From positions 1 to 32,943 of IMG/VR virus record IMGVR_UViG_3300032053_011335: a stretch of DNA of 32,943 bases, one strand, 5' to 3'. The translations under genes and the position numbers were made by a program. The notes beneath the pieces were generated by a model that was not told the origin of the DNA, searched no databases, and was given only the letters and a program-made list of their open reading frames with translations. Shown in pieces: positions 1 to 32,943 of the stretch; position 1 is the first letter of the stretch, and the number at the start of each line of letters is the position of its first letter. The stretch comes from a virus.

Positions 1-148
1 ACCCCCCACCCCCACACCTTTCGAAGACAGAGACCGCCGAATAGAATTCACCGTCTAAACCTGAAAAGTCCCCTCAGGGACTACACACGGCGAAGCACCA
101 ACAGGGCAATCGTGTATTTCCCCATCCGTGGTTTTGTTTTCCCCACAT

Positions 149-177
149 TTGCCACTTACGAACATCTGTACTACAAT
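149..177 (+). promoter_or_regulatory. Putative sigma70 promoter for the late operon
   Basis: A TTGCCA box at 149-154 and a TACAAT box at 172-177 are separated by 17 bp, in an otherwise gene-free AT-richer stretch. Transcription would start near 184 and run into the packaging genes, all of which are on the + strand. This is a pattern match only. A phage-encoded late activator could instead control the real promoter. Confidence 0.45.
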
Positions 178-333
178 CACACCTAATTCAATAGTGCTAC
201 CCGCCCGCGATCTTTATCCCGCCCTGGGACACGCCCGCAGGCAGCGCAACCGATAAGGGGGTGGCCACCTCTCTGGTGAGCCGCCCCTCTCTTTTGAGTA
301 GGCAGGGAGGCCACCCACGCCACTCGGAAGGGA

Positions 334-370
334 GGGGCGGCCCACTCGAAGGAGCCGCCCCCTTTCATTT
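334..370 (+). terminator. GC hairpin with T-rich tail upstream of first gene
   Basis: GGGGCGGC at 334-341 pairs with GCCGCCCC at 354-361, followed by a T-rich run at 363-370. It resembles an intrinsic terminator or attenuator, placed between the putative late promoter and the first late gene. A related GCCGCCCCT block at 281-296 suggests a duplicated element. If active, late transcription would need antitermination. Confidence 0.4.
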
Positions 371-389
371 CCAGCCCAAGGAGGCACAC

Positions 390-677
390 GTGGACCCAAA
401 CCTTTTCGTCATCGGCAACATCCAACTTCTGCTGCTCGTCCCCGGCATCATAGAGCTGTGGAAGACGTGGTTCAAACTCTCCGGACGAGGGGCAGAGCTC
501 GCCACGATCCTGCTGGGAGCCGGGTTCGTCATCCTGGCCCAGACCTTCAACGCCGGCTTCTACCCGGCCCCATGGGACTTTATCATCAAGTCCGTCGTCG
601 TCGCCCTGGCCGCCATCCTGGCCATCCCCGGCTACTACAAACTTGCCAAGCGCACTGCCGGGTGGGTAAAGTCGTAA
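390..677 (+). CDS. Small multi-pass membrane protein (holin-like size and topology)
   Basis: This encodes 95 residues beginning at a GTG that follows an AAGGAGG Shine-Dalgarno at 378-384. A longer upstream reading of the same frame has no comparable signal. Residues about 6-22, 38-55 and 65-85 are strongly hydrophobic (LLLLVPGII, LLGAGFVILA, VVALAAILAIPGYY), so two or three membrane segments are likely, and the C-terminus is basic (KLAKRTAGWVKS). Size and topology fit a holin or another small phage membrane protein, but there is no family motif I can name. Its place ahead of the terminase is unusual for a lysis gene, so the function stays open. Confidence 0.7.
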   Translation: MDPNLFVIGNIQLLLLVPGIIELWKTWFKLSGRGAELATILLGAGFVILAQTFNAGFYPAPWDFIIKSVVVALAAILAIPGYYKLAKRTAGWVKS

Positions 678-680
678 GCC

Positions 681-830
681 GTGGATGAAAGCGCCTACGA
701 CCGCTTCCGCCGCAAACTCTACGGCGCCACCGTCGTCCCCATCCGCGCCGCCCTCTACCGCATCCTCTTCTCCTTCGCCCGCCACGTCGTCGTCGAGCGC
801 CAGCCCACCCGCGCCCAAAAGCGCACACTG
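681..830 (+). other. Coding-like stretch in a different frame from the downstream gene (possible frameshift)
   Basis: From the GTG at 681 the frame reads as a normal protein (VDESAYDRFRRKLYGATV and on). Almost every codon ends in C, as in the real genes nearby. After about 820 that pattern moves to the +1 frame, which carries the zinc-finger gene ending at 1275. A run of four A at 817-820 lies at the changeover. Removing one A would join the two frames into one protein. A sequencing insertion, a true mutation and a +1 frameshift site are all possible. Confidence 0.55.
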
Positions 831-1275
831 CCAGCATACCTCAGAACGAGGCCAGCCTTGTTCGGCCTGGGCGGTCCGCGGGACGAGCCCACCGCTCTGC
901 GCAGCGCACGGAGGAGGACGCAGGCCGGTGGGGGCACCGAGGGCAAACAAGAACGCCCAGACCCACGGCCTGTACTCCAAGGACCAGGAGGACGAGAACC
1001 CGGACAGCCTCAGAGCCATCCTGGACCGGCTGAAGAGACGCCTGGAGAAACTGGAACGCTACCTTGAGGACCACTGGAACGACCTGGAACCCGCCGACCT
1101 GGTGCGGGTCACCCACCTCCAGGCGGAGACTGTCTCCCGCATCTCCCGCATCGAGCGCGACATCAAGCGCATGGAGAACGAAACCGGCAGCGAGAGCATG
1201 GAGGACACACTCAGGGAGGCGTACCTGATCGCCGAAACCATCCTCGGCATAGACCTGGGAGAACATCAGGAATGA
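685..1275 (+). CDS. HGG zinc-finger protein, probable small terminase subunit
   Basis: As drawn the protein has 196 residues. The first ~47 are a Ser/Thr/Pro/Ala-rich string that is probably an out-of-frame reading (see 681-830). From about residue 48 it is convincing: a Cys/His cluster (HCQH, QPCSAW, PLCAAHGGG) is followed by VGAPRANKNAQTHGLYS. That GAP-N-NA-HG-YS pattern is typical of phage proteins encoded just before the large terminase. A helical region with a coiled-coil look follows (LDRLKRRLEKLERYLEDH). The stop codon overlaps the terL start as ATGA at 1272-1275, implying translational coupling. In such phages this protein would recognise DNA for packaging, which is inferred from family pattern and position. 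The true N-terminus is uncertain. Confidence 0.7.
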   Translation: MKAPTTASAANSTAPPSSPSAPPSTASSSPSPATSSSSASPPAPKSAHCQHTSERGQPCSAWAVRGTSPPLCAAHGGGRRPVGAPRANKNAQTHGLYSKDQEDENPDSLRAILDRLKRRLEKLERYLEDHWNDLEPADLVRVTHLQAETVSRISRIERDIKRMENETGSESMEDTLREAYLIAETILGIDLGEHQE

Positions 1276-2987
1276 CTCCGGACCAGCCCGACCGGCTGGA
1301 CCACCAGCACCTTAACACACTCAGAAAAACCCTGCACGAACTGCGCGAAAACCTGGCCCTGATCGATGAGCGAATGGCCGAATACGTGATGGACGTTGAC
1401 GTGCCACTCCAGCTCGTCAAGCAGAAGCGCAAGACCACCAAGAGGCTAGAAGACCTCAACATCGAGCTCCTGCACGCCTGCCGGCCTGACGCTACCACCA
1501 TCGCCACGTGGTTGACAGACTTGAGCCACTTCTCGCAACTCGTCACCAAACGCCCGCTCAGATCCTACCAGCTCGAGCCCGCTCAGGCTATCCTCGACTC
1601 AGTCCTCCACCACCGCGGCCTCACCTTCGCCGTGATGATGAGCCGCCAGGCCGGGAAAAACGAAGTGAGTGCCCAGATCGAGGCTTACCTGCTCCACCTG
1701 CACCGCAGGTTCGGCGGCCAGATCGTCAAGGCCAGCCCCACGTTCAAGCCGCAGACTACCAACTCCATCATGCGGCTGAAAGACCGCCTCGACAACAACT
1801 GGGGTAGAGGATGTGTCAAGAGCCGGGAAGGCTACATCGTCCAGGTCCAGAAAGCGCGTGCGCTCTTTTTCAGCGCAGATCCACACTCAAACGTCGTTGG
1901 GGCCACCGCCGATATCCTCCTGGAGTGCGACGAAGCACAAGACGTCAGGGCCGACAAGTGGCAGAAAGACTTTCGCCCCATGGCGGCCAGCACCAACGCC
2001 ACCACAGTCGCGTGGGGCACCGCCTGGACCTCCGAAACACTCCTCGCCCAGACCATCGCGCAACTGCACCGCCTCGAGACACGCGACGGCCGCCGCAGGG
2101 TTTTCACTTATGACGCCGACGTCGTTGGCGCGGAAGTCCCACCTTACGACCTCTACGTGAAATCGGAAGTAGCCAGACTTGGGCGCAACCACCCCCTCGT
2201 CAAGACGCAATACTACCTCGAGGAAATCGACGCCCAGGGCGGCTTGTTCCCAGAAATGCGCCGGGCACTGATGCGGGGCGACCACGAGCGAAAGCACGAA
2301 CCGTTACCTGGTGCGCGCTATGCGCTCCTGATCGACGTGGCCGGGGAGGACGAAACGGCCGGTGATGCGATGACGCGCATGATGATGGACAACCCGAAGA
2401 GAGACGCCACCGCCCTGACCGTGGTCGAGGTTCAAACCGAATTCGGACGGCTGCCGACGTACAGGTGTGTAGACAGAAAGCTATGGCTGGGCGTCAAGCA
2501 CACGTCCCTCTTCGAGCAAATCCTGGCCCTGGCCCGCCACTGGCGCGCCGTGTGGGTCCTGGCCGACAACACCGGCGTGGGCGCAGGCCTGGCGAGCTTC
2601 CTGGAGCAGGCGCTGGGCGAGAAGCTAGTCAAAGTGACGTTCTCTGAGAGCCTCAAGAGCCAGTTGGGCTGGGATTTCGTCTCAGTCGTAGAAACTGGGC
2701 GCTACAGAGACTACGTAGACGACGAGCAGGCCGACACGCGACAATTCTGGTACGAAGTGGCAAACTGCCAGTACGAGGTTCGCCAGGGCCAAACCCAGGC
2801 CATCAAGTGGGGAGTGTGGGAATCGCCCGCCTACGACGGCCTGATCGCCTACGGGCACGACGACCTGCTGATCAGCGCCGCACTCACCGCGATGCTCGAC
2901 AAGCAAGCCTGGCCAGGCACAGGACAGAGTGCAGTCGTACAAACAGAAGACGTACTTAAGAAAATAGACGAGGAAGGACAATGGTAG
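1272..2987 (+). CDS. terL: Terminase large subunit (ATPase and nuclease)
   Basis: The 571-residue protein drives DNA into the procapsid and cuts it. A helical N-terminal part (about 1-85) precedes the ATPase domain. The Walker A region is a variant, MMSRQAGKNE, near residue 121, and the Walker B with catalytic acid is ILLECDEAQD near 213. The C-terminal nuclease of RNase H type shows acidic sites at LLIDVAGEDE, VLADNTGVGAG and GHDDLLISAALTA. Length is normal for the family. It overlaps the gene before it by ATGA and the small gene after it by 7 bp, so it sits in a coupled packaging operon. The S-R-Q-x-G-K form of Walker A is common in phage terminases. Confidence in the assignment is high. 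Confidence 0.95.
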   Translation: MTPDQPDRLDHQHLNTLRKTLHELRENLALIDERMAEYVMDVDVPLQLVKQKRKTTKRLEDLNIELLHACRPDATTIATWLTDLSHFSQLVTKRPLRSYQLEPAQAILDSVLHHRGLTFAVMMSRQAGKNEVSAQIEAYLLHLHRRFGGQIVKASPTFKPQTTNSIMRLKDRLDNNWGRGCVKSREGYIVQVQKARALFFSADPHSNVVGATADILLECDEAQDVRADKWQKDFRPMAASTNATTVAWGTAWTSETLLAQTIAQLHRLETRDGRRRVFTYDADVVGAEVPPYDLYVKSEVARLGRNHPLVKTQYYLEEIDAQGGLFPEMRRALMRGDHERKHEPLPGARYALLIDVAGEDETAGDAMTRMMMDNPKRDATALTVVEVQTEFGRLPTYRCVDRKLWLGVKHTSLFEQILALARHWRAVWVLADNTGVGAGLASFLEQALGEKLVKVTFSESLKSQLGWDFVSVVETGRYRDYVDDEQADTRQFWYEVANCQYEVRQGQTQAIKWGVWESPAYDGLIAYGHDDLLISAALTAMLDKQAWPGTGQSAVVQTEDVLKKIDEEGQW

Positions 2988-3187
2988 ACCGACAACTTAC
3001 CTACGAGCAAGCAATTGAATGGTGCCACGAGCACCAGGCCACCGTCACCTTCTACCGAGAACTCGACCTTGACATGGTCGCCGTCTACCACGATCCAGAC
3101 CACCCGCTTGCCCAGGAACTCTCCTTCTTAGCCGCAGTACACACCGCCCGCCGCCGCCTCGCACCCCTGCCAAGGCGCCACACGTGA
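2981..3187 (+). CDS. Small hypothetical protein
   Basis: A 68-residue protein starts at an ATG inside the last codons of terL, preceded by AGGAAGGACA as ribosome binding site. It is mixed alpha/beta (LTYEQAIEWCHEHQATVTFYRELDLDMVAVYHD) with a basic Arg-rich tail (ARRRLAPLPRRHT). No family is recognised. The overlap with terL suggests co-translation. It is probably a genuine phage accessory protein because the frame has the usual C-ending codons. Confidence 0.65.
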   Translation: MVDRQLTYEQAIEWCHEHQATVTFYRELDLDMVAVYHDPDHPLAQELSFLAAVHTARRRLAPLPRRHT

Positions 3188-3299
3188 CCGAACAGTGAGA
3201 CTTTGGTAAAGAAACAGTGTGTGCTTGGTGAAGTTTCTACTTCCGACTAGATATATTATGACAACACACACCAGATTTGACATTATTTGAGAGGTTTAC
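3188..3299 (+). promoter_or_regulatory. AT-rich gap, possible internal promoter
   Basis: This 112-bp gap is the first break in the packed packaging genes and is clearly richer in A+T than its surroundings. It contains TTGGTG at 3225-3230, 17 bp before TAGATA at 3248-3253, and a separate TTGACA at 3277-3282 with no matching -10 box. The evidence for any one promoter is weak. The base composition is the main reason to flag it. Confidence 0.25.
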
Positions 3300-3587
3300 G
3301 TGAGAAAACAAGCACCCACCCTCGAAACAGAATTTGCCAGCGGCCACCACCTGGACGTCATCACCGGCCTCCAGCTCCTCCGCGCCAACGTCTCTGAACC
3401 CGCTGCCCTCGCAATCATCGAGACCGCCATCAGCGAGATCCGAGACCTCCGCGGCCAGATCCTCGCCATCAAACAGGCCGTCGCCATCCGCCTGGAGCAG
3501 AAGCAGAAGCAGGAAGCTCAGCTCCAGAAAGCGGCAGCCGACCTGCAGGCCAAACGTCAACAGGAAGCAACTGAGCAGGACAAGTAA
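3300..3587 (+). CDS. Small coiled-coil protein
   Basis: A 95-residue protein starts at GTG 3300 after a GAGAGG ribosome binding site. It is almost entirely helical. Residues about 45-93 form a charged coiled coil rich in Gln, Lys, Glu and Ala (RLEQKQKQEAQLQKAAADLQ). No family is recognised. It ends directly before the methyltransferase start at 3588 (stop then ATG with no gap), so the two are probably translated together. A role as a partner of the methyltransferase or in head assembly is possible but not shown. Confidence 0.65.
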   Translation: MRKQAPTLETEFASGHHLDVITGLQLLRANVSEPAALAIIETAISEIRDLRGQILAIKQAVAIRLEQKQKQEAQLQKAAADLQAKRQQEATEQDK

Positions 3588-4298
3588 ATGAACATCGGAC
3601 CGTACCCAACAGGACCCAACGACACGCCAGAGAACGGCATCTACACCGGCGACGCCCTCGCGCTCATCAAGGACATCCCAGACAACAGCGTCCACCTGGT
3701 GCTCGTCGACCTGCCATGGGGCATCGACTACTCCTACACCTCTGGGTACCAAGACGACCCCAAAAGCTACATTCCCTTTCTTGCCGCCATCATCGCCCAG
3801 ATCAACCGCGTGCTCAAGCCCGGCTACTTCACCTTCGCCTACCAGGCCATCAAGCGCCTACGCGACACCTGGCGCTATTTCCCACCGAACAGTCGCCTCT
3901 TCGCCGCCTGTAAAGACTTCGTGCAGATCAAGGGCCTACCCGTCGAGTTCGCGTTCGACCCTGTGGTATTCTGGCAAAAGCCCGGCGCCAAGTTCCCTCT
4001 CCGCGGAATGGTGCGGGACTGGCACATCGCGAAAACTCACCTCACCCACGCCCCCGACCCGCGCCGCCAGCCCAACAAGAGAAACGCCGCCCGCCCCCTG
4101 GAAACAGTGGCGTACATCATCGCCGAAATGACCGCCCCGGGCGACCTCGTGCTCGACCCATCCATCGGCACCGGCACCACCGCCATCGCTGCCCGCGACA
4201 CCGGCCGCCAGTGGCTCGGCTTCGAGATCATGCCCGAAACTGCCGACCTGGCACGCCAATGCGTTAGAGACTATGTCACCCCAGAAGCCAAGCCTTAG
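3588..4298 (+). CDS. DNA methyltransferase, beta class (N6-adenine or N4-cytosine)
   Basis: The 236-residue enzyme would transfer a methyl group from SAM to an exocyclic amino group of DNA bases. The catalytic motif IV, DLPWG, is at residues 41-45, within VHLVLVDLPWGIDYSYT. The SAM-binding motif I, LVLDPSIGTGTTAIAA, is near the C-terminus at about 188-203 and is followed by GFEI. Motif IV before motif I is the beta-class order. No restriction endonuclease gene lies nearby, so it is probably a solitary phage enzyme protecting its DNA or marking it. It sits between terL and the portal, inside the packaging operon, and overlaps the portal start by 26 bp. The target sequence cannot be predicted from here. 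Confidence 0.88.
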   Translation: MNIGPYPTGPNDTPENGIYTGDALALIKDIPDNSVHLVLVDLPWGIDYSYTSGYQDDPKSYIPFLAAIIAQINRVLKPGYFTFAYQAIKRLRDTWRYFPPNSRLFAACKDFVQIKGLPVEFAFDPVVFWQKPGAKFPLRGMVRDWHIAKTHLTHAPDPRRQPNKRNAARPLETVAYIIAEMTAPGDLVLDPSIGTGTTAIAARDTGRQWLGFEIMPETADLARQCVRDYVTPEAKP

Positions 4299-5628
4299 AA
4301 CTCGCCTGGCCAAGAGGCTTTTTGGCGACGTCATTGAAGCCGCCGTCACCGCTGCCGTCACCGCACGTGTGGACGACTCGCGCGGCTGGCAGCAGCTCGG
4401 CGGCGACACAGGCACTACCGACCGCCCCTGGTCCGAGCGCTACGAAGACCTCACGGACGTCCTGGAGGCCTGGCAGAAGAACTTCCTCATCCGGCGGCTG
4501 GTCACCCTCACCCGCTCTTACGTCGTCGGCCGTGGCATCTCCATATCGTCCGGTGTGGGCGAGGTGGACGAGTTCGCCCAAGCATTCTGGAATCATCCCA
4601 AAAACCACATCTCCAGCCGGCTGGGGCCCCTGTGTGACGAGCTCACCCGCGCCGGCGAGATATTCCCCGTTCTGTTCACCAATCACGCCGATGGAATGTC
4701 ATACGTCCGCTTCCCGGCCGTCGCGATCCAGGTCCGCGAGATCCACACCGACCCGGACGACTACGAGACAGAACTCGAGTACGGGCAGACACAAGGCGCA
4801 ACGATCGAACTCAAATGGTGGATGGGACCCGGGCACAAGAAGGCTTTTGGGCGGCTGCGAGGCGCGCCCGGCGGCCACCTCGACCCGCTCATGCTGCACT
4901 GGTCCGTCAACAAGCCTCTAGGAGCCATTCGTGGCGAGGGAGATCTCGGACCTGTCCTGCCGTGGGCCAAACGCTACGCAGAATGGCTCAGGGACCGCGT
5001 GCGCTTGAACAGGTATCGCACCCGCCAGGGCATCATGGACGTCACGGTCTCAGACGACGCCCTGGTCCAGGAAAAACGCGCTCAGCTGACCACCTCCAAC
5101 CCCCTCGAGCACGGCATCTACGTGCATGGGAAGGGCGAGACGGTAGACCTCAAGCCCCTCGAGATCAAAGCGGCGGATGCCTCCGACGACGGCATGGCGC
5201 TCAGGCTGGCCATAGCAGCCGGGGCAAACGTGGGCCTCCACTACCTGGGCGAGGGCGCCAGCGTGAATTATGCCACCGCCAAGGAGATGGGGGAGCCAAC
5301 GGCGCTGTTCTACACCCAGCGCCAGGGCGAGCTCTGCGACTGCCTCGTGGACCTGGTGGCCAGCGCCTACCACCGCGCCGCCGCTCTCGGCCACGCCACG
5401 ATGCCCTCAGACGGCAACCTACAGTTGAGCGCCGCCACGTTCGAGGTCGCGCGGGCCGACAACCTCCAACTCGCCCAGGCTACACTCTCTATCGTCCAGG
5501 CGCTGCAGATCGCATACGATCAGGGCTGGGTGGACTCTGAGACGGCCGTGCAACTTGCGTTCAAATTTGCCGGGGAAACGCTCACCCCCGGCCAGATCGA
5601 GAAAATACTGAGAGGCGACACCCTATGA
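4273..5628 (+). CDS. Portal protein
   Basis: The 451-residue protein would form the dodecameric DNA gate at the capsid vertex. It has portal features: an N-terminal region leading to ERYEDLTDVLEAWQKNFLIRRLV, the VGRGISISSG segment, a wing region (HWSVNKPLGAIRGEGDLGPVLPW), and a long helical stem with LHYLGEGASVNYATAKEMG followed by LFYTQRQGEL. Position after TerL and before the capsid gene, and its length, agree with this. The start overlaps the methyltransferase end. No SPP1- or HK97-type subfamily is claimed. It is followed by a 60-bp gap containing a short repeat instead of the usual overlap. Confidence 0.88.
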   Translation: MSPQKPSLRTRLAKRLFGDVIEAAVTAAVTARVDDSRGWQQLGGDTGTTDRPWSERYEDLTDVLEAWQKNFLIRRLVTLTRSYVVGRGISISSGVGEVDEFAQAFWNHPKNHISSRLGPLCDELTRAGEIFPVLFTNHADGMSYVRFPAVAIQVREIHTDPDDYETELEYGQTQGATIELKWWMGPGHKKAFGRLRGAPGGHLDPLMLHWSVNKPLGAIRGEGDLGPVLPWAKRYAEWLRDRVRLNRYRTRQGIMDVTVSDDALVQEKRAQLTTSNPLEHGIYVHGKGETVDLKPLEIKAADASDDGMALRLAIAAGANVGLHYLGEGASVNYATAKEMGEPTALFYTQRQGELCDCLVDLVASAYHRAAALGHATMPSDGNLQLSAATFEVARADNLQLAQATLSIVQALQIAYDQGWVDSETAVQLAFKFAGETLTPGQIEKILRGDTL

Positions 5629-5633
5629 ATCCA

Positions 5634-5668
5634 TCCGCGTTCATCTGCATTTGTCCGCGTTCATCTGC
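5634..5668 (+). repeat. Short 20-bp-period repeat, two units
   Basis: TCCGCGTTCATCTGC occurs at 5634-5648 and again at 5654-5668. The core GCGTTCATCTGC recurs in opposite orientation as GCAGATGAACGC at 30213-30224 and 30233-30244, also 20 bp apart. From memory, similar GCAGATGAACGC repeats are dispersed between genes in many bacterial genomes. Here one copy set splits the portal and capsid genes. Confidence 0.8.
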
Positions 5669-5688
5669 GTTCCCATCCGGAGGCCACC

Positions 5689-8073
5689 ATGGCACTGACA
5701 CATAACTCCAACGTAGCCGACAGCGAGCCCACCTGGTCAGAGGTGGACAAGACCAACCTACCCAACAACGCCTTCGCGGACTCGGGCGGCCGGCGCTACC
5801 CACACCACTGGGTGCAGAACGGCGGTGATCCAGACGACGACGGCCGCTACACCTCCGGCACCATGTACCTGCACCGAGGCGGCCTGAACGCCGCCTGGTC
5901 CGCCGCCCAGGGCGGCAGGTCGGGCGAGGAAGCCAGCACCGAGATCAAAGGCCACCTGACCACCCACCGAGCGGCACTTGGCCTCGACAAGGAAGATACC
6001 GCGCCCGCCCACGTGGCCACCGGCCATTTGCTCCTTCAACCCGCCGACCGCCGTACCCCCTCCGGACGTCGTGAGTACGACTGCGTCTACATGAAGGCCG
6101 GCCGTGTGAAACAGGCTGACCAGAACCTGGCCCCGTGGCTCATTCCCGCCAGGGCCATCCAGGAGGCTGGACACCTCTTCAACTCAGTCGCTTCCTACGT
6201 AGATCACCCTGACCTGTTCGGTTTCGGCTGGCACGACGACCCCAAGATACGCCATCTGGCCGGTGTCACGTTCGACGCACGCTGGTCCGACGAACTGCAG
6301 GCGGCCGTCGGCGGAATCAGGCTGTACGACCAGGACCCCGGCAGCCCAGGCGCCTTCATCGGCGCACTGCTCGATCAGCTTCTATCCGACCAGGCCCAGG
6401 GCCTGGAAGTTCCCAAGATTGGCCTCAGCGCTGCCTTTTTTCAAACCTACCACCTCGACGAGACCGAAGGCGTCCAGATCACCGACGCCATCCGCTACGT
6501 CGAATCCGTTGACTTCGTGTACGACGCCGGCGCCGGCGGCTACGTCCGCGCCGCTCTATCAGCCAGCGGCTGGGGCCAGGAGCCCCGCCGCGTATATCCA
6601 TTAGGAGGTACAATGCCACCCGAACTCACTCACTCCCAGCCGGCACCCGCCGCTGAAACCATCGCGCCGCCGGCACCTATCACCCCGCCCGCACCCGAGC
6701 CCGTCCCGGATGCGCAGCTCCTGCTCCTGCAGGCCGTCCTCAATAACCTGCAGACCCTATCCACCCGCGTAGACGCGCTACAAGCCATTCCTACAGCGCA
6801 AACGCCTGCGGCGCCCTCGGATCCCGTCACACCGGCCATAGAGGCCCGCCTCAACACCCTGCAGGACGCGGTGCAGCAGCTCGCTGCCCTAACCGTGCAG
6901 CAAGAAGCGGCCAACACCATCCAGGCGGCTGGCCAGCCACCGCGCCTCACCGGCGGCCGTACCGGCACCGATGACATCGCCACCGCCTTCGAAGCGCTCC
7001 TCAGAGGCGTACGCCCGCCCCAGGGCATCCGGCCACTCAGTGGCATCAGGGAGATGTACCACCTGCTTTCAGGCGATTTCGAGCTGACTGGCATATTCAA
7101 CCCGGACCGCGTCTACCTGGCCAACGTCACGTCTTCCACCATGGCCTCCATCTGCGCCAACGCGTTGAATAAGCAGGTCGTGAACGAGTTCGCGGCGTAC
7201 CCGAAATGGTGGGAACCCGTCATCACCGTCGTCAACTTCAACAACATGCAGGCCGCCCGCTGGATCACACTCGGCGGAATTGGCCAGCTACCGACAGTCG
7301 CCGAAGGGGCCGCCTACACCGAGCTCACCTGGGACGATGCGTACGAAACAGTGGCCTTCACCAAGAGCGGCGGCTATCTCGGCATCACGATGGAAGCGAT
7401 CGACAAGGACGACACCGGCCGCGTAGAAGCCGCCCCGCGCGCCCTCGCACAGGCAGCCTGGCTCACCCTGGGCAAGGCCATCAGCGACGTCGTCTTCACC
7501 ACCGCCTCCAGCGGCCACACGTGCGTGGACACCGGCCGGCTGTTCAACTCCACCGCCGTCACCTCGACCGGCGGTCACGCCAACCTCGGCGCGACCGCCC
7601 TGTCCCTCACATCCTGGAGAGCAACCACACTCCTCATGATGAAACAGACCGAGATCAATAGCGGTGAGCGCCTGGCTGCACTCACCCGCCCGTACTACAT
7701 CTGGGTACCCATCGACCTGGAGACCACCGCAATCCAGATCCTCGCCACCGAGCACGATCGGCTAAGTGGTGACTACAACGTGAACCCCGACGCCGAGGGA
7801 GAGACCCGCACCGCCCGCCTCGCTGAAGCACGCCGGCGCGTCATCGTCAGCCCGTTCCCGACCGACGCCAGCGACTGGGCCGCGCAGGCCGACCCACGGC
7901 TGTACCCCGGCCTCGGCGTAGGCTACCGCTACGGCGAGACGCCACAGGTCTTCAGCGTCGCGGACCCCCTGGGCGGCCTGATGTTCACCAACGACACCCT
8001 ACCCATCAAGGTCAGGTACGTCACCGCCATCGGTCCAACCGACTGGCGGCCCTGGTACAAGCACGAAGTCTAA
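5689..8073 (+). CDS. Protease-scaffold-major capsid fusion protein
   Basis: This 794-residue protein seems to join parts that are usually separate genes. Residues 1-100 resemble a small phage-associated domain (W-EVDKTNLP, RRYP, LHRGGLNAAW, HLTTHRAALG). Residues about 105-300 look like a prohead protease region (SYVDHPDLFGFGWHDD around His173, then a later IGLSAAFF segment). Residues 305-345 are a Pro/Ala linker, and about 345-425 a helical scaffold-like stretch (LLLLQAVLNNLQTLSTRVDAL). From about 445 it reads as an HK97-type capsid protein, with PVITVVNFNNMQAARWITLG, a central FTKSGGYLGITMEAIDKDD and a terminal PIKVRYVTAIGPTDW. A strong ribosome binding site lies inside the gene. Domain borders are by eye. 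The capsid part is the surest and the protease assignment is tentative. Confidence 0.82.
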   Translation: MALTHNSNVADSEPTWSEVDKTNLPNNAFADSGGRRYPHHWVQNGGDPDDDGRYTSGTMYLHRGGLNAAWSAAQGGRSGEEASTEIKGHLTTHRAALGLDKEDTAPAHVATGHLLLQPADRRTPSGRREYDCVYMKAGRVKQADQNLAPWLIPARAIQEAGHLFNSVASYVDHPDLFGFGWHDDPKIRHLAGVTFDARWSDELQAAVGGIRLYDQDPGSPGAFIGALLDQLLSDQAQGLEVPKIGLSAAFFQTYHLDETEGVQITDAIRYVESVDFVYDAGAGGYVRAALSASGWGQEPRRVYPLGGTMPPELTHSQPAPAAETIAPPAPITPPAPEPVPDAQLLLLQAVLNNLQTLSTRVDALQAIPTAQTPAAPSDPVTPAIEARLNTLQDAVQQLAALTVQQEAANTIQAAGQPPRLTGGRTGTDDIATAFEALLRGVRPPQGIRPLSGIREMYHLLSGDFELTGIFNPDRVYLANVTSSTMASICANALNKQVVNEFAAYPKWWEPVITVVNFNNMQAARWITLGGIGQLPTVAEGAAYTELTWDDAYETVAFTKSGGYLGITMEAIDKDDTGRVEAAPRALAQAAWLTLGKAISDVVFTTASSGHTCVDTGRLFNSTAVTSTGGHANLGATALSLTSWRATTLLMMKQTEINSGERLAALTRPYYIWVPIDLETTAIQILATEHDRLSGDYNVNPDAEGETRTARLAEARRRVIVSPFPTDASDWAAQADPRLYPGLGVGYRYGETPQVFSVADPLGGLMFTNDTLPIKVRYVTAIGPTDWRPWYKHEV
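6603..6615 (+). promoter_or_regulatory. Internal in-frame ribosome binding site and start codon
   Basis: AGGAGGT at 6603-6609 lies three bases before an ATG at 6613 that is in frame with the capsid fusion (Met309, in GGTMPPELTHSQ). It falls exactly at the end of the protease-like region. Initiation here would give a 486-residue scaffold-plus-capsid protein without the protease part. The spacing is slightly short but within the workable range. Confidence 0.6.
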
Positions 8074-8085
8074 GGAGACGATGAC

Positions 8086-8439
8086 ATGGACCGCATATTT
8101 CAAGTAACCTTCCACGTACCCGGCAGCCTCGGGGCCAACCTGTCCATGAAGTGGTACGCCCCATGCGACGTCCAGCTGATCCACGTCTCGGCCGTCGCCT
8201 CCAACGACTCCGACGCTACCATGACCATCGGCACGTCCACCTCTGCCGCGGCCTACCTGACCGCCTGTGTGATCGGCGACTCCGGTACCCCGGTCGAGAA
8301 GACCAGGACCGACTTCGTCGGCTCCCAATACCCACACGTCACGCACGACACCATCATGGCCGTGGCACTGGACTACGACGGCTCCTCGGGCACCGCTGCC
8401 CAGAACGTCACCATCGTCCTAACCTTCACGGAGGGATGA
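8086..8439 (+). CDS. Small virion protein, paralogue A (decoration-like)
   Basis: A 117-residue beta-rich protein, with an ATG after AAGGAGACGATGAC. It is a clear paralogue of the next gene: both begin MDRI-QV-FHV, share QLIHVSA and GTST-A-AYLT, and carry the near-identical block PVEKTRT-FVG-QYPH-THDTI, ending in L-FTEG or L-FAEG. The all-beta pattern, small size and position directly after the capsid gene suggest a capsid decoration protein or minor structural protein. I do not recognise a named family. Confidence 0.75.
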   Translation: MDRIFQVTFHVPGSLGANLSMKWYAPCDVQLIHVSAVASNDSDATMTIGTSTSAAAYLTACVIGDSGTPVEKTRTDFVGSQYPHVTHDTIMAVALDYDGSSGTAAQNVTIVLTFTEG

Positions 8440-8440
8440 C

Positions 8441-8803
8441 ATGGACAGAATCTGGCAAGTTTCCTTCCACGTCGCCGGCACACTCACGGCCGACCTCGAC
8501 ATCAAGTGGATCATGCCGGTAGACTGCCAACTCATCCACGTGTCAGCCGACAACTCTACCGCCTACGCCGCGGGCCTGTCGTTGGGCACCTCCACCGACG
8601 CCACCGCCTATCTCACCAAGTGCAACATCGGGGTGAGTGGCGCACCCGTCGAGAAGACCAGGACGAACTTCGTAGGGACGCAGTACCCGCACATTACACA
8701 CGACACCATCATCGCCATCGCACTGGACTTCAACTACAACGGCGGCGGGGCGGCCAACGCGTCCGCCGACGTCACACTCGTTTTGACCTTCGCGGAGGGC
8801 TGA
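8441..8803 (+). CDS. Small virion protein, paralogue B (decoration-like)
   Basis: The 120-residue protein is the second copy of a tandem gene duplication with 8086-8439, starting one base after the previous stop codon. Identity is roughly half overall and highest in the block VEKTRTNFVGTQYPHITHDTI. It carries a small insertion near the C-terminus (NYNGGGAANASADV) absent from copy A. Two different subunits of one fold could form a hetero-oligomer on the capsid, or one copy may have a new role. No family is recognised. Confidence 0.75.
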   Translation: MDRIWQVSFHVAGTLTADLDIKWIMPVDCQLIHVSADNSTAYAAGLSLGTSTDATAYLTKCNIGVSGAPVEKTRTNFVGTQYPHITHDTIIAIALDFNYNGGGAANASADVTLVLTFAEG

Positions 8804-8837
8804 GGCCACGCGAGGTTTTGGTCGATCCTCCTCGAGT

Positions 8838-8868
8838 GGGGGAGCGGGCCGAGGAAGCCCGCTCCCCC
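8838..8868 (+). other. Perfect 11-bp hairpin without T tail
   Basis: GGGGGAGCGGG at 8838-8848 pairs exactly with CCCGCTCCCCC at 8858-8868, with a 9-nt loop. No T run follows on the + strand, and on the minus strand only a mixed sequence follows. It is more likely an mRNA processing or stability element that sets capsid-module levels apart from downstream genes than a full terminator. Confidence 0.6.
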
Positions 8869-8888
8869 AGGGAGGCAAGGAGCATACC

Positions 8889-9173
8889 ATGGAGCTAAAC
8901 TTGAACGATCCGCGAGCACAGCACGCCATCGCCGCCCTGTGCATCACGCTGCCCATCTACCGCGCCGACGTCGCAGACGACGGCGTGATCACCTTTTACC
9001 TCTACGGAGGCCAGCGACCCACCTGGTCGCCACCCAAACCCAAACCCGCGCTTCGATCAGAGCCAACCCGCGCCATTGCTCAGCCCTCAGCTGAGCCACC
9101 TACGCAAGCCACCCCTCCCGCCCCGAAGCGCCGCACTAAGAAGGAGGTTCTCGAAGATGAACCAATTCGGTAG
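8889..9173 (+). CDS. Small phage protein with Pro-rich tail
   Basis: A 94-residue protein starts at ATG 8889 after AAGGAGCATACC. The first ~50 residues are a compact mixed domain (HAIAALCITLPIYRADVADDGVITFYLYGG). The rest is Pro/Ala/Thr-rich and ends in basic and acidic residues (KRRTKKEVLEDEPIR). Its 3' end overlaps the start of the next gene by 17 bp, and the next gene's ribosome binding site lies within it. Position between capsid and tail genes suggests a head-tail accessory protein, but no family is recognised. Confidence 0.6.
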   Translation: MELNLNDPRAQHAIAALCITLPIYRADVADDGVITFYLYGGQRPTWSPPKPKPALRSEPTRAIAQPSAEPPTQATPPAPKRRTKKEVLEDEPIR

Positions 9174-11031
9174 ACCTACACTCAAAATGCTGGCGCTGAT
9201 CAGCATCATATCTCTCCTCATCTCCAGTACTCTCATCGGCTGCCAGAGGCAACAGCCCGTCACCATCGAAGACGTGCCGCCCGACCAGATCGTCGCGTTG
9301 GGTGTCACGCACTTCAGCGGCATGGCCATCGAGGGCACCGAGACGGACGAGCTCATAGTGGACCAGACGTCCACCGGCGACATAGTCGAGTTCCGCGACA
9401 ACGGCACGTCCGTGTGGCGCCTGGCCGACGGCGGTGCGATCACCTACGCCGGCAACCAAACCATGACCGGCAACTTCGTCGTGAACGGAACGACCGAGCT
9501 CAACGGCACCGTCACCCTGGAGAACGATGAAACCCTGGTGAACTCTACGAACGGCACAATCGGCGTGACCGTGCAGTCAACCGGAACCCTGAACGTCCTG
9601 ACCGGAAACCTGGCTGTGGGTAACGGCACACCGTCCACCACGCAAAACGGGGAGGACGGCTACGTGGAAGGCATGCTCGAAGTGGACGGCACCGTAGACG
9701 TCGCCTCCGCCGCCCGGGTCAGCAGCCTGATCATCACCGGTACCGCCGACATTGGGGGCGACGTAACCCTCCAGAACGACGAGACCATATCCAACGGCAC
9801 CAATGGCACTGTGGGTGTCACTGTAGACGCCGCAGGAAGTCTCAACGTTCTCACCGGCAACCTCCGAGTTGGCAACGGTACGCCGTCAACCACCCAGGAC
9901 GGCGAGGACGCGTACATCGAGGGCATGCTCGACGTGGACGGGAACGCTGGCTTCGAGGGCAACCTGTACGCCAATGCCGCCATCATTACCACCACCCTCG
10001 ACGTCGCTGGCGGAGACATAACCCTCCAGAACGACGAGACCGTCTCGAACAGCACCAATGGCACCGTCGGCATCACCGTGGACGCCGCAGGAAGCCTCAA
10101 CGTCCTAACCGGCAACTTCCGAGTTGGCAACGCAGAGCCAAGCGTCGCACTCAACGGCGAGGACGCCCTCATCGAAGGTACCCTGGAAGTTGGCGGGGCC
10201 ACCACTCTCAGCAGCACCCTGAACCTCCAGAACGCTGAGACCATAGCCAACAGCACAAACGGAACGATCGCCATGACAGTCCAGTCCACCGGCACCGTCA
10301 ACGTCCTGACCGGAAACCTGGCTGTAGGGAACGGTACACCCTCGACCACCCAAAACGGCGAGGACGCCTACATCGAGGGCATGCTCGACGTGGACGGGAA
10401 CGCCGGGTTCGAGGGCAACGTCTACCTCAACGTCGGCGTAGTCACCACCACCCTAACGGTTGGCGGAGCCACCGAACTCAACAGCACGGTGACCCTGCAA
10501 AACGACGAGACGATCGTCAACAGCACGGACGGCACCATCGGCGTCACGGTTCAATCCACCGGCACGCTCAACGTACTCACCGGGAACCTCGCAGTCGGCA
10601 ACGGCACGCCCTCGACCACGCAGGACGGAGAAGACGCCTACGTGGAGGGCATGTTCGAGGTTGACGGAGGGGCCGCCTTCGCAGGCAACCTGTACGCCAA
10701 CGCCGCCATCGTCACGACCACGCTCACCCTGGCCAGCGCCACCGTGTGGATCACCGACGCCGGCATCATCGTACCCAGCGCCACCTTCGTCAAACTCCTA
10801 TCCGGCGACACCGTGACGATGACCGACACCACCACACCCATCAGCGCAGGCACCACCACCGGCCAGCTCCTCATCATGGAGAACACGAATGGGGCCTACG
10901 TCATCAACATCGACGGTACCGGCGGCAACGTCAAGTGTACCGCCAACATCGCCCTGACCGCACTCGACGTCGTCACCCTCCTGTGGGACGGCACCGAGTG
11001 GGTCTGTCTGGCCCTGTACGTCAACGCATAA
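9157..11031 (+). CDS. Repeat-containing virion-region protein with lipoprotein signal peptide
   Basis: The 624-residue protein starts at ATG 9157, preceded by AAGGAGG at 9141-9147. An in-frame TTG upstream at 9076 has no such site. Residues 1-29 are a lipoprotein-type signal peptide: basic start, hydrophobic core (MLALISIISLLISS) and lipobox LIGC with Cys29. The body has five repeats, each with a LNVLTGNL-VGNG-PST motif and an L-N-ET--NSTNGT-G-TV motif, spaced about 60-100 residues, which looks like a beta-helix or trimeric fibre. The last ~100 residues form a distinct domain ending in VTLLWDGTEWVCLALYVNA. A fibre or cell-surface decoration role is likely. A lipobox in a protein from the tail gene region is odd, since virion parts are not usually exported. 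Confidence 0.75.
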   Translation: MNQFGRPTLKMLALISIISLLISSTLIGCQRQQPVTIEDVPPDQIVALGVTHFSGMAIEGTETDELIVDQTSTGDIVEFRDNGTSVWRLADGGAITYAGNQTMTGNFVVNGTTELNGTVTLENDETLVNSTNGTIGVTVQSTGTLNVLTGNLAVGNGTPSTTQNGEDGYVEGMLEVDGTVDVASAARVSSLIITGTADIGGDVTLQNDETISNGTNGTVGVTVDAAGSLNVLTGNLRVGNGTPSTTQDGEDAYIEGMLDVDGNAGFEGNLYANAAIITTTLDVAGGDITLQNDETVSNSTNGTVGITVDAAGSLNVLTGNFRVGNAEPSVALNGEDALIEGTLEVGGATTLSSTLNLQNAETIANSTNGTIAMTVQSTGTVNVLTGNLAVGNGTPSTTQNGEDAYIEGMLDVDGNAGFEGNVYLNVGVVTTTLTVGGATELNSTVTLQNDETIVNSTDGTIGVTVQSTGTLNVLTGNLAVGNGTPSTTQDGEDAYVEGMFEVDGGAAFAGNLYANAAIVTTTLTLASATVWITDAGIIVPSATFVKLLSGDTVTMTDTTTPISAGTTTGQLLIMENTNGAYVINIDGTGGNVKCTANIALTALDVVTLLWDGTEWVCLALYVNA

Positions 11032-11040
11032 GAGGTACAG

Positions 11041-11610
11041 TTGAAGGTACTAGGGTTCTGCGCTCTATCCTTCGAAGCAAGCGTGAGACGGGCGGCGGGA
11101 GTGAAACCGCTCACCTCGCCGCCCATCATCAAAGAGACCTTCGAGCCGGTCTGGCTAGAGGGGTATGACTTCATCTACTTCAAGTTGCACGGTTTCACGT
11201 CACAACCGTACTGGTACGGCGACGGCTACCTGACAGCGATCAGCGCTCACCAGATCGCCCGGGCTAACCTCGAGAACACCATCATCTTCGTCGCCAACTG
11301 CCACCTGTGCGAGAAGATCAACGGCGACATCATACCCAGCCCCATGCTAACCGCCCTACTCGACGCCGGTGCCAGGTGTGTCGTGGGAGGCCCCGGGCAG
11401 AACTATGCCGCCAAGATTCGGCTGGTCGGCGCAGACCTCCTGGGCTTCTACTTCCGCATCCTCGTCACCTTCCCCAGAATCACGCCGGATTTCGCCTTCC
11501 GCGCCGCCCGCGCCCGCTTCGCACTCACTAACGACCCGGTGGCCACCGACACTCTAGCCTTTCGCTATTTCACCCGCCAGAACGGCACCATCGCACAGGA
11601 GGACGTATGA
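11041..11610 (+). CDS. Putative CHAT/caspase-like protein in the tail region
   Basis: A 189-residue protein starts at a TTG after AAGAGGTACAG. Its layout resembles clan CD peptidases of the CHAT/C14 type. A beta strand ends in His-Gly (YDFIYFKLHG, His50-Gly51). A second strand ends in a candidate catalytic Cys (NTIIFVANCHLC, Cys87). A helix-strand unit follows (MLTALLDAGARCVVGG) like the AGA-AVV segment seen in CHAT proteins. There is no fused sensor domain. It overlaps the next gene by ATGA and lies between a fibre-like protein and small virion proteins. Possible roles are virion protein processing, lysis or interference with the host. The family call is by pattern only and needs a profile search or structure model. 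Confidence 0.55.
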   Translation: MKVLGFCALSFEASVRRAAGVKPLTSPPIIKETFEPVWLEGYDFIYFKLHGFTSQPYWYGDGYLTAISAHQIARANLENTIIFVANCHLCEKINGDIIPSPMLTALLDAGARCVVGGPGQNYAAKIRLVGADLLGFYFRILVTFPRITPDFAFRAARARFALTNDPVATDTLAFRYFTRQNGTIAQEDV

Positions 11611-11996
11611 TCGACCGCACTACCATATCTACCGGCGCCGCCGTCGGGGCCAACGGATCTGCCACCGCCACCGGCTACAGCCCACACATCATGGGCAAGA
11701 TCCTCAAGGTCCACGTGGCCTACAAGGACAGCCCCCCGGTCGGCACGACCGACCTGTACCTGTACGAGGCGGAGGACCCCAACGCCACCGAGTACATCGT
11801 CAACCTCCAGAACGCCGCTACTGACCTCACAATGTACCCGCGCCGCGCAGTGGTCACCAGCCTGAACGCCGCCGTCGTCTATGCCGCCAACATCAACGTT
11901 CACGAGCCATTCGTCGTGTGCGGCCGGCTGGCCGCCAAGATAGACGGGGCCAACGCCGCCGATTACGTGGAGGTGACGGTGTGGTTCGAAAGCTAA
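11607..11996 (+). CDS. Small beta-rich structural protein
   Basis: A 129-residue protein starts at ATG 11607, overlapping the previous stop (ATGA), with AGGAGGACGT as ribosome binding site. It is beta-rich with short alternating strands (GKILKVHVAYKD, DLYLYEAED, AADYVEVTVWFES). In outline it resembles the twin proteins at 8086-8803: a beta sandwich with a C-terminal strand pair, though there is no obvious sequence identity. It is probably a minor virion protein. The function is unknown. Confidence 0.65.
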   Translation: MIDRTTISTGAAVGANGSATATGYSPHIMGKILKVHVAYKDSPPVGTTDLYLYEAEDPNATEYIVNLQNAATDLTMYPRRAVVTSLNAAVVYAANINVHEPFVVCGRLAAKIDGANAADYVEVTVWFES

Positions 11997-12166
11997 AACA
12001 ACGGGTGGCCATCTCTATCCTGGCGCTGCTGCCCCTGATCGTGGGATTCATCATCTACCTGCCCATCGTCCGCACTTCCGACCACCGCCACCCCTATCTC
12101 CACCCGACACCGGGCTTCATCACGCCAAAGCCACCCGATCTCTCAACGCTCACACCAAGACGATGA
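11981..12166 (+). CDS. Small single-pass membrane protein
   Basis: From GTG 11981 this gives 61 residues. GGAGG at 11969-11973 is seven bases upstream, and the gene overlaps the end of the preceding gene. A basic start (VRKLKQR) is followed by one hydrophobic segment, VAISILALLPLIVGFIIYLP, then a Pro/His-rich tail. The topology is that of a signal-anchored peptide. The 3' end overlaps the next start (ATGA at 12163). Roles in lysis (holin or spanin-like) or in the virion are possible, and nothing specific is recognised. Confidence 0.55.
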   Translation: MVRKLKQRVAISILALLPLIVGFIIYLPIVRTSDHRHPYLHPTPGFITPKPPDLSTLTPRR

Positions 12167-12726
12167 CTACTCTAAATCTCCAGGTCGCCGCAAGCGCCGA
12201 CGACGGCGAGCAAGGCGACGCTACTTCCCTCCTCACCGGCACATACATCCGCTGGTATCAAGGCAGCACCTGTTACGGGGGGTTCCGTTTCGTCCCGGGC
12301 GCCAGTATCCCCATCGGCTCCACCAACATCAGCGCTGTCTTTTCCTACAAGTATACTCACACGGATTACGACACGCTCACCGCCACCGTGTGGGCCCAGG
12401 ATGCCGCCGGACCACTGCAATTTACCACCGACGACAACAACATCTCCGGCCGCACGCCAACCACCGCCACCGCCGCTATCAACGAGACAGATGCCGGCAC
12501 CGACTGGAGAACACTCGACGTTGCCTCCATCCTCCAGGAACTTGCCACCTCCTACACCATCACCGCCATCGCTATCATCGTCTACGACGCTACCTCAGAC
12601 AGCGCTCGTTGGACCACCTGGGACGGCAACACGAGCAACTGTCCCAAACTCGACATCGAATACACCGCCCCGGCCGCCGGGGTTCCCCGCCACGCCGCCT
12701 ACTACCACCGCAGGAGAACCACCTGA
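12163..12726 (+). CDS. Beta-sandwich structural protein
   Basis: The 187-residue protein has the look of a carbohydrate-binding or DNRLRE-like beta sandwich. It begins TLNLQVAASADDGE, contains RWYQGSTCYGGFRF and a VWAQDAAGPLQFT strand, and ends WTTWDGNTSNCPKLDIEY, a pattern seen in such folds. A short basic His/Tyr tail (HAAYYHRRR) follows. Both ends overlap neighbouring genes by ATGA-type junctions, so it belongs to the tail operon. It may decorate the fibre or bind host surface sugars, which is inferred from fold type only. Confidence 0.6.
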   Translation: MTTLNLQVAASADDGEQGDATSLLTGTYIRWYQGSTCYGGFRFVPGASIPIGSTNISAVFSYKYTHTDYDTLTATVWAQDAAGPLQFTTDDNNISGRTPTTATAAINETDAGTDWRTLDVASILQELATSYTITAIAIIVYDATSDSARWTTWDGNTSNCPKLDIEYTAPAAGVPRHAAYYHRRRTT

Positions 12727-14408
12727 TGCTGATCCTACGCGAGGACACCGTCGTAACCGTACAGATCGGGCCATTCGTGGACGCCACCGACGGCGCAACC
12801 GCCGAGATCGCGCTCACGATCGACCAGGGTGACGTCCACCTCAGCAAAAACGGCGGGGCTTTCGGCAACAAGAACGAGGCGACCGCGTGCACGCACGACG
12901 CCGAGCATAACGGGTGGTACACGTGCCCGTTAGATGCCACGGACACGAACACGGCCGGCGTCCTGATCCTGGCAGTCAACGAAGCCGGTGCCCTGCCGGT
13001 CTGGCACGAGTTCATGGTGATGCCCACCCAGGTGTGGGACTCACTATTCAGCACCGACGTCCTTCAGGTACACGCCATCGAAATCACCAACGGCCTCATC
13101 ACGGCTGCCGCCATCGCCGACGCCGCCATAGACGCGGCCACCTTCGCCGCCGGTGCCATCAACGCTGCTGCCATCGCCGCCGACGCCATCGGCGCATCCG
13201 AACTGGCCGCTGACGCCGCTACCGAAATCGCCGCCGCCGTGTGGAACTCACTCGTAGCCTCATACACAACTAACGTCACCTTCGGCAAGTACCTGGGAGG
13301 CGCGCCTGCCGGCGCAACCTTGGCGGCTGACGTCGTGGACCTGCACACCGACGTGGGTACCGCCATCACCGCAATTGGCGACGTCCACGCTACCGACCTG
13401 CCAGATATCCATACCGATGTCGCCGACTTACACACCGACCTCGTCACCGCCATCACCAACATCGGAGACCTGCATACGGACGTGGGCACGGTCCACACTG
13501 ATGTGGATGCCATCCTTGCCGACACGAACGAGCTCCAAACCGATTGGGTGAACGCCGGGAGATTAGATGCCATCCTGGATTTAATCCTGGCCGATACCGC
13601 TGAACTGCAGACTGATTGGGTGAACGCAGGACGGCTAGACGCTATCCTGGATTTAATCCTGGCCGATACCGCTGAACTGCAGACTGATTGGGTAAATGGC
13701 GGACGGCTGGACCTGCTCTTGGACGGCGCTACCGCTCCAACTGCTGCCACCGTAGCCGCCGCCGTGTGGAACTCACTCGTAGCCTCATACACAACTAACG
13801 TCACCTTCGGCAAGTACCTGGGAGGCGCCCCCGCTGGCGCAACCCTGGCCGCTGACGTCGTGGACGTACACACCGACGTAGGCACCGTCCACACCGACGT
13901 GGACGCCATCCTGGCCGACACGAACGAACTGCAGACCGATTGGGTCAACGCCGGGAGACTCGACGCCATCTTAGACCTCATTCTAGCCGATACCGCTGAA
14001 CTCCAGACGGACTGGGTGAACGGAGGACGGCTGGACCTGCTCCTCGATGCAGTCACACCCGGTATCACCGCTGCCGTCGTTGCCGATGCGGTCTGGGACG
14101 AGCTATCCACCGGCCACGTCACCGCAGGCAAGGCCGGCACCCAACTATGGACCGACATAGACGCAATCCTGGCAGGGCCTGGGGGGATCAAGTTCGTCTA
14201 CACCCTCACCGACTCCGTCACTGCCAACCCAATCGCCGACTGCCTGATATGGGTCACTACCGACACTGCCGGCACCAGCAGGGTGACCAGTGCGCGCACC
14301 GACGCCCTGGGCCAGGTCACCTTCTACCTGGACGCCGGCACCTACTACATCTGGCGACAAAAGTCCGGGTACGCTTTCGTCAATCCGGACACGGAGGTGG
14401 TCGCATGA
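12726..14408 (+). CDS. Tail fibre-like protein with tandem repeats and C-terminal Ig/transthyretin-like domain
   Basis: The 560-residue protein starts at ATG 12726, overlapping the previous stop. Residues 1-105 form a beta-rich N-terminal domain (LILREDTVVTVQIGPFVDATDG). The middle is Ala/Asp-rich with repeated heptad-like units (VHTDV, LHTDV) and five copies of a 24-residue unit of the form LADT-ELQTDWVN-GRLD-LL, suited to a trimeric coiled shaft. Two blocks of about 175 residues are duplicated. The last ~75 residues (FVYTLTDSVTANPIADCLIWVTTD, then GQVTFYLDAGTYYIW) resemble a carboxypeptidase-regulatory-like or transthyretin-like beta domain. A host-binding or neck fibre is the best guess. 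A 74-bp exact DNA repeat could shorten the gene by recombination. Confidence 0.75.
   Translation: MLILREDTVVTVQIGPFVDATDGATAEIALTIDQGDVHLSKNGGAFGNKNEATACTHDAEHNGWYTCPLDATDTNTAGVLILAVNEAGALPVWHEFMVMPTQVWDSLFSTDVLQVHAIEITNGLITAAAIADAAIDAATFAAGAINAAAIAADAIGASELAADAATEIAAAVWNSLVASYTTNVTFGKYLGGAPAGATLAADVVDLHTDVGTAITAIGDVHATDLPDIHTDVADLHTDLVTAITNIGDLHTDVGTVHTDVDAILADTNELQTDWVNAGRLDAILDLILADTAELQTDWVNAGRLDAILDLILADTAELQTDWVNGGRLDLLLDGATAPTAATVAAAVWNSLVASYTTNVTFGKYLGGAPAGATLAADVVDVHTDVGTVHTDVDAILADTNELQTDWVNAGRLDAILDLILADTAELQTDWVNGGRLDLLLDAVTPGITAAVVADAVWDELSTGHVTAGKAGTQLWTDIDAILAGPGGIKFVYTLTDSVTANPIADCLIWVTTDTAGTSRVTSARTDALGQVTFYLDAGTYYIWRQKSGYAFVNPDTEVVA
13230..13303 (+). repeat. 74-bp exact direct repeat, copy 1
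   Basis: This block is repeated without a mismatch at 13755-13828, 525 bp (175 codons) downstream in the same frame. Identity at nucleotide level, not just protein level, points to a recent duplication or ongoing gene conversion in the fibre shaft. Confidence 0.9.
13755..13828 (+). repeat. 74-bp exact direct repeat, copy 2
   Basis: This is the second copy of the 13230-13303 block. Between the copies lie 72-bp near-identical tandem units coding LDAILDLILADTAELQTDWV. Recombination between the copies would delete 175 codons in frame. Confidence 0.9.
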
Positions 14409-14506
14409 ACGAACGCCCCTCACTGATACACCACGTCCTGGCCGTAGCCCTGTACATCGCGCTCATCGTCCCCTACGTTGCACTCTACGCGACGTGCCCA
14501 CCGTAA
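14405..14506 (+). CDS. Tiny membrane peptide
   Basis: A 33-residue peptide starts at ATG 14405, overlapping the fibre gene stop (ATGA). It contains one hydrophobic span (VLAVALYIALIVPYVALYA). It is the first of three very small membrane genes in a row before the adaptor gene. This placement, the start overlap and the hydrophobic span support a real gene despite its size. The function is unknown, and a holin-like or membrane-active role is possible. Confidence 0.5.
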   Translation: MNERPSLIHHVLAVALYIALIVPYVALYATCPP

Positions 14507-14515
14507 GGGAGAACC

Positions 14516-14671
14516 ATGAGTAAATCAGACAGCCGCCACTCGGAGCGACGCCCCAACCCACCCACCGATCCGCGTCTCCCCACTCCCACCACCACCGCGC
14601 TCCTCACCATCATACTTCTACTGGTCATCGCCAGCCTATTCATCCTCAGACTCCTGGGAGTGCCCAAATGA
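14516..14671 (+). CDS. Small single-pass membrane protein
   Basis: This encodes 51 residues from ATG 14516, preceded by AAGGGAGAACC. The N-terminus is polar and Arg/Pro-rich (MSKSDSRHSERRPNPPTDPR), followed by one membrane span (TALLTIILLLVIASLFIL). It overlaps the following gene by ATGA at 14668. It is the second of three tiny membrane proteins. N-in/C-out topology is likely from the positive-inside rule. No family is recognised. Confidence 0.55.
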   Translation: MSKSDSRHSERRPNPPTDPRLPTPTTTALLTIILLLVIASLFILRLLGVPK

Positions 14672-14844
14672 GCGGCAACAACGGACGACCCAAACGACCG
14701 CACGTCATCGGAATGCGCCACGACTACTCACCTCCCGACCCCATAGGCATCGTCATGGCCATCATGATTGCACTCATCATCTGCCTATCCTGCAGCAGCC
14801 TGGCCGCCGCCATCGCCAGCATCGTCATCAGAGGAGCACCGTAG
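14668..14844 (+). CDS. Small membrane protein
   Basis: This encodes 58 residues, starting within the previous stop (ATGA). A polar basic N-terminus (MSGNNGRPKRPHVIGMRHDY) is followed by one long hydrophobic region (GIVMAIMIALIICLSCSSLAAAIASIVI), possibly one membrane helix. It ends immediately before the TTG start of the adaptor gene at 14845, with GAGGAG inside its last codons serving that start. With its two neighbours it forms a cluster that could provide holin or spanin-type functions for the M23 enzyme downstream. Confidence 0.55.
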   Translation: MSGNNGRPKRPHVIGMRHDYSPPDPIGIVMAIMIALIICLSCSSLAAAIASIVIRGAP

Positions 14845-16158
14845 TTGGCCACCGGATCAGGAACAGGGACACCAGTAACCGGGGGAGGGTCTGCTACACT
14901 CACCTCCCTACGCCTACGTGTCCGCACCGCCCTGGAAAACGCATCTGGATTCACAGACCCACTCGTCGTCACCGCATCGAGCGCTACCCTCACGACTCTA
15001 CGTGACCGAGTGGAGGCATACCTGCAGGACTCCGGCAACACGCGCTGGACCACCGGCGACCTGGACGAGGCCATCGCGCAGGCCGTAGATCAGTACAGCC
15101 GTCAGAACCCGTGCTCCGCGCTCGGCACCATCACGCTTTCCGCGAACGGCCGCGAGATCAGCCTCTCCAGCCTGACCGGCATTTTGCGCGTAGAACAGGT
15201 GTGGTGGGACTACGACTCCACCACCCCCGGCTACCCACCCAACTACCGGCAGTTCAAGGTCCTACCCGGCGCACTCCTGTACGTGGACGACCCCTTAGAG
15301 CCGCAGTCGGGCGACGTCGTCCGCGTATGGTACAACAAACGCCACACGCTCAACCTCCTCGCATCTGCCACGGCTACGACCATCCCAGACGAGGATATGT
15401 CCTACGTCGTCATCGGAGCCGCCCACTTCGCTGCGCTCTCCCGCGCGGTCGAGCTGACCGAGAGCATGACCGTAGACCACGACGTGGTCAAACGCTTGAG
15501 CGAGTGGGCCGACAACGCCGGGAAGAACTTCAGGTACGGCATGGCCCAGTCCCCACCCGCCTGGCAGCGCTACGCCTACGGCTACGACCAGGACGACATA
15601 GACGAGGCGATCCACTGGGCACTCCATCGCTACAGCGAGGTTAGTCCTGACCGCACCGAGACCAGCCTCACCCTGGCCGCCGCCGGGCGAGAGGTGGACA
15701 TCTCCTCGATCACCGACTACATCCAGATCGAGAAAGTCTGGTGGGACTACGACGCAGCCGACCCCGCGTACCCGCCCGACTGGAGGAATTTCGAGCAGTG
15801 GCCCGGGAACATCCTGTTCATCCGCAGCGGCAGCGAGCCCGCTACCGGTGAGGTGGTCCGCGTCTTCTACACCCGCCTGCATTCCATCGATGGCCTGGAC
15901 TCTGCCTCCACCACCACCATCCCAGACGACGCAGAGACGTTGATCTTCACCGGCGCCTGCGGTTACGTGGCCCAGGAACGCGAGCAGGAGCAGCCGGGCC
16001 GAGGCGTGCCGACCAAGCTCAGAGAGTGGGCAGACATCCGCCTCAAGGAGTTCGAGCGCGGACTAGAACGGTTGAGCCGTCGCCTGGCCACTCGTCATTC
16101 AGGAATTGCACCCGGGCCAACACTCGACAGATACGAGGACGGCAGCGGATGGGCATGA
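14845..16158 (+). CDS. Head-tail adaptor-like protein with internal duplication
   Basis: The 437-residue protein starts at TTG 14845, nine bases after GAGGAG. An N-terminal unit (about 50-85) reads LRDRVEAYLQDSGNTRWTTGDLDEAIAQAVDQYS, the pattern of phage head-tail connector proteins of the gp6/gp11 type. A related unit recurs near residue 250 (YDQDDIDEAIHWALHRYSEVSP). Each is followed by an equivalent beta region sharing EVDISSITDYIQIEKVWWDYD-type sequence (first copy EISLSSLTGILRVEQVWWDYD) and a YPP--R-F segment. So the gene arose by internal duplication of a whole adaptor domain. It would form the ring below the portal. The family call is by pattern. Confidence 0.7.
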   Translation: MATGSGTGTPVTGGGSATLTSLRLRVRTALENASGFTDPLVVTASSATLTTLRDRVEAYLQDSGNTRWTTGDLDEAIAQAVDQYSRQNPCSALGTITLSANGREISLSSLTGILRVEQVWWDYDSTTPGYPPNYRQFKVLPGALLYVDDPLEPQSGDVVRVWYNKRHTLNLLASATATTIPDEDMSYVVIGAAHFAALSRAVELTESMTVDHDVVKRLSEWADNAGKNFRYGMAQSPPAWQRYAYGYDQDDIDEAIHWALHRYSEVSPDRTETSLTLAAAGREVDISSITDYIQIEKVWWDYDAADPAYPPDWRNFEQWPGNILFIRSGSEPATGEVVRVFYTRLHSIDGLDSASTTTIPDDAETLIFTGACGYVAQEREQEQPGRGVPTKLREWADIRLKEFERGLERLSRRLATRHSGIAPGPTLDRYEDGSGWA

Positions 16159-16239
16159 TGGACATTTGCCGAAGCTCCAATACCCACATTCACCCAACGG
16201 TGATACAATGAACGCTAAACCCAACGAAAGGAGACCCAC

Positions 16240-17775
16240 ATGCAAAGCGTTCGCCATATCACCGCCATCGTACTCGTCTTTCTACCGCTCGTCTTTTCAG
16301 GAGCTCAAGGTATGATCGCGAACAAGGAGTTCATACAACGAGATTGGCTCAGACCGGGCATGAACGTCTACCGCAACCCAGGTGACCTATACTCACTCAC
16401 CGCTCTCCTCCCGGACGAGCACGGCCTGCTAAAGCGCATGGACGCCTGGTCCAGCCCAGTGGACCTCGGGACCGGCATCGTCAAAGTCCGCGGCGGATTC
16501 TGGGACGACGCAAACAACCGCTACGTGGTCATCGGGCAGGACAAAGCCACACCCGCAGACAAACTCGTCTGCACCTACTTCTCCAGCGCCTGGGTCCTCA
16601 AAGGGACCGTGTACGACCTGAGCGCAGCAACCACAGGCCTGGGCGGAAAAGACCAACTCAACGTATCCTACTGGGGCGGCGACCTGTACGTGATCGGGGC
16701 CGACTCCAAAGTCTACCGAGGCAGCGACTACACCGCAGGCCTGGCGGCGTTTTACGCCACCGCCGACGCCTGGATCCTGTTCCCCGCCGGTGACAGGATG
16801 TACATGGTTACCACCAGCGGCCTGGTCTACACCCTCAACGCCGCCGACAACGCCTTTGCTCTGCACTACGATCCCATCGCCGCCCTGGACATTCAATATG
16901 CAACCGCCTTCCGAGGATATCTACTCCTCTTCGCCCGGGGTGACGATGGCACCATGAGCATCTACAGGTTGCCAGACGCCGCCACCGAAACACCCAAGGC
17001 CATGCAGGAGCTAGCCCACGTACCCGGCTCGGGCGACCTGCCAGACTATGGTCTGCTCTTCACCAACCATCAAGACAAGATCTACTTTTCCCCCGGCCGG
17101 CAGCCAAGGTTCGACTCGAACCGCGACATACCCATCTACAGCTTTAACGGCAGTCAAATAACACGTGCCGCCGTCATCACCGCAACGGCCGTGAGCGCCT
17201 CAGAGGCGGTTGGTCTCACTTCCTGGCAAGACCAACTGCTCTTCTACGCCCTGGACACCGGGGGCGACCAGGTCCTAAAAATCATGGTCGGAGACGGCTT
17301 CGCCGACCTACCCACCATCAGCCCGGCCGTAACCGCCAGCTACGTCCCCTGGCTCGGGGTCATGGGAACGTCCGAGATCGTAATGTCGGGAAACGACGCC
17401 TCCAGCGGCGAGGGTGTCTACCACATCGGCGGCACACACGAGATGGGCAACACCGACCTGGCGGACGGCACCCTGGTCACTGCCTGGATGGATATGGGAT
17501 TCCCGGGCAAAGAGAAGTACCTGAACTCGATCACCGTCCTCTTGACCGCCGCCAACGCCAACGTGGAACCCGAAGTTTATTACCGCGTCAACGGGGCCAC
17601 CGACTGGACCACCGCCACCACCACCGCCAACGTCACCCGGGCCAACGCCGAGAACCTCAAAACGTCATTCTTCACACTGCAGGTACGCGTGATCATAGAC
17701 GACAACAACACCACTGCCAGCAAGCAAGACATCAGGATCGACACCATGAGCGTCCGATACTCGATTGCGGAGTAG
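16240..17775 (+). CDS. Putative tail nozzle/beta-propeller protein
   Basis: The 511-residue product (start ATG 16240, after AAAGGAGACCCAC) begins with a signal-peptide-like segment, SVRHITAIVLVFLPLVFSGAQG. A second start at ATG 16312 (Met25), with AGGAG at 16299-16303, would omit it. The rest is made of repeated four-strand blade-like units with motifs such as SYWGGDLYVIGADSKVYRG, FPAGDRMYMVTTSGLVYTL and FRGYLLLFARGDDGTMSIYR, suggesting a beta-propeller. The end is a jelly-roll-like region. Following an adaptor gene, this fits the gp12/gp10 nozzle of short-tailed phages. The inference rests on gene order and strand pattern, not a named motif. Confidence 0.6.
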   Translation: MQSVRHITAIVLVFLPLVFSGAQGMIANKEFIQRDWLRPGMNVYRNPGDLYSLTALLPDEHGLLKRMDAWSSPVDLGTGIVKVRGGFWDDANNRYVVIGQDKATPADKLVCTYFSSAWVLKGTVYDLSAATTGLGGKDQLNVSYWGGDLYVIGADSKVYRGSDYTAGLAAFYATADAWILFPAGDRMYMVTTSGLVYTLNAADNAFALHYDPIAALDIQYATAFRGYLLLFARGDDGTMSIYRLPDAATETPKAMQELAHVPGSGDLPDYGLLFTNHQDKIYFSPGRQPRFDSNRDIPIYSFNGSQITRAAVITATAVSASEAVGLTSWQDQLLFYALDTGGDQVLKIMVGDGFADLPTISPAVTASYVPWLGVMGTSEIVMSGNDASSGEGVYHIGGTHEMGNTDLADGTLVTAWMDMGFPGKEKYLNSITVLLTAANANVEPEVYYRVNGATDWTTATTTANVTRANAENLKTSFFTLQVRVIIDDNNTTASKQDIRIDTMSVRYSIAE

Positions 17776-17781
17776 ACCCAA

Positions 17782-18348
17782 ATGACCCACGTCAGCCGCT
17801 ACCAAATGTACACCAACCTGACCAAATACACCGTATTCGCCCACGGCCAGGCCCTGGCCATCAGTAGATCCACTCGCCTCTGCAACGTACTCGGCTACCC
17901 CACAGGCAGTACATCGACCGCCGACTACCCCGCCTACGACGTCACTCAACTCGACCTGCCTCCTGACAAGTTCGACTGCACGGCCGCCGACCAGGTCCTG
18001 GAGCACGTCGCCGGCAACCCCGCCACGGCCGTGGGTGAGATGTTCCGCGTCACCAAGCCAGGCGGTCTAGTCGTCATTACTTCCTGCTGCCTCAACCCGA
18101 TCCACCAGGAGGATCCCGGCGACTATTGGCGCTTCACGCCCCAAGGCCTACGACTTCTGGCAAACCCACACGGCCAGGTCCTCGAAGCGGCCGGCTGGGG
18201 CAACCCACTCGTTTGCCTGTGGGTGGCACTACGCCGCCACCAGGTCCCTGCCAACCCCTGGCACCCCCTCCACCGCATCGCCACCGCCAACTGGCCCGCC
18301 TGGCCCCTCGTGGTCTGGGCAGTCGCCCGTAAAAAGGAGAACCCATGA
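17782..18348 (+). CDS. SAM-dependent methyltransferase, type 11-like
   Basis: The 188-residue protein shows the middle and later motifs of class I methyltransferases: LDLPPDKFDCTAADQVLEHV, then EMFRVTKPGGLVVITSCC and DYWRFTPQGLRLL. The usual glycine-rich SAM loop (motif I) is not evident in the short N-terminal part, which reads LCNVLGYPTGSTSTADYPAYD. Similar short forms with a D-Y--YD--QLDLP segment are, as I recall, found near surface-sugar genes. The substrate may be a carbohydrate or small molecule and not DNA. It sits in the late operon between the nozzle-like gene and the lysis-type gene and overlaps the next gene (ATGA), so it may modify a virion or host-surface component. Confidence 0.8.
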   Translation: MTHVSRYQMYTNLTKYTVFAHGQALAISRSTRLCNVLGYPTGSTSTADYPAYDVTQLDLPPDKFDCTAADQVLEHVAGNPATAVGEMFRVTKPGGLVVITSCCLNPIHQEDPGDYWRFTPQGLRLLANPHGQVLEAAGWGNPLVCLWVALRRHQVPANPWHPLHRIATANWPAWPLVVWAVARKKENP

Positions 18349-18578
18349 TGGACCCGCCACTCTCCCACGCCGATCTGCCCGATTGCGGACGAACTACCCA
18401 CTTCGTGATCGACGAACAACTCCCCACCGCCGACGAGAAGCAGAAGCTGCAGGTCATCGCCATCGATGCACCCGTAGTCGTCGCCGGGGCACGTGACGAG
18501 ACCGAGGGCGCACTCAAGGCACTGCTCACCGTCCTGGCCACTCTCGGCCTGATCACCGATTCGACCACTGCCTCATAA
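18345..18578 (+). CDS. Small hypothetical protein
   Basis: A 77-residue protein starts at ATG 18345, overlapping the methyltransferase stop, with AAAAGGAGAACCC as ribosome binding site. The sequence is mixed (FVIDEQLPTADEKQKLQVIAIDAPVVVAG) with a helical C-terminal part (LKALLTVLATLGLI). There is no membrane span or family motif. The position just before the M23 peptidase may indicate a tail or lysis accessory protein, but this is only positional. Confidence 0.6.
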   Translation: MMDPPLSHADLPDCGRTTHFVIDEQLPTADEKQKLQVIAIDAPVVVAGARDETEGALKALLTVLATLGLITDSTTAS

Positions 18579-18586
18579 GGAGCACT

Positions 18587-19237
18587 ATGCCCGACCCCGT
18601 ACTCGATCTATCGCAAACACCTGCCCGGCTCGAGATTCACGCCGGGCCAAATCGCTACCTCTTGGAAATCTCCGGGGTTCACCTGTGGCCTCTCCTCACC
18701 GAGCCCGACCCACCCCTGTGGGTGCTACCAGTGGGAAGCGAAAAATACCCGCACTGGGCGTGGTACTGCGCTCAGGCGCACACCTGGACCAAGGCCAGGC
18801 CCACCGGCCACACCGGGCTGGACATCAACGTCCAGCTCGGAGGCAAGGGCGACGTGGACTTCCACGAGCCGATTTACTTCGTCGCCAGCGGCAACGTCTG
18901 CCAGGTCGGCCAGTCCGCCGGGTGGCTGGGCGTCGTCGTCGTCCAGCACCAGCACGACGGCAACCCGATCTGGTTCAGGTACGCCCACCTCGATCCGGCC
19001 ACGATCAACGTCGAGGCCGGCCAGTACGTCACCCCGGCCCAGACCGCCGGTCTGATCGGGGCGTTTCCTAACGGAGGTGACCACCTGCACCTGGACGCCG
19101 CCCTATCACCTTTCAACTGGAACGCCTACCGGGATCCCAACGTCCAATGGACCGACCCACGCAAGATTCTGGAGGCGCACGTAGCCCCGTTCATCGTAGG
19201 CCAGATGCTACGAGACAAAGACAGCGCCACCACTTGA
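18587..19237 (+). CDS. M23-family peptidoglycan endopeptidase
   Basis: The 216-residue protein starts at ATG 18587 after AAGGAGCACT. It has the LytM/lysostaphin-type zinc sites: HTGLDIN (His and Asp ligands) near residue 79 and HLHLD (the H-x-H pair) near 166, with the conserved FRYAHLDP segment between. It would cut peptide cross-bridges of the host cell wall, either as endolysin or as a virion enzyme for entry. No signal peptide is present, so it needs a holin or virion placement. It is the last gene of the late operon. A promoter for a downstream RNA overlaps its stop codon. The start of the protein (about 1-55) is a separate small beta domain. Confidence 0.88.
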   Translation: MPDPVLDLSQTPARLEIHAGPNRYLLEISGVHLWPLLTEPDPPLWVLPVGSEKYPHWAWYCAQAHTWTKARPTGHTGLDINVQLGGKGDVDFHEPIYFVASGNVCQVGQSAGWLGVVVVQHQHDGNPIWFRYAHLDPATINVEAGQYVTPAQTAGLIGAFPNGGDHLHLDAALSPFNWNAYRDPNVQWTDPRKILEAHVAPFIVGQMLRDKDSATT

Positions 19238-19261
19238 CAACCAGGCCGGCCGTGCTACAAT
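19234..19261 (+). promoter_or_regulatory. Sigma70 promoter overlapping the end of the M23 gene
   Basis: TTGACA at 19234-19239 and TACAAT at 19256-19261 are 16 bp apart. The predicted start near 19268 lies only about 35 bp before a strong terminator hairpin, so the transcript should be short. No open reading frame of note lies between them. Confidence 0.65.
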
Positions 19262-19267
19262 ACGCCC

Positions 19268-19346
19268 ACCTACGGCGTGGCTCACCCCCGCGCCACATTT
19301 GCCAAGGCCCCGACCACCCCGCCCAAGGTCGGGGCCTTCGGTTTCC
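19268..19346 (+). ncRNA. Candidate ~80-nt small RNA
   Basis: The segment between the promoter at 19234-19261 and the terminator at 19304-19346 could be transcribed as a short RNA. Its 5' part folds as GGCGTGG (19274-19280) with CCGCGCC (19288-19294), seven pairs including one G-U, and its 3' part is the terminator stem. It lies in the control region next to the excisionase-like gene and attP. It could be a regulator by base pairing, an antitermination leader, or only an attenuated 5' leader of the next gene. There is no homology to a known family that I can name. Confidence 0.5.
19304..19346 (+). terminator. Intrinsic terminator of the late operon
   Basis: AAGGCCCCGACC at 19304-19315 pairs over 12 bp with GGTCGGGGCCTT at 19327-19338, with an 11-nt loop and a short T-containing tail (CGGTTTCC). 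It would end late transcription coming from the M23 gene as well as the short RNA. The tail is weak in T but the stem is very stable. Confidence 0.75.
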
Positions 19347-19369
19347 CCCAACTCCGAACACCTGTTCTA

Positions 19370-19398
19370 TTGACAAGCCCTACGTTTCATGCTATACT
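19370..19398 (+). promoter_or_regulatory. Strong sigma70 promoter for the HTH gene
   Basis: TTGACA at 19370-19375 and TATACT at 19393-19398 are separated by 17 bp. Transcription would start near 19405, leaving a leader of about 29 nt before the ATG at 19434. Confidence 0.8.
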
Positions 19399-19433
19399 TG
19401 TTCTACATTCAACACCACCAGAAAGGGCAACTG

Positions 19434-19844
19434 ATGGACAACAAACCAACTCCGCAAGATGACGCACTGATCTTCACAGACGAAGATCGACCGCGCTATA
19501 AACTACCGGCCGACCATGCCTCCATCCTCACCCAACCAGATATTTATGAGCCCCGCCCAGAACCGCAAAGCTACAAACTACCGCCCGACCACGCCGCCAC
19601 CCTCAACACCACCGAAGCCGCCGACAGACTCGGCGTCACCCCAATGACCGTATCGCGCCTGTGGCGCGAGGGATACCTGCAGGGATACAAACTCACCCCG
19701 GGCAAGAGAAACAGCCCGCTCCGGATCTACGTCGAATCCATCCAACTTCTACTAACTGAACGTCACCTCAAATCCATCCAGCGCCTACTCACCGAAGACA
19801 ACTCCAACCCCGCCGACATCCTTCTAGCCGAACAGGACAAATAG
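19434..19844 (+). CDS. HTH protein, excisionase/regulator candidate
   Basis: The 136-residue protein starts at ATG 19434 after GAAAGGGCAACTG. Residues about 58-110 form a helix-turn-helix of the excisionase/MerR-like (HTH_17) type: LNTTEAADRLGVTPMTVSRLWREGYLQGYK, followed by a wing and RIYVESIQLLL. The N-terminal half carries the motif YKLP-DHA twice, 25 residues apart, in an otherwise disordered acidic region. It has its own strong promoter and lies next to attP and the integrase, which suggests a recombination directionality factor or lysogeny regulator. Short HTH_17 proteins serve both roles, so the choice is open. Confidence 0.75.
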   Translation: MDNKPTPQDDALIFTDEDRPRYKLPADHASILTQPDIYEPRPEPQSYKLPPDHAATLNTTEAADRLGVTPMTVSRLWREGYLQGYKLTPGKRNSPLRIYVESIQLLLTERHLKSIQRLLTEDNSNPADILLAEQDK

Positions 19845-19878
19845 AAAAAGCCGCCAGGCCCGTACAGACCTGGCGGCT
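19845..19878 (-). terminator. Intrinsic terminator for the minus-strand integrase transcript
   Basis: AGCCGCCAGG at 19849-19858 pairs with CCTGGCGGCT at 19869-19878. Read on the minus strand, the stem is followed by a TTTTT run (complement of 19845-19849). It would end transcription coming from the integrase gene after it has passed through the att site. It may also act on the + strand, but without a T tail there. Confidence 0.75.
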
Positions 19879-19928
19879 CACTGCCCCCTCGGGCTCTCCG
19901 CACATTTACAAACTTTCACACGAGAGGG

Positions 19929-19948
19929 CTCCCGGCCACGACCGGGAG
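19929..19948. other. 7-bp hairpin flanking the att core
   Basis: CTCCCGG at 19929-19935 pairs exactly with CCGGGAG at 19942-19948, directly next to the tRNA-like core. It may be part of attP structure or part of the terminator region. Confidence 0.5.
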
Positions 19949-19991
19949 AGCGGGCGATGGGATTCGAACCCATGACATTCAGCTTGGGAAG
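19949..19991 (-). other. attP core: 3' half of a tRNA-Gly(CCC) gene
   Basis: On the minus strand this segment reads as the 3' part of a tRNA: anticodon loop TTCCCAA (anticodon CCC), 3' anticodon stem GCTGA, variable region ATGTC, T arm ATGGG-TTCGAAT-CCCAT, and acceptor strand CGCCCGC with discriminator T. The 5' anticodon stem is not present: the next bases, CTATC, do not pair beyond the closing C-G. So it is a partial tRNA, as expected where a phage integrates into the 3' end of a tRNA gene and restores it. It lies beside the integrase, between late and early genes, hence attP. Confidence 0.85.
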
Positions 19992-20009
19992 ATAGCGTTC
20001 AGGGAGAAT

Positions 20010-20028
20010 GTTAGCTTAGATAGCTAAC
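20010..20028. repeat. Inverted repeat overlapping the integrase stop
   Basis: GTTAGCT at 20010-20016 and AGCTAAC at 20022-20028 form a perfect inverted repeat with a 5-nt loop. It spans the integrase stop codon (20024-20026) and lies about 20 bp from the att core, so it may be an integrase or excisionase binding site. Confidence 0.6.
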
Positions 20029-20986
20029 GTTCACCCCCAGGGCGCTTGTGGTCGATCTGCGCCAGGGGCGATGCCCGGCGATGCGCCTCGACCAACTCCG
20101 GCAGTTCAGGGTCCGTGTAAATCCTCGCCGTGGTGGTGACCGACGCGTGCCCGAGAATCTTCTGCAGCATCCGCAGCGGACCGCCCCCGTTGATGAAGTG
20201 GTTCGCAAAGGTATGCCGCAGAAGGTGCCAGCGCAGGTGAGGAAGACCGGCGCGCTTTTTGAGGCGGTGCATCATCGTCTGGATACCGTTCACCGTGAAC
20301 GGTCCTCCACCCGAGGTGATGAACACCTGCTCAACAGACACCGCCGGCCGCAGCACCAACCACGCCGCCAGCGCAGTGACGGTCACCCCGCCAATCGGCA
20401 CATCCCTTTCCTTACTGCCCTTCCCCAGCACGCGCACCGTGGCCCGGTCCAGATCCACACCATCCAGCCGTAGACCCATGATCTCTCCCCGGCGCAAGCC
20501 ACTGTCCACCGCCAGGCAGATCATAGCCAGGTCCCGGGCCGCGTTCCCCCCGCGCTTGATCGCCTCCAGGAGGCGTTCCACCTCCTCCAGGCTCAGACGA
20601 GGAGACTTGCGCTGGGGCACACGCGGGCGACGAACCCGCACCATCGGGCTGACCTCCAGCCCGCCCTCTCGTACAACCCACGTGAAAAACGTGCCAAGTG
20701 ACCTGTAGACCTGGTCCAGGTAGTAAGGCGAGTACGGCTTCCCGTCCCGCCGATGCAGGCCGGCCAGGTAAGCGCGCACCACGTCACCGCCCACCGACTC
20801 CACCCGCACCACCCCCACGCTCGTTGTGAAGGCACCCAGATGGTACGCATAGAGCGCGCGCGTACCGGCAGCCAGGGCGTAACAGTCCGAAAGATAGCGG
20901 TCCACCCACGACGTGAGCACTTCCAACCCCCAAGCCCATGACGCAACAAAAAACGGCCACTCGACACGCACTGAGTAAGAACCCAC
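20024..20986 (-). CDS. int: Tyrosine recombinase (integrase)
   Basis: The 320-residue protein catalyses site-specific recombination between attP and a bacterial tRNA-Gly gene. An N-terminal SAM-like core-binding domain (VLTSWVDRYLSDCYALAAGTRALYAYHLG) precedes the catalytic domain. Catalytic residues are visible: Arg in SGLRRGEIMGL, Lys in LGKGSKERDVP, HLLRH (His-x-x-Arg), LGHASVTTTARIY with the His, and the tyrosine nucleophile in ARIYTDPE. I chose GTG 20986 because GAGG lies five bases upstream. A longer reading to 21247 would start upstream of the likely promoter (21114-21141) and its extra residues look non-coding. It is the only minus-strand gene, and its 3' end faces the att core. Confidence 0.93.
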   Translation of the reverse strand: MGSYSVRVEWPFFVASWAWGLEVLTSWVDRYLSDCYALAAGTRALYAYHLGAFTTSVGVVRVESVGGDVVRAYLAGLHRRDGKPYSPYYLDQVYRSLGTFFTWVVREGGLEVSPMVRVRRPRVPQRKSPRLSLEEVERLLEAIKRGGNAARDLAMICLAVDSGLRRGEIMGLRLDGVDLDRATVRVLGKGSKERDVPIGGVTVTALAAWLVLRPAVSVEQVFITSGGGPFTVNGIQTMMHRLKKRAGLPHLRWHLLRHTFANHFINGGGPLRMLQKILGHASVTTTARIYTDPELPELVEAHRRASPLAQIDHKRPGGER

Positions 20987-21113
20987 CCCTGCCTCAGGCA
21001 GGAGTAAGATCCGACCGAGTGCACGTTGACGGCCGCTGTGACATTGTGGTCCTCGATGTGCTTCGATGATGCGGGGAGGGCTGACGCTGCCCAAGTGACA
21101 GCCCTTCCCAGCA

Positions 21114-21141
21114 ATTATACAACCAGACCAGAAAAGGACAA
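21114..21141 (-). promoter_or_regulatory. Putative integrase promoter
   Basis: On the minus strand TTGTCC (21141-21136) and a perfect TATAAT (21119-21114) are 16 bp apart. Transcription would start near 21107, about 120 nt before the integrase GTG. The sequence overlaps the ribosome binding site region (AAAAGGACAA) of the + strand gene at 21150, so the two directions may interfere. Confidence 0.6.
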
Positions 21142-21149
21142 TAGAACAG

Positions 21150-21281
21150 ATGAGCGAAAACGTGATACGCGCACTTTTCTGCTTCACCGGCCTGTCCATC
21201 GGCGCTGTCATCGGCTGGCTCGTCCGCGTTCTCCTGGCCGAGGCCAACCAGCGCCTCGACCAACATCAGGAGCCGCAATGA
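21150..21281 (+). CDS. Small single-pass membrane protein upstream of queT
   Basis: A 43-residue protein starts at ATG 21150 after AAAAGGACAATAG. One hydrophobic span (ALFCFTGLSIGAVIGWLVRVLLA) is followed by a polar helical tail (EANQRLDQHQEPQ). It overlaps the next start by ATGA at 21278-21281, which couples it to the transporter gene. It may help assemble the transporter or may be unrelated. The coding frame shows the normal codon pattern of the genome. Confidence 0.6.
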   Translation: MSENVIRALFCFTGLSIGAVIGWLVRVLLAEANQRLDQHQEPQ

Positions 21282-21745
21282 AAGTCACGATCAACACCAA
21301 CCAGATCACACGCGCAGCGCTCATAGCCGCAGCATACGCCAGCGCCGTCCTCGCCTTCGCCCCCATCTCCTACGGCATCTTCCAGCTACGCGCCGCCACC
21401 CTGATCAAGTCCCTCGCCATCCTCCGACCCGAGTTCGCCGCAGGATTCGCCATAGGCAACCTCATCGCCAACCAGGCCAGTCCCTTCGGCATCTACGACT
21501 GGGGCATCATGCCCCTGTTCGACCTGGCCGGCGCATACACCGCCTATCGCCTCCGCACCCGTCCATGGCTCGCTGTCCTCACCCAATCTCTGATCATCGC
21601 CGCCGGAGTGGCCACCTTCCCTCTCGGGCTGGGCGCACATCTACCCTGGCTTCTCTCATTCACATCCGTCTTTCTCTCAACCCTGGCACTCATCACCGCC
21701 GGCACCATCGTGCTCGTCCCGGCAGTCAAGGCGGTGCTCAAGTGA
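21278..21745 (+). CDS. queT: QueT-like queuosine-precursor transporter (ECF S component)
   Basis: The 155-residue protein starts at ATG 21278, overlapping the upstream gene. It has the size and about five hydrophobic spans of QueT-family ECF substrate-binding components. Recognisable parts are LAFAPISYGIFQLRAATLIKSLAIL (residues 25-49), PEFAAGFAIGNLIAN, a GIYDWGIMPLFDLAGAYTAYRLR segment, and further spans (VLTQSLIIAAGVATFPLGLG, FTSVFLSTLALITAGTIVL). The family is thought to import queuosine precursors such as preQ0 or preQ1. An S component needs the host EcfA/EcfA'/EcfT module for energy. It overlaps the dpdA-like gene by GTGA, which strongly suggests that it feeds the DNA modification enzyme. 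Confidence 0.82.
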   Translation: MKVTINTNQITRAALIAAAYASAVLAFAPISYGIFQLRAATLIKSLAILRPEFAAGFAIGNLIANQASPFGIYDWGIMPLFDLAGAYTAYRLRTRPWLAVLTQSLIIAAGVATFPLGLGAHLPWLLSFTSVFLSTLALITAGTIVLVPAVKAVLK

Positions 21746-22395
21746 CCATGCTGCTCCTCCCCGGCAACGCCACCCAACTGATACAAGAACTGAACCCAGC
21801 CAATCCCACACACTACGGTTGGCTCCTAACACCACGCAGAACTTTTACAAAGCAATCCACCCACGGCCTCCACTATGCCGTGGACAACGACCGCTACAGC
21901 ATGGGCGACCAGTGGAAACCTGACGTCTTTTTCCGCGCCATCCTCCGCATCCGCGAAGCCCATTCGCTCACAAAGTGCCTGTTCGTCCTTGCCCCAGACA
22001 CACCCTACGATGCCCCCGCCACACTCCGCCAGTTCCAATATTGGGGCCACGTCATCCGCGCCCTGGGCTTCCCCGTCGCACTCGCCGCCCAGGACGGACT
22101 CGAGAACCTTCCAATCCCCTGGAGTCACTTCGACGCACTGTTCATCGGCGGATCCACAGACTGGAAACTCGGGTCCGCCGCGACCGACCTCATCCGCGAA
22201 AGCAAGGAAAGAGGTAAGTGGACCCACGTAGGAAGGGTAAACTCCACCTTCCGCGCCTCGCGCCTCATTGAGCCACCCGACTCAGTGGACGGCACCGCCT
22301 GGGCCAAACACCCAGCCCACTACGCCAAACAGTGGAGGCACTGGATCGAGGCCCGTCAACCCCAATTCACTGCCACTCTATGGAGCCTACAATGA
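21742..22395 (+). CDS. dpdA: DpdA-like 7-deazaguanine DNA transglycosylase
   Basis: The 217-residue protein belongs to the short phage forms of the tRNA-guanine transglycosylase/DpdA superfamily. Typical blocks are LFVLAPDTPYDAPATLRQF, then VIRALGFPVALAAQDGLE, PWSHFDALFIGGSTDWKLG, RGKWTHVGRVNS and PPDSVDGTAWA, consistent with a TIM-barrel base-exchange enzyme. DpdA exchanges guanine in DNA for a 7-deazaguanine such as preQ0, which in studied phages protects against restriction. No precursor synthesis genes (folE, queD, queE, queC) are seen in the window, but the neighbouring queT could supply a salvaged precursor. The start may be GTG 21742, with AAGGCGG seven bases upstream, or ATG 21748. 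The 3' end overlaps the initiator gene by ATGA. Confidence 0.82.
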   Translation: MTMLLLPGNATQLIQELNPANPTHYGWLLTPRRTFTKQSTHGLHYAVDNDRYSMGDQWKPDVFFRAILRIREAHSLTKCLFVLAPDTPYDAPATLRQFQYWGHVIRALGFPVALAAQDGLENLPIPWSHFDALFIGGSTDWKLGSAATDLIRESKERGKWTHVGRVNSTFRASRLIEPPDSVDGTAWAKHPAHYAKQWRHWIEARQPQFTATLWSLQ

Positions 22396-23288
22396 CCCAA
22401 CCCGACCTCTGGCCCAACATGCTCGAGCAACTCAAGCTGCAGATGACCCAGGCAACGTTCGACACCTGGTATACCGATTCCTCCGCAGTCCTATGCGGAA
22501 GCACATTGACCATCACCGTCAAGAACGGCTTCGCCAAGGATTGGCTCGAAAACCGCGCCGTGCCAATCATTAAGCGCACGGCGGCACGCGTCTACGGCAA
22601 AGCCCTCGACGTCGCGTTCACCGTCGAGCACCAACCGACGACACTCCGAGACGAGAGGAAACTCGCAGGCCCTCCCGCAGCAATTGGACCCGGGGCGGCC
22701 ACCAGCAGCCGCCCCGGGGAAGAAGAAGTAGTAGCGGCGGACGACCTCCGCCTTCCTCCATCCGCTCGGTTCGCCATCGAGCTGATCGAGTTTAATCCCC
22801 AAGAAGCCGGCTTCGTCCAGGTATCCAACTACGCACTACAATTCTGGCAACCCCTGGTCGGGCCCACTGCCTTTGCACTCTGGCTCACCCTGAGATCCTT
22901 CCCCGCCGCATGGGCAGAACACGTCAAACCAGACTGGCCAAGCATCCAGACAATGGCCGACATCTGCGCCAGGCACGACCGCCACAAGATCCTCGGCCGT
23001 GCCCCATGGAGCAACCACGCGCGCACAGTCGGCGCCCTCGAGACACTGGAACAACACAGAATCGTGTGGCCCCGCCGCTACGGCACCAATCGCCAGACCT
23101 ACTACGTCTTCAAGGTCCTCAACACCCTCCCACTGCTCACGCCCACCCAGATCGCCACCCTCACGCCCCGCCTCCAGGCACGACATGCCCGCCAACTCGA
23201 GCGCGCCAAGGTGAACTACGACGAATGGCAGCAGTTAACTCTCCCTACGCTCGCCCCTGCCAACGATTTGCTTATGGCGGGTACATAA
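22392..23288 (+). CDS. Replication initiator with DnaA domain I-like N-terminus
   Basis: This encodes 298 residues from ATG 22392. Residues 1-80 match DnaA domain I in layout: LWPNMLEQLKLQMTQATFDTW, then LTITVKNGFAKDWLENR, then a repeat of helix and strand to VAFTVEH. In DnaA that domain recruits the replicative helicase. A linker (80-120) precedes a winged-helix-type region (residues about 120-260) with FALWLTLRSFP, DWPSIQTMADICARHD and GALETLEQHRIVWPRRYG, as in plasmid or phage initiators. It lacks the AAA+ ATPase of DnaA. Four iterons follow, the first inside its last codons (LMAGT-stop). It would bind the iterons and load the host helicase. The DnaA resemblance is by eye. Confidence 0.75.
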   Translation: MTQPDLWPNMLEQLKLQMTQATFDTWYTDSSAVLCGSTLTITVKNGFAKDWLENRAVPIIKRTAARVYGKALDVAFTVEHQPTTLRDERKLAGPPAAIGPGAATSSRPGEEEVVAADDLRLPPSARFAIELIEFNPQEAGFVQVSNYALQFWQPLVGPTAFALWLTLRSFPAAWAEHVKPDWPSIQTMADICARHDRHKILGRAPWSNHARTVGALETLEQHRIVWPRRYGTNRQTYYVFKVLNTLPLLTPTQIATLTPRLQARHARQLERAKVNYDEWQQLTLPTLAPANDLLMAGT

Positions 23289-23364
23289 GCAAATCCCCGC
23301 CCTTATGGCGGGTACATAAGGCCCTTATGGCGGGTACACAAGGCCCTTATGGCGGGTACACAAC
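23271..23364 (+). repeat. Four 19-bp iterons, probable replication origin
   Basis: CTTATGGCGGGTACATAAG occurs at 23271-23289 and 23302-23320. Variants with CACAAG and CACAAC endings lie at 23324-23342 and 23346-23364. Starts are 31, 22 and 22 bp apart, so copies 2-4 sit two helical turns apart. Each has CTTATG and CATAAG-type arms, an imperfect to perfect inverted repeat around a 7-bp centre. The first copy overlaps the 3' end of the initiator gene. Together with the AT-rich stretch that follows, this is a typical iteron origin. The initiator is the likely binder and may repress the following operon. Confidence 0.9.
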
Positions 23365-23420
23365 ATTAGTATACTAAAGACTTAAACACTTACCTAATCT
23401 AGAAAAAGACTAAAGGAGAC
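23365..23420 (+). other. AT-rich stretch with palindrome next to iterons (likely unwinding element)
   Basis: This stretch is far richer in A+T than the genome. It contains the perfect palindrome TTAGTATACTAA at 23366-23377. A TATACT at 23370-23375 lies 17 bp after TTATGG of the last iteron, so a weak promoter for the 23428 operon may overlap iteron 4. DNA unwinding is expected here if the iterons form an origin. Confidence 0.55.
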
Positions 23421-23427
23421 CATCGAA

Positions 23428-23802
23428 ATGCCAACAAACCGCCAGGACCCCCCGCCCGCCTGCATCGTGCTCATCCTATCTACCCTGTTCCTATTCGGTA
23501 TTCTGTACAACGCCCTCGTGACGTGGCTCGAAGACCACCACTACGACCGCGGTTACACCGCCATCCTGGTGATCGGCGGCAGTGCGGTCACCATCGCCGG
23601 GGCCGGCCACCTGGCCGGCTGGAGGGCCACCCTGTGGACCCTAGCCTGCTTCGCAGTCAGTGGCACGCCGATGACGATCGGCAGCATCTGGAGACACTGT
23701 CAACAGCAAAGAACGGCCGAGATGATCCAGAACCACCGCGCCCTATCGACCAGCAGGAGGCGCGACCATGAAACGCACAGACCGCCTGAAGCTAACGGGT
23801 AG
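23428..23802 (+). CDS. Small integral membrane protein
   Basis: A 124-residue protein starts at ATG 23428 after AAAGGAGACCATCG. Three hydrophobic spans are visible: IVLILSTLFLFGILYNALV (13-31), YTAILVIGGSAVTIAGAGHLAG (43-64) and TLWTLACFAVSGTPMTIGSIW (68-88). A basic, His-rich cytoplasmic-type tail follows. It is the first gene after the origin. The start of the next gene lies within its 3' end (overlap 35 bp). No family is recognised. Membrane tethering of replication, superinfection exclusion and other roles are all possible. Confidence 0.7.
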   Translation: MPTNRQDPPPACIVLILSTLFLFGILYNALVTWLEDHHYDRGYTAILVIGGSAVTIAGAGHLAGWRATLWTLACFAVSGTPMTIGSIWRHCQQQRTAEMIQNHRALSTSRRRDHETHRPPEANG

Positions 23803-24004
23803 CACCGTCCGGCGAAAGCTGGACGCCATCCGAAATGCCAACGACACAATCCATGAGGAAGCAGACGCCATGCGGCAACTACAAAACGCCAACGCCGTCA
23901 CGCCCACCGAGGTGTACCGCATGGTGGCCAGCATCGAGGGAGCGCTCATCGAGCAGCTGAGGGCACTCGACGCCCTCACCCAGATACTCAAGGAACGACA
24001 ATGA
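23768..24004 (+). CDS. Small helical protein upstream of methyltransferase
   Basis: A 78-residue protein starts at ATG 23768, preceded by AGGAGGCGCGACC. It is helical and charged (MKRTDRLKLTGSTVRRKLDAIRNANDT, then MVASIEGALIEQLRALDALTQILKERQ) with a likely coiled-coil C-terminus. It overlaps both neighbours and shares an ATGA junction with the methyltransferase at 24001. It may be an accessory to that enzyme or a DNA-binding protein. No family is recognised. Confidence 0.65.
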   Translation: MKRTDRLKLTGSTVRRKLDAIRNANDTIHEEADAMRQLQNANAVTPTEVYRMVASIEGALIEQLRALDALTQILKERQ

Positions 24005-25239
24005 TCCTAAACACGCAAATCAACCCGGGCGCCAGCGTACCCGTGAAATACAGAAGGGATCACCACCTCCGCCGCTACCTGGGCTTCACCGAGACCACCT
24101 TCCAGCACCATGCCAAAACTAACCTGCTCTTCCTGGCCCACCTGCTCCACACACACACGGCAGCCGGTCAAACCGTGTTAGACCCAATGGGAGGCAGCGG
24201 CTCCGTCCTGCTGGCCGCACTCACCGGCCACCCCGTGATCAGTGGAGACGTGGAGACCATCTGGTGCGAACTCCAAAGAGACAATGCTTTCCGGATCTGC
24301 GCGGAAAGCCTGTTCTGCGCGCCGGTCCACGTCGCACGCTGGGACGCTGGCCACCTGCCACTGGCCGACAACACCATCCCCGTGATCATCACCTCCCCAC
24401 CGTATTTCGATGCTTTCTCAGACTGGAACCACAGCGCTGGTAGCCAACTCTCCTACAACGTCGGTCCAACCGGCGACTGCTACGGGTTCGACCCAAGGCA
24501 GATCGCCAACGTGCACGTCTACGAGCAATACCTGAAGGTCATGGTCCAGGTCTACCGTGAGTACAAGCGCGTCCTCCGCCCGGGTGGGACTCTCGTTTTG
24601 ATTCTGGGTGACAAGGTCCACAAGTCAAACGTGGTGCCAGTAACGCGCGACAACGAGACCCTCTGCCACGCCAACGGCTTTTCACTCATCGGCCGTGAGC
24701 AGCGCCAGACCATCCCCTCCCGCTACCGCCGCATCAACAGACAACACAACCCAGATTACCCACTCATCGAGACCGAAACCGCGCTCGTGTTCCAAAAGGT
24801 AGACGACCAGTGGCCACCACCCACCCGGCACATCTCTATCATCCAGGCGCCAAGCTCCGATAGTGCACCTGGTAGACAACTCTTCGAAAAGCAACTGTGC
24901 TGGGCAGACCATCACGCCCGCCTCACCCTAATCCTGAACGGTCCAGGTGCAGCCAGACCCTATCACGTTGCCGACTACGTGCTAAACCCCGTGTGGCGTG
25001 ACGTCCCCGCCAACGCACGACGTCGCGCAGAATGGGCTTTCGAGGTGGTCCGTGAGCTCATCAGCACCGGTGACGTCCACGCCGGTGACGTGGTCCACCT
25101 GCACGTGAGCCACGACTACGCTCCCTACCTCGAGCGACGCCTGAAGACCATTGGCGCCGACGTCGAGATCCCGACCGAGCATTTGAACTTCGGCCAGAAG
25201 CTGGCCTGGTTCACCAACGAAACGAAAGGAGACCTATGA
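24001..25239 (+). CDS. DNA methyltransferase (TSPPY motif) with extra C-terminal domain
   Basis: The 412-residue protein has SAM motif I (VLDPMGGSGSVLLAAL) near residue 60 and catalytic motif IV (IITSPPYFDAF) near 130. The order is I before IV. TSPPY is the form typical of N4-cytosine and some N6-adenine enzymes. A conserved LRPGGTLVLILGDKVH segment and the ETALVFQK end of the domain follow, up to about residue 263. Residues about 275-405 form a second domain (ISIIQAPSSDSAPGRQLFEKQLCW, later VVHLHVSHDYAPYLERRLKTIGADVEIP and LNFGQKLAWF) that resembles DUF6884-type domains. No restriction enzyme gene is nearby. Target site and role of the extra domain are unknown. It overlaps genes on both sides by ATGA. 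Confidence 0.87.
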   Translation: MILNTQINPGASVPVKYRRDHHLRRYLGFTETTFQHHAKTNLLFLAHLLHTHTAAGQTVLDPMGGSGSVLLAALTGHPVISGDVETIWCELQRDNAFRICAESLFCAPVHVARWDAGHLPLADNTIPVIITSPPYFDAFSDWNHSAGSQLSYNVGPTGDCYGFDPRQIANVHVYEQYLKVMVQVYREYKRVLRPGGTLVLILGDKVHKSNVVPVTRDNETLCHANGFSLIGREQRQTIPSRYRRINRQHNPDYPLIETETALVFQKVDDQWPPPTRHISIIQAPSSDSAPGRQLFEKQLCWADHHARLTLILNGPGAARPYHVADYVLNPVWRDVPANARRRAEWAFEVVRELISTGDVHAGDVVHLHVSHDYAPYLERRLKTIGADVEIPTEHLNFGQKLAWFTNETKGDL

Positions 25240-25796
25240 AGAAAACCGCCCACTCCATCTACAGAGAAGCACTTGGCATCACGACCGGAGACGTCATCAC
25301 CACCTCCTACAAATCCGGCCCGTACGTCGTCAAGCAGATCACCGGACCCTACCAATCTCAAGAGACGTTCGCCTACCTCACCATCTGGCCCTATCCCGTC
25401 ATCTCCCTCACCCTCTCCTACGCCGACCCCTCTCTGACATCTACCGCCTACATCAACCACGTTCACCGAGAACCAGACGGCCGCTACCTGACAGACACGC
25501 ACGACGAGATCTTCGTCCACAAACCTGCCCAGCCACTGCCGGCCCAACTGCCACTCTCGACCTCTGCCACGTCACCAGAGTACCCATACCAGCCGGGCGT
25601 TGACTACCGTGCCGGGGACAGCCGCGTATGGCATTGCCGAGACTGCGACAGAGACTTCAACGCCGAGAAACAAGACCGCCACTGTGGCCCGCCCTGCCCC
25701 TACTGCACCAGACGCTATCCAACCATCGCTATCCCCATCATCGTGATGGGCAACGGACAATCCGGAAACGACTACATCAGATCACTTAACGCTTAA
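25236..25796 (+). CDS. Zinc-ribbon hypothetical protein
   Basis: A 186-residue protein starts at ATG 25236, overlapping the methyltransferase. The N-terminal ~75 residues are a beta-rich domain (GDVITTSYKSGPYVVKQITGPY, YLTIWPYPVISLTL). A linker follows, then a zinc ribbon with two Cys pairs (WHCRDCDRDFN and CGPPCPYC) near residues 130-155. Similar two-part proteins occur in phages without a known role. The N-terminal part, which opens with GDVITTSY, may bind nucleic acid. The last codons lie in a tandem CTTAACG repeat. Confidence 0.65.
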   Translation: MKKTAHSIYREALGITTGDVITTSYKSGPYVVKQITGPYQSQETFAYLTIWPYPVISLTLSYADPSLTSTAYINHVHREPDGRYLTDTHDEIFVHKPAQPLPAQLPLSTSATSPEYPYQPGVDYRAGDSRVWHCRDCDRDFNAEKQDRHCGPPCPYCTRRYPTIAIPIIVMGNGQSGNDYIRSLNA

Positions 25797-25804
25797 CGCT
25801 TAAC
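25785..25804 (+). repeat. Tandem heptamer CTTAACG (about three units)
   Basis: CTTAACG at 25785-25791 and 25792-25798 is followed by CTTAAC at 25799-25804. It spans the stop of the zinc-ribbon gene and ends 19 bp before the ATG of the actin-like gene. It could be a short operator or partition element, or just slippage. Confidence 0.7.
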
Positions 25805-25823
25805 TTGAAAGGAGACCAGATCA

Positions 25824-26954
25824 ATGACCGCTACGAATCAGCAAGAAACCCGCCTCATCGGATGGGACCCCGGCCACGGCGACAGCAAGGCAGCCGAGGT
25901 CCAACTCCGGCCCACCACCCAAGGCACCGACGAACTCCAGATGATCACGTACGCCATCCCGGCCGTCGTCGGAATGGGCAGCACCACATCCACGGGCGCC
26001 CTCAACCTGGCCGGCATCGTCCGCAGCGGACGCGACCGCGCCCGCCCGCACGTCGTCACGCTCGACGGCATCTCCTACCTGGTCGGCGAAGCGGTGGACC
26101 TGTACGCCAGACCCATCGAGCGCATGGACTTCGACAGGTTCGTCCAGGGGCCAGAAACCAAAGCACTCCTGTGGGCTACACTGTGGCCCCTCATCGACGG
26201 CGGCTCCCACCGTGCTGCCATCGCGATCGCTCTGCCGGTCGAAATAATGCTCAACGCAGACCAAGCGCACGCCACCGAGGCCGGCATGCAGGCATGGATG
26301 CTCGGTTCGCACCACTTCACAGTGGACGGGCAACCCGCCGACGTCGAAATCACCGCTGTCCGCGCCCGCATCGCACAGCCAGTGGCCACCTGGTTCGAGT
26401 GGGGGTTAGACATAGCCACCGGCAAGTGGATGCGCGGGAACGAGGCCGCCCAAGCACCCGCCCTGATCCTGGACGAGGGGTTCAACACGTTCGACGTCGT
26501 GGCGATCGAAGGAGCCCGCATCATCAAGCGCCACACCGGCGGGGCCAATCTCGGGATGCGCCGGGCAGCAGAGGCCATCGCCACCACCATCCATAACGCC
26601 TACGGTCTCGAACTCTCCCTGCACCAGGCCGACGCACTCACCCGCATGGTCACAGATCCCACCCGCCCACCGTCTCACCAGAAGGCCCGCATCTTCGTGG
26701 AGGGCAAACCCGTAGACGTCACACCCACGGTACGCCAGGCTGTGCAGGGGCTGGGCAGTGAGGTGGTCCGCTTCGTCCAGGCAGCCGTAGACGACGCCCG
26801 CAAGTTCGCGATCCTATGCACCGGCGGCGGCATGCTCGCCCTGGGTGACCGCATGAAGCGCCAGTGGCCTCACGCCACCATCATGCCAGAGCCCGTAACT
26901 GCGAACGCCAGCGCCCTGGCCAAAATCGCCCGCCGGGCCAACTATTTCAAGTGA
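25824..26954 (+). CDS. Actin-like ParM-type segregation protein
   Basis: The 376-residue protein starts at ATG 25824 after AAAGGAGACCAGATCA. It has the layout of plasmid/phage actin-like proteins (ALP_N/StbA type): phosphate-1 loop IGWDPGHGDSKAAEV (residues 12-26), phosphate-2 segment LILDEGFNTFDVVAI with DEG-N, and the adenosine-site block ILCTGGGMLALGDRMK near the C-terminus. Length is normal for ParM-like filaments. These push or align DNA copies, or position phage DNA in the cell. The downstream palindrome and small gene would fit a site and adaptor. Presence in an integrating phage is unusual. I do not assign a named subfamily. Confidence 0.82.
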   Translation: MTATNQQETRLIGWDPGHGDSKAAEVQLRPTTQGTDELQMITYAIPAVVGMGSTTSTGALNLAGIVRSGRDRARPHVVTLDGISYLVGEAVDLYARPIERMDFDRFVQGPETKALLWATLWPLIDGGSHRAAIAIALPVEIMLNADQAHATEAGMQAWMLGSHHFTVDGQPADVEITAVRARIAQPVATWFEWGLDIATGKWMRGNEAAQAPALILDEGFNTFDVVAIEGARIIKRHTGGANLGMRRAAEAIATTIHNAYGLELSLHQADALTRMVTDPTRPPSHQKARIFVEGKPVDVTPTVRQAVQGLGSEVVRFVQAAVDDARKFAILCTGGGMLALGDRMKRQWPHATIMPEPVTANASALAKIARRANYFK

Positions 26955-27002
26955 ATTTCGTGGCCACGAAATTCGAGCGCCGAATTGTTTGACCACGAAA
27001 TT
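26954..27002. promoter_or_regulatory. 20-bp perfect palindrome plus extra half-site (operator or partition site)
   Basis: AATTTCGTGGCCACGAAATT at 26954-26973 is a perfect 20-bp palindrome starting in the actin-like gene's stop codon. Its half CCACGAAATT is repeated at 26993-27002, just before the ribosome binding site of the next gene. Such sites are typically bound by small dimeric DNA-binding proteins. The following 82-residue protein is the natural candidate. Confidence 0.8.
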
Positions 27003-27012
27003 AGGAGGCAGA

Positions 27013-27261
27013 GTGACCAGAGGCAGACCGCAGGAAAAAGGACAGGTCTTCAGGCTACGAATACGCTGGCGCCCGGGCGACGACCCTGCCCTCCTGGCCT
27101 TCCTCCAGGAACTCAGAGCCGCCGAACCCTGGCAGCGCGAGCGCATGATCAAGAACGCGCTTGCCGGGGGTTTGACGAGCCAGACCACCGCCGGCCCGCA
27201 GGCCGGCGAAGACGACGAGACCACCAACCTAATAGACAAACTACTGGAAGGAGAATGGTAA
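27013..27261 (+). CDS. Small possible ParR-like partition adaptor
   Basis: An 82-residue protein starts at GTG 27013 with a TTAGGAGGCA ribosome binding site. The N-terminus is basic and strand-like (TRGRPQEKGQVFRLRIRWRPG), then helical (DPALLAFLQELRAAEPWQRERMIKNALAGG), a pattern compatible with a ribbon-helix-helix DNA-binding protein. The acidic tail ends in DDETTNLIDKLLEGEW, the kind of short C-terminal helix that could touch an actin-like filament. Direct placement after the ParM-like gene and behind a palindrome supports the idea. The sequence itself is too short for certainty. Confidence 0.6.
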   Translation: MTRGRPQEKGQVFRLRIRWRPGDDPALLAFLQELRAAEPWQRERMIKNALAGGLTSQTTAGPQAGEDDETTNLIDKLLEGEW

Positions 27262-27263
27262 CC

Positions 27264-27299
27264 ATGAGCATCAAGGAAATAAGAGTAACCTACGAGTAA
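27264..27299 (+). pseudogene. 11-codon ORF, possible remnant of a larger gene
   Basis: ATG 27264 opens MSIKEIRVTYE and then two stop codons follow. It has a ribosome binding site (GGAAGGAGAATGG). The peptide looks like the beginning of a common small phage protein with an N-terminal K-EIRVTY strand, so it may be the stub of a decayed gene. Alternatively it is a leader peptide upstream of the hairpin at 27309-27335. Confidence 0.35.
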
Positions 27300-27308
27300 T
27301 AACGAACA

Positions 27309-27335
27309 GGCCCCGGGGCTGAAACCCCCGGGGCC
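27309..27335 (+). terminator. 10-bp GC hairpin, attenuator-like
   Basis: GGCCCCGGGG at 27309-27318 pairs with CCCCGGGGCC at 27326-27335 with a 7-nt loop. No T run follows. It lies between the partition-type gene and the FtsK-like gene and could limit read-through or stabilise the upstream mRNA. Confidence 0.5.
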
Positions 27336-27390
27336 CGGGCAGGTGGAGCTACCCACACCCGCCCGCCAGAAGTATACAGGAGCTGCCAAA

Positions 27391-28770
27391 ATGAAACAAC
27401 TTACATCAGGTCCACAGACCACCCAAGACCGACGCCAACAACTCGAATTCCAGGCCGACCGCATCGAGACCGTATTCAGCCAGCACAACATCCGGGCCCG
27501 CGTCACCGGCGGGACTGTCACGCCCAGGTGGGTCCACTTCCAGGTCATCCCTGCCATCGGCCAGCGACTCAGCACCATCACCGGCCTGTCCCAGGAGCTG
27601 GCCGCGGCGATGCAAGCAGACAACTGCCGTATCCAGCGTCGGGGAGCAGCAGTCGTCATCGAGATCCCACGCAACGATCCCCAACCCGTCAGGCTATTGC
27701 CCCTCTACGACCAACTCATGCTGCAGGCTCAATCTCTTTCATACCCTGCCAACCGCCTCGCCGCCACCATGAACACCCCAGGTCCCCAACCCATCCCACC
27801 AGCAACTGCCATTCTCGGCCTGGCCGAAGACGGCGCACCGCTCCTACTTCGCCTCCCGTCGCCCGACGTCGCCCACGTCCTCGTAGCCGGCACCACCGGA
27901 TCAGGCAAGACCGTACTGGTGCAGACCATCGCACTCAGCCTCGCAATGACCAATCCGTCCACGGATCTGCGCATGGTCCACATAGACGGCGGCCGCAGCG
28001 CCTTCACCGCCTTCGAAGGCCTCAGACACCTGGCTATGCCCGTCGTCACCGACAACCAGCAAGTACCCGCCATCCTCACCAGCCTCGTCCACGAGCTCGA
28101 CCGGCGCACCGCCGACAACCTCACCACTCCTACCATCGTAGTCATCGTAGACGAGCTGGCCGACCTACTGATGGTCGGCGGCCAGGCCGCCACGTGGGCG
28201 CTCACGCGCCTCACACAGCGCGGGCGAGGCGCCGGCATCCACATCGTCGCCGCCACCCAGAAGCCCACCGCGGCCGTACTGGGACCGCTCGTCAAGGCCA
28301 ACTTCCCGGTGCGGCTGGTCGGGCGCGTCACCAGCATCGAGGACGCACGCACCGCCACAGGCTGGGGCGGGACCGGCGCCGAGCGCCTTCAGGGACACGG
28401 CGACTTCCTGGCCGTGGCAGAGGGCCAGGTCACTCACTTTCAAGCCGCCCACATCACCGGAAGCGAAATCCGCCAGGTGATCAGCAGAATGCCTCACGTC
28501 CACGACCAGGCCGAACCACTGTTTCAGAAGCCAGACACCACACCCATCGAGGTCGCCGCATCGCCCGATCCGGACCAGGTCCTCGCGTCCAAATTACGCG
28601 CTTCTGATCTGTGGGCGAACCGCAAGGACCCCAGCCGCAACGGCTACCGCTGGGGGTTCATCGGTGACGTTTGCAGGGACCTGCTGGGCCAGGAGGCCGA
28701 AGGCAGCTGGTACCGGCGAGCCGCCAGAATCCTCGCCATTGCAGAACAACGAGGAGACGACAATGGATGA
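27391..28770 (+). CDS. FtsK/SpoIIIE-type DNA translocase ATPase
   Basis: This encodes 459 residues from ATG 27391 (ACAGGAGCTGCC upstream). Residues about 20-150 contain a beta-rich FtsK alpha-like region with LPSPDVAHVLVAGTTGSGKT leading into the motor: Walker A GTTGSGKT at 167-174, Walker B IVVIVDELADLL near 250-260, RGRGAGIHIVAATQKP and a RLVGRVTSIEDARTATGWGG sensor segment, as in FtsK/SpoIIIE. There is no membrane domain. Residues about 400-455 are a helical C-terminal part rather than a clear FtsK gamma domain. In plasmids and ICEs such proteins move or couple DNA. Here it lies with the partition genes, so DNA segregation or transfer is plausible. Confidence 0.87.
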   Translation: MKQLTSGPQTTQDRRQQLEFQADRIETVFSQHNIRARVTGGTVTPRWVHFQVIPAIGQRLSTITGLSQELAAAMQADNCRIQRRGAAVVIEIPRNDPQPVRLLPLYDQLMLQAQSLSYPANRLAATMNTPGPQPIPPATAILGLAEDGAPLLLRLPSPDVAHVLVAGTTGSGKTVLVQTIALSLAMTNPSTDLRMVHIDGGRSAFTAFEGLRHLAMPVVTDNQQVPAILTSLVHELDRRTADNLTTPTIVVIVDELADLLMVGGQAATWALTRLTQRGRGAGIHIVAATQKPTAAVLGPLVKANFPVRLVGRVTSIEDARTATGWGGTGAERLQGHGDFLAVAEGQVTHFQAAHITGSEIRQVISRMPHVHDQAEPLFQKPDTTPIEVAASPDPDQVLASKLRASDLWANRKDPSRNGYRWGFIGDVCRDLLGQEAEGSWYRRAARILAIAEQRGDDNG

Positions 28771-28936
28771 CATACCTTGCTGCGAGGTCCACGAGTACAT
28801 GATGACCCACCAACCAAAAGCACCTGTCATCATCTTCATCACACTGCAACGACTCATCGACATCCTCACCACGCCACCCAAGCAGCAACCAGACAAGGAA
28901 CCCGCCCATGCCAACCAACCGCAAGCCACTAGCTGA
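28763..28936 (+). CDS. Small hypothetical protein
   Basis: A 57-residue protein starts at ATG 28763, overlapping the ATPase end, with GAGGAGACGACA upstream. The sequence (DDIPCCEVHEYMMTHQPKAP, then VIIFITLQRLIDILTTPP) has one moderately hydrophobic helix and a polar tail. It overlaps the next gene by 29 bp. No family is recognised. Confidence 0.55.
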   Translation: MDDIPCCEVHEYMMTHQPKAPVIIFITLQRLIDILTTPPKQQPDKEPAHANQPQATS

Positions 28937-29285
28937 CCTACTCGACCGCGAGACGCTGATCAGGATGCGCCAGGCCGGCTTGACGTATGCCCAGATCGCG
29001 CAACAGGTAGACCGCTGCGAGCGTACCCTAACACTGTATGCTCATAAACTACTCCCGCCTGAACTCCACGGCAAGCAGCCACGGCGCAACGACGGCCAGC
29101 CAGCCACCCACTACCTAAACGTACTCGTATGCATCAGATGTCACTTACACACAGAGCCAAGAAACCCCGTGGACTTCGTCACCCGCCTATGCCTTTGGTG
29201 CCGACTGGACCTCGCCGGGATAAACCTCCCAAAGGCACACAAGACCGGACTATACAACGCCATTCTCCAACAGGAGGAAAAGTGA
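28908..29285 (+). CDS. HTH plus zinc-ribbon protein
   Basis: A 125-residue protein starts at ATG 28908 after AAGGAACCCGCCC. Residues about 8-45 form a helix-turn-helix (DRETLIRMRQAGLTYAQIAQQVDRCERTLTLY) like those in transposase or regulator N-termini. A Cys-x2-Cys pair (VCIRCHLH) and a second pair (LCLWCRLD) about 25 residues later make a zinc ribbon. A DNA-binding regulator is likely. The stop overlaps the following GTG start. Confidence 0.65.
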   Translation: MPTNRKPLADLLDRETLIRMRQAGLTYAQIAQQVDRCERTLTLYAHKLLPPELHGKQPRRNDGQPATHYLNVLVCIRCHLHTEPRNPVDFVTRLCLWCRLDLAGINLPKAHKTGLYNAILQQEEK

Positions 29286-29587
29286 TACTCCTGCACCGCA
29301 ATGCCATACTCTGGCTCCACACCGCCTTATCTGGCCGCGAGGCCATGCACGAGGCCCAAGGCGACCAAACCCCCAGTCCAACCGCCGCCCAGATCGCCAG
29401 GGAATATCTCCGCGAAAATCACTGGCACTGGGATGGGCCAGCGCATTATGCTCTGATCCAGAAGATATTGGATCTCATCGAGGCAGCCGAGCAGGATACT
29501 CGTGCCATTGACGACCAGGTCGAACACGAGCAGGCCATCCAGGATGTGCTCCAGTTCTGCCAGCACTACCCACACCACTGCGAGTGA
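29282..29587 (+). CDS. Small helical hypothetical protein
   Basis: A 101-residue protein starts at GTG 29282 (overlapping the upstream TGA; AACAGGAGGAAAA is the ribosome binding site). It is helical and acidic (GDQTPSPTAAQIAREYLRE, HYALIQKILDLIEAAEQDT, DDQVEHEQAIQDVLQFCQ). No membrane span or family motif is visible. It belongs to the same operon as the HTH-zinc protein. Confidence 0.6.
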   Translation: MILLHRNAILWLHTALSGREAMHEAQGDQTPSPTAAQIAREYLRENHWHWDGPAHYALIQKILDLIEAAEQDTRAIDDQVEHEQAIQDVLQFCQHYPHHCE

Positions 29588-29602
29588 CAAGAGGAGGAGA
29601 CC

Positions 29603-30082
29603 ATGTACCAGCAATCACCATACTATCAACCCCAACCCGAGCCACCGCCAGAACGTCCCTCGAAGCGCCGAGCCAACCGCCTGCAGATCGCGGCCGGCCT
29701 GGCGTTGATCGTGGCCGCTGCTGTCAGCGTGATCGTGGTCACGAACCGCCTCAACGACCAGGCCCTCTCCGTCCTAGCCGGCACCGCCTGTGGAGTGGCA
29801 GCAGCCATCCCCACCAGTCTCCTCATCGTTGCAGTCACCCGGCGGCGAGATGAACCCGCCCGGCGCGAGGCGCCCCAAGTGCACCAACCGCCGGCGTACC
29901 CGTACCAGCCACCCGTCTTCATGATCGCACCCCAGCCCTACCAGCAGCCGGCACCTCCACCACCACGCCCCGAGCCAACCATCGGCGGGTGGACCGAAAG
30001 CCAACGAAACTTCACCGTCATCGGACAGAACAGCCCGGTCAGTAGGTGGGACGGACCTGGGTGGGATGACGACCCACAGTAG
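29603..30082 (+). CDS. Small two-span membrane protein with Pro-rich ends
   Basis: A 159-residue protein starts at ATG 29603 after AAGAGGAGGAGACC. It has a Tyr/Gln/Pro-rich N-terminus (YQQSPYYQPQPEPPPERP), basic residues, and then two spans (LQIAAGLALIVAAAVSVIVV and LSVLAGTACGVAAAIPTSLLIVAV). A long Pro/Tyr/Gln-rich cytoplasmic tail ends in WTESQRNFTVIGQNSP. It resembles small phage membrane proteins of unknown role. It ends the operon, before a terminator. Confidence 0.6.
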   Translation: MYQQSPYYQPQPEPPPERPSKRRANRLQIAAGLALIVAAAVSVIVVTNRLNDQALSVLAGTACGVAAAIPTSLLIVAVTRRRDEPARREAPQVHQPPAYPYQPPVFMIAPQPYQQPAPPPPRPEPTIGGWTESQRNFTVIGQNSPVSRWDGPGWDDDPQ

Positions 30083-30153
30083 ACAGGAGGCCACGGCAAC
30101 GAGACACAACCTAACCTATCAGCAGATTTGACGTGTGGACGCTTCACCCTCAG

Positions 30154-30187
30154 CCCCCCGAGGCCTGGCCAGCCGAGGGGGGTTTTT
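30154..30187 (+). terminator. Intrinsic terminator of the middle operon
   Basis: CCCCCC at 30154-30159 pairs with GGGGGG at 30177-30182, with an inner GGC/GCC pairing at 30162-30164 and 30172-30174, directly followed by TTTTT at 30183-30187. This is the natural end of the operon that began at 23428. Confidence 0.85.
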
Positions 30188-30212
30188 GCTGCCGGCATGA
30201 TGAAGAACGCAC

Positions 30213-30244
30213 GCAGATGAACGCAGACAAACGCAGATGAACGC
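30213..30244 (-). repeat. Inverted copy of the 20-bp-period repeat
   Basis: GCAGATGAACGC occurs at 30213-30224 and 30233-30244. It is the reverse complement of the core repeated at 5637-5668, with the same 20-bp spacing. The two sites are about 24.5 kb apart and in opposite orientation. Confidence 0.8.
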
Positions 30245-30264
30245 TGATCGAATGCACAGGCGGA

Positions 30265-30330
30265 GGGCCGACGGGGCCAGCGGAGGCGGGAGGGAGCCGC
30301 TGGCCCCGTCGGCCCCAAAGATTTTCTTTT
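30265..30330 (+). terminator. Very long stem-loop with T-rich tail
   Basis: Positions 30265-30283 and 30297-30315 form a perfect 19-bp stem with a 13-nt loop. A T-rich stretch (ATTTTCTTTT) follows at 30321-30330. It is far more stable than a normal terminator. It could be a second terminator behind the first, or a structured RNA element. Confidence 0.65.
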
Positions 30331-30465
30331 CTCGTCCCACACATCCACTCAACCCTTAACGAACCCGAAAACAACGAAGAGCCGCTGAGTACAGCGGACG
30401 GGGGGCGGGGAGTATCCGTCAGGCTGCATTCCAAATGATGGGCACCTCTACCCCGCCCCCCGCAA

Positions 30466-30495
30466 ACCCCCCACCCCCAGACCTTTCGAAGACAG
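30466..30495 (+). repeat. C-rich repeat matching the first 30 bases of the window
   Basis: This 30-bp block differs from positions 1-30 at one base only. It ends ACCTTTCGAAGACAG. It lies about 65 bp before the perfect promoter. Confidence 0.85.
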
Positions 30496-30560
30496 GGGGC
30501 TCCGCCCCTCTCCCCCGGGCAGACTGAGGCCGAGGCGGCCCCAAGAATTTCCATACGTCC

Positions 30561-30589
30561 TTGACAGTTTGTCTTTTCTGTCGTATAAT
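30561..30589 (+). promoter_or_regulatory. Perfect-consensus sigma70 promoter
   Basis: TTGACA at 30561-30566 and TATAAT at 30584-30589 are exactly 17 bp apart, the full consensus. Transcription should start near 30596, a very short leader ahead of the ATG at 30612, whose ribosome binding site is AAAGGAGACACC. It should be strongly active at once after infection unless repressed. Confidence 0.92.
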
Positions 30590-30611
30590 ACGCCACGAGA
30601 AAGGAGACACC

Positions 30612-30791
30612 ATGAACAAAGATACCAGGCTCGCACTGCTCGCCCTCGCCATCATCACCGCCGCCCTCATCGCACTTACTATTGTCCCACTAATCTCCCC
30701 AACACCCACGCCTAACTTTAACGGCCCAAGCTACGACCTCAACGACACTACTACCATCAACAGCAAAGGCACCACGATCGACAGTCCATAG
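30612..30791 (+). CDS. Small membrane-anchored or exported peptide
   Basis: A 59-residue protein is encoded directly behind the perfect promoter. A basic start (MNKDTR) is followed by one hydrophobic segment, LALLALAIITAALIALTIVPLI, and a polar Asn/Thr/Ser-rich end (NGPSYDLNDTTTINSKGTTIDSP). The topology is a signal anchor with the tail outside, or a cleaved export peptide. Being first in a likely immediate-early or lysogenic operon, it might act in superinfection exclusion, but no family is recognised. Confidence 0.65.
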   Translation: MNKDTRLALLALAIITAALIALTIVPLISPTPTPNFNGPSYDLNDTTTINSKGTTIDSP

Positions 30792-30803
30792 ACAAGGAGA
30801 CCC

Positions 30804-31028
30804 ATGAGCAAAATCCAAGCCCGCCGAGCCGCCAGAGCAAACCCAGACGGCTACACCACCGTCAGCGAGGCCGCCCGCGCCACCGGTGTCGCGGCCCGCA
30901 CCATCCAGAGATGGGCCATGCAAGGCCGCATCGCCAGCCACCGATCCGGCAAACTGTGGCGAGTCAAGCTCCACGACGTTCAGCAAGTCGCCGCCACTCT
31001 CAAGCCGGGAAGGAAACCGGGGCAATGA
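30804..31028 (+). CDS. HTH_17/excisionase-type DNA-binding protein
   Basis: A 74-residue protein starts at ATG 30804 after AAGGAGACCC. Residues about 18-60 read YTTVSEAARATGVAARTIQRWAMQGRIASHRSGKLWRVKLHDV, a clear excisionase-like helix-turn-helix with a winged end. Such short proteins act as excisionases or small regulators. It overlaps the radical SAM gene by ATGA and is in the operon of the perfect promoter, so autoregulation of that promoter is plausible. Confidence 0.8.
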   Translation: MSKIQARRAARANPDGYTTVSEAARATGVAARTIQRWAMQGRIASHRSGKLWRVKLHDVQQVAATLKPGRKPGQ

Positions 31029-31942
31029 CCAACGCCAGCCCGCACACCACCTGGAGAAACTCCCTCCTGCACTGGACACGAGGCGGGGTTGCCTACCTAA
31101 GTGTGATCTTCACCTGGCACCTGCCCGATGCACTCCGATGGGCCGCGTTCTACCGCTCACAGGGTTTACACGTGCGAGCGGGAGGACCCGCGGTCAGCCT
31201 CAATCCTGACTTCCTGGCCGGCACCGCGCACGAAATTGGCGGCCACCTGCCCACCCTCCACCGCCACAACCCCGACGCCACGTTCACCTCGCGCGGATGC
31301 CCGAACAAGTGCAAGTTCTGCGCCGTACCCAAGATCGAGGGACCGCTGGTCGAGCTGGCCGACTGGGAACCCAGGCCCATCGTGTGCGACAACAACGTCA
31401 CCGCCTGCTCCAAGGCCCACTTCGACGACGTCGTGGACCGCCTCAAGCACGTGCCCGGGGTGGATTTCAACCAAGGCCTGGACGCCAGGCTGCTGACCGA
31501 CCACCACGCCCAGCGCCTGGCCGAGCTCGACATCTTCAAAGTCCGCCTGGCCTGGGACCACACCCGAGACGAGCAACACGTCTACGACGCCATCATGCGC
31601 CTGCGGCGCGCCGGAATTGGCAAGAAGGCCATCGGCGTGTACGTCCTCGTCGGCTTCGACGACACGCCCGCAGATGCCCGCTACCGCTGCGAGACGCTCA
31701 AGCGAAAGTGGGGCATAGATCCACGCCCCATGCGGTTTCAGCCACTCGACACCATGCAGAAGAACAGCTACGTCCACCCGGCATGGACCGACGAAGAACT
31801 CCGTCGCCTCGTCCGTTACTGGTGGCACACCAGATTCGTCGGTGGCATCCCATACGACGACTACCGGCCCTACCACCCACGCCACGGCCACGCCAAGCAG
31901 GTCCAACACGCCACCAACCTGCCATTGGAGGTGCCAGGATGA
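31025..31942 (+). CDS. Radical SAM enzyme
   Basis: This encodes 305 residues from ATG 31025. The 4Fe-4S cluster motif is CPNKCKFC (Cys92, Cys96, Cys99; C-x3-C-x2-C), after FTSRG and before AVPKIEG. Further conserved-looking parts are VCDNNVTACSKAHFDDVVDRL, DFNQGLDARLL and VRLAWDHTRDEQHV, then a VYVLVGFDDTPADARYRC segment, typical of a radical SAM TIM barrel. The N-terminal ~85 residues look like a short Rossmann-type unit (SLNPDFLAGTAHEIGGHLP). The substrate is unknown. Phage examples have been linked to nucleotide or tRNA modification, but nothing here proves that. It is flanked by two HTH genes in one operon. Confidence 0.85.
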   Translation: MTNASPHTTWRNSLLHWTRGGVAYLSVIFTWHLPDALRWAAFYRSQGLHVRAGGPAVSLNPDFLAGTAHEIGGHLPTLHRHNPDATFTSRGCPNKCKFCAVPKIEGPLVELADWEPRPIVCDNNVTACSKAHFDDVVDRLKHVPGVDFNQGLDARLLTDHHAQRLAELDIFKVRLAWDHTRDEQHVYDAIMRLRRAGIGKKAIGVYVLVGFDDTPADARYRCETLKRKWGIDPRPMRFQPLDTMQKNSYVHPAWTDEELRRLVRYWWHTRFVGGIPYDDYRPYHPRHGHAKQVQHATNLPLEVPG

Positions 31943-32313
31943 CCAACGATCCCTACCTCCGGGTGACCGAGGCTGCTGCCATCACCCGCAACAGCGTCAA
32001 GACCATCTACGGCTGGATCAAGAAGAAGCGCATCGCCACCAGGCACGACGGCCACGCCATCCTCGTCCGCCTGTACGACATCTCCGGCGCCCGCGAGCGT
32101 GACCGCATCTCCCAGCGTGTGCCCGATCCGCCCCCGGCAGGTCTGATCACAATCAATCAGGCTGCCGATCTCTCCGGCATCTCCCGTTCCACCATCCTCT
32201 ATCGCGCCAAGCATAGTCTCATCCCGTCCCAGCGCTATGGAGCGCTGTGGTACGTGGATCCCGACCGGCTCGATATTGATCCTGTGAAAAAAGACGACCG
32301 ACGGGGAGAGTAA
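31939..32313 (+). CDS. Twin-HTH regulatory protein
   Basis: This encodes 124 residues from ATG 31939, overlapping the radical SAM stop. It contains two HTH_17-like units in tandem: LRVTEAAAITRNSVKTIYGWIKKKRIATRHDG (residues about 7-40) and ITINQAADLSGISRSTILYRAKHSLIPSQRYG (about 70-102), each followed by a strand (ILVRLYDI, LWYVDPD). Two units in one chain would let a monomer read a two-part site. It is the last gene before the 630-bp non-coding end. It may act as a regulator of lysis-lysogeny or excision. Confidence 0.78.
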   Translation: MTNDPYLRVTEAAAITRNSVKTIYGWIKKKRIATRHDGHAILVRLYDISGARERDRISQRVPDPPPAGLITINQAADLSGISRSTILYRAKHSLIPSQRYGALWYVDPDRLDIDPVKKDDRRGE

Positions 32314-32471
32314 ACCCGCTGCAAAAAAGAACATTTGTGCTAGTGGCGCGTATCTTTCTTTTGGTTTAGGAGATGTGCGCCTGACGAGGAACCGCCAACC
32401 TACACTCGATCGTCCTGGTCCCCTCCACCGCTCTCCCTGGCCAATGCCAATTTCCCCCTTCACTGCGTGCC

Positions 32472-32510
32472 GCCGCCCTTCGGCCCCTACGCTACAGCAT
32501 ACCACGGCGG
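32472..32510 (+). repeat. 39-bp imperfect inverted repeat, left arm
   Basis: The reverse complement of this block matches 32845-32883 at about 31 of 39 positions without gaps, best at both ends (CCGCCGTGGT and GGGCGGC). The arms are about 330 bp apart. Confidence 0.7.
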
Positions 32511-32844
32511 TCAATTATGTGATGCCTGGCAGTCGCGCGGGTCTGACCAATGCAAAACCCTGACCCTCGCGGAGTATACGGCGGGCGCGCAAGGGCGAGT
32601 ACGCAGGACTTGGCTTCGTTCCGGGGGGGCGCGCGGGCATCAGCCCGTTTGTAAGCCCTGATCTTGCAACCGTCTGCCTCGCTTGACCGCCTGGGCTTGC
32701 AACCGGCCCGCGCGAAGAGCCGCCGGAGTACCGGCGGACGCGCGCGATTCTGACCTACACACCGCCGTTATTCACTCACCCACACTCTACATTGCGCGCG
32801 CGTATAAAGAGCCCCCCCTCCACTACGCCCTTGCGCGCCCGCCG

Positions 32845-32883
32845 CCGCCGTGGTGTGCTTCCGCTTGGGGGCCTACGGGCGGC
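32845..32883 (-). repeat. 39-bp imperfect inverted repeat, right arm
   Basis: This is the partner of 32472-32510. It begins CCGCCGTGGTGTGC and ends GGGCGGC. The pair could be ends of a small mobile or REP-like unit, or the two strands of a long RNA or DNA hairpin. Confidence 0.7.
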
Positions 32884-32943
32884 TTCCGTTTAATTGTTGG
32901 CGGGGCTCAATAGGGCACCGCCTGAACCATCGCCACGTCCAGA

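Follow-up and report, generated by a model that had tools for sequence, protein, structure and literature searches.

A viral queT-dpdA gene pair as a candidate unit for scavenging and inserting 7-deazaguanine bases

How does a phage that carries a DpdA-type enzyme, and no genes for making a 7-deazaguanine, come by the base to be inserted? Hutinet et al. 2019 described 76 DpdA-only phages without a known base supply and proposed host synthesis or uptake; YhhQ was noted in some phages, uncorrelated with any phage group (PMC6884629). The question is raised by a locus in the IMG/VR virus record IMGVR_UViG_3300032053_011335, which we analysed over its full 32,943 nt (the window), and in which a queT gene overlaps a gene for a DpdA-like transglycosylase. 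The initial annotation had read the two genes as a minimal import-and-insert unit. On the evidence below, we put the probability that the queT-dpdA pair is a two-gene scavenging unit for DNA hypermodification at roughly three in four.

Four open reading frames on the + strand are chained by 4-base overlaps. The first encodes, in translation, 43 aa with one hydrophobic stretch (21150..21281) and shares ATGA with queT (21278..21745, 155 aa; PF06177, phrog_27044), which codes for the S component of an ECF transporter for queuosine precursors. The overlap between queT and the gene for the small DpdA-like 7-deazaguanine transglycosylase (21742..22395, 217 aa; phrog_15826, E 1.3e-44) is GTGA, the GTG start of the latter at 21742 lying inside queT, which ends at 21745. 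A further ATGA overlap leads into a replication initiator with a DnaA N-terminal domain (22392..23288; PF11638, DnaA_N, E 6.4e-10; phrog_26369, 'replication initiation protein', E 6e-9). The observation of the pair as a whole is hereby confirmed, including the GTGA overlap and the initiator as the next gene, as stated in the initial annotation. The initiator belongs to the same gene run and stands outside the modification step; the order of dpdA-like gene and initiator is also kept in a related viral contig, L221, discussed below. We had considered the 43-aa ORF as a possible leader gene or member of the unit and dropped it, L221 being without it: there, the region matching the start of the ORF runs directly into queT.

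The annotation of the first protein as a QueT-like S component is borne out by a match to PF06177 at 85.9 bits (cut-off 33.7; E 4.2e-24) over profile positions 1-138 of 141. Like bacterial QueT/QrtT S components it is full-length for this profile and carries the motifs APISYG..Q.R and IAN..SP.G..D; unlike them, it is phage-encoded and lies beside an enzyme of the DNA-modification type, and no ECF motor genes were recognised among the window ORFs scanned. Six helices are predicted in a single-sequence model of low confidence (pLDDT 57.5). The alanine-rich helix at residues 13-23 contains the small-xxxA pattern four times (A13-A17, A14-A18, A17-A21 and A19-A23), a motif that in helix 1 of group II S components serves docking on EcfT (PMC5037267); group II S components exchange on one common motor (PMC7755397, PMC5037267). 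At the Q-x-R motif (window 21383-21412, QueT residues 36-45), two clostridial QueTs read R-x-S-E, and the three viral ones R-A-A-T (window), R-A-A-T and R-I-A-N. It is speculation, based on these five sequences, that without this acid neutral preQ0 might be preferred to cationic preQ1. A tblastn search of QueT against phage records gave no match. QueT matches in Chloroflexota are larger proteins, one of them adjoining ECF motor genes, and were rejected as a close source of the phage queT. A preQ1 riboswitch or other Rfam match of note was not found.

The second protein had been called a DpdA-like transglycosylase, and several lines of evidence uphold this name. It has no match in Pfam, belongs only to phrog_15826, whose function entry in PHROGs reads unknown, and has relatives in Arthrobacter and Mycobacterium phages annotated as 'DpdA-like tRNA-guanine transglycosylase'; sequence searches of solved structures returned chance matches or none. 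An AF2 model built from an alignment of 54 viral sequences has a mean pLDDT of 91.5 and a pTM of 0.88. Foldseek alone ranked generic TIM barrels first, these being common folds, and tRNA-guanine transglycosylases (TGTs) emerged on re-alignment with VIA-align, where they fill 49 of the 50 top rows (Z 14.2-14.7, rmsd ~3 over ~199 residues), tied in this top 50 by pyruvate kinase. Profile alignment with hhalign relates the enzyme to three phage DpdA1 proteins (E 1.6e-5, probability 79) and sets its VDND on the DpdA1 motif DSGAF, the counterpart of DSGGF in TGTs. The alignment with bacterial TGTs is non-significant (E 0.25) and pairs QDG with QGG, IGG with IGG and SVDGT with MFDCV, the last of which we take to be the TGT nucleophile site; Q117, the GG and D183 thus fall on TGT motifs in an alignment that is itself non-significant. 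Throughout the 54 viral sequences D48, D86, Q117, G136-G137 and D183 are invariant, matching the TGT catalytic pattern of Asp, Asp, Gln, Gly-Gly and an Asp nucleophile. We can confidently describe the enzyme, as modelled, as a predicted TGT-like barrel with TGT-like catalytic positions.

The initial annotation missed that this small family is distinct from the characterised DpdA1 and DpdA2. With DpdA1 of the phages 9g, CAjan and the Seurat-like phages (phrog_887), the window enzyme shares the TGT-like character and a distant profile similarity; those proteins, however, measure ~300 aa and are accompanied by FolE, QueD, QueE and QueC genes, whereas the window enzyme has 217 aa, lies outside phrog_887 and comes without synthesis genes. 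Its alignment with DpdA2 of the Vibrio phage nt-1 covers 17 columns (hhalign, E 0.44), which places it outside that subfamily, too. Judged from these comparisons with DpdA1 and DpdA2, the enzyme is best named a member of a small DpdA-like family, set apart from both. Relatives of the small enzyme are also encoded by 164 plasmid records (Pseudomonas, Deinococcus, Nocardia, Streptomyces and others), mostly as 'hypothetical', and in L081 (728-8581) the domain sits within an apparently very long open frame, either a fusion or an artefact.

Where, then, would the base come from? Searching the window by tblastn with phage proteins, we found no QueC, QueD, QueE, FolE, DpdA1 or QPTR (best E 0.077), and the same queries recovered their targets in control phages; the reported absence of folE, queD, queE and queC therefore stands. 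As to the host, relatives of the window terminase occur in 118 of 400 Chloroflexota genomes versus 0 of 199 Bacillota (among reference phages there is a single distant relative), and these matches point to a putative host in the Chloroflexota, known to phylum only. A check of the host side for ECF and queuosine genes, as proposed in the initial annotation, yielded an EcfT-like gene (PF02361) in 41 of 43 candidate Chloroflexota host genomes and a strong QueC in 12 of the 43. A phage that supplies its own S component would suit such a host, in which an ECF motor is available and preQ0 synthesis often missing; the presence of EcfT is no proof that it would accept the phage QueT. The window, a metagenomic record, has no end repeats and may be incomplete, although another contig (L172), in which window 30.3-30.5 kb is joined to window base 49, suggests that little is missing. 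The window also encodes a ParM-like partition protein (25824-26954), an FtsK/SpoIIIE-like ATPase (27343-28770) and an integrase (20024-21247, - strand), a set that hints at a temperate phage with possible plasmid-like persistence.

Independent support for uptake comes from relatives of the enzyme that are paired with a different transporter. Besides QueT, the other known family of queuosine-precursor importers is QPTR/YhhQ (PF02592), which needs no host ATP motor. In IMG/VR, 394 stretches encode relatives of the enzyme, of which 80 loci were kept and 50 records searched whole. PF02592 is present in 24 of these 50 viral records, and all 24 genes share the strand of the enzyme gene and are at most 470 bp away from it, either up- or downstream. 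At the other loci and in other phages, every one of the 27 adjacent polytopic proteins scanned is PF02592, QueT occurring in the window only; neither the 50 viral records nor 50 bacterial genomes carrying the enzyme contained a QueT. Such pairs are known by name from Mycobacterium Fishburnevirus, Rhodococcus ReqiPine5 and Arthrobacter Aoka phages, where an enzyme of the same phrog_15826 family stands beside a queuosine-precursor transporter, often overlapping it; unlike in the window, this transporter is a QPTR, unrelated to the ECF S component. In bacterial genomes, PF02592 lies near the enzyme gene at 23 of 80 loci. A strong QueC was found in 5 of the 50 viral records, none of which has a PF02592 transporter, a mutual exclusion that is borderline (two-sided p 0.05). 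On a tree of 133 enzymes, well-supported branches carry at least six changes in the link to QPTR, and the window enzyme groups with the QPTR-paired copy of L011 (SH-aLRT 92, long branches). The same idea of import and insertion thus draws support from 24 adjacent and co-directional PF02592 genes and, as described below, from a QueT linked to a DpdA1-type enzyme.

Two other functions might be assigned to the pair. One is service to tRNA: QueT would raise the precursor level and the small transglycosylase or the host TGT would modify host tRNA, tuning translation in infection. In its usual role QueT provides for queuosine in tRNA (PMC11130926), and among solved folds the closest is that of TGT. 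The enzyme, however, has a single cysteine, which makes the zinc site of tRNA TGTs impossible; its profile is nearer to phage DpdA1 than to TGT (E 1.6e-5 versus 0.25), no TGT gene is present in 15 of 18 sampled genomes with QPTR-paired copies, and the enzyme gene adjoins a replication gene, all of which renders a tRNA function unlikely. The other is that the small family edits or removes 7-deazaguanines, or inserts them at a second motif beside DpdA1, while the transporter supplies something else. This would accommodate the three reference phages Sonali, phiG7 and R29Z, in which a small DpdA-like protein occurs alongside DpdA1 and preQ0 synthesis genes, a coexistence of which the simple scavenging model gives no account and by which the role of the small enzyme could differ. 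About half of the records, in contrast, pair the enzyme with an importer and lack QueC, whereas a remover needs no importer, and the residues that form the exchange-reaction pattern do not vary; we regard this alternative as improbable as well. Two-enzyme loci were located at 5815-6432 and 8802-9692 in L004, 5875-6521 in L007 and 4767-5351 in L009, and the small DpdA-like gene of phiG7 is split into two ORFs.

Returning to the scavenging unit, we looked for further QueT pairs in viral contigs. Single-protein queries (P0001, P0002, P0003) gave nothing and alignments were needed; a search with a QueT alignment led to two further contigs (L221/L225 and L222). L221/L225 shows ~70-75% nucleotide identity over much of the window, and in L221 the gene order of the window is kept, from queT (62% aa identity) through the GTGA overlap and the enzyme to the initiator; no preQ0 synthesis genes were seen in the 20.5 kb of L221/L225. 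Between the window and L221, dN and dS are 0.28 and 0.77 for queT and 0.29 and 1.14 for dpdA, i.e. dN is well below dS and both genes of the pair are under purifying selection. As pair and overlap recur at ~70% nucleotide identity under such constraint, the arrangement is not due to chance. In L222, an unrelated contig, a phrog_887 (DpdA1) gene precedes a PF06177 gene by 53 bp, and in phage phiFN37 a DpdA1-type gene is found two genes before a QPTR. Each enzyme type is thus seen with each transporter type, from which we conclude that transporters and inserting enzymes are combined interchangeably; judged from gene neighbourhoods, such combinations would be difficult to account for if the transporter did not supply the enzyme. 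That QueT and the transglycosylase are unrelated cargo genes overlapping by accident is highly improbable: phage ORFs often overlap, as the neighbouring rep gene does here, but independent phages show the pairing again with different partners, and purifying selection acts on the pair at ~70% nucleotide identity. In the literature searched, we found no phage QueT-DpdA pair.

In the mechanism that we infer, the phage-made QueT would enter the host membrane during infection or lysogeny, bind an external 7-deazaguanine precursor of queuosine (preQ0 or preQ1) and dock on the common ECF motor of the host (EcfA/A'/T) for uptake. The co-translated DpdA-like enzyme would then replace guanine in the phage DNA with the imported base, through a mechanism of the TGT type in which an aspartate nucleophile, probably D183, would form a covalent DNA intermediate and the free base would take the place of guanine; the modified genome would be shielded from host nucleases. 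A dpdA gene is, however, no guarantee of DNA modification, as follows from Mycobacterium phage Orion, which has DpdA, no synthesis genes and no detectable 7-deazaguanine in its DNA (PMC6884629).

A later step on the inserted base is possible. The initial annotation overlooked a gene 1.6 kb downstream of the enzyme (24001..25239, + strand), which encodes a DNA-methyltransferase-like protein (PF01555, E 4.4e-12) with a C-terminal DUF6884 (PF21818, 34.2 bits versus a cut-off of 30, at residues 338-405 and covering half of the profile), and which shows 64% identity over 415 aa in L225. To dpdC, the maker of dADG in bacterial islands, this same Pfam domain has been assigned (PMC11888242), so that the window protein could act on the base after insertion, e.g. 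to give dADG; we offer this as a lead. No DUF6884 was found near other copies of the small enzyme. The window resembles the bacterial dpd islands (dpdA-C plus dpdD-K), which put 7-deazaguanine into DNA and some of which carry YhhQ (PMC11888242), in having the dpdC domain; it differs from them in that no dpdB or restriction genes were recognised among the window ORFs scanned and in that its enzyme is of a different, smaller subfamily. Further genes of the window code for a second N6/N4 DNA methyltransferase (3588-4298) and a radical SAM protein (30911-31942; phrog_9298) with its best match in Marinitoga camini virus 1, in a region also present in L225.

Going beyond this locus, we lean slightly towards a broader reading, by which phages would encode a modular scavenge-and-insert DNA disguise: either DpdA-type enzyme may be combined with either of two unrelated importers, the QueT form would dock a viral S component on the host ECF motor, and here the MTase-DUF6884 protein may convert the base further (e.g. 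to dADG). With one DpdA-like family so strictly paired with precursor importers, uptake as an answer to the supply of DpdA-only phages can be put to a direct test. To take over a host nutrient motor by means of a viral ECF S component would be unusual, one small gene replacing a four-enzyme pathway. A virus may in this way mask its genome with bases that it scavenges instead of making them itself, which predicts that the protection of phage DNA can depend on nutrients released by neighbouring cells.
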